Shown here piece after piece: positions 1 to 55,794 of a stretch of DNA of 55,794 nucleotides. The DNA is from Rubrivivax sp. (GTDB lineage Bacteria > Pseudomonadota > Gammaproteobacteria > Burkholderiales > Burkholderiaceae_C). Under the pieces are notes generated by a model. That model did not search any database. It saw nothing but the letters and a program-made list of their open reading frames with translations, and was not told where the DNA came from. The position numbers and the translations under genes were made by a program. The DNA lies in assembly GCA_004210455.1 (NCBI GenBank), contig SEFA01000039.1:1-55794 (forward strand), written 5' to 3'. The number at the start of each line of letters is the position of its first letter. Within the stretch, counting starts at the first letter, position 1.

Positions 1-27
1 CGTCGGGGCGGGGGAGCGGCGGGCCAT
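1..27 (-). CDS. Possible 5' end of a divergent gene, cut by the window edge
   Basis: An ATG on the minus strand at 27 opens a frame reading M-A-R-R-S-P-A-P-T to the window edge. It points away from the dehydrogenase gene and lies directly beside a palindrome at 29-50. That is the usual layout of a divergent regulator next to its target. Only nine codons are visible and no ribosome binding site precedes them, so this is a weak inference. Confidence 0.25.
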
Positions 28-28
28 G

Positions 29-50
29 ATTGTTCAGTTTATCGAACAAT
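29..50. promoter_or_regulatory. Operator-like inverted repeat upstream of the dehydrogenase gene
   Basis: The arms ATTGTTC (29-35) and GAACAAT (44-50) are perfect complements separated by 8 bases. The site sits between the possible divergent start at 27 and the dehydrogenase start at 155, so it could bind a LysR-type or IclR-type regulator. The protein that binds it is unknown. Confidence 0.45.
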
Positions 51-154
51 GTGGTTGGTGATCTGGGCTAGGCAGGTGGGGACGCGGTGCCTAGACTCGT
101 TCCTACCCCATAGGTCGGCGCGGTAGCGCGGGCCCCAAGAAGCAGGAGACCGCC

Positions 155-1687
155 GTGACCTCGTCCACCAACGCCCCCGTCGCCTTCACCGACGGCGCCG
201 ACATCACCCACTTCATCGCGGGCGAGCGCCGTCCGGCCACGTCGGGGCGCAGCCAGGCGGTCTTCAATCCCGCCACAGGGCAGGTCGCGCGTCAGCTGCA
301 GCTCGGCAACGTCGAGGACGTCAACACCGCCGTCGCCGCCGCGCAGGCTGCGTTCCCCGCCTGGGCCGACGCACCGCCGCTGCGCCGAGCGCGCGTGATG
401 TTCAAGTTCCTCGACCTGCTGAACCAGCACCGCGATCGTCTCGCCGCGATGATCACCGCCGAGCACGGCAAGGTCTTCACCGACGCGCAGGGCGAGGTCA
501 GCCGCGGCATCGACGTGGTCGAATTCGCCTGCGGCGTGCCGCAGCTGCTCAAGGGCGACTACACCGAGCAGGTCTCCACCGGCATCGACAACTGGACCAC
601 GCGTCAGGCGCTGGGCGTCGTCGCCGGCATCACGCCGTTCAACTTCCCCTTCATGGTCCCGATGTGGATGGCACCGCTGGCCATCGCCACCGGCAACGCC
701 TTCATCCTCAAGCCCAGCGAGCGGGATCCGTCGCCGAGTCTCGCCATCGCCGAACTCTTCCAGCAGGCCGGCCTGCCCGACGGCATCTTCCAGGTGGTGC
801 AGGGCGACAAGCAGGTCGTCGACGCGCTGCTGCACCATCCCGACGTGCGGGCGTTGAGCTTCGTCGGCTCCACGCCGATCGCGCAGTACATCTACGAGAC
901 CGGCGCCCGCAACGGCAAGCGTGTGCAAGCGCTGGGCGGCGCGAAGAACCACATGGTGGTCATGCCAGACGCCGACATCGACCAGGCCGTCGACGCGCTG
1001 ATCGGCGCGGCTTACGGCTCGGCGGGCGAGCGCTGCATGGCGATCTCGGTGGCGGTGCTGGTGGGCGACGTCGCCGACCGCATCGTGCCGCTGCTGGCCG
1101 AGCGCGCCAAGGCGCTCAAGATCAAGAACGGCATGGCGCTCGACGCCGAGATGGGGCCCATCGTCACGCGGGAGGCGCGCGACCGCATCGAGGGCTACAT
1201 CGCCCATGGCGTCGAGGAAGGCGCGTCGCTGGTGGTCGACGGCCGCGGTCACCGCGTCGACGGCCTGCCCGACGGCTTCTTCACCGGCGGCACGCTGTTC
1301 GATCACGTGACGCCGGCGATGCGCATCTACAAGGAAGAGATCTTCGGCCCGGTCCTCGCCTGCGTGCGGGTCAAGGATTTCGGCGAGGCGCTGGACCTCG
1401 TCAACGCCCATGAGTTCGGCAACGGTGTCGCCTGCTTCACCAGCGACGGCAACGTCGCCCGCGAATTCGCGCGCCGCGTGCAGGTCGGCATGGTCGGCAT
1501 CAACGTGCCCATCCCCGTGCCGATGGCGTGGCACGGCTTCGGCGGCTGGAAGAAGAGCCTGTTCGGCGACATGCACGCCTACGGCGAGGAGGGCGTCCGC
1601 TTCTACACGAAGCAGAAGAGCGTCATGCAGCGCTGGCCCGCTAGCATCGCCAAGGGCGCCGAGTTCGTCATGCCCACGAGCAAGTAA
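155..1687 (+). CDS. mmsA: CoA-acylating methylmalonate-semialdehyde dehydrogenase
   Basis: The 510-residue cytosolic aldehyde dehydrogenase is predicted to convert methylmalonate semialdehyde to propionyl-CoA, or malonate semialdehyde to acetyl-CoA, using NAD and CoA. This serves valine, beta-alanine or inositol catabolism. Visible marks are the PFNFP substrate and cofactor loop near residue 161, the catalytic Cys294 in GSAGERC, and a full-length aldehyde dehydrogenase fold of the size usual for MmsA. The start is GTG: a GGAGA ribosome binding site lies five bases upstream, and no ATG is as well placed. No mmsB or acyl-CoA dehydrogenase follows, so the rest of the pathway must be elsewhere or on the other side of the window edge. 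The palindrome at 29-50 is the likely control site. Confidence 0.9.
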
Positions 1688-1699
1688 GCCGCCGGAACT

Positions 1700-1724
1700 C
1701 CCTCTCCCGCACCGCGGGAGAGGG
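1700..1724. repeat. Intergenic hairpin repeat of the CCCTCTCCCGC type
   Basis: A perfect 11-bp inverted repeat (1700-1710 and 1714-1724) has a 3-base loop and is followed by G-rich sequence. Its sequence matches the dispersed intergenic repeats common in high-GC Proteobacteria. It lies 12 bases after the mmsA stop and could also act in transcript termination, though no U-run follows. Confidence 0.6.
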
Positions 1725-1777
1725 CGGGGGTGAGGGCCAGCGGCCGTCGCACGCCGCTGATCGGCTAACCTTGCCGG

Positions 1778-3418
1778 ATGTTTCCGACCGGCGATCCCTC
1801 TTCCGACCCGATCCTGCCCGAGGCGCTCGACGGCGTGCCGCTGGGCGAGCTGCTCGAGCGCGCGCGCCTCGCGCAGCAGCAGGCGCGGCTGGCCGACGGC
1901 GTCGCGTTGGCCGACCTGATCTGGGATCGCGCCGATGCCGAGGGCTTCATCAACGAGCAGGCCGAGGCCGGCAAGCTGCGCAGTTTCTTCCGTCTGCGCA
2001 TGGGCGATCTTCCCGGCATGCTCGACGTCGGCGAGCGCGCGCTGCGCCTGATGCGGCCGCTCGGCGCCAGCCCCGCGATGTGCGAGCTGCTGCGCTGGAT
2101 GAGCCTCGCGGCCTGCGAGCTCGGCGCCTACGAACAGGGCCTGGCCTGCGCGCATGAGGCCTTGAAGCTCGCCGGCGAACTCGGCGACGTTCGGCTGCAC
2201 GCGGTCGCGCTCAACGGCCTCGGCGCCTGCTTCGAGCGCATGGGCGATCCCTGGCAGGCGGAACGCCTGATGAGCGAGGCGGCCGGACTGCTCCGCACCA
2301 ACGCCACGCCCTTCGAGCGCGTGGTCACGCTGACCAACCTGTGCACCGTCTCCATCGGCGCCTACCACTTGCAACGCGACGGCGCCGCGCCCGAGCAGGC
2401 GACGCGGACGCTCGAACGCGCGCTCGAACTCGCCCGCGAGGCGCGCCCGCATTCGCTGCAGCTCGGCGACCGCTACGGCATCGCGCTGACCGCGTCGAAC
2501 TTCGGCGAGGTGCTCCTGCTGATGGGCCGCCTCGACGAAGCCGAACCGCTGCTGATCGAGTCCCGCGATGAATGCGAACGCGTCGGCTTCCGGCTGCTGG
2601 ACTGGCGCCTGCGCTGCATGCTCGCCGAATTGCAGCTCGCGCGCGGGCAGTCGACCGCGGCGTGGGAGCAGCTGCAGGCGCTGAGCGCGGAAACCGAGCA
2701 TGTCATGCCCGGCGACGTGCCCCTGTTCCTGCGCGTGCGCCTGCACCAGGCCAGCTACCGCGCCGCGAAGGCGCTGGCGCTGCTGGGGCCGTCGCTGTTC
2801 CATCTCGAACAGGCGCGCACGCTGGAGCGCCGTCGCGCGGTCTCGCAGCTGATGGCGCAATCGCAGTATTTCGTCTCGCGCATGGAGGCCGAATTCGCCA
2901 CCGATCCGGCCAGCCTCGCCGCGCGCGATGCCGCCGAGTTCAAGGATCCGTTGACGGGTCTCGGCAACCGCCGCTGCCTGGAAGCCCGGCTGCCGCCGCT
3001 GCTGCGCACGGCGGAGCAGGAGGACCGGCCGCTGACCGTCGCCCTCATCGATGCCGACGGCTTGCGCAACATCAACGAGCGTCACGGCAGCGAGATCGGC
3101 GACCGCGTGTTGCAGGAACTGGCCGAGCTGCTGCGCGAGAACACCCGCGGTTCCGACCTGCTGCTGCGATGGAGCGGCGAGGAGTTCCTCGTCGTCTTCC
3201 CCGACACCATCGCGGATCGCGGCTTCGAGGTCTGCGAGCGCATCCGGGCCAGCGTCTCGGTGCATCCCTGGCACGAACTCGCCCCGGGCCTGGACGTGAC
3301 GCTCAGCATGGGCCTTGCGAGCGCGCCGCCCTACGCGACCGACCTGCTCATCGCGCGCGCCAATGACGCCGTCGAACGAGCCAAACATCTGGGACGCAAT
3401 CGCGTCGCCCTGGCCTGA
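1778..3418 (+). CDS. TPR-like protein with C-terminal GGDEF domain
   Basis: This 546-residue soluble protein is a putative diguanylate cyclase making c-di-GMP from two GTP. Residues 1 to about 385 are alpha-helical and rich in Ala, Leu and Glu, with repeats resembling tetratricopeptides, probably a protein-binding sensory part. The GGDEF domain starts near residue 388 (FKDPLTGLGNRR). Its signature is SGEEF at 466-470, with Ser replacing the first Gly, and an inhibitory I-site RGSD lies five residues before it. There is no signal peptide and no membrane helix. Ser at the first position may lower activity, so a degenerate c-di-GMP-binding role is possible. The gene stands alone between the hairpin at 1700 and the Fur box at 3472. 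Confidence 0.85.
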   Translation: MFPTGDPSSDPILPEALDGVPLGELLERARLAQQQARLADGVALADLIWDRADAEGFINEQAEAGKLRSFFRLRMGDLPGMLDVGERALRLMRPLGASPAMCELLRWMSLAACELGAYEQGLACAHEALKLAGELGDVRLHAVALNGLGACFERMGDPWQAERLMSEAAGLLRTNATPFERVVTLTNLCTVSIGAYHLQRDGAAPEQATRTLERALELAREARPHSLQLGDRYGIALTASNFGEVLLLMGRLDEAEPLLIESRDECERVGFRLLDWRLRCMLAELQLARGQSTAAWEQLQALSAETEHVMPGDVPLFLRVRLHQASYRAAKALALLGPSLFHLEQARTLERRRAVSQLMAQSQYFVSRMEAEFATDPASLAARDAAEFKDPLTGLGNRRCLEARLPPLLRTAEQEDRPLTVALIDADGLRNINERHGSEIGDRVLQELAELLRENTRGSDLLLRWSGEEFLVVFPDTIADRGFEVCERIRASVSVHPWHELAPGLDVTLSMGLASAPPYATDLLIARANDAVERAKHLGRNRVALA

Positions 3419-3471
3419 AGACCGCACAAGGTGACAGGTTTTGCCTGAGGCCATCACCCGACTGTTTCTAC

Positions 3472-3490
3472 AATGAGAACAGTTCTCATC
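3472..3490 (+). promoter_or_regulatory. Fur box upstream of the TonB receptor gene
   Basis: The arms ATGAGAA (3473-3479) and TTCTCAT (3483-3489) are perfect complements around CAG. The 19-base site matches the AATGAGAA/TTCTCATT form of the Fur box found in many proteobacterial iron genes. A possible -10 hexamer TACAAT (3469-3474) overlaps it. Binding there would block transcription of the receptor under iron-replete conditions. The leader to the first candidate start codon would be about 160-200 bases. Confidence 0.75.
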
Positions 3491-3687
3491 TGACAGGTAA
3501 ACCCTGACCGATGGGCTTCCCGCCAGCCTGATCTCCCGCTCCCTCGCGCCCGGCAACGCCCGTTGCCTACGCCGCGCGATCCTGGAGCCGATCCCGCAAG
3601 CCTCCGTCCTCCACCTCCCTCCCCGGGGCTGGTGCGCCCGCGCGCGCCGGTATGCGGGCTCGCGCCTGCTCGATGCAGTTCTTCCAC

Positions 3688-5916
3688 ATGTCACGCTCCT
3701 CCCGAACCCCTGTCGCGGCTGCCGTCGCGTTCCTGCTGTCCGCCGGTGCCGCCGTGGCCCAATCGACGCCGTCGTCCCCACCCGACGCCGACGGGCCGCA
3801 GGCCGATACCGCGCCAGCGGCCGAGTCCGCTGCCGACGCCGCCGGCGAGGGCGCCACCCGCGCCGACCGCCGCCGCGCGCTGGACCGTGTGACGATCAGC
3901 GCCGCACGCAAGAAGCTCGAAGGCGCGAGCACGCGCCTGCCGCTGACCGCGCGCGAGACGCCGCAGTCGATGAGCAGCATCGACGCGAGCCGCCTCGAGA
4001 ACGAGACGCTCATCAGCATCAACGACGTGATGCAGAACATCACCGGCGTCAACGTGTCGTTCTACGACACGCAGCGGCCGCTGTACTTCGCGCGCGGTTT
4101 CCAGATCACCGATTTCCAGATCGACGGCGTGCCCACCTACAGCGGCGGCACGCAGCAGGAGTACGACACCGTCTTCTACTCCCGCATCGATGTCGTGCGC
4201 GGCGCCAACGGCCTGACCACCGGCGCCGGCATCCCGTCGGCGACCGTCAACATGATCCGCAAGCGGCCGGAGAAGATCTTCTCCGCCTACGGCGGCCTGG
4301 TGATGGGCTCGGAGGACTTCCACCGCGTCGAGGCCGACCTCAACACCCCGATCACGCGCGACGGCAGCGTGCGCGCCCGCCTGATCGCCTCGGCGCAGGA
4401 AAAGGACGGCTACCGCGACCGCCACAGCGAGACCAAGACCGCGTTCATGGCCACGGTCGAGGCCGACCTGACCGCCAGCACGACGCTGACCGTCGGCTAC
4501 CAGGACCAGAACAACGTGCCCAAGGGTCCCATCTGGGGCACGATCCCGCGCTTCGCGTCGGACGGCTCGCTGGCCGGCCTGCCGCGCGAGACCAGCTTCT
4601 CGCCGCCGTGGACGCGCTGGTCGCGCCAGAACGGCACGTTCTACGCGCAGCTGGAGCAGAAGCTCGGCGAGGACTGGACGCTCAAGGCCATCGCCAACCA
4701 CAGCGAGGGCAACACCTTCAGCCTGCGCACCTACGCCAGCGGTTATCCGGATCCGAAGACCGGCGCCGGCCTCAAGCTGCTCGCCGCCGTCGGCAAGAGC
4801 TGGGAGAAGCGCGACAGCCTCGATCTCTACGCCTCCGGCACGCTGGATCTGTTCGGGCGCAAGCACGACCTGGTGATCGGCGCCAACGGCGTGAAGACGA
4901 CCACCACCACGCCCACGCTGACCTCGGTCGCCTCGTGGAGCTACGACATCCCCGACATCCGCAGCTGGGACGGCAATGCCCCGGCGCCGGTCTTCAGCGC
5001 CACGGGTGCGAAGCGTGTCGCCGAGACCCAGCAGAGCGGCATCTTCGCGATGGGTCGCTGGAAGGTGCTGGAGCCGCTGTCGGTGATCACCGGTGCGCGG
5101 CTGAGTTCCTGGAAGACCGGCACCGACGCCTTCAACACCGCGGGCAACTTCACGGCCCGCACCGGTGCCTACCAGGTGTCCGACGAGGTCTCGCCGTACT
5201 TCGGCGTCGTCTACGACATCAACGACGCCGTGTCGCTCTACGCGAGCTACACCGACCTGTTCAAGCCGCAGAACAACAAGGACAAGAACGACAACCTGCT
5301 CGCGCCGGTCCGCGGCAGCAACACCGAGTTCGGTCTCAAGGGCGAGTTCCTGGACAAGCGGCTGGCGGTGTCCGCGGCCGTCTTCGAGGCCAAGCAGGAC
5401 AACTACGCGGTGAAGGACACCTCGGTGCCCGACGGCTCGCTGCCGGACGGCAGCAACGCCTTCATCGGCGTGAACGGCACGAAGACCAAGGGCTTCGAGC
5501 TGGATGTCTCCGGCCAGCTGGCGCCGGGCTGGACCTTGAACGCGGGCTACGCCAACACGCGCATCACGCGGCACCCGTCCGACCTGATCTACGCCAACCT
5601 GCCGAAGCACACGCTGCAATTGAACACGAGCTACCGGCTAGGCGGCGGATGGGAACGGCTGACGGTCGGCGGCGGCTTGAACTACCAGAGCACGGTCACC
5701 GGCTTCGGCATCCCGCATCCGACGCTGGTCACGACGACGGTCACGCAAGGCGCCTTCGTGCTGCTGAACCTGCACGCCAACTACCAGTTGAACGACCGCT
5801 TCAGCCTCGGCCTGTCAATCCGCAACGCGCTCGACAAGACCTACTGGGCCAACCTCGACTACCCCAACTACGGCGATCCGCGCAGCGTGATGCTGAGCCT
5901 GCGCGGGAGGTTCTGA
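3688..5916 (+). CDS. TonB-dependent siderophore receptor
   Basis: This outer-membrane receptor of about 742 residues takes up ferric siderophores using TonB/ExbBD energy. From the chosen ATG the protein starts with a clear signal peptide (MSRSSRTPVAAAVAFLL, cleavage after AVAQ). A plug domain follows with the typical TARETPQSMSSI and ARGFQITDFQIDGVP stretches, then a beta-barrel ending in terminal Phe (LRGRF), the usual BAM targeting signal. In-frame ATGs at 3652 and 3673 would add 12 or 5 residues; none has a good ribosome binding site, and 3688 gives the cleanest signal sequence. The Fur box at 3472-3490 supports iron control. The ligand cannot be told from sequence; the plug resembles the FpvA/FoxA class. 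No anti-sigma or extracytoplasmic sigma gene is adjacent. Confidence 0.9.
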   Translation: MSRSSRTPVAAAVAFLLSAGAAVAQSTPSSPPDADGPQADTAPAAESAADAAGEGATRADRRRALDRVTISAARKKLEGASTRLPLTARETPQSMSSIDASRLENETLISINDVMQNITGVNVSFYDTQRPLYFARGFQITDFQIDGVPTYSGGTQQEYDTVFYSRIDVVRGANGLTTGAGIPSATVNMIRKRPEKIFSAYGGLVMGSEDFHRVEADLNTPITRDGSVRARLIASAQEKDGYRDRHSETKTAFMATVEADLTASTTLTVGYQDQNNVPKGPIWGTIPRFASDGSLAGLPRETSFSPPWTRWSRQNGTFYAQLEQKLGEDWTLKAIANHSEGNTFSLRTYASGYPDPKTGAGLKLLAAVGKSWEKRDSLDLYASGTLDLFGRKHDLVIGANGVKTTTTTPTLTSVASWSYDIPDIRSWDGNAPAPVFSATGAKRVAETQQSGIFAMGRWKVLEPLSVITGARLSSWKTGTDAFNTAGNFTARTGAYQVSDEVSPYFGVVYDINDAVSLYASYTDLFKPQNNKDKNDNLLAPVRGSNTEFGLKGEFLDKRLAVSAAVFEAKQDNYAVKDTSVPDGSLPDGSNAFIGVNGTKTKGFELDVSGQLAPGWTLNAGYANTRITRHPSDLIYANLPKHTLQLNTSYRLGGGWERLTVGGGLNYQSTVTGFGIPHPTLVTTTVTQGAFVLLNLHANYQLNDRFSLGLSIRNALDKTYWANLDYPNYGDPRSVMLSLRGRF

Positions 5917-5937
5917 GGGAGGCTCTGGGGGAGGTCG

Positions 5938-7128
5938 TCAAGGCGCAGGCTTGGTCGCCTGCTCAAGCTCCACCGCCTGCACCACGTTGCGGCCCTGGCC
6001 CTTCGCGCTGTAGAGCGCCTGGTCGGCGCGCCTGAGCACCTCGGCGGCGCTGGCGTCCTCGCGCGCGGACTCGGCGATGCCGAAGCTCGCCGTGAGGGGC
6101 CAGGTCTGTCCCTCCCACGTGAACGGATGTTCCTCGAGCAGCGTCCGCATCCGTTCCGCCACCAGCGCGGCGCCGGCGATGCCAGTGTCGGGCAGCAGCG
6201 CGCAGAACTCCTCGCCGCCCAGTCGCGCGAACCGGTCCACCTCGCGCAGGCACGGCCGCAGCAGCGTCACGAGCGCCTTCAACGCCGCATCGCCCGCCGC
6301 GTGACCCAGGGTGTCGTTCAACTGCTTGAAGCGGTCCAGATCCAGCATCACCAGCGCGTAGCCGTGTCCGCGCATCAGGCGGGCGTGCTCGAGGTCGACG
6401 GCCTCGGACAGCGCGCGACGGTTCAGCGCGTCGGTCAGCGGGTCGCGCTCGGTCAGCCGGCGGATCTCCAGCACCAGCTTCATCAGCAGCAGGAAGGCGA
6501 TCCAGCCGTTGATCAGCAGCGCCAGCACCAGCGAGGCCCACAGCCACGCGAGGTTGAAGGCGCTGACGACGTCGAGGTCGCCGGTGCGGCCCGGCGCGAG
6601 CGCCGCCTCCAGCGGTCGAGAGAGCAGCAGCAGGCCGACGACGACCAGCGGCGAGGCCAGCATGAGCGCCGCGCGCACGTGAAGCCCGCGCGAGCGCATG
6701 AGCCGCCAGGCGTCGACGGCCGCCAGCAGCGCCAGCACGCACATCGTGCTGAAGAGGATCAGCTTGTGCGGCAGCCCCAGCGGTCCGTCGGTGAAGCGGG
6801 CGGTGAGGAGGCTGACGCCGACCACCGCCAGCAGGGTCGTGCGCCACGGCGCGGGGCGGTCACCGATCAGCGGGACCGTGAGGCGGATCAGGCCGAATGC
6901 CGCCACCGACAGGAAATCCGGCCAGCCGTAATCCATCCGCGGCACCAGCCCCAGCGCCTCCTGCAGCAGGAAGGAGGCGCCGAGCGCGGCGTTCGCGCCC
7001 GCGACGCTCGCGCAGGCCCAGGGCGACTCGCGCAGGCCGACGGCCATCATCAACCAGACCACGGCGGCGACACCGAACAGCACCACCAGCGCGGCGACCA
7101 GCGAGACGGGGTCGGCGACGGGCAGCAT
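5938..7128 (-). CDS. Membrane-bound GGDEF diguanylate cyclase (first of a tandem pair)
   Basis: The 396-residue protein has an N-terminal block of about six hydrophobic helices (residues 1 to about 210) and a C-terminal GGDEF domain. The signature is GGEEF, preceded five residues upstream by the I-site REVD, so it is probably an active, product-inhibited c-di-GMP synthase in the inner membrane. The ATG at 7128 shares one base with the TGA stop of the upstream gene (TGATG). The two are therefore translationally coupled, and the much longer open frame running up to 8382 is not the real gene. The architecture matches the upstream neighbour, which suggests tandem duplication. The gene converges with the TonB receptor, 21 bases between stops. 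Confidence 0.88.
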   Translation of the reverse strand: MLPVADPVSLVAALVVLFGVAAVVWLMMAVGLRESPWACASVAGANAALGASFLLQEALGLVPRMDYGWPDFLSVAAFGLIRLTVPLIGDRPAPWRTTLLAVVGVSLLTARFTDGPLGLPHKLILFSTMCVLALLAAVDAWRLMRSRGLHVRAALMLASPLVVVGLLLLSRPLEAALAPGRTGDLDVVSAFNLAWLWASLVLALLINGWIAFLLLMKLVLEIRRLTERDPLTDALNRRALSEAVDLEHARLMRGHGYALVMLDLDRFKQLNDTLGHAAGDAALKALVTLLRPCLREVDRFARLGGEEFCALLPDTGIAGAALVAERMRTLLEEHPFTWEGQTWPLTASFGIAESAREDASAAEVLRRADQALYSAKGQGRNVVQAVELEQATKPAP

Positions 7129-8294
7129 CAGGCGAACTCCGCCTCGCCCGCGGCGCGCAGCACGCGGTTGCGCCCGCGCGCCTTGGCCGCGTACATGGCG
7201 GCGTCGGCCCGCGACAAGGCGCCGTGGCCGTTGGCGTCGCCCGGACGCATCGTGGCCACGCCGAAGCTCGCGCTGATCGGCCAGAGCTTGTCGCCCCAGG
7301 CCAGCGGCTGCTTCTGCAGCAGCTCGCGCAGGCGTTCGGCGACCAGCATCGCGCCGTCGAGGTCGGTGTCGGGCAGCAGCACCGCGAACTCCTCGCCGCC
7401 CATCCGGCCGAAGCAGTCCGCGTCGCGCAGCGTCGCGCCGAGCACGGCCGACAGGTGCCGCAGCGCGGCGTCGCCGCCGGCGTGACCCAGCTCGTCGTTG
7501 ATGCGCTTGAAATGGTCGACGTCCAGCATCAGCACGGCGTTCTGACGCCCGCGATCGGTCCTCGCCTGCATGCGGCCGAGGTGCTCCTCCAGCGCGCGCC
7601 GGTTGAGCACGCCGGTCAGCGCGTCGCGGCGCATGAGGTGGCGCACCCTGGCGATCAGGCGCTGGATGACGAGCGCGATCAGGCCGGTGGCCATGGTCAC
7701 GTCCACGACCAGGATCAGCATGACCAGCGGCACGTTGACGCCCGGCCCCGCCAGGACGTAGGCCGGAGGCAGCCAGCCGAGCAGGGTGAAGGTCCGCCAG
7801 AAGCACACGGTGGCGAACGCGGCGAAGGGCAGCACCAGGACGCCGGTGAGCGCGATGCGGAAGCCCGCGCCGACGGCCACGTCGCGCGCCGCCATCAACG
7901 CCAGCACGCCGACCATGAAGTTGGAGAAGGCGCGTGCGCGGGCGGGGTCCGGATCGCCTGCCGTGCAGGCGACGGCAACGAAGCCGAGCAGCACGATGGC
8001 CATGATGTCGAGGGCGTTGTCGCGATCCCGCGTGAGCGCGCGGGCGCCCGCGGTGAGGAAGCCGGCGGCGACCAGGTCCAGCGGCAGCCCGACCAGCCGC
8101 TCCAGCGAGGCCGGCAGCGCGGGCCACCAGCTCAGCGCAAGCAGGCCGTGATGGGCGGAGATCCGCCGCGACGCGCGCGGCGCGATGCGCAGCACGTCGC
8201 CGAGCGCGAGCCACACGACACACGCGACGGCATCGATCACGGCGATCACCATCAGCAGCGTGGCGGTGTCGAGCGGCGGCATGCGGACCATCAT
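7128..8294 (-). CDS. Membrane-bound GGDEF diguanylate cyclase (second of the pair)
   Basis: The roughly 388-residue protein has the same layout as its downstream neighbour: N-terminal hydrophobic helices of the seven-transmembrane sensor type, then a GGDEF domain with signature GGEEF and I-site RDAD five residues before it. It is predicted to make c-di-GMP at the inner membrane in response to an unknown signal. Start choice is uncertain. A TTG at 8318 is possible, but ATGs at 8294, 8291 and 8282 are more likely, and none has a strong ribosome binding site. It is divergent from the SDR gene with only about 32 bases between starts, so both promoters must overlap. Its stop overlaps the next start by one base. 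Confidence 0.87.
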   Translation of the reverse strand: MMVRMPPLDTATLLMVIAVIDAVACVVWLALGDVLRIAPRASRRISAHHGLLALSWWPALPASLERLVGLPLDLVAAGFLTAGARALTRDRDNALDIMAIVLLGFVAVACTAGDPDPARARAFSNFMVGVLALMAARDVAVGAGFRIALTGVLVLPFAAFATVCFWRTFTLLGWLPPAYVLAGPGVNVPLVMLILVVDVTMATGLIALVIQRLIARVRHLMRRDALTGVLNRRALEEHLGRMQARTDRGRQNAVLMLDVDHFKRINDELGHAGGDAALRHLSAVLGATLRDADCFGRMGGEEFAVLLPDTDLDGAMLVAERLRELLQKQPLAWGDKLWPISASFGVATMRPGDANGHGALSRADAAMYAAKARGRNRVLRAAGEAEFA

Positions 8295-8326
8295 CGCAAA
8301 GCGCTGCCGCGCGCACAATCGCGGCC

Positions 8327-9100
8327 ATGACGAACGATGTCCCTGAATCGATCACGCTGGTCACGGGCGCCGGTCGCGGCATCGGCGCGGCGACCGCGCT
8401 GCTGCTGGCGGCGCGCGGTCACGACCTCGCCCTCAACTACCGACAGGATGCGGCCGCGGCCGAGGCCGTCGCCTCGCGCGTGCGGGCGCTGGGCAGGCGC
8501 GCGGTGACGATACGCGCCGACGTCGCCGATCCGGCCCAGGTCGCGGCGATGTTCGCGGAGATCGACGGGCAGCTCGGCCGGCTCACCGGTCTGGTGAACA
8601 ACGCCGGCATGGTGGCCCGCAAGGCCTCGCTGGCGGACCTCACGCCTGAGCGCCTCCGGCGCGTCTTCGAGGTCAACGTCTTCGGGCTGATCTACTGCAC
8701 ACAGCAGGCCGCGGCGCGGATGAGCACCGCGCAGGGCGGACGCGGCGGCGCGATCGTCAACCTGTCGTCGCGCGCGGCGCAGCGCGGGTCGCCGCATCTC
8801 TATTCGGACTACGCCGCCAGCAAGGGGGCGGTGGACACGCTGACCCTGAGCCTGGGACAGGAGCTGATCGGGCAGGGCATCCGGGTCAACGGCGTGCGCC
8901 CCGGGGTGATCGAGACCGACATCCATGCCGACAGCCTCCCCGCGGAAGCTCTGCCCGCGTTGCTGGCGGAGGCGGCAAAAGGCATTCCCATCGGCCGGCT
9001 CGGCCGGGCGGAGGAAATCGCCGAAGCGATCGCCTGGCTGATGTCCGATGCGGCCAGCTTCACCGTGGGTGCCACGCTGGACGTGGCCGGCGGCCGCTGA
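8327..9100 (+). CDS. Short-chain dehydrogenase/reductase (FabG-like)
   Basis: The 257-residue protein is a classical SDR oxidoreductase using NAD(P)H. Visible motifs are the nucleotide-binding TGAGRGIG at 13-20, NNAG at 90-93, the catalytic Ser in NLSS (146-147) and the YxxxK pair Tyr161/Lys165. The C-terminal GATLDVAGGR is typical of the FabG and sugar-dehydrogenase branch. An Asn-Tyr-Arg after the second strand (residues 36-38) suggests NADP(H) preference. The substrate cannot be assigned, since no pathway genes surround it. It is convergent with the RlpA gene, with 4 bases between the stop codons. Confidence 0.88.
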   Translation: MTNDVPESITLVTGAGRGIGAATALLLAARGHDLALNYRQDAAAAEAVASRVRALGRRAVTIRADVADPAQVAAMFAEIDGQLGRLTGLVNNAGMVARKASLADLTPERLRRVFEVNVFGLIYCTQQAAARMSTAQGGRGGAIVNLSSRAAQRGSPHLYSDYAASKGAVDTLTLSLGQELIGQGIRVNGVRPGVIETDIHADSLPAEALPALLAEAAKGIPIGRLGRAEEIAEAIAWLMSDAASFTVGATLDVAGGR

Positions 9101-9104
9101 AACC

Positions 9105-10259
9105 TCAGCGCCGTTCGACCAGGATAGGCGTCAGCGCCATCGACGAGCGGACGCGATCCGCGGCCGCGCGGGCATCCTCGCGGCTCGCGAACGGGCCGGC
9201 CTGCAGGCGGTGCAGGTTCTTGTCCTTGAAGATCGTCAGCATCGGTGCGAGCTCTTCCATGCCGCGCGTGAAGCGCTCGCGCACCTGCTCGGCGCCTTCC
9301 ATGCGGGAGAACGCGCCGAACTGCAGCCAGTAGCCTTGCGCGGCGGCGGTGAGCTGGAGCGCGGGCACGGGCGCCTCGGAGTCGGTGGCGGCGATCGCGC
9401 CGGCGGTGGCCGCGGCCATCGCCTGGGCCTTGGACTGGCCCGACGGGGGCAGGTCGCTGCCGGGCGGCAGCGCGGTGATGGGAATCGGCGTCATGCCCGC
9501 GTCGGCGGGCGCCGGCAGCGGCACCTGGGCCGGCACCGGCGTGACCGGCGGACGCAGCTGCGCGGTGGTCGTCAGGTCGGGCGCGCCGCTCGGTGTGGCG
9601 GCCGCGAAGACGGGCGTGTCGGGAGCGACCTTCGGATCGGGCGACAAGGTGTCGCGGTCACGCGTCCACGCGCCGGTGCGGATGTCCTCATAGGTGATGC
9701 GCTCGATTTCCACCGGCGCCACGCCGTTCAGCACGTCCAGCTTGAGCGCGGCGGTGTAGCTCAGGTCGATGATGCGACCCTTGTGGAACGGGCCCCGGTC
9801 GTTGATGCGCACGATGATCTCGCGGCCGTTCTTCGGGTTGCGTACGCGGGCGTAGCTCGGGATCGGGATGGTGGCATGCGCGGCCGTCATCGCGTACATG
9901 TTGTAGATCTCGCCGCTGGAGGTCGGCTTGCCGTGGAACTTGCGGCCGTACCAGGACGCCAGGCCCTTCTGCACCAGCGGCTTGTCCTCGGCGATGGGTT
10001 CGTAGCGCTCGCCGAGCACCTCATAGGGCTTGTTGGGTCCGCCCTTGCGGATGGATTCCAGCTTGGGCGTCGCGTCCGGCACCTTCTTCAGATCGGGCGG
10101 AATGACGGCGTCGGGGCCGTCGCGGTCCGGCCAGGACGAGACCTTGGGGCCGCCGGAGGAGGATCGGTTGGAGGAGGGGCCAGGGCTGGCGCAGGCGGCC
10201 AGGATCAGGGCACACGTCAGGACGGTCAGGCGCTGACCGGCGGGGCGGGCTTCAAACAT
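9105..10259 (-). CDS. rlpA: RlpA-family septal lipoprotein with SPOR domain
   Basis: The 384-residue outer-membrane lipoprotein is predicted to be a septal-ring lytic transglycosylase or glycan-binding factor acting on denuded peptidoglycan. From ATG 10259 the signal peptide ends in the lipobox LAAC, with the lipidated residue at Cys23. The double-psi beta-barrel domain is marked by WYGRKFHGKPTSSGE, the catalytic-type Asp in VRINDRGPF, and the RIIDLS stretch. A Pro/Ala-rich linker follows, then a C-terminal SPOR domain (YWLQFGAFSRMEGAE) that binds septal glycan. Length and domain order are normal. Longer in-frame extensions upstream lack the signal sequence and were rejected. Confidence 0.9.
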   Translation of the reverse strand: MFEARPAGQRLTVLTCALILAACASPGPSSNRSSSGGPKVSSWPDRDGPDAVIPPDLKKVPDATPKLESIRKGGPNKPYEVLGERYEPIAEDKPLVQKGLASWYGRKFHGKPTSSGEIYNMYAMTAAHATIPIPSYARVRNPKNGREIIVRINDRGPFHKGRIIDLSYTAALKLDVLNGVAPVEIERITYEDIRTGAWTRDRDTLSPDPKVAPDTPVFAAATPSGAPDLTTTAQLRPPVTPVPAQVPLPAPADAGMTPIPITALPPGSDLPPSGQSKAQAMAAATAGAIAATDSEAPVPALQLTAAAQGYWLQFGAFSRMEGAEQVRERFTRGMEELAPMLTIFKDKNLHRLQAGPFASREDARAAADRVRSSMALTPILVERR

Positions 10260-10358
10260 GGCCGCAACCCTAGCAATGCGGCGCGGATTTGCCAAGGTTA
10301 TGCTGCGCGCACCCTTCCTTCCTTTCATGATCGTTTCGATCGTTACGTCCGCACCGTC

Positions 10359-11057
10359 ATGAGCACCTACCTCTTCCCCCCAGCGCCGCAGGCCGCCGTG
10401 GCCGTGCGCGGCACCGACGCGCGCTACGCCGTCAGCCGCATCTTCTGCGTCGGCCGCAACTACGCGGCCCACGCCCGCGAGATGGGCAGTGATCCGGACC
10501 GCGAGCCGCCGTTCTACTTCACCAAGCCGGCCAGCGCGCTGGCGCCGTCGGGCGGCACCATCCCCTACGCGCCGGGAACGAAGAACCTGCACTATGAGAT
10601 GGAGCTGGTCGTCGCGATCGGCAAGCCGGTGTTCAAGGCCACGCCCGAGCAGGCCGGCGACGCGGTCTGGGGCTATGCCGCCGGACTGGACATGACGCGC
10701 CGCGACCTGCAGAACGAGGCCAAGGCCATCGGCCGGCCCTGGGACCTGGGCAAGGGCTTCGAACACTCGGCGGTGATCACCGAGCTGGTGCCGCGTTCGG
10801 AGCAGGGCGACCTGACGACCGGCGCGATCACGCTGTCGGTGAACGGTGTGGAGAAGCAGCGCGGCGACCTGTCGGACATGATCTGGAGCATTCCGGAGCT
10901 GGTCGCCAACCTGTCGCAGTTCTACCACCTGGAGCCGGGGGACCTGATCTACACGGGCACGCCGGAAGGGGTGGGTCCGGTGAAGCCGGGCGACAAGATC
11001 GTCGGCGTGATCGAGGGCTTCGGCGAGCTGACGATCTCGATCGGCGAGGCCGAGTAA
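10359..11057 (+). CDS. Fumarylacetoacetate hydrolase family protein
   Basis: The 232-residue cytosolic protein has the FAH fold, with the compact size of acylpyruvase and FAHD1-type oxaloacetate decarboxylase enzymes. Marks include the FCVGRNYAAHAREMG motif near the N-terminus, FYFTKPASAL, the metal-binding acidic stretch around YEMELVVAIG, and TGTPEGVGPVKPGD near the C-terminus. It probably hydrolyses or decarboxylates small 2,4-diketo or beta-keto acids with Mg or Mn. The start is the ATG at 10359. A much longer upstream extension of the frame is antisense to rlpA and is not real. It lies 36 bases upstream of nadC on the same strand and may share its transcript. Confidence 0.85.
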   Translation: MSTYLFPPAPQAAVAVRGTDARYAVSRIFCVGRNYAAHAREMGSDPDREPPFYFTKPASALAPSGGTIPYAPGTKNLHYEMELVVAIGKPVFKATPEQAGDAVWGYAAGLDMTRRDLQNEAKAIGRPWDLGKGFEHSAVITELVPRSEQGDLTTGAITLSVNGVEKQRGDLSDMIWSIPELVANLSQFYHLEPGDLIYTGTPEGVGPVKPGDKIVGVIEGFGELTISIGEAE

Positions 11058-11093
11058 ACGAGCTAGACGAGCGACAGGCAGAGACCCGCGACG

Positions 11094-11954
11094 ATGTTCG
11101 ATCACAACGAGACCCTGGACGAGGCCCGCGCGCGCAACATCCGCGATGCGCTGTTCGAAGACATCGGCGTCAGCGACTGGACCGCGCGGCTGGTGCCGGC
11201 GGGCCGGCGCGTGACGGCGCATGTCCGCGTGCGCGAAGCGGCGGTGCTGTGCGGCCGCGACTGGTTCGAGGGCGTGTTCCTCGCGCTGGACGGGTCGTCG
11301 CGGATCGAGTGGTCATATGAAGAAGGCGCCGACATGGCGCCTGACACCGTGGTCTGCCGCATCGAGGCCGAAGGCCGTTCGCTGCTGTCGGCCGAGCGGC
11401 CGGCGCTGAACTTCCTGCAGCTGCTGTCTGGCACGGCGACGACGACGCGCGCGCATGCGCGCGCGATCGACGGCGCGAGCCCGAACCCGCGCGGCTGCGC
11501 AGTGCTGGACACGCGCAAGACGCTGCCCGGCCTGCGGCTGGCGCAGAAGTACGCGGTGCGCGTGGGCGGCGGGGCGAATCAACGCCTGGCCCTCTACGAT
11601 GGGATCCTGATCAAGGAGAACCACATCGCCGCGGCCGGCGGTGTGACGCAGGCGCTGCGGCAGGCGCAGGCGCTGGAGGCCGGCGTGTCCATCCAGGTCG
11701 AGGTCGAGACCCTTGAGCAGCTGCGCGAGGCCTTGAAGGCCGGTGCGGTCAGCGTGCTGCTGGACAACTTCAGCGAGCCGATGATGCGCGAGGCGGTGGC
11801 GATCGCCGGGGGTCAGGCCTTGCTCGAAGTGTCCGGCGGCGTGGCCATCGACCAGCTGCGCTGGATCGCGGCGACGGGCGTCGACCGCATCTCGGTCGGA
11901 CGCCTGACCAAGGACGCGAAGGCGGTTGACTACTCGATGCGGGTCGACGGCTGA
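11094..11954 (+). CDS. nadC: Nicotinate-nucleotide pyrophosphorylase (carboxylating)
   Basis: The 286-residue quinolinate phosphoribosyltransferase makes nicotinate mononucleotide, CO2 and diphosphate from quinolinate and PRPP in de novo NAD synthesis. Typical features are LLSAERPALNFLQLLSG, the DTRKTLPGLR substrate motif, GGGANQRLALYDGILIKENH, and the C-terminal SGGVAIDQLR and GVDRISVGRLT phosphate-binding parts. Length is normal for the family. nadA and nadB are not in the window. An inverted repeat at 11985-12008, 30 bases after the stop, may end the transcript. Confidence 0.93.
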   Translation: MFDHNETLDEARARNIRDALFEDIGVSDWTARLVPAGRRVTAHVRVREAAVLCGRDWFEGVFLALDGSSRIEWSYEEGADMAPDTVVCRIEAEGRSLLSAERPALNFLQLLSGTATTTRAHARAIDGASPNPRGCAVLDTRKTLPGLRLAQKYAVRVGGGANQRLALYDGILIKENHIAAAGGVTQALRQAQALEAGVSIQVEVETLEQLREALKAGAVSVLLDNFSEPMMREAVAIAGGQALLEVSGGVAIDQLRWIAATGVDRISVGRLTKDAKAVDYSMRVDG

Positions 11955-11984
11955 CGCTGACTTCGATAACAGCGACTCCTGCAA

Positions 11985-12008
11985 TTCGGCGCCATTTTCG
12001 GCGCCGAA
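11985..12008 (+). terminator. Hairpin downstream of nadC
   Basis: Perfect 9-bp arms TTCGGCGCC (11985-11993) and GGCGCCGAA (12000-12008) enclose a 6-base loop. The following CTTCTTT is only moderately T-rich. It could be the nadC terminator, or a leader hairpin for the next gene, whose ribosome binding site begins 33 bases later. Confidence 0.5.
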
Positions 12009-12051
12009 CTTCTTTCAGACACTGACTTCTTCCCAACCGAAGGAGACAGGA

Positions 12052-12816
12052 TTGATTGAAGCAAGCAACGATGAACAGATGCCCGATGTGAATGCGGGCT
12101 CGCTCCGAGACTTCCTAGGCCCCTGGTCGGCCAACATGGCCAAGCTGGTGCTCAATGAGGTCGAGTGGCGCCTTCGACTCATGGCAGAACTTCGCGGCAA
12201 GCTCGACGTGGTGGGCGTCGACGAGGTGCGGGAGCTTCAACCGCTGTTCAAGCGTGGGCTGTGGATGTTTGGCCCGGAGTTCGAGTCGGCGGACTTCACA
12301 GCCAACGTCGGCATGACGAAGGTGATCCGCCAGCTTTTCAAGGATCCGAAGGCGGTCGGATCTCGCAATCGTCCTGATTTCGTGGTGCGGCCCAACAGCA
12401 GCATCGGGCTGTACGCCTGTCCATCCTATGACGGTGCTCATGAGGTGAACGGTGTCCACAGCCTTGCGATCATCGAGCTCAAGACAACTGGCCGAGAGCT
12501 CGGAGAGGCTGAGCGCTTGCAAGTCTTGAAGTACGTGAAGGAGCTTCGGAACCGAGGATGTTTCAAGGCGGAAACCCGGGTGGATTGCTATGTCCTTGGT
12601 GAGCACGTCGAACGGGGAGAGGAGGAGCCAACGCAACACAATCCGCGAACGACGGTGACCCTGATGCGCTACGAGACCCTTCTGGAGCGAGCGGAAAGTC
12701 GCCTTCTGAATATGTACGACAAGATTAAGGATGCACCCTTTCTGATGGACGGAGCGCCCAAGACAGAGGGTCAGTCGGCGTGGCCGACCACGATGAACGG
12801 CGTTGAAGCGGCGTGA
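12052..12816 (+). CDS. Orphan PD-(D/E)XK nuclease-like protein
   Basis: The 254-residue product contains RPDF (Asp109) followed about 32 residues later by IIELK (Glu142, Lys144), the spacing and context of a PD-(D/E)XK nuclease core. From memory, this sequence resembles the C-terminal part of large proteins with an N-terminal Hsp90/histidine-kinase-type ATPase domain; that ATPase part is absent here. The TTG start at 12052 is chosen because AGGAG (12041-12045) sits six bases upstream; the next ATG (12079) has no such site. The gene is visibly less GC-rich than its neighbours, and no partner adjoins it, which suggests horizontal transfer or a remnant. Expression as a free-standing protein is plausible. 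DNA cleavage is an inference. Confidence 0.65.
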   Translation: MIEASNDEQMPDVNAGSLRDFLGPWSANMAKLVLNEVEWRLRLMAELRGKLDVVGVDEVRELQPLFKRGLWMFGPEFESADFTANVGMTKVIRQLFKDPKAVGSRNRPDFVVRPNSSIGLYACPSYDGAHEVNGVHSLAIIELKTTGRELGEAERLQVLKYVKELRNRGCFKAETRVDCYVLGEHVERGEEEPTQHNPRTTVTLMRYETLLERAESRLLNMYDKIKDAPFLMDGAPKTEGQSAWPTTMNGVEAA

Positions 12817-12834
12817 TGCTGCTTTCCCCATGAA

Positions 12835-12853
12835 GGGCACTGCGACAGTGCCC
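12835..12853 (+). terminator. Hairpin after the nuclease-like gene
   Basis: Perfect 8-bp arms GGGCACTG (12835-12842) and CAGTGCCC (12846-12853) have a 3-base loop and begin 18 bases after the stop. No U-run follows, so this is only a candidate transcript end. Confidence 0.4.
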
Positions 12854-12900
12854 GCCACACCAAGCTTGTGCGCAACGGCGGTGCGCGGATGTCGTTCTGG

Positions 12901-12912
12901 CTTGCATACAAG
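12901..12912. promoter_or_regulatory. Candidate GntR/FCD operator upstream of the transporter operon
   Basis: The sequence CTTGCATACAAG carries TTG and CAA half-sites around a central CATA. It is close to the TTGTATACAA operators known for FCD-type GntR regulators. It lies about 63 bases before the GntR start, where autoregulation would be expected. The arms are short, so chance occurrence is possible. Confidence 0.35.
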
Positions 12913-12974
12913 ACAGATGAGCCTGGGAAGGCAGGGTGGACCCTCACTGGCACGGAAGCTGCAAAGCCCCGTGC

Positions 12975-13766
12975 ATGGGCATCACCGCCACCGACATCAG
13001 CCAGCGCATCATCGATGCCGTGCTCGCGCAGAAGCTGGCGCCGGGCACGCGCCTCGGCGAGCAGCAGCTGGCGCTGCTCTTCGACTGCAGCCGCACCATC
13101 GTCCGCGAGGCGTTGACCCGTCTCGCCGCGCGCGGCATCGTGACCGTCAGCGCGCGCCGCGGCTGGTATCTCATCGCCCCCTCGCGCGATGAAGCCCGTG
13201 AAGCCTTCGAGGCGCGACGCGTCATCGAGCTCGGCCTGCTGCGTGGTCGTCGACCGCTGGACAAGCCCGCGCTCACGCGTCTGAAGAAGCACCTCGCGCA
13301 GGAGAAGGCCGCTCTGCGCGGCGACGACGTCGGTGCGCGCAGCTTCCTGCTCGGCGACTTCCATGTGTGCCTCGCCGAGTGCCTCGGCAACAGCCTGCTC
13401 GCCGACACGCTGCGCGACTACACCGCGCGCACCACGCTGATCGCGATGCTCTACCAGTCGTCCCACGACGCCGCGCAGTCCTGCCAGGAGCACGTCGCCA
13501 TCGTGGCCGCGCTCGAGCAAGGCGACGCCGATCGCGCCGAGGCGCTGATGGCTGAGCACCTCGCCAGCGTGCAGTCCGGGCTGCAGCTCGAGACACAGAC
13601 CGACGACCCGCTGCATCAATTGCGGCAGGCGCTCACGCCGGTGGCGTCGAGCACCTCCGCGCCGCCGCAGTCCTCCACCGCCCCGGCGCGCCGCTCGCGT
13701 GCGCGCACCGCGGCGGTGGACACCGCTGATTCCGCCCCCGCCCCCTACCTAGGAGCCTTGTTATGA
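12975..13766 (+). CDS. GntR-family (FCD domain) transcriptional regulator
   Basis: The 263-residue regulator has an N-terminal winged helix (LGEQQLALLFDCSRTIVREALTRL is the recognition region, given here only for position: residues about 28-51) and a C-terminal FCD ligand-binding domain. The metal-binding set of that domain is visible: an Asp/His pair in GDFHVCLAE, His in QEHVAIV and His in AEHLASV. The C-terminal 40 residues are a low-complexity Ser/Ala/Pro/Arg tail. The ATG at 12975 is preferred; an upstream in-frame start at 12936 adds 13 residues with no motif. The stop overlaps the next ATG (ATGA), so regulator and transporter are coupled. It probably senses the transported amino acid or a catabolite. 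Confidence 0.85.
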   Translation: MGITATDISQRIIDAVLAQKLAPGTRLGEQQLALLFDCSRTIVREALTRLAARGIVTVSARRGWYLIAPSRDEAREAFEARRVIELGLLRGRRPLDKPALTRLKKHLAQEKAALRGDDVGARSFLLGDFHVCLAECLGNSLLADTLRDYTARTTLIAMLYQSSHDAAQSCQEHVAIVAALEQGDADRAEALMAEHLASVQSGLQLETQTDDPLHQLRQALTPVASSTSAPPQSSTAPARRSRARTAAVDTADSAPAPYLGALL

Positions 13767-14575
13767 GCCACGCTGTCTGTTCCCCCGTCCGTTCGTCGAT
13801 GTCGCGCCGCCTGCTGCTGGCTGCCGGCCTCGGCGTCCTTGCCCTGGGCGCGCAGGCACAGACCGCGCTGGACACCATCACCAAGTCCAAGACCATCAAG
13901 ATCGCGATCCCGACCGACTACCCGCCCTACGGCTTCGTCGGCCCCGACATGAAGCCGCAAGGCCTGGACGTCGCGATGGCCGAGCTCATCGCCGCCAAGC
14001 TCGGCGTGAAGGTCGAGCTGGTGCCGGTCACCAGCGCCAACCGCATTCCGTATCTGCAGACCAAGAAGGCCGACCTGGTCATCTCCACGCTCGGCAAGAA
14101 CCCGGAGCGCGAGAAGGTCATCTCGTTCAGCTCGGCCTACGCGCCGTTCTATCAAGCGGTCTTCGCGCCCAAGAGCCTGACGATCAAGAGCTTCGCCGAC
14201 CTTGGCGGCAAGACCGTCGCCGTCACGCGCGGCGCGATGGAGGATCAGGAGCTCGCCAAGGTCGCGCCGGCGACGCTGGAGTTCAAGCGCTTCGAGGACA
14301 ACAACGCGACCATCGCCGCGTTCGCCGCCGGCCAGACCCAGGTGGTCGCCACCAGCGCCGCCGTCGCCGGCAACCTGATGCAGCGCCAGCCCGGCCTGAA
14401 CATCGAATACAAGCTGCTGCTCAAGGACAGCCCGTGTTTCATCGGCGTGGCCAAGGGTGAGGACGCCCTGCTCGCGAAGGTCAACGCGATCGTCGCGGCG
14501 GCCAAGCAGGGCGGGGAACTCGAGGCGCTCTCCAAGAAGTGGCTGGGCCGCGGCGCGGGCGAACTGCCGCTTTGA
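13763..14575 (+). CDS. Amino-acid ABC transporter periplasmic binding protein
   Basis: The 270-residue protein has a signal peptide (MSRRLLLAAGLGVLALGAQA region, residues about 13-32) and then an SBP_bac_3 fold beginning IKIAIPTDYPPYGFVGPD. Other family marks are DVAMAELIAAKLGVKVELV and the hinge region ADLVISTLGKNPEREKVI. It captures a polar amino acid in the periplasm for the two permeases that follow. The ATG overlaps the regulator's stop by four bases, with AGGAG a few bases upstream. Which amino acid is bound cannot be told from the sequence. Confidence 0.88.
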   Translation: MSHAVCSPVRSSMSRRLLLAAGLGVLALGAQAQTALDTITKSKTIKIAIPTDYPPYGFVGPDMKPQGLDVAMAELIAAKLGVKVELVPVTSANRIPYLQTKKADLVISTLGKNPEREKVISFSSAYAPFYQAVFAPKSLTIKSFADLGGKTVAVTRGAMEDQELAKVAPATLEFKRFEDNNATIAAFAAGQTQVVATSAAVAGNLMQRQPGLNIEYKLLLKDSPCFIGVAKGEDALLAKVNAIVAAAKQGGELEALSKKWLGRGAGELPL

Positions 14576-14582
14576 GCGTCCC

Positions 14583-15254
14583 ATGATCGAGTTCGACTTC
14601 GGCGCCGTCCTCGCCGAGTGGCCGCTGCTCTTGCGCGGTCTCGCGTGGACGGTGGGCCTCACGGTGATCGCCGTGCCGCTGGGCCTGCTGATCGCGACGC
14701 TGGGCGCGTGGGCCCGCGCCTGCGGGTCGACGGCGCTGCGCCGCGGCGTCGGCGTCTATGTCGAGCTGCTGCGCAACACGCCGTTCATCGTGCAGCTGTT
14801 CTTCGTGTTCTTCGGTCTGCCGGCACTGGGCGTCAAGCTGTCGCCGGAGGCCGCCTCGCTGATCGCGATGACGCTGAACCTCGGCGCCTACGGCACCGAG
14901 ATCCTGCGCGCCGGCATCCAGGCCGCGCCCAAGGGTCAGTGGGAGGCGGCGCAAAGCCTGGCCCTCAGCCAGACGCAGGTCTTCACCCGCGTGATCCTGC
15001 CGCCGGCGTTCAAGCGCGTGTGGCCCGCGATGACCAGCCAGATCGTCATCGTGATGCTGGGCACGGCGGTGTGCGGCCAGATCTCCACCGAGGAGCTGAG
15101 CTACGCCGCCAACCTGATCCACAGCCGCAACTTCCGCGCCTTCGAGGCGACCTTCGTCGCGCTGGCGATCTACCTGGCGCTGTCGTTGATCACGCGGCGC
15201 TTCCTGCTCTGGGCGGGGCCGAAGTGGTTCTTCGGTGGCGGGAGACGCTCATGA
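14583..15254 (+). CDS. Amino-acid ABC transporter permease (first)
   Basis: The 223-residue inner-membrane permease is of the HisM/GlnP type, with about five hydrophobic helices and the EAA-type loop EAAQSLALSQTQVFTRVILP near residues 120-140, which contacts the ATPase. Starting at ATG 14583, seven bases after the binding-protein stop, it forms half of a heterodimeric channel. Its TGA stop overlaps the start of the second permease (ATGA). The N-terminus MIEFDFG resembles the MIEFTLW of the second permease, consistent with duplication. Confidence 0.88.
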   Translation: MIEFDFGAVLAEWPLLLRGLAWTVGLTVIAVPLGLLIATLGAWARACGSTALRRGVGVYVELLRNTPFIVQLFFVFFGLPALGVKLSPEAASLIAMTLNLGAYGTEILRAGIQAAPKGQWEAAQSLALSQTQVFTRVILPPAFKRVWPAMTSQIVIVMLGTAVCGQISTEELSYAANLIHSRNFRAFEATFVALAIYLALSLITRRFLLWAGPKWFFGGGRRS

Positions 15255-15904
15255 TCGAGTTCACCCTCTGGGACATCCTGCGCAACCTCGCGCTCGCCCT
15301 GCGCTGGACCGTGGCGCTGTCGCTGATCGCCTTCATCGGCGGCGGCCTGGTCGGCGCGACGCTGCTGTGCCTGCGCATCGGGCTGGGCCGCAAGACGCAA
15401 CACGTGATCGGCGCGTACGTCGGCATCTTCCAGGGCACGCCCCTGCTGATGCAGCTGTTCCTGGCCTACTTCGGCGTGTCGCTGCTGGGCATCGACGTGT
15501 CGGCGTGGACGGCGGCCTCGCTGGCGCTCACCCTCTACACGAGCGCCTACCTCGTCGAGATCTGGCGCGGCTGCGTCGAAGCCGTGCCGCGCGGCCAGTG
15601 GGAGGCCGCGCGCAGCCTCGCGATGAGCTTCGGCGAGCAGCTGCGCCACGTGATCCTCCCGCAGGCGGCGCGTCTGGCGATCGCGCCGACGGTCGGCTTC
15701 CTGGTGCAGGTCATCAAGGGCACCGCGCTGGCCTCGGTGATCGGTTTCGTGGAACTGACCAAGGCCGGCGGGATGATCGCCAACGCGAGCTTCAAGCCTT
15801 TCCTGGTTTTCGGCTGCGTGGCCCTGTTCTATTTCGCGCTGTGCTTCCCCGTGAGCCTGGCCGCCCAACACCTGGAAAGGAAGCAGCATGGCCGCACTGC
15901 CTGA
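15251..15904 (+). CDS. Amino-acid ABC transporter permease (second)
   Basis: The 217-residue HisQ/GlnP-type permease has about five helices and the conserved loop WEAARSLAMSFGEQLRHVILP. It pairs with the first permease to form the channel. The ATG at 15251 lies inside the preceding stop (ATGA overlap). The last 17 bases overlap the start of the ATPase gene, so the operon is tightly coupled. The C-terminal segment FALCFPVSLAAQHLERK is typical of this family. Confidence 0.88.
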   Translation: MIEFTLWDILRNLALALRWTVALSLIAFIGGGLVGATLLCLRIGLGRKTQHVIGAYVGIFQGTPLLMQLFLAYFGVSLLGIDVSAWTAASLALTLYTSAYLVEIWRGCVEAVPRGQWEAARSLAMSFGEQLRHVILPQAARLAIAPTVGFLVQVIKGTALASVIGFVELTKAGGMIANASFKPFLVFGCVALFYFALCFPVSLAAQHLERKQHGRTA

Positions 15905-16712
15905 CAAGACGATCGATCACGAGATCGATCCCGTGGTCGACCAGGCGCTCGTGCCGACGACGATGCCTGCGCCGGGTGTGCCGATCGTGCGCATCACCGC
16001 GCTGCGCAAGTCCTACGGCACGAACGAGGTGCTCAAGGGCATCGACCTCGACGTGATGCGCGGCGAGGTGATCGCGTTGATCGGCAAGAGCGGCTCGGGC
16101 AAGAGCACGCTGCTGCGTTGTATCAACGGACTGGAGCAGTTCCAGGATGGCTCGCTGCGCGTGGCGGACAAACCGTTGCTGCACGAGAGCGCCATGGCGA
16201 TGCGCGCGCTGCGACAGCAGGTCGGGATGATCTTCCAGAGCTTCAACCTGTTTCCGCACCTGAGCGTGGGACGCAACGTGATGCTGGCGCCGACGCTGGT
16301 GAAACAGCGCTCCGACAAGGACGCCGCCGAGCAGGCGCGTGCGCTGCTGGCGCGCGTGGGCCTGGCCGAGAAGTTCGATGCGATGCCCGACCAGCTGTCG
16401 GGCGGCCAGCAGCAGCGCGTGGCGATCGCCCGGGCACTGGCGATGGAGCCGCAGGTGCTGCTGTGCGACGAGATCACCTCGGCATTGGATCCGGAGCTGG
16501 TCGGCGAAGTGCTGCGCGTCGTCGAGTCGCTGGCCGACGAGGGCATGACGCTGCTGATGGTCACGCACGAGATGAACTTCGCGCGCAAGGTGGCGGATCG
16601 GGTGATCTTCATGCATCAAGGTCGTGTGCACGAGATCGGCACGCCCGCCGATGTCTTCGGTTCGCCGCGGACGCCGGAGTTGAAGCAGTTCCTGAAGTCG
16701 CTCGACGACTGA
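15888..16712 (+). CDS. Amino-acid ABC transporter ATP-binding protein
   Basis: The 274-residue ATPase powers the preceding transporter. It has Walker A GKSGSGKS (66-73), signature [15 protein letters not shown], Walker [14 protein letters not shown], and the switch His in [12 protein letters not shown]. These are the standard forms of the GlnQ/HisP polar amino-acid subfamily. An N-terminal extension of about 33 residues precedes the usual start of the fold. It is the last gene of the five-gene operon. Confidence 0.92.
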
Positions 16713-16786
16713 GCTCCCACTGAAGGGGGCGCCCGATGGGGCGTGTCTCGACGGCAACATCCCCCGCCGGCTCGATTCCGGACTCG

Positions 16787-16809
16787 CGAAGCGTTCCTAA
16801 ACTGCTTCG
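16787..16809. promoter_or_regulatory. Palindrome at the start of the toxin-antitoxin pair
   Basis: The arms CGAAGC (16787-16792) and GCTTCG (16804-16809) are perfect complements 11 bases apart, ending two bases before the antitoxin ATG. Such a site could let the antitoxin repress its own operon. No ribosome binding site fits between the palindrome and the ATG, so the message may be leaderless. Confidence 0.4.
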
Positions 16810-16811
16810 TC

Positions 16812-17522
16812 ATGAGTCAACGTCATTCGCTTGTCGGTACCGGCCTCTACTCCACCTATGAGGCCGCTCGGCTTCTTCGCCTGGACGTGCGCAACGTGCG
16901 CCGATGGCTGAAGGGAAGTTCGCGCAAGACGAAGAACGGTCTCAGCATCACGCCGCCGCTGTGGCCGCTGCAGTACTGTGACGATGAAGAGATCGGTGGC
17001 CGGCACGTGCTCGGGTTCAAGGACCTCATGGAGCTGCGCGTGGTCGCACGGCTGCTGGAGCAGGGTGTGGCGCTGCAGACGGTCCGAGCCGCCATCCAGC
17101 TTGCCCGCGAGCAGATGGGGCCTTATCCGCTGCAATCTCGGCGGTTCCTGTCGGATGGGAAACGCATCTTCATGGATATCGTCGGCATCGACGGCCAGCC
17201 CTCGCGTCTTCTTGATGTGCAAGCGCGGCAGCTGGTGCTGGACAGCGTCATCCGTCCTTCGCTGTTCGACGGTGTCGAATTCGATGCGGACGGGAACTCG
17301 CGTCGATGGTTCCCCGTGCCGAACGAGCGCGTCGTCGTGCTCGATCCAGCGAGGTGCTTTGGCGAACCCATCCTCACGCGGACCAATGTGTCGACGGAGA
17401 CGCTGTTTCTCTCCCATCGCGCGGAAGGCGGCAATACCGACTTTGTGGCGCGTATCTGGCGAGTGACGCCCGACGAGGTCATGGCGGCGGTCGCTTACGA
17501 AGAGCGGTTGGCAGCGGCATGA
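16812..17522 (+). CDS. DUF433-type antitoxin with MerR-like N-terminus
   Basis: The 236-residue protein starts with a helix-turn-helix-like segment (TYEAARLLRLDVRNVRRWLKG, residues about 14-34). The central and C-terminal parts follow the DUF433 pattern seen in antitoxins of PIN-like toxins, including VARIWRVTPDEVMAAVAYEE at the end. It probably binds operon DNA and neutralises the next protein. The ATG at 16812 sits directly after a palindrome. The stop overlaps the toxin start (ATGA). An upstream frame extension to 16743 has no support. Family assignment is from recognition of the pair, not a search. Confidence 0.72.
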   Translation: MSQRHSLVGTGLYSTYEAARLLRLDVRNVRRWLKGSSRKTKNGLSITPPLWPLQYCDDEEIGGRHVLGFKDLMELRVVARLLEQGVALQTVRAAIQLAREQMGPYPLQSRRFLSDGKRIFMDIVGIDGQPSRLLDVQARQLVLDSVIRPSLFDGVEFDADGNSRRWFPVPNERVVVLDPARCFGEPILTRTNVSTETLFLSHRAEGGNTDFVARIWRVTPDEVMAAVAYEERLAAA

Positions 17523-17929
17523 AATTCATCTTCGACAACAACTTGTCGATCGATCTGGCCAAGGCGATCGGGGCGCTTTCCCGTCAGGAATGCGTTGTGG
17601 AGCAAGTCCACCACCTCAAGGATCTCTTCCCGCAAAGCGCCGAAGATGTCGTATGGCTCAGTCGCTTGCAGGAGTACGGGCCGCGTTGGGTGGTTGTGAC
17701 GAACGACAAATTCAAGAAACAGGGCCGTGACGAGAGGGTGACCTTTCACCGCAACGAGCTCATCGGCTATGTGCTGGATCCGCAGTGGAGCGGGCAGGGC
17801 TTCTGGGCCATCGCCGAGCGCCTCGTCGAATGGTGGCCCATCATCCTTGAGCACGTGAAGACAGCTCGGAACGGTCTCTATCGAGTGCCGTGGAAAACAG
17901 GATCGGCGCGCAAGCTGATGTCTTTCTAG
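17519..17929 (+). CDS. PIN-like domain toxin (DUF5615/VapC45-like)
   Basis: The 136-residue protein opens with MKFIFDNNLSIDLAKAI, where Asp6 is in the first acidic position of PIN-like nucleases. A second conserved region, VVVTNDKFKKQG (Asp near residue 63), follows. It is likely an RNase toxin inhibited by the coupled upstream protein. The ATG shares four bases with the antitoxin stop. The pair is usually mobile. The GC content here is a little lower than in the adjoining transporter operon. Confidence 0.68.
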   Translation: MKFIFDNNLSIDLAKAIGALSRQECVVEQVHHLKDLFPQSAEDVVWLSRLQEYGPRWVVVTNDKFKKQGRDERVTFHRNELIGYVLDPQWSGQGFWAIAERLVEWWPIILEHVKTARNGLYRVPWKTGSARKLMSF

Positions 17930-18006
17930 CCTTTGCAAGCCGCCGCGTTAGCATCACTCCCCACGCAAGCGGCGTATCGACCGCGCGCCGTGACAGGGAG
18001 TCACCC

Positions 18007-18573
18007 ATGAGATTCGGAGTCGGAGCGCGTCGCCTGGCGGGCACTTTGTTGGCCGCCTGCGCCTTGATCGCAGGAGCTGTGCATGCGGAAGGCCTGAAGC
18101 GGGGCGACCTCGCGCCTGAACGGCTCGGTCGCACCTTGGACGGGGACGAACTGAACCTCGCCAAGCATCGCGGGCAGATCGTCGTCGTCACCTTCTGGGC
18201 GACCTGGTGCCCGTACTGCCTCAAGGAATTGCCGCAGCTCGAAAGCCTGCAGGGCGTCGCCAAGGAGCGTCTGCGGGTGATCGCGGTGAACACCGAGGAC
18301 AAGAAGGTCTTCCGCCGTGTGGCCGGCATCATGAAGGACTTCAAGCTCCAGCTCGCCAACGACGCCGACAAGTCCGCGCAGCGGGCGTACGGCGTGAACG
18401 CGCTGCCGCATCTGTTCGTCATCGACCGCGACGGCCGCATCGCCGCGATGCACCGCGGCTACGGCGAGGACTCGCTGGAACGGATCCTCGAAGAGATCAA
18501 CGCGCAGCTCGCGAAGTCGGTCCCGTCGTCGGTCGAGGGTGGCGCGGGCACATCCGGGCCCTCCGCGCCTTGA
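18007..18573 (+). CDS. TlpA-family periplasmic thioredoxin-like protein
   Basis: The 188-residue protein has a signal peptide (residues 1 to about 27, ending AVHA) and a thioredoxin fold with the active-site pair Cys68/Cys71 in WCPYC and the cis-Pro in ALPHLFVIDRDG. It probably reduces or exchanges disulfides in periplasmic proteins. The start ATG follows an AGGGAGT ribosome binding site. The last codons overlap a TTG start for the murein endopeptidase-like gene, suggesting that the pair acts together in the periplasm. The C-terminal 15 residues are Ser/Gly-rich and probably disordered. Confidence 0.87.
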   Translation: MRFGVGARRLAGTLLAACALIAGAVHAEGLKRGDLAPERLGRTLDGDELNLAKHRGQIVVVTFWATWCPYCLKELPQLESLQGVAKERLRVIAVNTEDKKVFRRVAGIMKDFKLQLANDADKSAQRAYGVNALPHLFVIDRDGRIAAMHRGYGEDSLERILEEINAQLAKSVPSSVEGGAGTSGPSAP

Positions 18574-19298
18574 ATCGCGCGACAGAACCGCGACGACCGA
18601 CGCCGTGGCTCCTTGGCGTCTCGATGGCGATTGCTTGCCTCCCGTCGATCGGAGCCGCCGAAAGCCGTTGTTTCGGCACCGTGGCCAACGGGCGCATCGC
18701 CGACAGCATCCGCCTCCCGTTGAGCGGCCCGAACTTCTCGGCGTACAGCACGATCGCCGCCGGGGCGGGCCGGACGTACGTGCACTCATCGGTGGCGCGC
18801 ATCGTCGAGCGCAGCTATCGGACCTTGGAGACCGCGCTCCCAGGCACCGTTTTCGTCTATGGCGAAACGGGCCTCGCCGACGGTGGGCGCTTCAAGCCGC
18901 ATCGCACGCATCAGAACGGCACCTCGGTGGATTTCTTCGTTCTCGTGAGGAACGGCCAGGACCGGTCGGTCCCGCTGCCCACGCCCGTCACACAGCGCTT
19001 CGGCTACGACATCGAGTTCGACAAAGAGGCGAGACAAGGCGAGTACCGCATCGACTTCGAGGCGATGGCGGAGCATCTCTACCAGCTCGACGTTGCCGCG
19101 AAAGCGGAGGGCACGGGCATCGCGCAGGTGATCTTCGACCGTGCCTATCTGCCGAAGCTCTTCGCCACGAAACGAGGCCCGTGGCTGGAGAAGCACCTCT
19201 CCTTCATGAGAAGCAAGCCGTGGGTGCGCCACGACGAGCATTACCACGTGGACTTCGCGATTCGATGCAAGGCGGCATCGACAGCCCCTCGCTCTTGA
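18570..19298 (+). CDS. MepA-like penicillin-insensitive murein endopeptidase
   Basis: The 242-residue secreted protein belongs by motif to the LAS metallopeptidases. HxxGxxxD is present (His114, Asp121 in HQNGTSVDF), and the HxH pair lies in DEHYHVDF (His224, His226), closely matching the Zn ligands of MepA. It likely cleaves D-alanyl-meso-diaminopimelate cross-links. The TTG at 18570 is chosen because it overlaps the previous stop (TTGA) and supplies the charged N-region of a full signal peptide. The ATG at 18624 would leave only a short uncharged leader. The body is normal in size for the family. Confidence 0.8.
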   Translation: MNRATEPRRPTPWLLGVSMAIACLPSIGAAESRCFGTVANGRIADSIRLPLSGPNFSAYSTIAAGAGRTYVHSSVARIVERSYRTLETALPGTVFVYGETGLADGGRFKPHRTHQNGTSVDFFVLVRNGQDRSVPLPTPVTQRFGYDIEFDKEARQGEYRIDFEAMAEHLYQLDVAAKAEGTGIAQVIFDRAYLPKLFATKRGPWLEKHLSFMRSKPWVRHDEHYHVDFAIRCKAASTAPRS

Positions 19299-19322
19299 GC
19301 CGCCAGCAGCGGCCCCGTCCGC

Positions 19323-20057
19323 TCACGCGAACCAGTCGTCGTCCGGCAGCTGCTCGAACACCCGCTTCAAGCCGCCGCCCCAGCCCTGGCTGATGGTCTT
19401 GAAATACGGATCGTCCTTGGTGATGCGGTGTGGCTCGGCCGGCGCGAAGCTGTCGGTCCTGTAGAGCAGCATGTCGATCGGCAGCCCCACGGACAGGTTG
19501 CTGCGGATCGTCGAGTCGAACGAGATCAGCGCGCACTTGGTCGCTTCGGCCAGCGAGCTGTCGAAGTCGATGACGCGATCGATGATGGGCTTGCCGTACT
19601 TGGACTCGCCGATCTGCACGTAGGGCGTGTCCTCGGTCGCCTCGATGAAGTTGCCCTGCGGATAGACGTGGAAGACGCGCGGCGCCTCGCCCCGGATCTG
19701 CCCGCCGACGATGAAGTTGGCGCCGAAGTCCACACCCTGGTTCAGCTGGCCGACGCCGTCGCTGTCGCGCGCGACGACTTCCTTGAGCGTCTTGCCCACG
19801 AGCTCCGCGACGTCGTACATCGACGTCAGGCTCATCAGATGGCGGCCATTGACGGTCGCACGCTGGCGCAGCAGGCTCACCACGCTCTGCGTGGTGGCCA
19901 GATTGCCGGCCGTGAGCAGCGTGACGAGGCGCTCGCCCGGCTGCTCGAAGAGGTTCATCTTGCGGAACGTGGCGATGTGATCCACGCCCGCGTTCGTGCG
20001 GGAGTCCGACGCGAACAGCAGGCCGGCGCGCAGCCGCATGGCAACACAGTAAGTCAT
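19323..20057 (-). CDS. Anbu proteasome-type protease
   Basis: The 244-residue protein is the bacterial proteasome homologue Anbu (COG3484). It begins M-T-Y-C-V, so removal of Met exposes the nucleophile Thr. The catalytic partners fit: Asp18 in FASDSR and Lys33 in TFRKM, at the spacing of proteasome beta subunits. It probably self-assembles, possibly into a helical or ring particle. It is last in an operon with a circularly permuted ATP-grasp, an alpha-E protein and a transglutaminase, a known conserved gene set of uncertain purpose, proposed to make and recycle a peptide tag. Confidence 0.9.
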   Translation of the reverse strand: MTYCVAMRLRAGLLFASDSRTNAGVDHIATFRKMNLFEQPGERLVTLLTAGNLATTQSVVSLLRQRATVNGRHLMSLTSMYDVAELVGKTLKEVVARDSDGVGQLNQGVDFGANFIVGGQIRGEAPRVFHVYPQGNFIEATEDTPYVQIGESKYGKPIIDRVIDFDSSLAEATKCALISFDSTIRSNLSVGLPIDMLLYRTDSFAPAEPHRITKDDPYFKTISQGWGGGLKRVFEQLPDDDWFA

Positions 20058-20110
20058 GGGCAGAAGGTTAGCGCATCAGGCTTGCAGCGCGCCGTCGTGG
20101 TGCACGCTCA

Positions 20111-20947
20111 TTACTGGTCGGACGTGCCGGGCTTCACGAGCACTTCCGCCCGCATCGTTTCCATTCCGCCGCCTGTTCGGACACCGCGCACCGGGCAGGC
20201 GTCCAGGTAGTCCGCACCGGTCGCCAGCTTCACGTAACGCCCGTCCGCCAGACACTGGTTGCTGATGTCGTAACCCAGCCAGCCGCCCGCCATGCCGTGC
20301 GCGGGGCCCGCGTCGCCAGCCGGGGGCAGGCGCACCTCCGCCCAGGCGTGGCTGGCCACATGCTCGAAGTCCGTCGCCAGGTAACCTGACACGTAACGCG
20401 CCGGCAGACCCAGCAACCGCGCGCAGCAGACGAAGACCTGCGCATGGTCCTGGCACACGCCGTGGCCGGTCTCGAAGGCCTCCGCCGCGGGCGTTGCCGC
20501 GTCGGTGTAGCCTCGCACGTAGGGCATGCGTTCGCCGATGGCCGCCATCATCGCGAGCAGCGCGCCGTGCGCATCGGCCTTCGCCGCCTCCGCGAAACCG
20601 CCCGCGAACTGTCGCAGTCGTTCGTCCGCGCGCGTCAGCGCGCTGTCCCGCAGGAACAGCGGGGAGGGCAGCTCCTCTTCAGGGTCCGGCGTGGGCGGCG
20701 CATCGTCGGTGTCGACCTCGCCGATCGCGCGCAACACGATGTCGCGCCGCGGACCGTCCAGGCTCAGCACATGCATCGTGTTGCCGAAGGCGTCCTTGCA
20801 GGCGCTCGCGGGCGAGGGCAGTTCCAGCTGCCAATGCAGCACGCGCAGGCCGCGCGCGGGCCGTGGCGTCAGCCGCAGGTACTGGGTGCTGCGCGCGACC
20901 GGTGAGTCGTAGCCGTAGACGGTTTCGTGCGAGATGTGCAGATGCAT
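20111..20947 (-). CDS. Transglutaminase-like cysteine peptidase
   Basis: The 278-residue protein has an N-terminal beta domain (the Bact_transglu_N type, residues 1 to about 85) and a transglutaminase-like core. The catalytic triad is visible as Cys165 in GHGVCQDHA, His200 in SHAWAEV and Asp227 in GYDISN. It most likely hydrolyses or forms amide bonds. Its place between the alpha-E gene and the Anbu protease, all on the same strand, suggests processing of the peptide made by the ATP-grasp. No signal peptide is seen, so it is probably cytosolic. The gap to the alpha-E gene is 16 bases. Confidence 0.88.
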   Translation of the reverse strand: MHLHISHETVYGYDSPVARSTQYLRLTPRPARGLRVLHWQLELPSPASACKDAFGNTMHVLSLDGPRRDIVLRAIGEVDTDDAPPTPDPEEELPSPLFLRDSALTRADERLRQFAGGFAEAAKADAHGALLAMMAAIGERMPYVRGYTDAATPAAEAFETGHGVCQDHAQVFVCCARLLGLPARYVSGYLATDFEHVASHAWAEVRLPPAGDAGPAHGMAGGWLGYDISNQCLADGRYVKLATGADYLDACPVRGVRTGGGMETMRAEVLVKPGTSDQ

Positions 20948-20963
20948 GGCGCTGTCCCTGGTT

Positions 20964-21932
20964 TCACTGCGCCTCGAAGTAGGCCTGCTGGATGTCGCGG
21001 CCCAGCCGGGCCGAGTCCTGCAGGAAGCCCGTCAGCCAGGGGTGCAGTCCCTGGTCGAGGATCTCGTCCACCGCACCATACTCCAGCCGCAGCGCCAGCC
21101 GGCCGGCGCTCTGCTTGACCTTGCGCCCCGCGTCCTCGTCGCCGCCGCGCGCCTCGATCTGCGGCAGCACCATGCGGATCTCGTCGCAGCAGGCGCGCAG
21201 CGAGCGCGGCACGTCCGGTCGCAGGATCAGCAGCTCCGTCACCCGCCGGCCGTTGAGGCTGTCGCGATAGGCCGCGTGGTACGCCTCGAAGGCCGACAGC
21301 GAGCGCAGCAGCGCGTTCCACGCATAGAAGTCGGGCGCGCTCTCGCTCGGCGCGTCAACTGGCGCGAGCGTGTCCACCGCCGGCGCGATCAACTGCGACT
21401 TCACATCCAGCAGCCGCGCGGTGTTGTCCGCGCGTTCGACGAAAGTGCCCAGCCGGATGAAGCAGTAGGCGTCGTTGCGCTGCAGCGTCCCGTAGGTCGC
21501 GCCGCGGAACAGGTGGGAGCGCTCCTTGACCCAGTCGAAGAACGACGAGGGCTCGGCCACGCCTTTTCGCGCGAGCTCACGGGCCTCCAGCCAGCTGGTG
21601 TTGATGGCTTCCCACATCTCGGCGGTGATCTGGCCGCGCACGGCGTGCGCGTTCTCGCGCGCCTGCCGGATGCAGGACAGCACCGAGGCCGGGTTCTCCA
21701 GGTCGATCCCCATGAAGCGGAAGAGCTGCTCCGCGCTCAGACGCGGATGGCGCGCCTGGTAGGCCTCCAGCGTGCCGGTCACGGCCAGCGGCGCGGCAAG
21801 TTCCGTCGCGGCGCCGCGCGACTGCGGCAGCAGCGACAGCGAATGCGTGACGTCGAGCATGCGCACCAGGTTCTCGGCGCGCTCCATGTAACGGCTCATC
21901 CAGTAGAGCTGTGCGGCGGTACGGGACAGCAT
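20964..21932 (-). CDS. Alpha-E domain protein
   Basis: The 322-residue, almost entirely helical protein matches the alpha-E family: it begins MLSRTAAQLYWMSRYMERAE and has the FVERADNTARLLDVK segment near residue 160. Function is unknown, but the family always travels with circularly permuted ATP-grasp and transglutaminase genes. It starts one base after the TGA stop of the ATP-grasp gene, so the two are probably coupled and may form a complex. Confidence 0.88.
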   Translation of the reverse strand: MLSRTAAQLYWMSRYMERAENLVRMLDVTHSLSLLPQSRGAATELAAPLAVTGTLEAYQARHPRLSAEQLFRFMGIDLENPASVLSCIRQARENAHAVRGQITAEMWEAINTSWLEARELARKGVAEPSSFFDWVKERSHLFRGATYGTLQRNDAYCFIRLGTFVERADNTARLLDVKSQLIAPAVDTLAPVDAPSESAPDFYAWNALLRSLSAFEAYHAAYRDSLNGRRVTELLILRPDVPRSLRACCDEIRMVLPQIEARGGDEDAGRKVKQSAGRLALRLEYGAVDEILDQGLHPWLTGFLQDSARLGRDIQQAYFEAQ

Positions 21933-21933
21933 G

Positions 21934-23361
21934 TCAGTTCTCCAGGATCCAGGTGTCTTTGGTCCCGCCGCCCTGCGACGAGTTCACGACCAGCGAGCCC
22001 GCCTTCAGCGCCACGCGCGTCAGGCCGCCGGCGACCATGTTCACTTCGCGCCCCGAGAGCACGAAGGGCCGCAGGTCGATGTGGCGCGGCGCGATGCCGC
22101 GCTCGACGAAGGTCGGGCAGCTCGACAGGCACAGCGTGGGCTGGGCGATGTAGTTCGAGGGATTGGCTTTCACGCGTTCCTTGAAGTCCGCGACCTCCGC
22201 CGCCGTCGAGGCCGGTCCGACCAGCATCCCGTAGCCGCCGGCGCCGTGTACTTCCTTCACCACCAACTCGGCCATGTTGTTCAGCACGTGGTCCAGGTCC
22301 TGCGGCTTGCGGCACTGCCAGGTCGGCACGTTGTGCAGGATGGGTTCCTCGCCCAGGTAGAAGCGGACCATGTCCGGCACGTAGGGGTAGATGGACTTGT
22401 CATCGGCGACGCCGGTGCCGACCGCGTTGGCCAGCACCACGTGACCCTGCTTGTAGACCGACAGCAGCCCCGGGACGCCCAGCATGGAGTCGGACCGGAA
22501 GGCCAGCGGGTCGAGGAAGGCGTCGTCGATGCGGCGGTAGATGACGTCGACGCGCTTCGGTCCCACGGTGGTCCGCATGAAGACGAAGCCGTCCTTGACG
22601 AACAGGTCCTGGCCCTCGACCAGCTCCACGCCCATCTGCTGGGCGAGGAAGGCGTGCTCGAAGTAGGCCGAGTTGAACGGTCCCGGCGTCAGCACCACCA
22701 CGGTCGGGTTGTCCGCCAGGCTGGCCTGGCGCAAGGTGTTCAGCAGCAGCGCCGGGTAGTGCGCGACCGGCGCGATCGAGTACTTCGCAAACAGCTCCGG
22801 GAAGAGCCGCATCATCATCTTGCGGTTCTCCAGCATGTAGCTGACGCCGGAGGGGACCCGCAAGTTGTCCTCGAGCACGTAATAACCGCCGTCGGAATGT
22901 CGGATCAGGTCGACCCCGGTGATGTGGGCGTACACGCCCAGCGGCAGGTCCAGGCCCTGCATCGCCGGCTGGTACTGCGCGTTGGCGAAGACCTGCTCGG
23001 CGGGGATCAGGCCGGCCTTCACGATCTCATGGTCGTGGTAGATGTCCCACAGGAAGCGGTTGAGCGCGGTGACGCGCTGGCGCAGGCCGCGTTCCAGCAT
23101 GCGCCAGTCGTCGGCGGGGACGATGCGGGGCACGGTGTCGAAGGGGATCAGGCGTTCGGCGCCGGCCTCGTCGCCGTAGACGGCGAAGGTGATGCCGACC
23201 TTGTGGAAGAGCAGGTCGGCCTCGGACCGTTTCTTGGCCAGGGCGTCGGGCGTCTGCGCGTGGAGCCAGTCCGCGAAGGCCTGGTAGCTGGGCCGGATCG
23301 CGCCGCTTTGCAGCAGCATCTCGTCGTAGTGGCCAGCGGCCGGAAGGGTCAGCGCATGCAT
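21934..23361 (-). CDS. Circularly permuted ATP-grasp (type 2) protein
   Basis: The 475-residue enzyme is a permuted ATP-grasp ligase, likely to form a peptide or amide bond using ATP. Family features are the RRVTALN-like and FLWDIYHDHEIVKAGLIP region, GVDLIRHSDGGYYVLEDNLRVPSG, and KEVHGAGGYGMLVGP near residue 385. ATG 23361 is preferred over longer frames: GGAGA lies five bases upstream. It is the first gene of the four-gene Anbu operon. The substrate is not known; published comparative work proposes a peptide-tag synthase role. Confidence 0.9.
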   Translation of the reverse strand: MHALTLPAAGHYDEMLLQSGAIRPSYQAFADWLHAQTPDALAKKRSEADLLFHKVGITFAVYGDEAGAERLIPFDTVPRIVPADDWRMLERGLRQRVTALNRFLWDIYHDHEIVKAGLIPAEQVFANAQYQPAMQGLDLPLGVYAHITGVDLIRHSDGGYYVLEDNLRVPSGVSYMLENRKMMMRLFPELFAKYSIAPVAHYPALLLNTLRQASLADNPTVVVLTPGPFNSAYFEHAFLAQQMGVELVEGQDLFVKDGFVFMRTTVGPKRVDVIYRRIDDAFLDPLAFRSDSMLGVPGLLSVYKQGHVVLANAVGTGVADDKSIYPYVPDMVRFYLGEEPILHNVPTWQCRKPQDLDHVLNNMAELVVKEVHGAGGYGMLVGPASTAAEVADFKERVKANPSNYIAQPTLCLSSCPTFVERGIAPRHIDLRPFVLSGREVNMVAGGLTRVALKAGSLVVNSSQGGGTKDTWILEN

Positions 23362-23560
23362 GAGGTCTCCAGGGACGGACCGCCTCCGGGTGGCGGTCGG
23401 GAGGGGCAGGTTGCAAGCGCCGTGCCCACCCCCGTCCGGCGGACGGGCGGAACAGGCCCCCAGCATGATCGATTCTGGTGCGCCTGCGTCGTCCGCCCCG
23501 CGGCGGTGCCCAGGCAGGGTCGGTGATCGCCCGGCCCTGGTGCAGTGGCACTATCCCGTG

Positions 23561-23589
23561 TTGCATACGCGCGCCGCTGTCGCTACAAC
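23561..23589 (+). promoter_or_regulatory. Candidate sigma-70 promoter of the membrane cyclase gene
   Basis: TTGCAT (23561-23566) and TACAAC (23584-23589) are separated by exactly 17 bases. The expected start of transcription falls at about the ATG (23597), so the message would be leaderless or nearly so. Each hexamer matches the consensus at four of six positions. Confidence 0.4.
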
Positions 23590-23596
23590 TGCCGCG

Positions 23597-25729
23597 ATGC
23601 ATGACAACACCCAGGTCCTGTCGCCTCCTCCGGCCCCCGGCAACCCCAACAACGCGAACGGCGCGAGCGCCGACGGCTTCGTCCCGCCGCGCGGCTCGCG
23701 CGCATCGCTCGGCCGCTGGCTGACGGCCATGGTGCTGTCGGCCGTGGCGGCGGCGCTGCTGATCTCCGCCCTGCTGATCGAAAATTTCGCCCGCGCCCAT
23801 GCGGAGCGCCGCGCGGTCGAGTCGCTGCGGCAGGTCGCGGTCGATTTCCGCGACGCCCTGGACCGCGGCATGGCGCAGCAGTTCAAGGAAGTGCGGGTAC
23901 TGGCGCAGCTGGAACCCTTCCGCCGCTTCGACGAGCCCGAGGCGATGCGACGCGCGCTGGACCAGGTGCAGATCGGTTTCGACCATTTCGCGTGGCTGGG
24001 CGTGACCGACGGTCAGGGCAAGGTGCTGGCCGCGGCCGGCGGGCTGCTGGACGGCGTCGACGTCTCCAAGCGACCGTGGTGGCAGGGCGCGAAGGGCGGC
24101 CAGCCCTTCGTCGGCGACGTGCACGCGGCCTTGCTGCTGGAAAAGCTGCTGCCGCGCCAGAACGAGCCCTGGCGCTTCGTCGATTTCGCGATCCCGCTGC
24201 TGGATCAGCGCGGGCAGCTGCAGGGCGTCTTCGGCGTGCATCTGAGCTGGGGCTGGGCGCGCCAGATCAAGAGCGAGCTGATCGACGCGACGATGTCGTC
24301 CCATCAGGCCGACGCGCTGGTCCTGGGCAAGGACGGCGTGGTGATCCTGGGACCCTCGGACCGCGAGGGCAAGAAGATGCCGATCGGCGACGAGCACGGC
24401 CAGGGTCTGCGACATCACGAAGTCGACGGCGTCGACTATTTCGCCGTCAGCGTGCCGAGCCAGGGTTACGGCCTCTATCCCGGCCTGGGGTGGACCGTGC
24501 TGGTGCGGCAGCCGGTGGCGGTGGCGCTGTCGGACTACTACGGGCTGCGCCGTCAGATCATCCTCAGCGCCATCCTGCTGCTGGCGGCGGCGGTGCCGCT
24601 GAGCTGGTGGCTGGCGCGTCGCATGAGCCGGCCGTTGAACGAGCTGGCCAACGCGATCGCACAGCGGCGTCACCTGAGCGAAGACGCGCTTCCCAGCGTC
24701 GGCGGCTACCGCGAGGCCGCGATGCTGTCGCACGCGCTGAACGACCTGGCGCACCGGCAGGCCGTGCAGGACCGCTCGCTCGCTGAGCTCAACGCGTCGC
24801 TGGAGCTGCGCGTCCAGGCGCGGACGCTGGAGCTGCATGAGGCGCTGCAGCTCCAGGAATCGAGCGAGCGCCGCCTGCGCACCATCGCGGACAACCTGCC
24901 GGTGCTGATCTCCTACATCGACGCGGAGGAGCGGCTGCAGTTCCTCAACGCGACTTTCCGGACCTGGATGGGCATGGAGCCGGACGCCGCGTTGGGCCGG
25001 CCGCTGCTGGAGGTGATCGGCCCGGTGCTGCATGCGCAGCGGCTGCCGTTCCTGAAGGGGGCTCTGGCGGGCGTGCGGCAGCGCTTCGAGACGCGCTCGG
25101 AGACCAACGGCGTCGCGCGCGACATGCTCGCCGAGTACGTGCCCGACCTGCGCCCCGACGGCAGCGTGGCAGGCGTCTACACGCTGGCGACCGACATCAC
25201 GCCGTTCAAGCAGGTCGAGCGTGAGCTGGACCAGCTCAGCCGCGTCGACCCGCTGACCGGCTTGCCGAACCGGCGTCAGTTCGAGTCCCGCCTCTCCGAG
25301 TCGATCGCGCGCACGCGGCGCAACCAGCGGACGATGGCGCTGATGTTCATGGACCTGGACCGATTCAAGGCGATCAACGACACGCTGGGCCATGCGGCCG
25401 GGGATGTGGTGCTGCGCGCCTTCGCCGACCGCGTGCGCGGGGCGATCCGCGAGACCGACCAGCTCTGCCGGCTGGCGGGCGACGAGTTCGTGCTGATCCT
25501 GGAAAACCTGCACGATCCGCAGGCGGCGACGCTGGTCGCTGAGAAGGTGCTGGAGGTGGTGAAAGTGCCGTTGACCTTGCAAGGCCGAGAGCTCCAGCTG
25601 TCGACCAGCATCGGCATCGCCTGCCATGACGGCGGGGCGGAAAGCGATGTGGCGCTGCTGGGCCGCGCGGACGATGCGCTCTACGCCGCGAAGTCGGCCG
25701 GGCGAGGGTGCTGGCGGTTGGCGGACTGA
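23597..25729 (+). CDS. Membrane sensor diguanylate cyclase (Cache-HAMP-PAS-GGDEF)
   Basis: This 710-residue inner-membrane protein has a first transmembrane helix at about residues 37-60 and a periplasmic Cache-type sensor to about 310. A second helix (IILSAILLLAAAVPLSWWL) precedes a HAMP-like linker, a PAS domain near residues 425-540, and a C-terminal GGDEF domain. The signature is AGDEF, with Ala in the first position, and the I-site RETD lies five residues before it. AGDEF variants can be active. It presumably converts a periplasmic ligand signal to c-di-GMP. It is divergent from the ATP-grasp operon across about 235 bases. Confidence 0.87.
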   Translation: MHDNTQVLSPPPAPGNPNNANGASADGFVPPRGSRASLGRWLTAMVLSAVAAALLISALLIENFARAHAERRAVESLRQVAVDFRDALDRGMAQQFKEVRVLAQLEPFRRFDEPEAMRRALDQVQIGFDHFAWLGVTDGQGKVLAAAGGLLDGVDVSKRPWWQGAKGGQPFVGDVHAALLLEKLLPRQNEPWRFVDFAIPLLDQRGQLQGVFGVHLSWGWARQIKSELIDATMSSHQADALVLGKDGVVILGPSDREGKKMPIGDEHGQGLRHHEVDGVDYFAVSVPSQGYGLYPGLGWTVLVRQPVAVALSDYYGLRRQIILSAILLLAAAVPLSWWLARRMSRPLNELANAIAQRRHLSEDALPSVGGYREAAMLSHALNDLAHRQAVQDRSLAELNASLELRVQARTLELHEALQLQESSERRLRTIADNLPVLISYIDAEERLQFLNATFRTWMGMEPDAALGRPLLEVIGPVLHAQRLPFLKGALAGVRQRFETRSETNGVARDMLAEYVPDLRPDGSVAGVYTLATDITPFKQVERELDQLSRVDPLTGLPNRRQFESRLSESIARTRRNQRTMALMFMDLDRFKAINDTLGHAAGDVVLRAFADRVRGAIRETDQLCRLAGDEFVLILENLHDPQAATLVAEKVLEVVKVPLTLQGRELQLSTSIGIACHDGGAESDVALLGRADDALYAAKSAGRGCWRLAD

Positions 25730-25776
25730 GACGCGAGGCGTGGAGCGCGCACCTCGGCATCGGGTGTAATGCGCGC

Positions 25777-26169
25777 ATGGTTGCCCGATCGACTCCCGCT
25801 CCCGCCACGCCCCAGCCGGCGCTCAAGCCCGCGCTCAAGCTCCGCATGCGCGTCACCGTCGGTGACGTCATCGCCATCGGGCCGGGCAAGATCGCTTTGC
25901 TGGAGGCGCTCGATGCGACCGGCTCCATCACCGCGGCAGCGAAGTCGCTGGACATGTCCTATCGCCGCGCGTGGCTGCTCATCGATGAAACCAACCGCGC
26001 CCTCAAGCAACCCGCCGTCGCCACCGCCGCCGGCGGCGCGAAGGGCGGCGGGAGCGCACTCACCGATTCTGGACGGGCGCTGATCTCGCTCTATCGGCAG
26101 ATCGAGGAGACCGCCCTACAAGCCTGCAAACCCGAGATCAAGCAGCTTCTGAAGCTCCTCGACTCCTGA
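25777..26169 (+). CDS. One-domain ModE-like regulator
   Basis: The 130-residue protein is a winged helix-turn-helix of the ModE N-terminal type: VTVGDVIAIGPGKIALLEALDATGSITAAAKSLDMSYRRAW sits at residues about 26-66, given for position only. Full-length ModE has two C-terminal molybdate-binding MOP domains; none is present here, so molybdate sensing must come from another protein or be absent. It lies upstream of modABC and probably represses that operon through the palindrome at 26291-26314. The start is ATG 25777. Confidence 0.8.
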   Translation: MVARSTPAPATPQPALKPALKLRMRVTVGDVIAIGPGKIALLEALDATGSITAAAKSLDMSYRRAWLLIDETNRALKQPAVATAAGGAKGGGSALTDSGRALISLYRQIEETALQACKPEIKQLLKLLDS

Positions 26170-26179
26170 AAACAGCGCG

Positions 26180-26267
26180 GACGCCGGCAGCGCCGGTGCC
26201 CCTTTCCGCTCAATCTCCTCCTCGCCGCTCGGAATTCGCTCCAAGGGGCACCGGCGCCGCCGGCGTC
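26180..26267. repeat. Long inverted repeat between the regulator gene and modA
   Basis: Two 25-base arms (26180-26204 and 26243-26267) are complementary except at one position and enclose a 38-base loop. The arms are GC-rich and begin 11 bases after the regulator's stop. The structure could be a rho-independent-like transcript end or a dispersed REP/REPIN-type repeat. I saw no second copy in the window. Confidence 0.65.
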
Positions 26268-26290
26268 GAGACACCGAGGTGTTCGGGTCG

Positions 26291-26314
26291 CGCAATATCC
26301 TGGGATATATTGCG
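26291..26314. promoter_or_regulatory. Putative ModE operator before modA
   Basis: Perfect 8-bp arms CGCAATAT (26291-26298) and ATATTGCG (26307-26314) are separated by 8 bases. The AT-rich CGC/TATAT character resembles molybdate boxes bound by ModE. It lies 35 bases before the modA ATG, where repression is expected. Confidence 0.6.
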
Positions 26315-26349
26315 AGCCTCCCCTGTGTCCACCCTTCGAGGGACTCGCC

Positions 26350-27120
26350 ATGCGCTCGATTCGCCCCACCCTGATCGCCCGCCGCGCCGCCGCGCTGACC
26401 CTCGCACTGTTGGCCACGGGCCTCGCGCACGCCGCCGACGTGACCGTCTCCGCCGCCGCCAGCCTGACCAACGCGTTCAAGGAACTGGCCCCGGCCTTCG
26501 AAGCAGCCCATCCCGGGACCAAGGTGCAATTCAACTTCGCTGCTTCGGACGCGCTGCTCGCACAGATCGCCAAGGGCGCTCCGGTCGACGTCTTCGCATC
26601 CGCCGACCAGGAAACCATGGACAAGGCCCAGCAGCAGAGACTGCTGGTCGACGGCTCGCGTCGCAACTTCGTCAGCAACGCGCTGGTCGTGATCACGCCG
26701 GCAGAGAACGGCGTGACGCTGAAGTCGCTGGCCGAGCTGCAGCAGCCCACCGTCAAGCGCATCGCCATCGGCAAGCCGGAAGGCGTGCCCGCCGGCCGCT
26801 ACGCGAAGGCCGCGCTGGAGAAAACCAACCTGTGGACCGCCCTCGAACCCAAGGCCGTCTTCGCGCAGAACGTGCGCCAGGCGCTGGACTACGTCGCGCG
26901 CGGCGAGACCGAGGCCGGTTTCGTCTACGCGACCGACGCCTTCGTGATGAAGGACAAGGTCCGCATCCTGTTCAGCGTGCCGACCGAAACGCCGATCTCG
27001 TATCCCATCGCCGTCACCAACGGCGGCACGAACGCCGACGGCGGCAAGCAGTTCCTGGACTTCGTCGCCTCGGCCGCTGGTCAGGCGGTGCTGGCCAAAT
27101 ACGGCTTCCAGAAGCCTTGA
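26350..27120 (+). CDS. modA: Molybdate ABC transporter substrate-binding protein
   Basis: The 256-residue periplasmic protein has a signal peptide ending AHAAD (cleavage near residue 29), followed by the ModA pattern VTVSAAASLTNAFKEL and PVDVFASADQETMDKA. The conserved C-terminal YPIAVTNGG completes the molybdate or tungstate site. It delivers oxyanion to ModB. It is first in the mod operon, 35 bases downstream of the putative ModE operator. Confidence 0.93.
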   Translation: MRSIRPTLIARRAAALTLALLATGLAHAADVTVSAAASLTNAFKELAPAFEAAHPGTKVQFNFAASDALLAQIAKGAPVDVFASADQETMDKAQQQRLLVDGSRRNFVSNALVVITPAENGVTLKSLAELQQPTVKRIAIGKPEGVPAGRYAKAALEKTNLWTALEPKAVFAQNVRQALDYVARGETEAGFVYATDAFVMKDKVRILFSVPTETPISYPIAVTNGGTNADGGKQFLDFVASAAGQAVLAKYGFQKP

Positions 27121-27192
27121 TGGCTGTCCGTGTTGCCCGTCCAGCGGCTGACGGTCGCCTGAACTTCGACCGCGACTGAGCGACGACGCCGC

Positions 27193-27861
27193 ATGGAATC
27201 CGCCTGGATCGCGCTCGCGCTGTCGCTGAAGGTCGCCGGCTGGGCGACAGCGCTCAACCTGGTGCTCGGTGTCGCCGCCGGCTTCGCGCTCGCGCGGCTG
27301 CGCTTCCCGGGCCGAGAGCTGCTCGACGCCGTGCTGACGCTGCCGATGGTGCTGCCGCCGACGGTGCTCGGCTATTACCTGCTGGTCGTCATCGGCAAGC
27401 GCGGCTGGTTGGGCGCCTGGCTGTGGGACACCTTCGGCGTCAATCTGATCTTCACCTGGCAGGGCGCGGTGATCGCCGCGACCATCGTGGCCTTCCCGTT
27501 GGTCATGAAGTCCGCGCGCGCCGCGTTCGAGGGCGTCGATCCGCAGCTGGAGCGCGCCGGTCGGGTGCTGGGACTCAACGAATGGGCGCTGTTCTTCCGC
27601 GTGACGCTGCCGATGGCCTGGCGCGGCGTGCTGGCGGGCGTGCTGCTGGCCTTCGCCCGCGCGCTGGGCGAGTTCGGCGCGACCTTGATGGTCGCCGGCA
27701 GCATCCCGGGCAAGACCCAGACGCTGTCGGTCGCCGTCTACGAGGCGGTGCAGGCCGGTCAGGACGACACGGCCAACCTGCTGGTGCTGATCGTGTCGCT
27801 GACCTGCATCGTGGTGCTGCTGACCGCCGGCCGGCTGGCCGGACCGAGGAGCACGGCATGA
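27193..27861 (+). CDS. modB: Molybdate ABC transporter permease
   Basis: The 222-residue inner-membrane protein has about five helices and the EAA-type loop VDPQLERAGRVLGLNEWALFFRVTLPMAWRG (residues about 115-145; position only). The GEFGATLMVAGSIPGKTQT stretch is diagnostic of ModB. It pairs with modC; the stop codon overlaps the modC ATG (ATGA). A 72-base gap separates it from modA. Confidence 0.93.
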   Translation: MESAWIALALSLKVAGWATALNLVLGVAAGFALARLRFPGRELLDAVLTLPMVLPPTVLGYYLLVVIGKRGWLGAWLWDTFGVNLIFTWQGAVIAATIVAFPLVMKSARAAFEGVDPQLERAGRVLGLNEWALFFRVTLPMAWRGVLAGVLLAFARALGEFGATLMVAGSIPGKTQTLSVAVYEAVQAGQDDTANLLVLIVSLTCIVVLLTAGRLAGPRSTA

Positions 27862-28541
27862 GCTTCGAGGTCCGCATCCGCAAGCAGGTCGAGGGCGGCG
27901 GTCGTCGTTTCGAGCTCGACGTCGCCTTCAGCACCGACGCGCGCCGCACGGTGATCTACGGCCCGTCAGGCGCCGGCAAGAGCTTGACGCTGCAGGCGAT
28001 CGCCGGGTTGCTGAAACCCGACGAGGGCACGATCTACGTCGACGGCCATCCGGTCTTCGACAGCGGGTCGCGCATCGACGTGCCCGCCCGCGAGCGGCGT
28101 CTCGGCTACCTCTTCCAGGACTACGCGCTGTTTCCGCAGCTGACGGTGCGGCAGAACATCGCCTTCGCGCTGAAGCGCGGATGGCTGAATCCGTCGCGCC
28201 ATGAGGGCGGCGAGGCGGTCGACCGCTGGATCCAGGCTTTCGAGCTGGAACGCGTGGCGCAGCAGCGGCCGCACCAGCTGTCCGGCGGCCAGCGCCAGCG
28301 CACTGCGCTGGCCCGCGCGCTGGTGAACGAGCCGCGCGCGCTGCTGCTCGACGAGCCGTTCTCCGCGCTGGATCCGGAGCTGCGCGGCCGCATGCGGACG
28401 GAACTCGACACGCTGCTGGAGCGCATCGGCATGCCGATGCTGATGATCACGCACGACCCCGAGGACCTGGCGCGCTTCGGCGACCACCGCGTCATGCTGC
28501 GCGACGGCAGGGTGCGAGACGCCGAGCCGGAAAGATCCTGA
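27858..28541 (+). CDS. modC: Molybdate ABC transporter ATPase, short form
   Basis: The 227-residue ATPase has Walker A GPSGAGKS (35-42), signature LSGGQRQRTALARAL, Walker B LLLDEPFSALDP and the switch His in MITHDPEDL. It is much shorter than the roughly 350-residue E. coli ModC because the C-terminal MOP/TOBE regulatory domain is missing. Together with the one-domain ModE-like regulator, this leaves no visible molybdate sensor in the locus. The start overlaps the modB stop. Confidence 0.9.
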   Translation: MSFEVRIRKQVEGGGRRFELDVAFSTDARRTVIYGPSGAGKSLTLQAIAGLLKPDEGTIYVDGHPVFDSGSRIDVPARERRLGYLFQDYALFPQLTVRQNIAFALKRGWLNPSRHEGGEAVDRWIQAFELERVAQQRPHQLSGGQRQRTALARALVNEPRALLLDEPFSALDPELRGRMRTELDTLLERIGMPMLMITHDPEDLARFGDHRVMLRDGRVRDAEPERS

Positions 28542-28592
28542 CAGCGGTTGTCGCCCGGACCCTGAGAATCAGGCGTCATGGAGGGCGACGAC

Positions 28593-30743
28593 ATGCAGCA
28601 GTCGGAGACGGAAGGGGTCAGTCATTGCGACCTCGTCATGAAGGGCGGCGTCACCAGCGGGGTGATCTATCCGCGGCTGGTGGCCGGGCTCTCCGATCGC
28701 TACCGGTTCAAGAACATCGGCGGGACGTCGGCGGGCGCGATCGCCGCCGGGGCGAGCGCCGCGGCGGAACTCGGCCGCCAGCGCGGCCATGCCGGCGCGT
28801 TCGAACGCCTGGCCCGACTGCCGGAGGAGCTCGGAGACACACTGCCGGGCGCAAGACCTGGCACCGGCCGCAGCCGACTATTGACTCTCTTCCAGCCGGT
28901 CCCGGCGCTGCGACGCCATTTCGAGGTCCTGACGCGGGCGCTCGGCAAACCGGCGGGTGCGGCGGCGGCATCGGTCCTCGGCGGGATGGTGGCGATGCAC
29001 GGTGCCGCGGCCTTGGCGATCACCGGCGTCGGCGTGGCGCTGCTGGTGCCGTACTTCCGACTGCTCGCCTCCGATGCGACTACCGGACCGTGGCAGAAGC
29101 TGCTCGCGGTCATGGGGCTGGCGATCATCGTTGCGCTGGTGACAGCGGCGCTGGTCGGGACGGTGCTGGCGCTCTTCACCCGCAGCCTGCTGCGCGGGCT
29201 CAAGGACAACGGCTACGGGCTGTGCAGCGGTCTGACGCAACCGGAGCAGGGCGGAGCTGGTCGGTCTGGAAAGCCTGGCGGGTCAGGCGGGCCGGGCGGA
29301 TCAGGCGAATCAGGCGGATCAGGCGCGTCGGGTGCGTCGGGTGCGTCGGGTGCGTCGGGTGAGCAGACCGCGCTCACCGACTGGCTCCACGTCTACTTCA
29401 ACGAACTCGCGGGGAAGAGCGTCGACGGGCCGCCGCTGAGCTTCGGTGATCTGTGGGGACCGGACCCGGCGACGCGCCGGATCAACCTGGAGGTGATCAC
29501 CAGCGCGGTCAGCCAGCAGATGGTCTACAGCATCCCGTTCCGACCCGGGACACCGATGTTCTATTACGACCCGCTGGAATGGTCACGGCTGTTTCCGCAG
29601 GCGGTGATGGCGGCTCTGGCGGCGCCTTTCAGCGGCGGCCACGACGGTCCGGTGATCGAGAGCGCCCAGGGTCGCGAACTGCGTCCCCTGCCGCGCCACG
29701 GCGACCTGCCCGTGGTGGTGGCGATCCGCATGAGCCTGAGCTTCCCGCTGCTGCTGTCGGCGGTGCCGCTGTATGCGGTGGACTGGTCGCGCACGGCCAA
29801 CCAGCGCACGCAGACGGCCGTCCGCGCCGCGGCGACAGCCGAGGAGCGCCGCCGCCTGCGCCTGCGGGCGACGCGGATCTGGTTCTCCGACGGTGGCATC
29901 GGCAGCAACATGCCGCTGCATCTGTTCGACGCGATGCTGCCGCAGCATCCCACCTTCGCGGTGAATCTGAAACGGCCGCATCCGGATCACGTTATCCGAC
30001 CCGAGGATCCGGGCAACGACGGCGGACGGATCTATCTGGCCGAAGACGATCGCGGCGGTCGCCTGCGCTACTGGCCGGAACCCGATCTGGTCGACGACTG
30101 GGAGCGGCAGGCGCCGGGTGCACGGGAGAAGGCGCCGCTGGCGGGGCTGGCCGGGTTCCTGTGGAGCATCGTGGGCACGATGCAGAACTGGCGAGACGAG
30201 ATCCTGTTCCCGACACCGGGCTTCCGCGACCGCATCGTCCAGATCAGCCAGAAGCCTGACGAGGGCGGGCTGAACCTGACGATGCCCGCCGGCACGATCG
30301 TCGCGCTGGCGGAGGCCGGCGGGATGGCGGCGCAACGCCTGATCGCGCGCTTCCATCCGGCGGGGGCCGAAGGCGGCGCGGGCTGGGACAGCCACCGGCG
30401 CGCACGGCTGACGACCTTCCTCGGCGTGATGCAGCCGGCGACGGTCGGGCTGGCGTCGGCAATGGGGATGGCGATGGGGACAGCGATGGGGACGGCGGCA
30501 AGGACTGGCGCCGGCCGCGGTGGGAGAACGGACGCGCGAACGCCGGCCGATTGGCTGGTGCTGCTCGACACCGATGCGCGCTACCAGCGTTCCTCGGGGC
30601 TGCGGGCCGAGGCGGCGCGTTTCCTCACCGGTCTGGACGAACTGGGCGCCGCCACCCCGCGCAAGCTGTCAGGGCAGGCACGCACGCTGGATGTGGGCTC
30701 GCTCAAGCCGATCCCTCAAGTGCGGTTGACGCCGCGGATCTGA
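28593..30743 (+). CDS. Large patatin-like phospholipase
   Basis: The 716-residue protein is a patatin-like lipid acyl hydrolase. The oxyanion segment is GGVTSG (18-23), the nucleophile is Ser46 in GTSAG (44-48), and the catalytic Asp433 lies in SDGGIGSN. Two hydrophobic helices (about residues 125-150 and 165-190) suggest membrane attachment. A glycine/serine-rich repeat tract (about residues 231-257) is encoded by nine 9-bp units. GGAGG eight bases before ATG 28593 favours that start; ATG 28578 is possible. A second low-complexity Met-Gly-Ala tract is encoded near 30461-30500. The substrate is unknown. Confidence 0.82.
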   Translation: MQQSETEGVSHCDLVMKGGVTSGVIYPRLVAGLSDRYRFKNIGGTSAGAIAAGASAAAELGRQRGHAGAFERLARLPEELGDTLPGARPGTGRSRLLTLFQPVPALRRHFEVLTRALGKPAGAAAASVLGGMVAMHGAAALAITGVGVALLVPYFRLLASDATTGPWQKLLAVMGLAIIVALVTAALVGTVLALFTRSLLRGLKDNGYGLCSGLTQPEQGGAGRSGKPGGSGGPGGSGESGGSGASGASGASGASGEQTALTDWLHVYFNELAGKSVDGPPLSFGDLWGPDPATRRINLEVITSAVSQQMVYSIPFRPGTPMFYYDPLEWSRLFPQAVMAALAAPFSGGHDGPVIESAQGRELRPLPRHGDLPVVVAIRMSLSFPLLLSAVPLYAVDWSRTANQRTQTAVRAAATAEERRRLRLRATRIWFSDGGIGSNMPLHLFDAMLPQHPTFAVNLKRPHPDHVIRPEDPGNDGGRIYLAEDDRGGRLRYWPEPDLVDDWERQAPGAREKAPLAGLAGFLWSIVGTMQNWRDEILFPTPGFRDRIVQISQKPDEGGLNLTMPAGTIVALAEAGGMAAQRLIARFHPAGAEGGAGWDSHRRARLTTFLGVMQPATVGLASAMGMAMGTAMGTAARTGAGRGGRTDARTPADWLVLLDTDARYQRSSGLRAEAARFLTGLDELGAATPRKLSGQARTLDVGSLKPIPQVRLTPRI
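29283..29363 (+). repeat. Nine-unit 9-bp tandem repeat inside the patatin gene
   Basis: Consecutive 9-base units run TCAGGCGGG and variants, then four copies of TCGGGTG(C/A)G. They stay in frame and encode Gly-Ser-Gly, Glu-Ser-Gly and Ala-Ser-Gly triplets. Unit number could vary between strains without breaking the frame. Confidence 0.85.
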
Positions 30744-30811
30744 CGATCGCCCACCTCTGGTGCTCGAGGGCGAAGCGGCTCTTCGGCGATCGCGGTGTTC
30801 AGGTGGATTGA

Positions 30812-31837
30812 TCAGGTTGACCTGAGGTGGCCGGCGCCGCCCGGTCCGCTCGGGCGGTCGGTGGCGGAACGGCCGGCGAGGATCTCGGCCTCGCGCTCCG
30901 GCGCCAGCGTGGCGACGAGCTTGCTGGCGTCCCAGTCCGGTTCACGCGGGGTTATTGCCCAGGCGAGCGTGTCGGCCGCCGTTTCCTGGACAGCTCGGGT
31001 CGTGAGGCCCGCTGCCGTCGCGCGGGAGGCGTCGCCGAGCAGCATGCCTCCGATCGCCGGATCCTCTTCGGGCAGCCAGAGAGGCAGCCCGGTCCACGGC
31101 GCCACGCCGAGCACAAGCAGCATGGCGTCCGGCTTCCAGCTGAAGCGGGCGTCGCTGCCCGGTACGGCCTGCACGCAGGCGTCCAGCAATTCCTTCATGG
31201 GTAGACGAGGGCCGACGGCGTTGAACGTGCCGGTCGTGCGCGACTCCGCAAGCGTCACGCAGAACGCGGCGAGGTCGCGCACATCGATGACCTGGACAGG
31301 CCGCTCCGGCCGTCCGGGGGCGAGGATCTCGCCGCCGCGGGCGACGCGTGCCGGCCAATAGGTGAATCGACCCGTCGGGTCATGCGGTCCGACGATCAAT
31401 CCGGGCCTCACGATCGCATGCCGGCCGGGCAGGGTGCGGGCGAGCGCCTCTTCAGCCCGGGCTTTCAATGGCCCGTAACCTTCGTTGCCTTCAGCGAGCG
31501 GCGTCGATTCGTCGAAGACACGATGCGGTGGGAACACGCCGTACGCCGAGATCGAGGACACGAGCACCACATGCGGCGACCCCGTGTCGAGCGCGGCGAC
31601 GGTGCGTTCGACCTGCGCGGGGTTGAACGCGCTGCAATCGATGACCGCATCGAACGCACGACCGCGCAGCGCGCTCATGTCGCCGTCGCGATCACCGATG
31701 AAGCGTTCGACCTCGGGGAACAGACCCGGGCCGTGCCGCCCGCGATTCAGCATCGAGACCGTGTGACCGCGCGCCAGCGCGGCATCGATGACGTGGCGAC
31801 CGAGGAAGACGGTACCGCCGAGGATGAGGAGGCGCAT
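30812..31837 (-). CDS. NAD-dependent epimerase/dehydratase family protein
   Basis: The 341-residue extended SDR starts MRLLILGGTVFLGRHV, where GGTVFLG is the Rossmann dinucleotide-binding loop. It carries Ser in the VLVSSISAYG motif, where Tyr of YxxxK is replaced by the Tyr in GYGPLKA (Tyr, then Lys four residues on). It probably acts on a nucleotide sugar or related substrate. The upstream extension to 31900 lacks motifs, so ATG 31837 is used. It is convergent with the patatin gene and lies just downstream of the tRNA terminator. Confidence 0.8.
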   Translation of the reverse strand: MRLLILGGTVFLGRHVIDAALARGHTVSMLNRGRHGPGLFPEVERFIGDRDGDMSALRGRAFDAVIDCSAFNPAQVERTVAALDTGSPHVVLVSSISAYGVFPPHRVFDESTPLAEGNEGYGPLKARAEEALARTLPGRHAIVRPGLIVGPHDPTGRFTYWPARVARGGEILAPGRPERPVQVIDVRDLAAFCVTLAESRTTGTFNAVGPRLPMKELLDACVQAVPGSDARFSWKPDAMLLVLGVAPWTGLPLWLPEEDPAIGGMLLGDASRATAAGLTTRAVQETAADTLAWAITPREPDWDASKLVATLAPEREAEILAGRSATDRPSGPGGAGHLRST

Positions 31838-31885
31838 GGCGCGATTCTGACCGCTGACCCAGCGCCATGCCGGGTCGGAATGAAA

Positions 31886-31919
31886 GAAGCCGGTTGCCAC
31901 TCTCGTGACAACCGGCTTC
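31886..31919 (-). terminator. Rho-independent terminator of tRNA-Arg
   Basis: On the minus strand a 15-bp stem with one G-U pair and a GAGA tetraloop is followed by TTTCA. It ends 10 bases downstream of the tRNA 3' end (31929) and before the epimerase gene. Confidence 0.75.
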
Positions 31920-31928
31920 TCGTAATTC

Positions 31929-32003
31929 TGGTGCGACCGGCAAGAATCGAACTTGCGACTAAGCCTTCGGAGGGCCCAATGATATCCACTTCACCACGGT
32001 CGC
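31929..32003 (-). tRNA. tRNA-Arg (anticodon CCG)
   Basis: The 75-base cloverleaf folds completely: acceptor stem GCGACCG with CGGTCGC, D stem GTGA with TCAT, anticodon stem GGGCC with GGCTT, T stem GCAAG with CTTGC around TTCGATT, and encoded CCA. The anticodon loop CTCCGAA gives CCG, reading CGG arginine codons. A terminator hairpin follows at 31886-31919. Confidence 0.93.
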
Positions 32004-32017
32004 CGCGGGAAGCGGGC

Positions 32018-32023
32018 ATTCTA
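32018..32023 (-). promoter_or_regulatory. Candidate -10 element of the tRNA gene
   Basis: On the minus strand TAGAAT lies 14 bases before the tRNA 5' end, a suitable place for a -10 hexamer. No good -35 is seen at 16-18 bases; a perfect TTGACA farther upstream is too distant. Confidence 0.35.
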
Positions 32024-32223
32024 GCCTCGTTCTGAGGCTCCCCGAGCCAAGCACACGCATCCTGTCAAAACGGCACCACCGCGAACACCTGCGCGACCCT
32101 CGCGCAACACCTGCCCCACAGACGTGCCGACCTTGACGAAAGCCCCAGGGTGGGGCGACAGGGGGCTGGCTATACTGCCCTCGCTTCTGCTGTATCCGAT
32201 TCGATTCGATCCACGAGGAATTC

Positions 32224-32832
32224 ATGAGCGGAACCCAGGACCACGCCAACGCCCAGGACACGCACGCCGAAGGACACGACGCCCACGAGGGCCCGATCAA
32301 GACCCCCAAGCAACTGATCGTTGCCGTCTTCTTCGCCTTCGTCATTCCGATCGTGATCATCGTGATGCTCGCGAACTACGTGTCCAGCGAGATCAAGCCC
32401 GGCGCCGGGGGCTCCGGCCTCGAGGCCGAGGCCGTCGCCGCCCGCATCCAGCCCGTGGGCTCGATCGAGCTCAAGGACCTGAGCAACCCCGCCGCCATGA
32501 AGTCCGGCGAACAGGTCTTCCAGGCCCAGTGCTCGGCCTGCCACGCCACCGGCGCGGCCGGCGCGCCCAAGCTCGGCGACCATGACGCCTGGGGCCCGCG
32601 CCTGAAGTCCGGCTTCGACACCCTCGTGCACTCCGCCCTCAAGGGCAAGGGCAACATGGGCCCGCAAGGCGGCGGCGACTTCAGCGACTTCGAGATCTCC
32701 CGCGCCGTCGTCTACATGGCCAACCAGGGCGGCGCCAAGTTCGACGACCCCAAGCTCCCCGCCGCGGCCGCCTCGGGCGCCGATGCAGGCGCTTCGGCAC
32801 CTGCCGCGCCCGCCTCCGGCGCCTCGCAGTAA
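32224..32832 (+). CDS. Membrane-anchored c-type cytochrome (c5-like)
   Basis: The 202-residue protein has a His/Asp-rich N-terminal cytoplasmic tail. One membrane helix (about residues 30-50) follows, then a periplasmic class I cytochrome domain with a single haem site CSACH and an axial Met in the GNMGPQGGG region. It probably carries electrons in the respiratory chain. The Ala/Ser/Pro tail is disordered. GAGGAA three bases before ATTC-ATG gives a strong start. A TATACT -10-like hexamer lies at 32171-32176. The gene ends at the terminator at 32869-32894. Confidence 0.9.
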   Translation: MSGTQDHANAQDTHAEGHDAHEGPIKTPKQLIVAVFFAFVIPIVIIVMLANYVSSEIKPGAGGSGLEAEAVAARIQPVGSIELKDLSNPAAMKSGEQVFQAQCSACHATGAAGAPKLGDHDAWGPRLKSGFDTLVHSALKGKGNMGPQGGGDFSDFEISRAVVYMANQGGAKFDDPKLPAAAASGADAGASAPAAPASGASQ

Positions 32833-32868
32833 GCAGCCGCCGAACGAGCCGCGCGCTCCGGAGACACG

Positions 32869-32894
32869 AAAGCCGACCCCTGGGTCGGCTTTTT
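32869..32894. terminator. Terminator between cytochrome and minus-strand cluster
   Basis: A 10-bp GC-rich stem (AAAGCCGACC with GGTCGGCTTT) and 4-base loop are followed by a T-run on the plus strand. A run of A before the stem makes it usable in both directions, ending the cytochrome transcript and the minus-strand cluster. Confidence 0.88.
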
Positions 32895-32929
32895 CATGGG
32901 GATCGGCGGACCGGGCCGCCTCGCCAGGG

Positions 32930-33469
32930 TCAGGCCTTGCCCAGCTTCCCCCTCGAGTCGTCAGGCGCCAGCACCACCCCGTGACGGGCGATGAGCTCGG
33001 CATGTGTGGCGTTCGACATCGCCCACTGGCCGGCTTCGAGCGCATCCGCCGCCGGGCCCATGTCCTGCGTATGGACCAGGCCCAGGCCCAGATCGGTTTC
33101 CAGGAACAGCCGGTCCTGCTCGTCCAGCACGGCGACGGTAACCTGGGCCTCGCGCCCGGTGTGGCTCAGGACTCGGCCGTCGGGTTGCAGCCGCCAGATC
33201 CACGGCGCGACCTCCAGCTGCACGTAGACCCGTTGCGGCCCGTTCTGGAAGAACCAGGCGCCCTGGTTGTCCGAGGCGTAATTGCGCTCGATGAAGCCGA
33301 TCAGCTTGTCATGCACGATGCGGCTGCCCTTGACCGTCGGGAACGGTCCGGCCGCCTGGATGCGCTCGTCGCGCATGTACCAGTCGCCGCGCGCGTCCAG
33401 CGCCAGCCAGCCGTAGCAGTGCGGCACGTTGGGCCACTTCTTCAGTGCCGCTTCGACGATGGCATCCAT
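32930..33469 (-). CDS. Conserved hypothetical protein of Burkholderiales
   Basis: The 179-residue protein begins MDAIVEAALKKWPNVPHCYGWLALDARGDW and has no signal peptide, membrane helix or catalytic motif that I recognise. From memory it may match the DUF2946-named family, but this is not verified. It is last in a minus-strand run and starts 20 bases after the YheT hydrolase stop, so it is probably in the same transcript. The conserved WPNVPHCYGW segment suggests a specific fold. Function is unknown. Confidence 0.7.
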   Translation of the reverse strand: MDAIVEAALKKWPNVPHCYGWLALDARGDWYMRDERIQAAGPFPTVKGSRIVHDKLIGFIERNYASDNQGAWFFQNGPQRVYVQLEVAPWIWRLQPDGRVLSHTGREAQVTVAVLDEQDRLFLETDLGLGLVHTQDMGPAADALEAGQWAMSNATHAELIARHGVVLAPDDSRGKLGKA

Positions 33470-33489
33470 GCGGGTCCTTTCCGTGCGGC

Positions 33490-34503
33490 TCAGAGCCGCG
33501 TCGCCAGCCAGTCGGTCACGCGCTCCGGCATCGTGCGCACGTGGCCGGGCGGCCGGCCCGACGGGAAACCGACATGCCCGCCCTCGCGCGGCTGCCACAG
33601 CGTCACATGGGCGCCGACATGGCTCTGCTCCGGCAGGCTGTGTGCCGGCACGAACGGATCGTTGCGCGCGTTCAGCACCAGCGCCGGGATGCGGATCCGC
33701 GCCAGGTGCGGCTTGGCCGACGCGCGCAGCCAGTAATCGTCCACGTCCCGGAAACCGTGCACCGGCCCGGTGAAGATGTTGTCGAACTCGTAGAGGTTGC
33801 GCACGCGCCGCATCCGCTCGGCGTCGAACAGCCCGGGATGCTGCTTCAGCTTGTTCATCGCCTTGGGCATCATGGTCCGCAGGAACATCCGCGTGTAGAC
33901 CAGCTTGTTGAAGCCCTTGCCGATCGCGTGGCCGGCCGCCGTCAGGTCGATCGGCGAGCAGACCGAGCAGACGGCCTGCACCGTCGATGCCGCGGTCTCG
34001 CCGGCCTCCTGCGCCCAGCGCAGCAACGCGTTGCCGCCCAGCGAGATGCCGACGGCGACCATCGGGCCGCGGTGCGAGGCGCGCAGCTGCTCCAGCATCC
34101 AGCCGATTTCGAGGTAGTCGCCCGAGTGATACGCCCGCGGCGCGAGGTTGAGCTCGCCCGAGCATCCCCGGAAGTACGGCATCGCGAAGGCCCAGCCCCG
34201 TTGCTGCGCGACGGCGGCGAAGGCCTGCACGTACTGGCTGTCCACCGAGCCTTCGAGCCCGTGGAAGAGCACAAGCAGCGGACGCTCGGCGGGCGCTGTC
34301 GTGGGAGCCTGGGCGTTCAACGCGCTCGTCGAGGCGGAGGCGGGATCGACCAGGTGCTCGACGTCGACGAAGTCGCCGTCCGGCGTCTGCCAGCGCTCGC
34401 GGCGGAACTTCGGCGGAGGGCCTTCGTAGCGCCGCGAGAACAGCACGGGCCAGATCGTCTGGGCATGGCCTCCGGGCAACCAGGGAGGTGCCTGGTACTG
34501 CAT
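33490..34503 (-). CDS. YheT-family alpha/beta hydrolase
   Basis: The 337-residue hydrolase has an oxyanion segment HGLEGS near residue 80, the nucleophile Ser in GISLGG, an Asp in LNARNDPF and a late His in EGGHVGF. These match the YheT/ABHD1-3 branch. It is cytosolic or membrane-associated, probably with a lipid or ester substrate. The start is ATG 34503, 11 bases after the preceding gene's stop. Confidence 0.88.
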   Translation of the reverse strand: MQYQAPPWLPGGHAQTIWPVLFSRRYEGPPPKFRRERWQTPDGDFVDVEHLVDPASASTSALNAQAPTTAPAERPLLVLFHGLEGSVDSQYVQAFAAVAQQRGWAFAMPYFRGCSGELNLAPRAYHSGDYLEIGWMLEQLRASHRGPMVAVGISLGGNALLRWAQEAGETAASTVQAVCSVCSPIDLTAAGHAIGKGFNKLVYTRMFLRTMMPKAMNKLKQHPGLFDAERMRRVRNLYEFDNIFTGPVHGFRDVDDYWLRASAKPHLARIRIPALVLNARNDPFVPAHSLPEQSHVGAHVTLWQPREGGHVGFPSGRPPGHVRTMPERVTDWLATRL

Positions 34504-34514
34504 GGACAACCCTC

Positions 34515-34976
34515 TCAATGCAGCGTCGTGGGCGCGCCGGCGGACACGATGGCCAGTTCCTGCTTCACGTCCTGCGAGGTGCCGGGGCTCGCATGGTGCG
34601 CGACCATGCGCCAGCCCAGCGCCGTCTTCAGGTAGACATTCGTCGCGACGACCCAGGCGCTCTGCACGCCGTCCTCGTCGGTGATCTCGACGCGCTCGAG
34701 CACCTGGTGGATCGCCGTCTCGCCGTTGACCAGCTTGCGCTGGCACTCCGGATGGACCGGGATCGAGCCTCTGGCGAAGATCTGCTCGAAGCTCGCCCGG
34801 ATCGCCGCCGCGCCGACGACGCGCGGCCCGCCCGGATGCACGCAGCAGACCTCGTCCTCGTCGCCCCAGACGGCCATCAGCCGTTCCAGGTCGCCGGCCT
34901 GCAGGGCCTCGTAGAACTGCGCTTCGGTGTCCTCCGGAGAGGCCAGCAGCAGGGCGGTCTGAGGCTTGCGCACCAT
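34515..34976 (-). CDS. SnoaL/NTF2-like protein
   Basis: The 153-residue protein has the cone-shaped NTF2-like fold pattern: FYEALQAGDLERLMAVW, CCVHPGGPRVVG and WRMVAHHASP. It resembles SnoaL and DUF4440 proteins, which bind small ligands or catalyse simple isomerisations. No active residue can be assigned with confidence. It lies in the minus-strand cluster between the zinc-finger gene and YheT. Confidence 0.8.
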   Translation of the reverse strand: MVRKPQTALLLASPEDTEAQFYEALQAGDLERLMAVWGDEDEVCCVHPGGPRVVGAAAIRASFEQIFARGSIPVHPECQRKLVNGETAIHQVLERVEITDEDGVQSAWVVATNVYLKTALGWRMVAHHASPGTSQDVKQELAIVSAGAPTTLH

Positions 34977-35041
34977 GGGTCTCGTTCCTGGTTTAAGGGA
35001 GCGGGCGTCGGCCGGCGTCCACGCGTCGACCGTGTCGGGGC

Positions 35042-35260
35042 TCAGTGACCGGAGGGCAGTTGCTCGCCGGCCTTCAGCTTGTACAGCGTGCCGCAGTACG
35101 GGCAGGCGCCTTCGCCGGTGTGGCTCAGGTCGATGAAGACGCGCGGGTGGTTGCTCCACAGCGGCATCTTGGGATTCGGGCAGAAGACGACGCCCGGACC
35201 TTGCAGGTCCTGGGCGGTGACTTCGACGGTGGCCTTGGGCGTGGTGGTGTTGGCGCTCAT
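35042..35260 (-). CDS. CHCC zinc-finger domain protein
   Basis: The 72-residue protein has Cys27, a His in the NHPRVFIDLSH stretch, and Cys53/Cys56 in ACPYCGTLYKL, the metal-binding set of the zf-CHCC family (related to the NDUFS6 subunit of complex I). It probably binds zinc; its role is not known. It follows ilvE by 79 bases on the same strand. Confidence 0.88.
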   Translation of the reverse strand: MSANTTTPKATVEVTAQDLQGPGVVFCPNPKMPLWSNHPRVFIDLSHTGEGACPYCGTLYKLKAGEQLPSGH

Positions 35261-35339
35261 GATCTTGTTCTTGAAGGCTTGCGGAGGCTGGCGGCCCGTT
35301 GCGGTACGACGGCAGAAGAGGCGGCTGAGACCGGGCCGG

Positions 35340-36263
35340 TCAGACCACGCTCAGCCAGTGGGCGTACTTGGGATTGCGGCCGTTGACGATGTCGAAGAAG
35401 GCCGACTGGATCTTCTCGGTGATCGGGCCGCGGCTGCCGCTGCCCAGTTCGATGCGGTCCAGCTCGCGGATGGGCGTCACTTCGGCGGCGGTGCCGGTGA
35501 AGAAGGCCTCGTCCGAAATGTAGACCTCGTCGCGGGTGATGCGCTTCTCGACCAGCTTCAGGCCCAGGTCCTCGCAGATCGCGAAGATGGTGTTGCGGGT
35601 GATGCCGTTGAGCGCGCCCGCCGACAGGTCGGGCGTGTAGACGACGCCGTTCTTGATGATGAAGAGGTTCTCTCCCGCGCCCTCGGACACGAAGCCCGAG
35701 GCGTCCAGCAGCAGCGCCTCGTCGTAACCGTCCTCGGTCGCTTCCATGTTGGCCAGGATCGAGTTGGTGTAGTTGGACACCGTCTTGGCCTGCGTCATCG
35801 TGATGTTGACGTGGTGGCGGGTGTAGCTGCTGGTCTTGACGCGGATGCCGCGCTTGAGGCCTTCCTCGCCCAGGTAGGCGCCCCAGGCCCAGGCGGCGAC
35901 CATCAGGTGGATCTTGTTGCCCTTGGGGCTGACGCCCAGCTTCTCGCTGCCGATCCAGGTCAGCGGACGCAGGTAGCCGCTGGCCAGCTTGTTCTCGCGG
36001 ACGACCGCCTTCTGCGCCTCCTCGACCTGCTCGATCGAGAACGGGATCTTCATGCGCAGGATCTTGGCGCTGTTGAACAGGCGCTCGGTGTGCTCGCGCA
36101 GCCGGAAGATCGCAGTGCCCTTGTCGGTCGGGTAGGCCCGCACGCCCTCGAAGGCGCCGCAGCCGTAGTGCAGGGTGTGGGTCAGCACATGGATCTTGGC
36201 GTCGCGCCAGTCCACCAGCTCGCCGTCCATCCAGATCTTGCCGTCGCGATCGTCCAGGGACAT
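35340..36263 (-). CDS. ilvE: Branched-chain amino-acid aminotransferase
   Basis: The 307-residue class IV PLP enzyme moves amino groups between leucine, isoleucine or valine and 2-oxoglutarate. It shows the HTLHYGCGAFEGVRAY substrate region, the PLP Lys in the QAKTVSNYTNSILA context, the SEGAGENLF cofactor motif, and the C-terminal TGTAAEVTPI. Length and motif order are normal. Confidence 0.95.
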   Translation of the reverse strand: MSLDDRDGKIWMDGELVDWRDAKIHVLTHTLHYGCGAFEGVRAYPTDKGTAIFRLREHTERLFNSAKILRMKIPFSIEQVEEAQKAVVRENKLASGYLRPLTWIGSEKLGVSPKGNKIHLMVAAWAWGAYLGEEGLKRGIRVKTSSYTRHHVNITMTQAKTVSNYTNSILANMEATEDGYDEALLLDASGFVSEGAGENLFIIKNGVVYTPDLSAGALNGITRNTIFAICEDLGLKLVEKRITRDEVYISDEAFFTGTAAEVTPIRELDRIELGSGSRGPITEKIQSAFFDIVNGRNPKYAHWLSVV

Positions 36264-36324
36264 GGGTCTTCCTTTTGCGGTTCTGCCGCCGCGGACGGAC
36301 CGCGGCGCTGCGAAGTCGGGGATT

Positions 36325-36732
36325 TTATGCGGCCGGTGTGTCGGCGGGGGGCACCGATGCCGGCTCCTGGGCGCGGACCAGCGTCCATCGCGTGACCACG
36401 CTGTTTTCCATGACCACGTCCACCGCGTCGCCGCCGGTGTCGGTCCAGCGGTAGGTGTTCTCCTCGACCTTCACGCCCAGCGACTGGCACAGGCGGATCA
36501 GGTCGATCAGCTTCATGCCGGCGTGCAGCTTCGAGTTCAGCATGATCGCGCTGGAGACATGGCCCAGCGGCGACTTCTGGGCCGTGCGCATGACGCGCAT
36601 CAGCTGCGAGAACTGCAGCAGCAGATAGAAGATGACGGCGGAGGTGCCCAGGATGGCGCCCTTCCAGCCGAAGTAGTAGGTGCCGACGACGATGGCGGCG
36701 ATGGCGAGGAGGATGCCGGCGAGGCGGTTCAT
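36325..36732 (-). CDS. Small membrane protein of unknown function
   Basis: The 135-residue protein has a strongly hydrophobic N-terminus with one or two helices (residues about 5-45) and a soluble, basic C-terminal part with no motif I recognise. It sits between radA and ilvE on the same strand and starts 156 bases after the radA stop. An inner-membrane location is likely; function is not predictable from sequence. Confidence 0.75.
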   Translation of the reverse strand: MNRLAGILLAIAAIVVGTYYFGWKGAILGTSAVIFYLLLQFSQLMRVMRTAQKSPLGHVSSAIMLNSKLHAGMKLIDLIRLCQSLGVKVEENTYRWTDTGGDAVDVVMENSVVTRWTLVRAQEPASVPPADTPAA

Positions 36733-36888
36733 GCGGGGGAACTCCGAAGGGGGTGCCGAAAGGGGAACGAAAGGCGGCGGCCGGGTGGGGCGGAACCCGC
36801 GATTGTCGTCGGGCCGGATCGGCGGCGGGTGTGGCGATTGCGGATGCCGCCGTCGCCTTCCCCGTCGCGGCCCACTTCCCGCTGTCGG

Positions 36889-38247
36889 TTACAGGCCGCG
36901 GAGGATCTCGATGGCGTCCTCGATGCGGGCGACCGGGTGGACGGTCAGGCCGTCGATGGGTTTCTTCGGCGCGTTGGCCTGCGGCACGACCGCGATCGAG
37001 AAGCCCAGCTTGGCGGCTTCCTTCAGCCGTTCCTGGCCGCGCGGCGCGGGCCGCACCTCGCCGGCCAGACCGACTTCCCCGAAGGCGAAGAAGCCCTTGG
37101 GCAGCGGCTTGCCGCGCAGCGAGCTCTGGATCGCGAGCAGCACGGCCAGGTCGGCCGCCGGCTCGCTGATGCGCACACCGCCGACGGCGTTGACGAAGAC
37201 GTCCTGGTCCATCGTCGCGACGCCCGCATGCCGGTGCAGCACCGCGAGCAGCATCGCGAGGCGGTCGCGCTCCAGGCCCACCGACAGCCGGCGCGGGCTG
37301 GGGCCGCCGCCGTCGACCAGCGCCTGCAGCTCCACCAGCAGAGGCCGCGTGCCTTCCAGCGTGACCAGTACGCAGGAGCCGGGCACCGGCTCGCCGTGCG
37401 TGGACAGGAAGATCGCGCTCGGATTGGTGACGCCCTTCAGGCCCTTCTCCGTCATGGCGAAGACGCCGATCTCGTTGACCGCGCCGAAGCGGTTCTTGAT
37501 CGCGCGGACCAGCCGGTAGCTGCTGTGGGTGTCGCCCTCGAAGTAGAGGACGGTGTCGACGATGTGTTCCAGCACGCGCGGGCCGGCCAGCGCGCCCTCC
37601 TTGGTCACGTGGCCGACCAGCACCATGGCGCAGCCGCCGGACTTGGCGGTGCGGGTGAGTTGCGCGGCGCATTCGCGGACCTGCGCGACCGATCCGGGCG
37701 CCGAGGACAGCTGCTCGGAGTACATCGTCTGGATGGAGTCGATGACGCAGAAATCGGGTTTCTCGACCTCGATGGTGGCGAGGATCTTTTCCAGGCCGAT
37801 CTCCGCCAGCACGCGCACCTGCGAGCCGTCCAGGCTCAGGCGGCGGGCGCGCATCGCGACCTGCGCGCCGGACTCCTCGCCGGTGACGTAGAGCACCTTC
37901 ATCTGGCGGGAGAGCGCGTCGACCGCCTGCAGCAGCAGCGTCGACTTGCCGATGCCCGGATCGCCGCCGATCAGCACCACGCCGCCGGTGACGATGCCCC
38001 CGCCCAGCACGCGGTCGAGTTCTTCCAGCGAGGTGGGGGTGCGCTCGAAATCGCGGGCCTCGATCTCGGACAGGGTCGCGACGGGCTGGCTGCGGGCCAG
38101 CGCCTGGAAGCGGTTCTTCCCGCCAGCGGGCTCGGCGGCGGTCTCGACCAGGGTGTTCCAGGCACTGCAGGACGGGCAGCGGCCCAGCCACTTGGCGCTG
38201 GTGGCGCCGCATTCGGAGCAGACGTATTGGGATTTCTGGGTGGCCAT
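36889..38247 (-). CDS. radA: DNA repair protein RadA
   Basis: The 452-residue branch-migration ATPase acts with RecA in recombination. It has the C4 zinc finger (Cys10, Cys13, Cys24, Cys27), Walker A GDPGIGKST (95-103), the RadA-specific KNRFG motif (in AIKNRFGAVNE), and a C-terminal Lon-like domain. It is first in the minus-strand cluster; the 5' side is the 11-bp motif array at 38272-38428, so the array may carry the promoter. Confidence 0.95.
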   Translation of the reverse strand: MATQKSQYVCSECGATSAKWLGRCPSCSAWNTLVETAAEPAGGKNRFQALARSQPVATLSEIEARDFERTPTSLEELDRVLGGGIVTGGVVLIGGDPGIGKSTLLLQAVDALSRQMKVLYVTGEESGAQVAMRARRLSLDGSQVRVLAEIGLEKILATIEVEKPDFCVIDSIQTMYSEQLSSAPGSVAQVRECAAQLTRTAKSGGCAMVLVGHVTKEGALAGPRVLEHIVDTVLYFEGDTHSSYRLVRAIKNRFGAVNEIGVFAMTEKGLKGVTNPSAIFLSTHGEPVPGSCVLVTLEGTRPLLVELQALVDGGGPSPRRLSVGLERDRLAMLLAVLHRHAGVATMDQDVFVNAVGGVRISEPAADLAVLLAIQSSLRGKPLPKGFFAFGEVGLAGEVRPAPRGQERLKEAAKLGFSIAVVPQANAPKKPIDGLTVHPVARIEDAIEILRGL

Positions 38248-38271
38248 GGGGCGCGATTGTCGCCGCCCGCG

Positions 38272-38428
38272 CTGTGGACAACCCTGTTGAGAAGCCTGTG
38301 GATGGGCGGTGATCCGGCTGTGGACCTGTTGTGCGTACGTTGTGGGCCGTCTGTGGGTTGATCGTGGTCAACCCCGCAGCCCAGCTGTGGGAGACCTGTG
38401 CGCAAGCTGTGAGTCGGGTGTGTGCAAC
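38272..38428. promoter_or_regulatory. Array of about fourteen TGTGG-type motifs at 11-12 bp spacing
   Basis: CTGTGG or near variants begin at 38272, 38284, 38296, 38307, 38318, 38329, 38340, 38351, 38362, 38385, 38396, 38407 and 38418; the unit expected at 38373 is degenerate. The spacing is 11 or 12 bases, about one DNA turn, so all motifs face one side of the helix. The first unit contains TGTGGACAA, one base from a perfect DnaA box. The period is not a multiple of three, so it is not coding repetition. It fills the gap between radA and the MutS-like gene. Confidence 0.75.
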
Positions 38429-38540
38429 CGTCGTCCTGGCACTGCATCGGGGGTTGTTTCTCCCTCGTGGAGCACCATCTGAAGACCCCGATCTGCCGAC
38501 CGCAGGCCCTCTGGCATCCACACCTTCAGCACAACGACCG

Positions 38541-40247
38541 ATGACCCTGCCCCACGTCGACCGCGTCCTGGGACGATTCAAGCGGATCCGGGCCGTGTTC
38601 TCGGAATCGTTCGCCAATACGCGTCCGCACTCGACTTCTTACGACTGGTTTTCGGAGAGCGAGGTGGCCAGCCTCGACCGCGCGAAGGACGTCGACGCGC
38701 CGGAGCACGTCGACGACCAGTCGTGGCGGGACCTGGACATGCCGGCGTACCTCAGTCGCATCGGCCAGCGAGCCAGCCTGTGCGCCCGCCAGGCGACCTA
38801 TCGACGCCTCAGGCGGGGGGCGACCGCCCAGGGTGTCGTCGCCGACCTGCTCCGGGCGCATTCCCCCGCTGAACTTACCGCGTTGATCGAACCCGCCGAG
38901 CCCATCCGGGATGCCCTGCGCTGCGCCAGCGACGACATCACGCCGCATCTGTTCCATGGCGCCAGGATCGTCACCCCGGGTTGGGCCGAACGCCTGTGGC
39001 TGGCGCCCTGGGGGCTGGCGCTCGTCTGGACCTTGCAGTGGCTGTTCGCCTGGCCCGCGACCGTCGGGATCGGTGCGACGCTGGCCTACATGGGTCTCGT
39101 CGGCTTCGTGCAGATCCGGCTGTTCCCGCGCCTCCAGGAATGGAAGAAGCTCCGAGCCGGGCTGCAGCTGGTTCTCGCATCGGCCCGATCGTTCGGAGAG
39201 CTGGGCGTCACCCGCCGCGGCCGCCTGTACGAGGCGCTGACAGATGATCTGGCCGAGACGGACCGGCTCGCCGCGCTGATCTCGGGGCGTCTGTATGACC
39301 GCTTCGCGGGGATCGCGGAATACGCCAACCTGCTGGCGATGAGCGAGTACGCGACGCTGCGCGCGTCAGTGGAACGGTTCGAAGCCGCCCTTCCGTCGCT
39401 GCGTCGGGTCTATGAGCGAGTGGCGGAATGCGAGGCGGATCTGTGCTTCCTTGAGCACGCGCTCTCCGCCGGCCAGCTCTGCGTCGCCAGGCTGGAGACG
39501 GACGGGGATGTCGTCTTCACGGATCTGAAGAGTCCGCTCTTCGACGACTGCCAGCCGCTCAGCTTCAGGATGGGCGACAGGAGCCTGCTGCTCAGCGGGC
39601 AGAACGGCATCGGAAAGAGCACGCTGCTCCGGGCCATCGGCATCAACCTGCTGGTCGCGCGCGCCTTCGGCGTCTGCTATGCCGCCCAGGCGCGGGTGCC
39701 TCCGGTGACCGTCTGGGTGAGCATCGAGAACAAGGATTCGATCGAGGACCGCCAGAGCCTCTACATGGCTGAACTGCTGCGCGCCCAGACCCTGGTCAAG
39801 GCCGCCGAATCGGAGGGCCGGACTGCCTTCTTCATCATCGACGAGATCTTCCGCGGCACCAACAACATCGAATCCGTGGCGGCCGGGGCCGCAGTGCTGC
39901 AGCATTTGGCCGCGCATGCGCGGGTCGTCGTCACTTCCCACAACCTCGCGCTGGGCAAGATCCTGCGGCGCGGCTATCGGTCGCTCCATCTGGCCCGGAC
40001 GCAGGGCAAGGGGCTGATCCTCGAAGACGGGCTGCTGCCCGACACCAACGGGATCGCGCTCATGGGCCGCTACGACTTTCCGCCGTCCGTCCTGCGGGAG
40101 GCGGACCGGGTGCGGGCCTGGTATGCCGACTACGTCCTTCAGCCCGGCGACTTCCCGCTGGAGGACGGCGCGGGCCGCGAACCGACCCACAGTCCGGCGA
40201 AGGTCAGCCCGGCATTCACCAGCAGCAGCTCCAACCCCATCCGGTAG
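38541..40247 (+). CDS. Membrane MutS-like ATPase
   Basis: The 568-residue protein ends in a MutS-type ABC ATPase domain: Walker A GQNGIGKST (353-361), Walker B FFIIDE (430-435) followed by FRGTN, the MutS DE-x-RGT variant, and TSHN at 465-468. Residues about 152-190 form two membrane helices, and helical clamp-like sequence follows. The MutS mismatch-recognition N-terminus is missing. It probably acts at the membrane rather than in classic mismatch repair. The ATG at 38541 excludes the motif array from the gene; a longer frame from 38331 is rejected. The last 109 bases overlap the tail of the symporter gene. Confidence 0.8.
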   Translation: MTLPHVDRVLGRFKRIRAVFSESFANTRPHSTSYDWFSESEVASLDRAKDVDAPEHVDDQSWRDLDMPAYLSRIGQRASLCARQATYRRLRRGATAQGVVADLLRAHSPAELTALIEPAEPIRDALRCASDDITPHLFHGARIVTPGWAERLWLAPWGLALVWTLQWLFAWPATVGIGATLAYMGLVGFVQIRLFPRLQEWKKLRAGLQLVLASARSFGELGVTRRGRLYEALTDDLAETDRLAALISGRLYDRFAGIAEYANLLAMSEYATLRASVERFEAALPSLRRVYERVAECEADLCFLEHALSAGQLCVARLETDGDVVFTDLKSPLFDDCQPLSFRMGDRSLLLSGQNGIGKSTLLRAIGINLLVARAFGVCYAAQARVPPVTVWVSIENKDSIEDRQSLYMAELLRAQTLVKAAESEGRTAFFIIDEIFRGTNNIESVAAGAAVLQHLAAHARVVVTSHNLALGKILRRGYRSLHLARTQGKGLILEDGLLPDTNGIALMGRYDFPPSVLREADRVRAWYADYVLQPGDFPLEDGAGREPTHSPAKVSPAFTSSSSNPIR

Positions 40248-41608
40248 TCGCCGAACAGGGCGGCCTGGTGGGCGTCGATCACCCAGCACAAGGCCGGGGC
40301 CGCCAGCGCGATCCACGGCAGCACGCCCGCGCGCAGGGTCCGCGTCGTCAGGATGCCGAAGGCGAACAGTCCCAGCAGCGGTCCGTAGGTGTAGCCCGCC
40401 AGCTTGAGGATCAGGGAGACCATGCTCGGGTCGTCGAGCCAGCGGAAGCCCAGCGTCAGCAGCAGGAAGACCAGCGCGTAGCCCAGGTGCACCGCCTTGC
40501 GGATGCGGCGCTTGCGGGCCTCGTCCCAGTCGTGGCGTTCCTGCAGGCCGATCAGGTCGATGCAGGTGCTGGACGTCAGCGCGGTGATGGCGCCGTCGGC
40601 GCTCGGGAACAGCGCCGAGATCAGCGCGACCACGAAGATCAGCTGCACCCAGGCCGGCAGGTGGCCCATCACGACGGCGGGGAAGAGCCGGTCGCCGTGG
40701 GCGCTGATGTCCTGCTGCTGCGCATACATGGTCAGCAGGCCGCCGAGGAACAGGAACAGCAGCACGACGACGGTCATGATGGCCGCCATCACCATCATGT
40801 TCTTCTGCGCGTCGGCCAGGCGCCTGACCGAGATGTTCTTCTGCATCATCTCCTGGTCCAGGCCGGTCATGGCGACGGCGATGGCCGCGCCGGCGAGCAG
40901 CTGCTTGGCCCAGTGCGAGGCGCTCATCGGATCGGTGACGAAGACGTCGGCGAGGCCGGCCACGCGCATCGCCTGCCAGCCCGACGCCAGGTCCAGGCCC
41001 AGCGCGTGGAGCAGGAACACCACGCAGATCACCAGGCCGCCCAGCATGCCGGTGGTCTGCAGCGTGTCGGTCCAGACGATGGTCTTGACGCCGCCTTCCA
41101 GCGTGTAGAGCAGGATCATCACGAGCACCAGCAGCGCGCTGAGCCAGAACGGCATGCCGAACTGGGCCAGCACCAAGTCCTGCAGGATGCGCACGACGAG
41201 GTAGAGGCGGGCGGTCGCGCCCAGGGTGCGGGACAGGATGAAGAAGCCCGCGCCGGTGCGGTGGGCGGCGACACCCAGCCGCGCGCCGAGGTAGCGGTAG
41301 ATGGAGCTGAGGTTCAGCCGGTAGTAGAGCGGCAGCAGCACGAAGGCCACGACGGCGTAGCCGGCGAACTGGCCGATCATGATCTGGAAGTAGCTGAACG
41401 CGCCGGCGCCGACCGAGCCCGGCACGCTGATGAAGGTCACGCCGGAGAGCGACGTGCCGATCATCCCGAAGGCGACCAGGCCCCAGTGGCTGTTGCGGTT
41501 GCCGATAAAGAAGCTGTCGTTGTCCGCGCGGCGGGACGTCCACCAGGCCACCGCCAGCAGCAGCGAGAAGTAGGCGACGACGACGGCGAGCAGGACGGAG
41601 GCGGACAT
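40139..41608 (-). CDS. Sodium:solute symporter
   Basis: The 489-residue inner-membrane protein has about 13 helices and the SSS-family pattern: GLVAFGMIGTSLSGVTFISVPG near residue 55, RTLGATARLYLVVRI, and GLDQEMMQKNISVR. It couples Na+ entry to uptake of an unknown organic solute. The C-terminal 36 codons overlap, on the opposite strand, the end of the MutS-like gene. It is divergent from the LysE gene across about 145 bases. Confidence 0.88.
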   Translation of the reverse strand: MSASVLLAVVVAYFSLLLAVAWWTSRRADNDSFFIGNRNSHWGLVAFGMIGTSLSGVTFISVPGSVGAGAFSYFQIMIGQFAGYAVVAFVLLPLYYRLNLSSIYRYLGARLGVAAHRTGAGFFILSRTLGATARLYLVVRILQDLVLAQFGMPFWLSALLVLVMILLYTLEGGVKTIVWTDTLQTTGMLGGLVICVVFLLHALGLDLASGWQAMRVAGLADVFVTDPMSASHWAKQLLAGAAIAVAMTGLDQEMMQKNISVRRLADAQKNMMVMAAIMTVVVLLFLFLGGLLTMYAQQQDISAHGDRLFPAVVMGHLPAWVQLIFVVALISALFPSADGAITALTSSTCIDLIGLQERHDWDEARKRRIRKAVHLGYALVFLLLTLGFRWLDDPSMVSLILKLAGYTYGPLLGLFAFGILTTRTLRAGVLPWIALAAPALCWVIDAHQAALFGDYRMGLELLLVNAGLTFAGLWVGSRPAPSSSGKSPG

Positions 41609-41753
41609 GGCGCGGGATTATTGGAGCGTCGGCGCGCGGGCTGCATTCCGAAAGTGGCAGCAGGCATAACCGGGCCACCCGCCGCCCATGCCCTGACCTT
41701 CGTCGTTGTCGGGGGCGCCGTGCTACAACTCCGCTCCTTCGTAGGAGTCGATC

Positions 41754-42386
41754 ATGGAGTTGTCAGTCTGGCTGGGGTTTTTTGCGGCCTCCTGGGCCAT
41801 CAGCCTGTCCCCGGGCGCGGGGGCCATCGCGGCGATGAGCGCCGGGCTGAATCACGGCTTCCAGCGCGGCTACTTCATGACGATGGGCCTGATCCTGGGC
41901 ATCCTGACCCAGATCGTGGTGGTCGGCGCCGGGCTGGGCGCGCTGATCGCGGCCTCCGAACAGGCGTTCGCGGTGGTCAAGTGGGCCGGCGTGGCCTACC
42001 TCGTGTACCTGGGCATCCAGCAATGGCGCTCGCCGGCCAGGCCCCTGGTGGCTGAACAGGCCGAGGGCCGGCAGGTCTCGCGTCGCGACCTGGTGCTGCG
42101 CGGCTGGGGCATCAACGCGGTGAACCCCAAGGGCACGGTCTTCCTGCTGGCGGTGGTGCCGCAGTTCCTGAACCTGCACCACAGCCTGACCCAGCAGTAC
42201 GCGGTGATCGGCGCGACGCTGGCCTTCACCGACGCCGTCGTGATGGCCGGCTACACGCTGCTGGCCGCCCGTGTGCTGCGGGCGCTGAAGTCGGAATCGC
42301 ACCTGAAGGCGATGAACCGGATCTTCGGATCGCTGTTCGTCGGTGCCGGCGCCCTGCTGGCCACCTTCAAGAAGGCGGCTGACTGA
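41754..42386 (+). CDS. LysE-family amino-acid exporter
   Basis: The 210-residue inner-membrane protein has six hydrophobic segments and the LysE/RhtB N-terminal pattern SPGAGAIAAMSAGLNHGFQRG. It probably exports amino acids or related compounds. AGGAG lies six bases before the ATG. The next gene, another exporter, starts six bases after its stop, so they share a transcript. Confidence 0.9.
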   Translation: MELSVWLGFFAASWAISLSPGAGAIAAMSAGLNHGFQRGYFMTMGLILGILTQIVVVGAGLGALIAASEQAFAVVKWAGVAYLVYLGIQQWRSPARPLVAEQAEGRQVSRRDLVLRGWGINAVNPKGTVFLLAVVPQFLNLHHSLTQQYAVIGATLAFTDAVVMAGYTLLAARVLRALKSESHLKAMNRIFGSLFVGAGALLATFKKAAD

Positions 42387-42391
42387 GGCGC

Positions 42392-43300
42392 ATGGCCACC
42401 GTTTCCACCTCCAACGTTTCCAACGCTCCCAATCGCTGGTTGTTCTGGGGCCCGACGCTGATCTGGGCCAGCACCTGGCACGTGATCCTGTACCAGCTCG
42501 CCTCGGGCGTGCCGGTGCTCAATTCGGTCGGCTGGCGGTTCGGCATGGCCGCGCTGATGCTGGCCGGTTTCGCGCGCTGGCAGAAGCTGTCGCTGAAGCT
42601 GCCGCTCTCCGCGCACGGGCTGATGCTGGCGACGGGGATCGTCCAGTACAGCGGCAACTACTACTCCGTCTACGAGGCTGAACGCCACATCCCGAGCGGC
42701 CTGGTCGCGGTGCTGTTCTGCCTGATGGTGTTCGGCAACGCGCTGTCGGGGCGGATCTTCTTCGCCCAGCGGGTGACGGGCCGTTTCCTGGCGGCGTCGG
42801 CGGGCGCGGTGGCGGGGGTGGTGATGATCTTCTGGCCGGAGATTGCGTCGACGGGCGCCCGCCCGACGGCGGCCTACGGGCTCGCCATCGGCCTGGCGGC
42901 CGTGCTGGCGGCCTGCATCGGCAACGTGCTCACGCTGACCCTGACCCGCCGCGGCTTGGCCTTGGTGCCGGTGCTGGCGTGGAGCATGGGGTATGGCGCG
43001 GCATTCCTGCTGATCACGTCGGTGGCATCCGGGCAGGGCCTGCACTTCGCGTGGACGCCGGAATACGTGTTCAGCCTGCTGTACCTGGCGGTGTTCGGCT
43101 CGGTGATCGCCTTCGTCCTGTACTTCAAGCTCGCCCAGCGTGACGGCACGGCGCGCGCGGCGCTCACAGGCGTCGTGATTCCCGTGATCGCGCTGGGGAT
43201 CTCGGCGATCTTCGAAGGCTGGCGGCCCACGGTGCTGGCGCTCGTCGGCATGGTGCTGTGCCTGGGCAGCATCTATGTGGCGACACGGCCGCAGCGGTGA
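42392..43300 (+). CDS. EamA/DMT-family transporter
   Basis: The 302-residue membrane protein has about ten helices arranged as two EamA repeats, as in the drug/metabolite transporter superfamily. It starts six bases after the LysE stop, so it is likely cotranscribed. The substrate is unknown; efflux of a metabolite is the usual role. Confidence 0.87.
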   Translation: MATVSTSNVSNAPNRWLFWGPTLIWASTWHVILYQLASGVPVLNSVGWRFGMAALMLAGFARWQKLSLKLPLSAHGLMLATGIVQYSGNYYSVYEAERHIPSGLVAVLFCLMVFGNALSGRIFFAQRVTGRFLAASAGAVAGVVMIFWPEIASTGARPTAAYGLAIGLAAVLAACIGNVLTLTLTRRGLALVPVLAWSMGYGAAFLLITSVASGQGLHFAWTPEYVFSLLYLAVFGSVIAFVLYFKLAQRDGTARAALTGVVIPVIALGISAIFEGWRPTVLALVGMVLCLGSIYVATRPQR

Positions 43301-43337
43301 GCGGCCGGCACCCCGCACCCCGACCTGTCGGAAGAGA

Positions 43338-44222
43338 TCAGGGCGTGATCGTGTCGTTGGCTCGCCGACGCCGTGCGGCGATACCGATCGCGGCCACGCC
43401 CGCCAGCATCAGCGCATAGGTCGACGGCTCCGGAACGGCCAAGGCGTCGACCTGCCGGAAGCTGAAGGCGTTGATGGTGCCGTGGTACAGGTAATCGCTG
43501 TAGGTGCCGTTGCCCGAGACCGAGGCCGTGACGATCAGTGTCCGGGTACAACCCTGGCACCAGAAGTCCTGGTTCATGCGCGCAATGAACTCGCTCACCG
43601 ACACCGGCTGGGCCAGGTTTTCCTGGGTCACCGCGAAAGGCATCGCCTGCAAGAACTGGAACATCAGGCCGACGCTCTGCCCGTTCGCCGCGGTCCAGCC
43701 GATGCTCTCATTGGCGCCCCAATAGTCGGCGCGGGCCTCTCCGCCGGCCGCATCGCGGTAGGTGCTGATGTCCCGGCCGTGGAAAGTGGCGACGTAGCTT
43801 CCGTCGATGGAGGACGGAGGCGTGAGTTGTGCGGGGGTCAGGATCCCCGCTGGAATCAGCGCAGCGGACACCGGCTCGCTGCTCGCCAAGCCACCCATCG
43901 CCTGGTCGCCCAGTTGGTATCGCATCGGGCGGCCGTACCAATCGACGGCCGGCTCGAAGTCGCCGGTGCCGACGGCTGAGCTCATGCCCGGCCCGCCGAC
44001 TTCGAAGACGAAGGATCGGCTGAAGGTGATCGGCGCCACCGGGGACAGGTCCTGCCGCGATTCGCAGACGATCTTTTCCCAGTCCTGGCAGCCGACGGTG
44101 AACTGCATCCGTGTCAGCGTGCCGGTGAACGTGGCTTCGAAGCGCTCCGCGCGCACCGGTGAAGCAGCCATGCTCGCGATGGCCGCCAAGGCGAGCGTCA
44201 GCCCGCCGATCTTCTTGTTCAT
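43338..44222 (-). CDS. PEP-CTERM sorting-domain protein
   Basis: The 294-residue exported protein has a signal peptide (MNKKIGGLTLALAAIASMAA, cleaved near PVRA). A unique central region follows, then a C-terminal sorting signal: VPEPSTYALML, a hydrophobic helix and RRRR. Such proteins are processed by an exosortase and placed on the cell surface or in the exopolysaccharide matrix. Two cysteines near residues 40-50 and a CQGC pair may form disulfides. AAGGA precedes ATG 44222. A possible sigma-54 promoter lies upstream. No exosortase is in the window. Confidence 0.9.
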   Translation of the reverse strand: MNKKIGGLTLALAAIASMAASPVRAERFEATFTGTLTRMQFTVGCQDWEKIVCESRQDLSPVAPITFSRSFVFEVGGPGMSSAVGTGDFEPAVDWYGRPMRYQLGDQAMGGLASSEPVSAALIPAGILTPAQLTPPSSIDGSYVATFHGRDISTYRDAAGGEARADYWGANESIGWTAANGQSVGLMFQFLQAMPFAVTQENLAQPVSVSEFIARMNQDFWCQGCTRTLIVTASVSGNGTYSDYLYHGTINAFSFRQVDALAVPEPSTYALMLAGVAAIGIAARRRRANDTITP

Positions 44223-44262
44223 GGAAATCCTTCCCTCGTCGGGCGGAATTCTCTCCATGTCA

Positions 44263-44274
44263 GCTTTGCAAAGC
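44263..44274. promoter_or_regulatory. 12-bp perfect palindrome upstream of the PEP-CTERM gene
   Basis: GCTTTGCAAAGC is a perfect palindrome about 40 bases before the gene start. It overlaps the TTGCA of a possible sigma-54 -12 element, so it may be an operator or coincidental. Confidence 0.4.
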
Positions 44275-44282
44275 GTCGCCCG
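44268..44282 (-). promoter_or_regulatory. Candidate sigma-54 promoter of the PEP-CTERM gene
   Basis: On the minus strand CGGGCG and TTTGCA place a GG and a GC exactly 10 bases apart, the essential -24/-12 geometry. The -12 half matches TTGCA well; the -24 half keeps only GG. PEP-CTERM genes are known sigma-54 targets (PrsK/PrsR/RpoN) in some bacteria, which supports the guess. Confidence 0.3.
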
Positions 44283-44284
44283 GA

Positions 44285-44301
44285 CCCCTCGAATCGAGGG
44301 G
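44285..44301 (-). repeat. Small palindrome after the metalloprotease gene
   Basis: CCCCTCGA and TCGAGGGG are perfect complements around one base, 15 bases after the metalloprotease stop on the minus strand. A hairpin with a short loop could end that transcript, but no U-run follows. Confidence 0.4.
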
Positions 44302-44316
44302 GGTGGGCACGATCGC

Positions 44317-45084
44317 TTACCTGGTCCAGCCGATCTCCGCGGCGGTCGCCGGACCGACGACCGTCTCGCCCAGGCCGGCCGGGATCCGCAACTCGCCCTC
44401 CCGGACCGGAATGCGGCCGGCCATCAGCTCGGCCGCCGTTTGCGGATACCGGGGTTCCTGGCGAGGTTCGGCATAGCCTTCAGGGAACATGGGCGCCAGC
44501 GTCGCCCGGTCGTACTTGTCGCTCGCGCCGAAGGTGTGCAGCGCCTCGTGCGCGATGACGACCTCGTTCTGGGCCTGCTGCGACTTCATCGCGAACAGGT
44601 GCACCAGGCCGAGCCGGCCCTTCTCCAGCCCGATCGAGTGCGGCAGCGCGCCGGCGAAGTCCGGCGGGTGATACATCAGGAAGAGCTTCACGTCCGGCAC
44701 CGGCGAGCTCGGCGGCGTCTGGCGCCACGCCCACCAGCGCATCCGCAGGCTCCAGGAGATCGCCGACAGCGGCCCCGCGTCGCGCGGCGGCGTCGGCGGC
44801 ACGACCCGGACCCGTCCGCCGAGCACGATGCGCACCGGCTCGGCCAGCGACACGCCGTAGCGCGCCGCCTCCTGCCGGAAGTAGGGCGCCAGGCCCGCGA
44901 AGGCGGACTCGTCCAGGCGTTCCAGATAGAGGTCGGTCACCGCGTCGCCGGAGGCGTTGATCGGATACAGCGTCACGACCTGCGGTCGCTTCCAGGATTG
45001 CGCCTGCCAGCGGCCGATCAGCGTCGTGCCCGCCACCGTCACCAGGATCCCGAGCAGGATCAGGATGCGGAATGCCTTGAACAT
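44317..45084 (-). CDS. Membrane-anchored metzincin-like metalloprotease
   Basis: The 255-residue protein has an N-terminal membrane helix (residues about 6-24) and a periplasmic domain. It contains HEALHTFGASD: His179, Glu180, His183, Gly186 and Asp189, a full HExxHxxGxxD zinc motif as in snapalysin-type metzincins. This supports a zinc protease. No family name is certain. It is the last of a minus-strand group with arfB and alr, 34 bases after the arfB stop. Confidence 0.75.
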   Translation of the reverse strand: MFKAFRILILLGILVTVAGTTLIGRWQAQSWKRPQVVTLYPINASGDAVTDLYLERLDESAFAGLAPYFRQEAARYGVSLAEPVRIVLGGRVRVVPPTPPRDAGPLSAISWSLRMRWWAWRQTPPSSPVPDVKLFLMYHPPDFAGALPHSIGLEKGRLGLVHLFAMKSQQAQNEVVIAHEALHTFGASDKYDRATLAPMFPEGYAEPRQEPRYPQTAAELMAGRIPVREGELRIPAGLGETVVGPATAAEIGWTR

Positions 45085-45118
45085 GTTCTCTCCCTCGACA
45101 GTCGTCGTGTCCGGGCAG

Positions 45119-45526
45119 TCAGTCGCCGCGGACCTTGCCGCGCCCGGCCTTGATGTCGCCGCGCTGGCTCTTGGCCTCCAGGCGGCGTTTCTGCGATCCG
45201 TAGGTCGGCTTGGTCGCCCGGCGCGCCTTGGGCGTGTGCGCCACGCTCTGCGCCAGGGCGATCAGCCGGGCGACGGCGTCGGCACGGTTCTGCTCCTGAC
45301 TGCGCGACTCCTGCGCCTTGATCACCACGACGCCTTCGGCCGTGATGCGCTGGTCGCTGAGCGCCAGCAGGCGTTCCTTGATGAGCGCAGGCAGCGTCGA
45401 GCGCCGGATGTCGAAACGCAGGTGCACCGCGCTGCTCACCTTGTTGACGTTCTGGCCGCCCGGACCGCTGGCCCGGATCGCGGAGATCTCGAGCTCCCAG
45501 TCGGCCGGCGTCCAGTCCAGATGCAT
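45119..45526 (-). CDS. arfB: Alternative ribosome-rescue factor ArfB
   Basis: The 135-residue peptidyl-tRNA hydrolase frees stalled ribosomes lacking a stop codon. The catalytic GGQ (23-25, in [12 protein letters not shown]) and the basic C-terminal tail ([21 protein letters not shown]; residues about 112-132) that enters the mRNA channel are both present. It is 31 bases after the alr stop on the same strand. Confidence 0.93.
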
Positions 45527-45557
45527 GACGCCGACAGGGACAGCCGCGCGACGGGCC

Positions 45558-46661
45558 TCAGCCCAGCGTCTCGACGTGCACCGGCACGCGCCGGGTCACG
45601 GCGCACATCAGCTCGTACCCGATCGTGCCGGCGGACCGCGCCACCTCGTCGATCGGCAGCACCGATCCGTGCGGACCCTGGCCCCACAGCGTCACTTCGC
45701 TGCCGATGCCTTCATTCGGAAGGTCCGTCAGGTCGACCGCCAGCATGTCCATCGACACGCGCCCGATCGTCGCGCTGCGCCTGCCGCCGACCAGCACCGG
45801 CGTGCCGTGCGCGGCGTGGCGTGGATATCCGTCCGCGTAGCCGCAGGCCACCGTGCCGATGCGCATCTCGCGCTGGGCCACGAAGCTGCTGCCGTAACCG
45901 ACGCTGTCGCCTTCCTTCAAATGCTGGACGGCCAGGACCTTGGCCCGCAGCGTCATGGTGGGCTTCAGATCCCAGTGGGTGATGTCGTGTTCCGGGAAGT
46001 CCGGCGCGCTGCCGTAGGTCATGATCCCCGAGCGCACCCAATCGGCCCGCACCTCCGGGTCCGTGCTGTGACGCAGGATCGCGGCGCTGTTGCTCAGCGT
46101 GCGCGAGCCCGGCAGGTCGGCGGTCGCCTCCTTGAAGACGGCGGTCTGGTGCGCGATGCCGCGCGGACCGTCGGCGTCCGAGAAATGCGTCATCAGCGAG
46201 ATCTCGTCGACCTGCGGCAGCGCGTTCAGCCGTGTCCAGGCGCCGCGGAACGCGCTCGGCGTGAAGCCCAGCCGGTTCATGCCGCTGTTGAGCTTCAGGA
46301 ACACCCGGTGCGGCTCGTGCGTCTTGTGCATGGCCAGCCAGTCGACCTGCTGCTCATGGTGCACCGCGTGCCAGAGCTTCAGCCGCGAACAGAGCTCCAG
46401 GTCGCGCGATTCGAAGCAGCCTTCCAGCAGCAGGATCGGACCGCGCCAGCCCAGGTCGCGCACGCGCTGGGCCTCGTCCAGGTCCAGCATCGCGAAGCCG
46501 TCGGCGCTGCGCAGCGCGTCGAAGGCGCGCTCGATGCCGTGACCATAGGCGTTGGCCTTCACGACCGCGAACACCTGCGCGTCGGGCGCGCAGGCGCGGG
46601 CGCGGGCGATGTTGTGAGCCAGCGCGGGCTGGTGGATGAGGGCTTCGATCGGACGCGGCAT
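45558..46661 (-). CDS. alr: Alanine racemase
   Basis: The 367-residue PLP enzyme interconverts L- and D-alanine for peptidoglycan. PLP-binding Lys35 lies in [10 protein letters not shown], and the second catalytic Tyr is in [10 protein letters not shown]. The C-terminal beta domain is complete ([11 protein letters not shown]). ATG 46661 is used; an upstream extension has no support. It is divergent from lplT across 230 bases. Confidence 0.94.
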
Positions 46662-46789
46662 GGGCACACATTGTGCCGCGCCACGAACAGGTTCGTGCCC
46701 TCGGGCGGTGCGACGGGACGGCCCCGCGCGGGCTCCGGGACGGCGGAAAAGCGGGACCGGATAGCACAGAGACACTGTCCCGTGAAGCG

Positions 46790-46818
46790 CTGTTACGAAA
46801 ACGAGCGCGTGCTATAAA
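46790..46818 (+). promoter_or_regulatory. Candidate promoter of lplT
   Basis: TATAAA (46813-46818) matches five of six -10 positions; CTGTTA (46790-46795), 17 bases upstream, is a weak -35. It lies about 70 bases before the lplT ATG. Confidence 0.35.
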
Positions 46819-46891
46819 CCCGCCGCAGCGCTGCCCTTTCCCCACCCCGTGGACCCAGCGTGATCACCGCAGTTCCAGGTATGCCGGGTCG

Positions 46892-48169
46892 ATGAAAAAA
46901 GGCTTCTACACCATCATGTCAGCGCAGTTCTTCAGCTCGCTGGCTGATAACGCGCTGTTCGTGGCCGCCGTTGAACTGCTCCGCACCAGCGGTGCCGCCG
47001 AATGGCAACGCGCCGCCCTGGTGCCGATGTTCGCGCTGTTCTACGTCGTGCTCGCCCCCTTCGTCGGCGCCTTCGCGGACGCGGTGCCCAAAGGCAAGGT
47101 CATGTTCTTCTCCAACACCATCAAGGTGCTGGGATGCCTGAGCATGCTGGTGGGGGTGCATCCGCTGATCGCCTACGCGATCGTCGGCCTCGGCGCCGCC
47201 GCCTACTCGCCGGCCAAGTACGGCATCCTGACCGAACTCCTGCCGCCTTCCCAGCTGGTGAAGGCCAACGGCTGGATCGAGGGGCTGACCATCGCGTCCA
47301 TCATCCTGGGCGCCGTCTTCGGCGGACAACTGATCGGCGACAGGGCGTCCGCCTGGCTGCTGGCCATCGACGTCCCGTTCATCGACACCGGCATCGACAC
47401 CGCGCCCGAGGCGGCCATCGCCTTCATGGTGGTGCTGTATTTCATCGCGGCGCTCTTCAACCTGCGCATCCCGCGCACCGATTCGCCGCTGCAGCCGATC
47501 TCCCACAACGCGGCCGACCTGGTGCGCGAGTTCGCCGCCTGCAATTCGCGGCTGTGGCAGGACAAGCTGGGCCAGATCTCGCTGGGCATGACGACGCTGT
47601 TCTGGGGCGTGTCCGGAAACATGCGCTACATCGTCTTCGCCTGGGCCGCCGCGGCGCTGAGCTACGGCACGACGCAGGCATCGGCGCTGGCCGGCGTGGT
47701 GGCGATCGGCACCGCCGTCGGCGCGATCGTGGCTTCCGCAGTCGTGCGCCTGGACAAGGCCACCAGCGTCATCCCGCTGGGCATCGGCCTGGGCCTGCTG
47801 ATGCTGGTTTTGAACTTCATCAACAACCTGTGGGTGGCGATTCCCTTCCTGATCCTGCTGGGCGGGATCGGCGGCTACCTGGTCGTGCCGATGAACGCGC
47901 TGCTCCAGCATCGCGGCCACAACCTGATGGGCGCGGGTCGCTCCATCGCCGTGCAGAACTTCAACGAGCAGGCCTGCATCCTGGGGCTGGGCGCGCTGTA
48001 CACGATGCTGACCCGCTTCGGCACCTCGGCCTTCGGCTCGATCACCATCCTCGGCCTGCTGGTCGCCGGCACGATGTGGGTGGTCGGACGCTGGCACGAG
48101 CACAACAAGCGCCAGCATCCTGAAGAGCTGGAGCGACTCCTGGCCATCGCGCGCAGCGACAAGCACTGA
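46892..48169 (+). CDS. lplT: Lysophospholipid transporter LplT
   Basis: The 425-residue major-facilitator protein has 12 helices and the LplT pattern MKKGFYTIMSAQFFSSLADNAL at the N-terminus. GAAAYSPAKYGILTELLPPSQLVKANGW (about residues 99-126) is given for position only. It flips lysophospholipids inward for re-acylation. The usual partner acyltransferase aas is not adjacent. The ATG at 46892 fits the family N-terminus. A strong terminator follows. Confidence 0.93.
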   Translation: MKKGFYTIMSAQFFSSLADNALFVAAVELLRTSGAAEWQRAALVPMFALFYVVLAPFVGAFADAVPKGKVMFFSNTIKVLGCLSMLVGVHPLIAYAIVGLGAAAYSPAKYGILTELLPPSQLVKANGWIEGLTIASIILGAVFGGQLIGDRASAWLLAIDVPFIDTGIDTAPEAAIAFMVVLYFIAALFNLRIPRTDSPLQPISHNAADLVREFAACNSRLWQDKLGQISLGMTTLFWGVSGNMRYIVFAWAAAALSYGTTQASALAGVVAIGTAVGAIVASAVVRLDKATSVIPLGIGLGLLMLVLNFINNLWVAIPFLILLGGIGGYLVVPMNALLQHRGHNLMGAGRSIAVQNFNEQACILGLGALYTMLTRFGTSAFGSITILGLLVAGTMWVVGRWHEHNKRQHPEELERLLAIARSDKH

Positions 48170-48184
48170 GCGGAGCTTCCGCTG

Positions 48185-48220
48185 AAACGAAGACGGCCCC
48201 TCGCGGGGCCGTCTTCGTTT
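48185..48220. terminator. Bidirectional terminator after lplT
   Basis: A perfect 16-bp stem (AAACGAAGACGGCCCC and its complement) with loop TCGC lies 15 bases after the lplT stop and 8 before the SGNH stop, so it can end transcripts from both sides. Confidence 0.88.
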
Positions 48221-48228
48221 GGGGGGCC

Positions 48229-49170
48229 TCAGCGCCGCGCGCGTCCCCGCCCGGTGGGCGGCGTCGCCACGACGATGCCGCCGGTGGTCAGCACCTCGTC
48301 GATGTGGGCCGACCAGGCGCTGCCGATCTTCAGGCAGCCGCTGTGGTTGAGGTGGATCTCATTGTGCCAGTCGCCGCTGATGCCGCTGGCGCCCGGCGTG
48401 GCGGAGGCCAGCGGGACCGCGGTGGAATCGAACACGAACAGCCCCGGGAACTGCTCCTTGTCCGCCATCAGCGTCTTCAGGAACTGCGCCAGGTGCATCA
48501 CCATGAGGCGGCTGACCGCTGCCCAGTCCGCGGCGGGAATGGAATAAGCCTTCAGCGCCGGATACAGCCAGGGACCGTGGCCGGCGTCTTCGGCGCCGGC
48601 CGGACGCGGCATCGGCACCGCATAGCAGTGCATGAAGACCGGCTTGCCCGCCGAGGCGCCCTGATCGCGCAAGGTCAGCAGATGCCGCAGGTTGGCCTTC
48701 AGGTAGTCGGCGTAGGTCTCCCAGCCGGGTTCCGAGAAGTAGCGGCCGACCCCCGCGGACGGCGGGCCCCATTCGGTCTGGTTGCGCAGCAGGCGCAGGT
48801 GCAGCGGCACTTCCACGCCGTCGATCTGCGTCGGCGTCTGCGCCGCCTTGATCAGGTCGTTGCCGCCGACGGACATGAGGATGCCGTCCCAGACGGGGGC
48901 GTCCGGCGCGGTGAGCAGGCGGACGAAGTCGGGCGAAGACGCCAGTTCCACGACCTTGGACAGACTCTCGCGCTGTCCGGCGCAGTTGATCGCGACGGCC
49001 GGTTTGGTCAGCACCAGTTCCTGGAGCAGGTTCGCATGCGCGCTGAGCTTGGCCTGGGCGGTCGAAAACCAGGAGTCCCCTTGAGCCAGCAGGCGCCAGT
49101 GATAGCCCTGCAGGTCGGGCCCGGGCTGGGACTGCAAATCCTCGGGGGCAAAACAGGCCAGGTGATCCAA
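48229..49170 (-). CDS. SGNH-fold hydrolase
   Basis: The 313-residue protein carries the four SGNH blocks in order: GDSW with nucleophile Ser (in AQGDSWFS, near residue 33), a Gly in block II, SVGGNDL (block III Asn), and DWHNEIHLN (block V Asp and His). It is an esterase or related hydrolase; no signal peptide is seen. The C-terminal tail is Arg-rich. Confidence 0.83.
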   Translation of the reverse strand: MDHLACFAPEDLQSQPGPDLQGYHWRLLAQGDSWFSTAQAKLSAHANLLQELVLTKPAVAINCAGQRESLSKVVELASSPDFVRLLTAPDAPVWDGILMSVGGNDLIKAAQTPTQIDGVEVPLHLRLLRNQTEWGPPSAGVGRYFSEPGWETYADYLKANLRHLLTLRDQGASAGKPVFMHCYAVPMPRPAGAEDAGHGPWLYPALKAYSIPAADWAAVSRLMVMHLAQFLKTLMADKEQFPGLFVFDSTAVPLASATPGASGISGDWHNEIHLNHSGCLKIGSAWSAHIDEVLTTGGIVVATPPTGRGRARR

Positions 49171-49432
49171 GAAGCTCTCCCTACTTTGGTGGACGGGTCA
49201 CACGCGACAGGGTAGGCCGCGTGCATGACAGGCGCACGGCGCCCCGATTGGAGGTCAGGGTCAGTCCTTGCGCCATGCTACAAACCCTGGGCATTGTTGG
49301 CCGGTCCGCAGGCCGGTTCCAAGCCCTGTCGAGGGGGACTGTTGCACAAGCCCCACCCCTTGTGCGCATCTGTCGTGCCTCCTGTCCCCTCCTCTGTCCC
49401 TCCCTCTGCCGCCTTCCGTCTCCAGTTTCCGA

Positions 49433-50293
49433 ATGCCGATCCTCGCCTTGATGCTCAACGCCACCATCTGGGGGCTGTCCTGGTGGCCGTTCCGGCAGTT
49501 CGAGGGGGCCGGCATGCACCCCTTGTGGACCACGGTGATCCTGTACGTCGTGTCCCTGGCCGTGGTGCTGGGGAGTCAGCGGGGCGCCATGGCGGAATGG
49601 CTGCGCTCCCCCGGGCTCTGGGTGGTGACGCTGGCGGCTGGCATGACCAATACGGCGTTCAACTGGGGCGTGTCGACCGGCGATGTGGTCCGGGTCGTGC
49701 TGCTGTTCTATCTCATGCCGCTGTGGGCGGTGCTGCTGGCTCGGATTGTCCTGGGCGAGCCGCTCACGGTGTCGGCCGGACTGCGCATCGCCCTGGCGCT
49801 GGGAGGCGCCCTGGCGGTGCTGGCGCCGGCGGACGGCGGCTGGCCGCTGCCGTCCAGCCTGCCGGACGTGCTGGGGCTGGTCGGCGGCATGACCTTCGCG
49901 TTCAACAACGTGATGCTGCGCCGCGAGGCCGCCCGCAGCCCCGGCGCGCGGGCGCTGGCGATGTTCGCCGGCGGCGTGCTGGTGGCGGGACTGTCCGCCT
50001 CGGCCATGGCCGGCCAGGGGCTGGCGCCGTGGCCGTCGCTGCCGGGCGCGGCCTGGCTGCTGCCGCTGGCGGGCATGGCGCTGTTGTTCTTCGTCTCCAA
50101 CCTGTCGCTGCAATACGGGGCGGCGCGCCTGCCGGCCAACGTCACGGCGGTGGTCATGCTGACGGAGGTGCCGGTCGCGGCGATCTCCGCGCTGCTGCTG
50201 GGCGGCGGCACCCTGGACGGGAAAACCGCCGTCGGCGGCGCGGCCATCCTGGGCGCGGCGATGCTGGCGGCGTTGGAGCGGCGTCGCGTCTGA
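49433..50293 (+). CDS. EamA/DMT-family transporter
   Basis: The 286-residue inner-membrane protein has about ten helices in two EamA repeats, starting MPILALMLNATIWGLSWWP. A longer frame from 49268 is Pro/Ser-rich and unlikely. The substrate is unknown. It is related in fold, not closely in sequence, to the transporter at 42392. Confidence 0.85.
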   Translation: MPILALMLNATIWGLSWWPFRQFEGAGMHPLWTTVILYVVSLAVVLGSQRGAMAEWLRSPGLWVVTLAAGMTNTAFNWGVSTGDVVRVVLLFYLMPLWAVLLARIVLGEPLTVSAGLRIALALGGALAVLAPADGGWPLPSSLPDVLGLVGGMTFAFNNVMLRREAARSPGARALAMFAGGVLVAGLSASAMAGQGLAPWPSLPGAAWLLPLAGMALLFFVSNLSLQYGAARLPANVTAVVMLTEVPVAAISALLLGGGTLDGKTAVGGAAILGAAMLAALERRRV

Positions 50294-50380
50294 ACCCTGT
50301 CGCCGCGCTAGGATGCACCCCGGTCCACCCGGGCCGCCACGAGCCCCCGGGCCGTCACCACGATCACGAGGAGGTCCCCC

Positions 50381-50878
50381 ATGAGCGCCAATGGCAAGAC
50401 TGCCTTCGACTTCGACGCCGTCAGCATCGCCGGCGAGCCGGTCGAGCTGTCCCAATACCGCGGCCGCGTGCTGCTGGTCGTCAACACCGCCAGCGAGTGC
50501 GGCTTCACGCCCCAGTTCAAGGGTCTGGAGGATCTGTGGCGCGATTTCCAGGCGCGCGGCCTGGTGGTCGTCGGCTTCCCGAGCAACGAATTCGGCGGCC
50601 AGGACCCGGGCAGCAACGAGGAGATCTCGTCGTTCTGCCAACTGAACTACGGCGTGAGCTTCCCGATGATGGCCAAGGTCAAGGTCAACGGCGGGGAAGC
50701 GCACCCGCTGTGGCAATGGCTCAAGGGCGAGAAGCCCGGCATCCTGGGCACGCAGGCGATCAAGTGGAACTTCACCAAGTTCCTGATCGGCCGCGACGGA
50801 CAGGTGCTGAAGCGCTTCGCGCCGAACGACGCCCCGGCCGCCATCCGCGGCGAGATCGAGGCGGCGCTGGCGGAGTGA
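50381..50878 (+). CDS. Glutathione peroxidase family protein
   Basis: The 165-residue thiol peroxidase has its catalytic residue as Cys40 in NTASECGFTPQF (Cys, not selenocysteine), a Gln in GFPSNEFGGQDPG, and a Trp in KWNFTKFLI. It reduces peroxides with thioredoxin or glutathione. AGGAGG lies nine bases before the ATG. Confidence 0.92.
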   Translation: MSANGKTAFDFDAVSIAGEPVELSQYRGRVLLVVNTASECGFTPQFKGLEDLWRDFQARGLVVVGFPSNEFGGQDPGSNEEISSFCQLNYGVSFPMMAKVKVNGGEAHPLWQWLKGEKPGILGTQAIKWNFTKFLIGRDGQVLKRFAPNDAPAAIRGEIEAALAE

Positions 50879-50914
50879 CGCCCGCCGTCATGGCCGCCGA
50901 CGCGGCCATGAACG

Positions 50915-51646
50915 TCATGGCCGGAGCGCGATCCGGCCGTAGCGTAGCCGCAGACGGCCTTCGTCCTGCCCGGTGCGCAGCAGCTGGTTGATCGTCTGAC
51001 GCGACAGGTGCGCGAGCTGCGCCAGCTCCGCCTGTGTCGCCTGCAGTTCCCGCCAGCCTTCGGCATCCGGCGGCCCGGCGCGCTCGTTGACCAACTGGCG
51101 CAGCGCGACTGTGAGGCGCTCCGACGCGCTCAAGTGCCGCGCCGCTTCGAGCAGCTTCAGATTGCCCTCGAAGCGTTGCGCGAACTCCCGCATCAAGGCC
51201 CGCGCGAAGCCCGGCCAGTCGTCCATCAGCACGCGGTAGGCGGGCTCGCCGATGACCCGCACGCGACTGTCCGACACGGCCGCCGCCTCGTAGCGCGAGG
51301 GCTTGCCGCTGATGAACGCCGCCAGCCCGAACAGCCGCGGCGCGCGCACGTGCTCCAGCACCGACATCCGGCCGTCGAGCGCAGCGAAGCGGGCTTCGAT
51401 CTCGCCGTCCTCCACCATGTAGAACGCGGTCGGCGTCTGACCTTGGGCGAACAGCACCCGGCCCGCCGGGAGCCGGCGCGCGGGCATCAGGGCCTCCAGT
51501 CGCAGTCCCGGCGCGGCTGGCGGCGCGAGGTCGGGGAAGTTGGCGCAAAGGGCCTGGACGACAGCGGGGGTGGGCGAGGGCGGTCGCGGTGCGAGCGGCA
51601 CGATGGGTGTGGGGAATTTGTCGGATACCCGACATTCTGGCGGCAC
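50915..51646 (-). CDS. Crp/Fnr-family transcriptional regulator
   Basis: The protein has a cyclic-nucleotide-type beta domain (residues about 50-150) and a C-terminal winged helix with recognition segment LAQLAHLSRQTINQLLR. It lacks the FNR cysteine set. The start is GTG at 51646, with AGGA seven bases upstream, giving 243 residues; a second GTG at 51601 is possible. The choice decides whether the palindrome at 51619-51634 is coding or an operator. It is divergent from the DUF2332 gene. Confidence 0.82.
   Translation of the reverse strand: MPPECRVSDKFPTPIVPLAPRPPSPTPAVVQALCANFPDLAPPAAPGLRLEALMPARRLPAGRVLFAQGQTPTAFYMVEDGEIEARFAALDGRMSVLEHVRAPRLFGLAAFISGKPSRYEAAAVSDSRVRVIGEPAYRVLMDDWPGFARALMREFAQRFEGNLKLLEAARHLSASERLTVALRQLVNERAGPPDAEGWRELQATQAELAQLAHLSRQTINQLLRTGQDEGRLRLRYGRIALRP
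51619..51634. promoter_or_regulatory. CRP-like palindrome at the Crp/Fnr gene start
   Basis: TGTCGG and CCGACA (equivalent to TGTCG-N6-CGACA) have the half-site spacing of a CRP/FNR operator. They lie between the divergent genes or in the first codons of the regulator, so autoregulation is possible. Confidence 0.5.
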
Positions 51647-51669
51647 CGGCGGTCCTAGAGTCGACGGTC

Positions 51670-52796
51670 ATGGAAGACGCATTGGGGCGACTCGCCCACC
51701 ACTTCGCCCGGTTCGCCGAGACCGACGGCCGCAACGATCCGCTGTACGCGGCGTTCGCGACGATCATCGGCGCCGATCCGGCGCTCATGGCGCTGCTGCT
51801 CGACGCTCCGGCAACGCAACGCAAGCCGTGCTGCTGCTGGCCGCGCTGCACGATCGGATCCTGGCCGGCGAGCCGCATCCGCTCGCCGCGTACTACGCCA
51901 GCGTCGGCGGCACGCGGGCGCCGGACGGCGACCTGGCGGCGCTGCTGAGGGACTTCATCCGCCGCGAGGACGCCGCGCTGCGCGCGCTGATCCGCATGCG
52001 CACCACGCAGACCAACGAGACGGGGCGCTGTGCCGTGCTCCGACCCGTCCTGCAGGCGCTCGCCACGCGACTCGGAGGCACCGAGGACCAACCGGTCGAG
52101 CTGGCCCTGTTCGAGTTCGGCTGCAGCGCCGGCCTGCTTCTGGGTGTCGATCGCCATGCCTACGACGACGGGGTCGAGACGACGGCCGGTGAGCGTCCCG
52201 ATGCGCCGTTGATCGCCACCACCTGGCGTGGCGAGCGCCCGGCCGCGCTGCTCGGTGCGCCGCGCTGGCGGGCGAGCCGGCGCATGGGCGTCGACCTGCA
52301 ACCGATCGATCCGGCCGACGAGGCGGGCGCCCGCTGGCTGCGCGCCTGCCTCTGGCCCGGCGACGCCGCGCGGCGGGAGCGCCTGGACCGGGCGTTGGCC
52401 GACGCCCGTCGACACCCGGTGCCGCTGCTGCGCACCGAGGACGGTCTGGCGGCGCTTGAGCGGTGGATGGACGAGCTGCCCGCCGGCGTCACGCCCGTGA
52501 TCTTCAACGTCTGGGTGCTGGCCTACTTCGATGCCGCATCGTTCAAGGCGCATGTCGAGCGCATCGGCCGGACGGTGCGCGAGCGCGGGCTCGACTGGAT
52601 CAGCGGCGAGGTCGGCAAGCTCGCGCCGATGGCCTCGCCGCCGGGCTGCCCGGTTGGCGAATCGCCCGGCAGCGGCACGCTGTGGACCTTGCAATGGCGC
52701 GATGGTGGCGGGGTCCGCACCGACCCGCTGGCCTGGTCGCATCCGCACGGACGGTGGATCGAGTGGCTGGACGCCGGCCCTGCCCGCTCAGCGTGA
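51670..52796 (+). pseudogene. DUF2332-like gene with a frameshift
   Basis: The start (ATG 51670) reads MEDALGRLAHHFARFAETDGRNDPLYAAF and on to ATQRKP in one frame. The matching downstream sequence AVLLLAALHDRILAGEPHPLAAYY continues in another frame from about 51825. Joining them needs one extra base (a -1 shift), so the sequence as given cannot encode the whole protein. Both halves look like DUF2332 sequence and preserve their codon pattern, pointing to a recent mutation or a sequencing error. No slippery heptamer is seen. Function is unknown. Confidence 0.75.
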
Positions 52797-53333
52797 GGCC
52801 CCCGACGCCGGACTTGCCGACGTGCCGGGGACGAGCTTCAACTCGTTGACGACAGACTCCACGTCGTCGATCTGCTTCACCAACGCCTCGAGTGCGGACG
52901 CCTCGTCGGCGCTGCGCACGCAGCTTTGCAGCCAAATCCAGCGCCGCTGGCCGAGCGCCCAGACGCTGGTCGTCGCATCGAACCGGCCGTCGGCGGCGAC
53001 GGCTTTCTGCACGCGCGGCATGATCTCCTTGTCGTAGAGATAGGCGTTGGGCAGCCGGCAGCGGCCGCTCTGGAAGCAGCTGGTGCCGCGCTCGATGCGG
53101 CCATGCGCCTGTGCCCTGGCTTCGGCCTCGCTCATCAGCGGTCCAGACGGGGGCGGACACTCGGACGTCGGGATCGCCGAGCTCAGCTGCACGAAGGGAT
53201 CATCGAAGACGTTGCGGCGCGCTTCCTCGGCGACGGCAGCCGCGGGCATCACCGCGGGCAACACCGCGTGCAGGATCAGCGCGATCCGTGCGCAGACGCA
53301 CAGGCGATGGGCGATTGGCGGCGGTCGTCGCAT
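52788..53333 (-). CDS. Secreted BON-like protein of unknown function
   Basis: The 181-residue protein has a signal peptide (residues 1 to about 35, ending AVAEE). A central part follows with CFQSGRCRLPNAYLYDKEI, then a C-terminal segment DGRFDATTSVWALGQRRWIWLQSCV ending in DDVESVVNEL (residues about 120-170), which resembles a BON domain, a periplasmic lipid-binding fold. The ATG at 53333 is used. The gene overlaps the DUF2332 tail by 9 bases, tail to tail, and lies between the two DUF2332-like end sequences. Confidence 0.65.
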   Translation of the reverse strand: MRRPPPIAHRLCVCARIALILHAVLPAVMPAAAVAEEARRNVFDDPFVQLSSAIPTSECPPPSGPLMSEAEARAQAHGRIERGTSCFQSGRCRLPNAYLYDKEIMPRVQKAVAADGRFDATTSVWALGQRRWIWLQSCVRSADEASALEALVKQIDDVESVVNELKLVPGTSASPASGASR

Positions 53334-53393
53334 GGCCGGGAGCTTGCCCCATCGCTTTCGAGCCTTCAAGCGGGCCGCCTTGATGGCTAGGCT

Positions 53394-53495
53394 GGCAGCG
53401 GTACGCTGTGGACGCTTCAATGGCGCGATGGCGCCGAGCTTCGCACCGAAGCGCTGGCGTGGTCGCACCCGCACGGGCGATGGATCGAGTGGCTC
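53394..53495 (+). pseudogene. Diverged second copy of the DUF2332 gene end
   Basis: This 102-base stretch aligns without gaps to 52668-52769, the end of the DUF2332 gene, at about 84% identity by eye, mostly third-position changes. It encodes GTLWTLQWRDGAELRTEALA then HPHGRWIEWL. No start codon or upstream body of such a gene is present, so it is probably a remnant of a duplicated or recombined paralogue. Confidence 0.7.
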
Positions 53496-53811
53496 AGGCC
53501 AGCGGCGTCAGCTTGATCAACTGAAGCGGAGCGCCCAGCAGCGCCGGTGCCTTCTTCGCGAAGGCCTGGAAGTGCGGCATCGCGCGGTGCGCCTCCAGCG
53601 CGGCTTCGTCGTCGAACTGCTCGTGCATCTGGAAGGTGCCGGGCGACTCCTCCAGCTCGAACAGACGGTAGTCGCGGCAGCCGGCTTCCTGGCGGGTCGG
53701 CGCGACCAGCGCGGTCAGTTCGGCGCGCAGATCCTCGCGACGGCCGGGCGCGGCGACGATCACCGCGATCATCGTCACGGTGCGGGAAGGGGTGGGAACA
53801 GGGGAACTCAT
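53494..53811 (-). CDS. ABM-domain quinol monooxygenase-like protein
   Basis: The 105-residue protein has the antibiotic-biosynthesis-monooxygenase pattern: TMIAVIVAAPGRREDLRAEL, RLFELEESPGTFQMHEQFDDEAALEAH and a late HFQAFAKKAP. Such small dimers oxidise quinones or other aromatics. An in-frame ATG at 53823 would add four residues; 53811 is used. Its tail overlaps the DUF2332 remnant by two bases. Confidence 0.83.
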   Translation of the reverse strand: MSSPVPTPSRTVTMIAVIVAAPGRREDLRAELTALVAPTRQEAGCRDYRLFELEESPGTFQMHEQFDDEAALEAHRAMPHFQAFAKKAPALLGAPLQLIKLTPLA

Positions 53812-53990
53812 GGGTGGGTCCATGCAAGTGCTGTGGAGCGTCGGATGCTAGGCGCCCCGGGCACGTCGCGACAGCCCCTCGCACACGAAACACTTTCAAC
53901 CCGGACGCAAGGACGCCGCCCCGATAGGATGGCCGCTTCCTTCGCTCCCGAGGGGGCGGTTCCTTCAAGAACGATCTGGAGACCTCGCCG

Positions 53991-55307
53991 ATGACCGCTT
54001 CCCTTCCCACCCTGCGCCGCGCGGCGCTGGCCCTGGCCGCGATGACCGCCCTCGGTGTGACCGGCGCGCAGGCGCAGACGGTCCCCGAGCTCCACGCGCT
54101 CGCCGCCAAGGAGCAGCCCGCGCTGATGAAGACGCTGCAGCAGCTGGTCGAGATCGAGTCCGGCAGTTCCGACCGTCAGGGCCTGGACCGCATCGCCGGC
54201 GTCATCGCCCAGCGCCTGCGCGAGCTCGGCGGCCAGGTCCAGCTGGTCGATCCGGACAAGACCATCGCCGCGCCGACCTCCGACGCGGGCGACGGCCCGG
54301 CCAAGGTCGGCCAGGTCGTGCAGGCCTCGTTCAAGGGCGGCAACGCCAACGGCAAGCGCGTGATGCTGATCGCGCACATGGACACCGTCTACCAGCGCGG
54401 CGGCCTGAAGCAGCAGCCCTTCCGCATCGATGGCAACCACGCCTACGGCCTGGGCATCGCCGACGACAAGCAGGGCGTCGCCACCATCCTTCATGCGCTG
54501 GCCATGCTGAAGTCGGTCGGCTTCAAGGACTATGCCGAGATCACCGTGCTGATCAACGGCGACGAGGAGATCGGGTCGCCCGGTTCCGACGCGCTGATCA
54601 CGAAGCTCGGCGGCGAGCATGACGCGGTGCTGTCTTTCGAGGGCGGCGGCGGCCCGACGACGCCGGATACGGTGCGCCTGGCCACCAGCGGCATCGCCTC
54701 GGTCGACCTGAAGGTCAAAGGGCGCTCGTCGCATGCGGGCGCGGCGCCGGAGAAGGGCATCAACGCGCTGACCGAGCTGTCGCACCAGATCCTGCAGACG
54801 CGCGATCTCTCCGATCCCAAGCGCGGCCTGCATCTGAATTGGACCTTGTCCAAGGCGGGCTCGGTCCGCAACGCGATTCCGGAACGCGCCGAGGCCCAGG
54901 GCGACGCGCGCGCGGACCGTTTCTCCGATTTCGATGCCCTGGAAGCCGAACTGCGCAAGCGCATCCAGAACAAACTGGTCCCGGACGCGGAAGTGACCCT
55001 GAGCTTCAACCGCGGCCGTCCGCCGCTGGCGGCGACCGACGCCTCGCGCGCGCTGGCCGCGAAGGTCAAGGCCCTGGCCGACGAGCAGAAACTGGAGCTC
55101 GTCGTGCGCGACCGCCCCACCGGCGGCGGCACGGACGCCGCCTATGCGTCGCTGGCGACCAAGGCGCCGGTCATCGAGGGCCTGGGCGTGCGCGGATTCG
55201 GCGCGCACAGCAGCGACAGCGAGTACGTCGTCGTCGATGCCATTGCGCCGAAGCTGGTGCTCGTCACGCGCGTGGTGATGGCGATCGGCAGCGGCAAGGC
55301 GCTCTGA
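53991..55307 (+). CDS. Periplasmic M20 metallopeptidase (glutamate carboxypeptidase type)
   Basis: The 438-residue zinc peptidase has a signal peptide (cleavage near TGAQAQ, residue 25) and the M20 set in order: HMD (His and Asp), LGIADDKQGVA (Asp), DEEIGSPGSD (catalytic Glu pair), and His in FGAHSSDSEYVVVD. It resembles carboxypeptidase G2, which removes C-terminal glutamate from folates and peptides. GGAGA precedes the ATG. Its stop abuts the thioesterase stop. Confidence 0.9.
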   Translation: MTASLPTLRRAALALAAMTALGVTGAQAQTVPELHALAAKEQPALMKTLQQLVEIESGSSDRQGLDRIAGVIAQRLRELGGQVQLVDPDKTIAAPTSDAGDGPAKVGQVVQASFKGGNANGKRVMLIAHMDTVYQRGGLKQQPFRIDGNHAYGLGIADDKQGVATILHALAMLKSVGFKDYAEITVLINGDEEIGSPGSDALITKLGGEHDAVLSFEGGGGPTTPDTVRLATSGIASVDLKVKGRSSHAGAAPEKGINALTELSHQILQTRDLSDPKRGLHLNWTLSKAGSVRNAIPERAEAQGDARADRFSDFDALEAELRKRIQNKLVPDAEVTLSFNRGRPPLAATDASRALAAKVKALADEQKLELVVRDRPTGGGTDAAYASLATKAPVIEGLGVRGFGAHSSDSEYVVVDAIAPKLVLVTRVVMAIGSGKAL

Positions 55308-55709
55308 TCAGGCCTTCGGGTAGAGCACCATCTGCGTGCAGCGGAACAGCGCGATCGTCTTGCCGTTGTGCGTGACGGTCGCGTCCCAGACCTGCGTCGT
55401 GCGGCCCATGTGGACGGCGGTGGCGAGGCACTCGATGACGCCGTCGCGGGCGGTGCCCAGGTGGTTGGACTTGAGCTCGACCGTGGTGAAGTTCTGTGCA
55501 CCGTCGGGCAGCGACGAGATGCAGCCATAGCCGCAGCAGGTGTCGGCCAGCGTGACGACGCTGCCGGCGTGCAGATAGCCGTTGGGTGCCATGACCTGCT
55601 GGGTGACCGGCAGGCGCGCGAAGACGCGGCCCTTCTCGACCTCGACGATCTCGATGCCCATGTGGCCGGGCAGGCAGGCGGCGCCGCGCGCGTTGAAGTC
55701 CGTGATCAT
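55308..55709 (-). CDS. PaaI-family hotdog thioesterase
   Basis: The 133-residue protein shows the hotdog fold pattern: NGYLHAGSVVTLADTCCGYG (catalytic HAG region near residue 47) and VHMGRTTQVWDATVTHNGK. It probably hydrolyses an acyl-CoA or aryl-CoA. It converges exactly with the M20 peptidase gene; the stop codons are adjacent. Confidence 0.88.
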   Translation of the reverse strand: MITDFNARGAACLPGHMGIEIVEVEKGRVFARLPVTQQVMAPNGYLHAGSVVTLADTCCGYGCISSLPDGAQNFTTVELKSNHLGTARDGVIECLATAVHMGRTTQVWDATVTHNGKTIALFRCTQMVLYPKA

Positions 55710-55794
55710 GTGATTCTGTAGAGCGGGTCATGCGAAGCCCGCATTGTCGTCGGCCTGTATCGGCGCCTTGGCAGGCGGGCTGTTCCGGTGCGGG

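Follow-up and report, generated by a model that had tools for sequence, protein, structure and literature searches.

A phased array of DnaA-box-like units upstream of radA in Roseateles

Upstream of radA in the window, i.e. the whole stretch of 55,794 nucleotides that was analyzed, short and similar units recur at steps of 11 or 12 bases, which raises the question of whether they are read by a protein, and if so by which one, or whether they are the remains of a tandem repeat. The array is intergenic, with radA on one side and a divergent gene for an ATPase with a MutS_V domain on the other, and the features of the locus are as follows.

36889..38247, minus strand: radA (sms), DNA repair protein RadA (TIGR00416, 615.9 bits, cut-off 403.05), with its start codon at 38247
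38256..38261, minus strand: GACAAT, presumptive -10-like hexamer of radA, found just ahead of the start of radA in all 15 genus loci printed
38272..38428, plus strand: array of 14 units that recur every 11 or 12 bases, consensus CTGTGG-R-Y-R-R-S
38273..38281, minus strand: strongest box, TTGTCCACA, matching TTATCCACA at 8 of 9 letters, at the radA end of the array and followed by two 3-base gaps
38541..40247, plus strand: 568-aa ATPase with MutS domain V only (family f24; PF00488, 54.3 bits), divergent from radA
40139..41608, minus strand: sodium:solute symporter (family f12; PF00474)

The gene beyond the array was called MutS-like in the initial annotation, which is correct for its ATPase domain (PF00488) but not beyond it, since no MutS equivalog scored above its cut-off for the 568-aa protein. 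The f24 ATPase gene was seen at the radA locus of G005 as well, and in none of the eight further neighbourhoods of radA that were compared. In four relatives with an array (G002, G004, G006 and G008), synteny places the f12 symporter gene next past the array, so that the array sits between this co-directional gene and radA.

Cut by hand, the units start at 38272, 38284, 38296, 38307, 38318, 38329, 38340, 38351, 38362, 38374, 38385, 38396, 38407 and 38418; ten of the steps are 11 bases and three are 12 bases, and no other step occurs in the window array. The recurrence at 11 or 12 bases between 38272 and 38428 that was noticed initially is thereby confirmed, with 14 units and with far lower scores in shuffled sequences and Markov-simulated windows. 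Six pairs of TGTG were found at lag 11, as compared to a maximum of one in 200 Markov-simulated windows of equal size, and autocorrelation gave a lag-11 self-identity of 0.43, as compared to 0.275 ± 0.034 in shuffles, none of which (0 of 2000) reached 0.43. The original description as fourteen TGTGG units holds for their number but overstates the core, as TGTG is in register in 10 of the 14 units and TGTGG is exact in only 6; also, two units rather than one (placed at 38373) are strongly degenerate, those at 38307 and 38374, which match the DnaA box at only 3 of 9 letters. In the 6.3-Mb genome of the window (G000), three TGTG spaced by 11 bases were matched four times, always within the array, and the reversed control pattern once. 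Across lags 5-30 in the window and ten regions from relatives, and apart from triplet lags, strong stretches of 150 bases were obtained solely at lag 11 and at twice that value, 22; these stretches were confined to four radA arrays (window, G008, G006 and G002), the array of G004 being below the threshold. An RNA family search of positions 38000-38800 gave no match at E-values up to 1.

We compared the locus to the radA upstream regions of related genomes. By RadA, the closest relatives are Roseateles, with the RadA of R. noduli at 100%. In total, 30 loci from 60 genomes were viewed, 15 from Roseateles and 15 from other genera; one genome, G013, has no full radA match. The array was found directly upstream of radA in 5 of the 15 Roseateles loci (G000, i.e. 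the window, G008, G006, G004 and G002), and no array was seen upstream of radA in the other 10 or in the 15 loci of other genera. The 11-base phase is thus shared with four relatives: the first TGTG-to-TGTG gap is 24 in all five array genomes, and of the 28 later gaps 25 are divisible by 11, the other three being 34, 2 and 21. At the radA end, G000, G008 and G006 share the block CTGTGGACAACC-CTGTTGAGAAGC-CTGTG without a difference, G004 has it with one mismatch and G002 is more diverged, while the middle of the array has turned over fast between species and the unit number ranges from 10 to 20. Over the 72 units that the five arrays comprise, columns 1-5 are conserved (0.7-1.3 bits) and the rest weakly so (0.2-0.5 bits), with a preference for R-Y-R-R in the tail. 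Two scans covered 80 named loci from the RadA comparison; the TGTG-pair scan found none, at a threshold by which three of the five radA arrays also went undetected, and the lag-11 scan found no array, only a run of N, and also missed the array of G004.

Read on the minus strand, each unit consists of a DnaA-box-like 9-mer plus a gap of 2 or 3 bases, and the consensus of the 72 units corresponds to TGTGGATAA (TTATCCACA) with transitions. We examined the tails of the 60 distinct units by permuting the letters within each tail, unit by unit. Letters 7-10 matched ATAA 81 times, as compared to 52.7 ± 4.5 after permutation (0 of 5000), and RYRR was matched 183 times as compared to 131.6 ± 6.9; taken genome by genome, the ATAA test was passed by four of the five, and G004 alone failed (p 0.06). 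When 9-mers related to TTATNCACA were sought in the same orientation, 10 of the 14 window units matched TTATCCACA at 6 or more of 9 letters, for which the base rate is 0.4% per position. The exact TTATCCACA occurs only nine times in the 6.3-Mb genome, and TTWTNCACA occurs 27 times, as compared to 16 for the reversed control. A perfect TTATCCACA stands at the far end of the array in G002 and G004 only, and the window has the 8/9 box TTGTCCACA at the radA end. Counted from this strong box, the first two gaps in the window are of 3 bases, and the later ones are of 2 bases except for a single gap of 3. As for the spacing, DnaA of E. coli is reported to favour box pairs separated by 2 or 3 bp (PMC11317965), and within E. 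coli oriC weak sites are described as 2 bp apart, with 3 bp between R4 and C1 (PMC6727663).

DnaA itself was identified above the cut-off of TIGR00362 in 16 of 16 genus genomes, and residues 423-514 of the G000 protein match chain 1j1v_A (2.4e-30), which we take to be domain IV of E. coli DnaA. All scans for clusters of DnaA boxes used a crude matrix with our own penalties on the DnaA-box consensus. One scan covered 1.53 Mb that had not been picked for matches to dnaA, lepA or the array and that included a 400-kb stretch of G006 chosen to span radA and dnaA; here, the top cluster was the radA array of G006, followed by a candidate oriC and then by the window array; the region upstream of dnaA came sixth. 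In a wider scan of 1.92 Mb, which included loci fetched for dnaA, lepA and radA that the narrower scan omits, the radA arrays ranked 5, 7/8 (one locus present twice), 10, 14 and 16. Other matches in these scans were L277 (fifth in the 1.53 Mb), L167:3794 and L169:15392, both inside genes of family f18, and L294, L304 and L289 (in the 1.92 Mb).

Our preferred reading, to which we assign a probability of roughly 0.6, is that the array represents a row of mostly low-affinity DnaA boxes in one orientation, with gaps of 2 or 3 bases, anchored at the radA end by the near-consensus TTGTCCACA. This suggests a second DnaA landing site away from the replication origin. The proposal of a DnaA-binding site in the initial annotation is thus supported by the letters, by the spacing and by a like architecture at dnaB and lepA-mucD, and we infer the binding itself. 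An A follows TGTGG (T4 of the box) in only 23 of the 72 units, so most units would be weak DnaA sites, which speaks against a DnaA array. The C in column 1, which is outside the 9-mer, is kept in 58 of the 72 units and is not explained by DnaA, and the array is found at only 5 of the 15 radA loci of the genus; both also count against this reading.

Arrays of similar architecture were sought in 399 genomes of the family as CTGTGG four times at 11 bases with at most 3 mismatches, which gave 45 matches in 44 genomes, as compared to 9 for the reversed control. One recurrent and apparently coding sequence, CTGTGGGTGATYTTTGG, presumably the start of yidC, accounted for 21 of the 45 matches. Six of the 13 loci that were viewed share one intergenic region, which is located between mucD/degP and lepA in both cases that were tested (L242, L254); a domain search ruled out that these are dnaA-dnaN origins. 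The sequence was printed for 8 of 30 lepA loci, and in the five from Roseateles TTATCCACA is present between lepA and mucD, preceded at a distance of 11 bases by a variant box, which is TTATACACA in G005, and with TGTGGAT beyond.

mucD-lepA region with DnaA boxes 11 bases apart: L313, L316, L305, L312 and L314 in Roseateles; L242, L253, L254, L256, L266 and L311 in other genera

In four genomes of Roseateles, this region and dnaA are 1.0-1.3 Mb apart. Opposed TGTGG sites were seen in the mucD-lepA region of several genera. Short TGTGGAY arrays with steps of 11-12 were also found between rplI and dnaB in G008 (L353), G005 (L352) and another genus (L263, G178); the identity of DnaB and L9 was confirmed for G008, and L264 was assigned to this region by sequence. 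In the interval from grpE to dnaK, L247 (G377) carries TGTGG units spaced by 11 bases (about 1495-1545), which end in TGTGGATAA. A longer row was found in G015, which has no radA array: L115 (G015:C1, about 41.0 kb) contains 17 units of TGTGGATAA type at steps of 10-12, 41 kb from dnaA, and tops the loci scanned alongside it for DnaA clusters. The tails of all 17 units match ATAA 35 times, as compared to 19.6 ± 2.9 (0 of 5000).

The array is probably not a replication origin, since it contains no AT-rich stretch, and in G006 the skew minimum of a 400-kb stretch and a candidate oriC are located about 170 kb from radA. Its GC content is 62%, and 60-base windows across 38248-38527 range from 61.7 to 68.3% GC, with no AT-rich unwinding element. 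In the 400 kb of G006 for which the GC skew was computed (1.25-1.65 Mb), the cumulative minimum, in a weak skew, falls at about 1.52-1.53 Mb and not at radA (1.353 Mb), and the secondary origin that the initial annotation had considered is accordingly disfavored. The candidate oriC is characterized by an AT-rich element, TATCTCTYTGGTCGTNTTRGTAG, allowing at most 2 mismatches, and by the TAG repeats and TGTGGACAA boxes that go with it.

Candidate oriC copies: G006:C4:1523223 and 1525302 (L280:13200-15560); G000:C148:62972

The element was found in 15 of 16 genus genomes, in one copy or in two copies about 2.0-2.1 kb apart. In G006, it is located beside queE/queD, where the cumulative skew reaches its minimum within the 400 kb, and in the ten genomes with both on one contig it lies about 70-131 kb from dnaA. 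The distance from radA to the candidate oriC is about 170 kb in G006 and 215 kb in G008, which corresponds to some 3-4% of the genome. No array was seen in the dnaA-dnaN gap of the 8 Roseateles loci printed. In E. coli, the density of DnaA boxes is reported to be at its maximum near oriC in most strains (PMC12371093).

The main rival, and a live one, is that an 11-base unit with a chance TGTGG was multiplied by slippage and then drifted, giving a degenerate minisatellite that no protein reads. We consider such an origin less likely than the DnaA reading. The genus has intergenic short tandem arrays with unrelated units (in G012, G015 and contig C12 of G000), above all in G012, and 11 is the commonest non-triplet period, with seven cases in 1.13 Mb, this array included, as compared to 3, 3 and 2 for periods 10, 8 and 13. 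The variation in unit number between species (10-20) and the fast turnover of the array middle also speak for slippage.

Roseateles degenerate arrays with unrelated units, mostly of 8-16 bases: L206:5893-6132, L212:11239, L202:19741 and L200:9710 (G012); L228:2782 (G000:C12); L124 (G015)

Among the comparison arrays, adjacent units are far more alike in L206, L212 and L228 (lag-11 identity of 0.65-0.85, as compared to 0.45-0.57), which thus look younger, while L124, L202 and L115 are as flat with unit distance as the radA arrays. When the radA-array units were aligned by unit, their likeness did not fall with distance, which sets them apart from the comparison arrays only in part, and the raw phase identity of the window array begins to drop at lag 44, as would follow from its third 12-base step. 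Inside the array bodies, decay is clear in L228, mild in L206 and L212, and hardly seen until the longest lags in L202, L124 and L115. The contrast in decay between radA arrays and the others weakens once flanking units are cut away, as it depended in part on these and on lost register; this makes the DnaA reading somewhat less likely and a minisatellite or an unknown protein slightly more so. In favour of selection, the identity of the core between units is 0.60-0.66 at all distances from 1 to 10, with conservation confined to CTGTG(G), whereas the identity of the tails (0.31-0.41) is close to the random expectation (0.30-0.43 by column); yet the phase is kept in 25 of 28 gaps, and the tails still fit ATAA.

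An array for some other DNA-binding protein with the core CTGTG, which had been suggested as an alternative, could account for the conserved C in column 1 outside the DnaA 9-mer, but it requires more assumptions than DnaA and appears improbable to us. No regulator gene is conserved beside the array in the synteny compared, and the like architecture near dnaB, between lepA and mucD and, in G015, at 41 kb from dnaA points away from it. Nor does the array resemble that of MraZ, which we rejected: an MraZ-box array has a 10-base period and a (AAA)GTGGG core, and the repeats upstream of mraZ in Roseateles (5 of 16 loci printed) have a period of 10 and an AAAGTG core, as compared to a period of 11 here. 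Least probable, by a small margin, is a rut-like, C-rich leader in which CCACAG about every 11 bases of the radA-strand RNA would load Rho and end or attenuate transcription into radA: the spacing of rut sites is 11-13, the radA strand has 0.38 C as compared to 0.24 G, and in four genomes a co-directional symporter gene precedes the array, but the neighbour in the window is divergent and provides no upstream transcript to end, Rho needs C-rich RNA and not a conserved CACA or R-Y-R-R tail, and a few other 11-base arrays of the genus after stop codons (L120, L128, L206) are, by eye, G-rich on the sense strand.

If the array is bound by DnaA, DnaA-ATP would bind the strong box TTGTCCACA at 38273-38281 and, as DnaA-ATP rises, spread along one face of the helix over the weak units, in the manner of the half-arrays of E. 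coli oriC. The resulting filament could make radA transcription follow the level of the initiator, or hold (titrate) DnaA near the origin, or both. These roles, control of radA and titration of DnaA, are the likeliest in our view, because the strong box is located approximately where a -35 element of radA would be expected and because only a small percentage of the genome separates radA from the candidate origin. With GACAAT as the -10 hexamer, the box would overlap or touch the expected -35 position; this placement is presumptive and assumes the usual promoter spacing.

A source for the array is suggested, if only tentatively, by the f18 gene, which encodes about 300 amino acids with no Pfam family in G005 (L167:3423-4313). 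A match to f18 was found in 9 of 16 genus genomes and in none of the five array genomes; in five of the nine it is adjacent to radA, and in the other four it lies at another place and shows 33-37% identity. In G005 and, more weakly, in G010, the Ser/Thr-rich linker of f18 contains TCCACA repeated in frame with a period of 12; this repeat is missing in G014 and G015. The alignment of linker and array scored 42 for G005, barely above the best of 300 shuffles (39), and 38, below it, for G010. The radA array may thus descend from the linker repeat of an f18 gene that was later lost, which is only suggestive.

A broader proposal, which we regard as speculative and rather doubtful, is that Roseateles carries fast-evolving, orisome-like sites for DnaA-ATP filaments off oriC, whose place varies by species (at radA in five, 41 kb from dnaA in another) and which tie DnaA-ATP to helicase genes (radA, and dnaB via short arrays), the radA array perhaps stemming from the in-frame TCCACA repeat of f18. 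Should DnaA bind, the 14 sites of the window (10-20 in relatives) would provide a natural test of how DnaA-ATP spreads on weak, phased sites without an unwinding element, with the five species versions as a ready-made series; a direct link between the initiator and RadA would be possible, and regulatory or titration arrays could arise and vanish inside one genus.

No description of this array was found in our searches of the open-licence literature, and the known systems resemble it in part. Like datA, DARS and the origin-proximal titration sites of E. coli, the array is a cluster of DnaA boxes outside oriC; unlike datA and DARS, its units turn over fast and it is present at the radA locus in a minority of the genus. 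The double boxes upstream of E. coli genes such as purH are likewise 2-3 bp apart near a gene, and the DnaA regulon is reported to include DNA-repair genes; those boxes are pairs, whereas the array is long, and radA is not among the genes named in the part of that study available to us (PMC11317965). The half-arrays of E. coli oriC (R4-R2 and R1-R2) have four sites as compared to 10-20 here, and the array differs from them further in the missing unwinding element, the position beside radA, the GC-rich host and the variant box TTGTCCACA at the radA end. What the array shares with these half-arrays, as they are described in the source, is the single orientation and the 2-base gaps and, less clearly, since the window box matches at 8 of 9 letters, a strong box at one end with a 3-base gap to the first weak site (R4-C1; PMC6727663).
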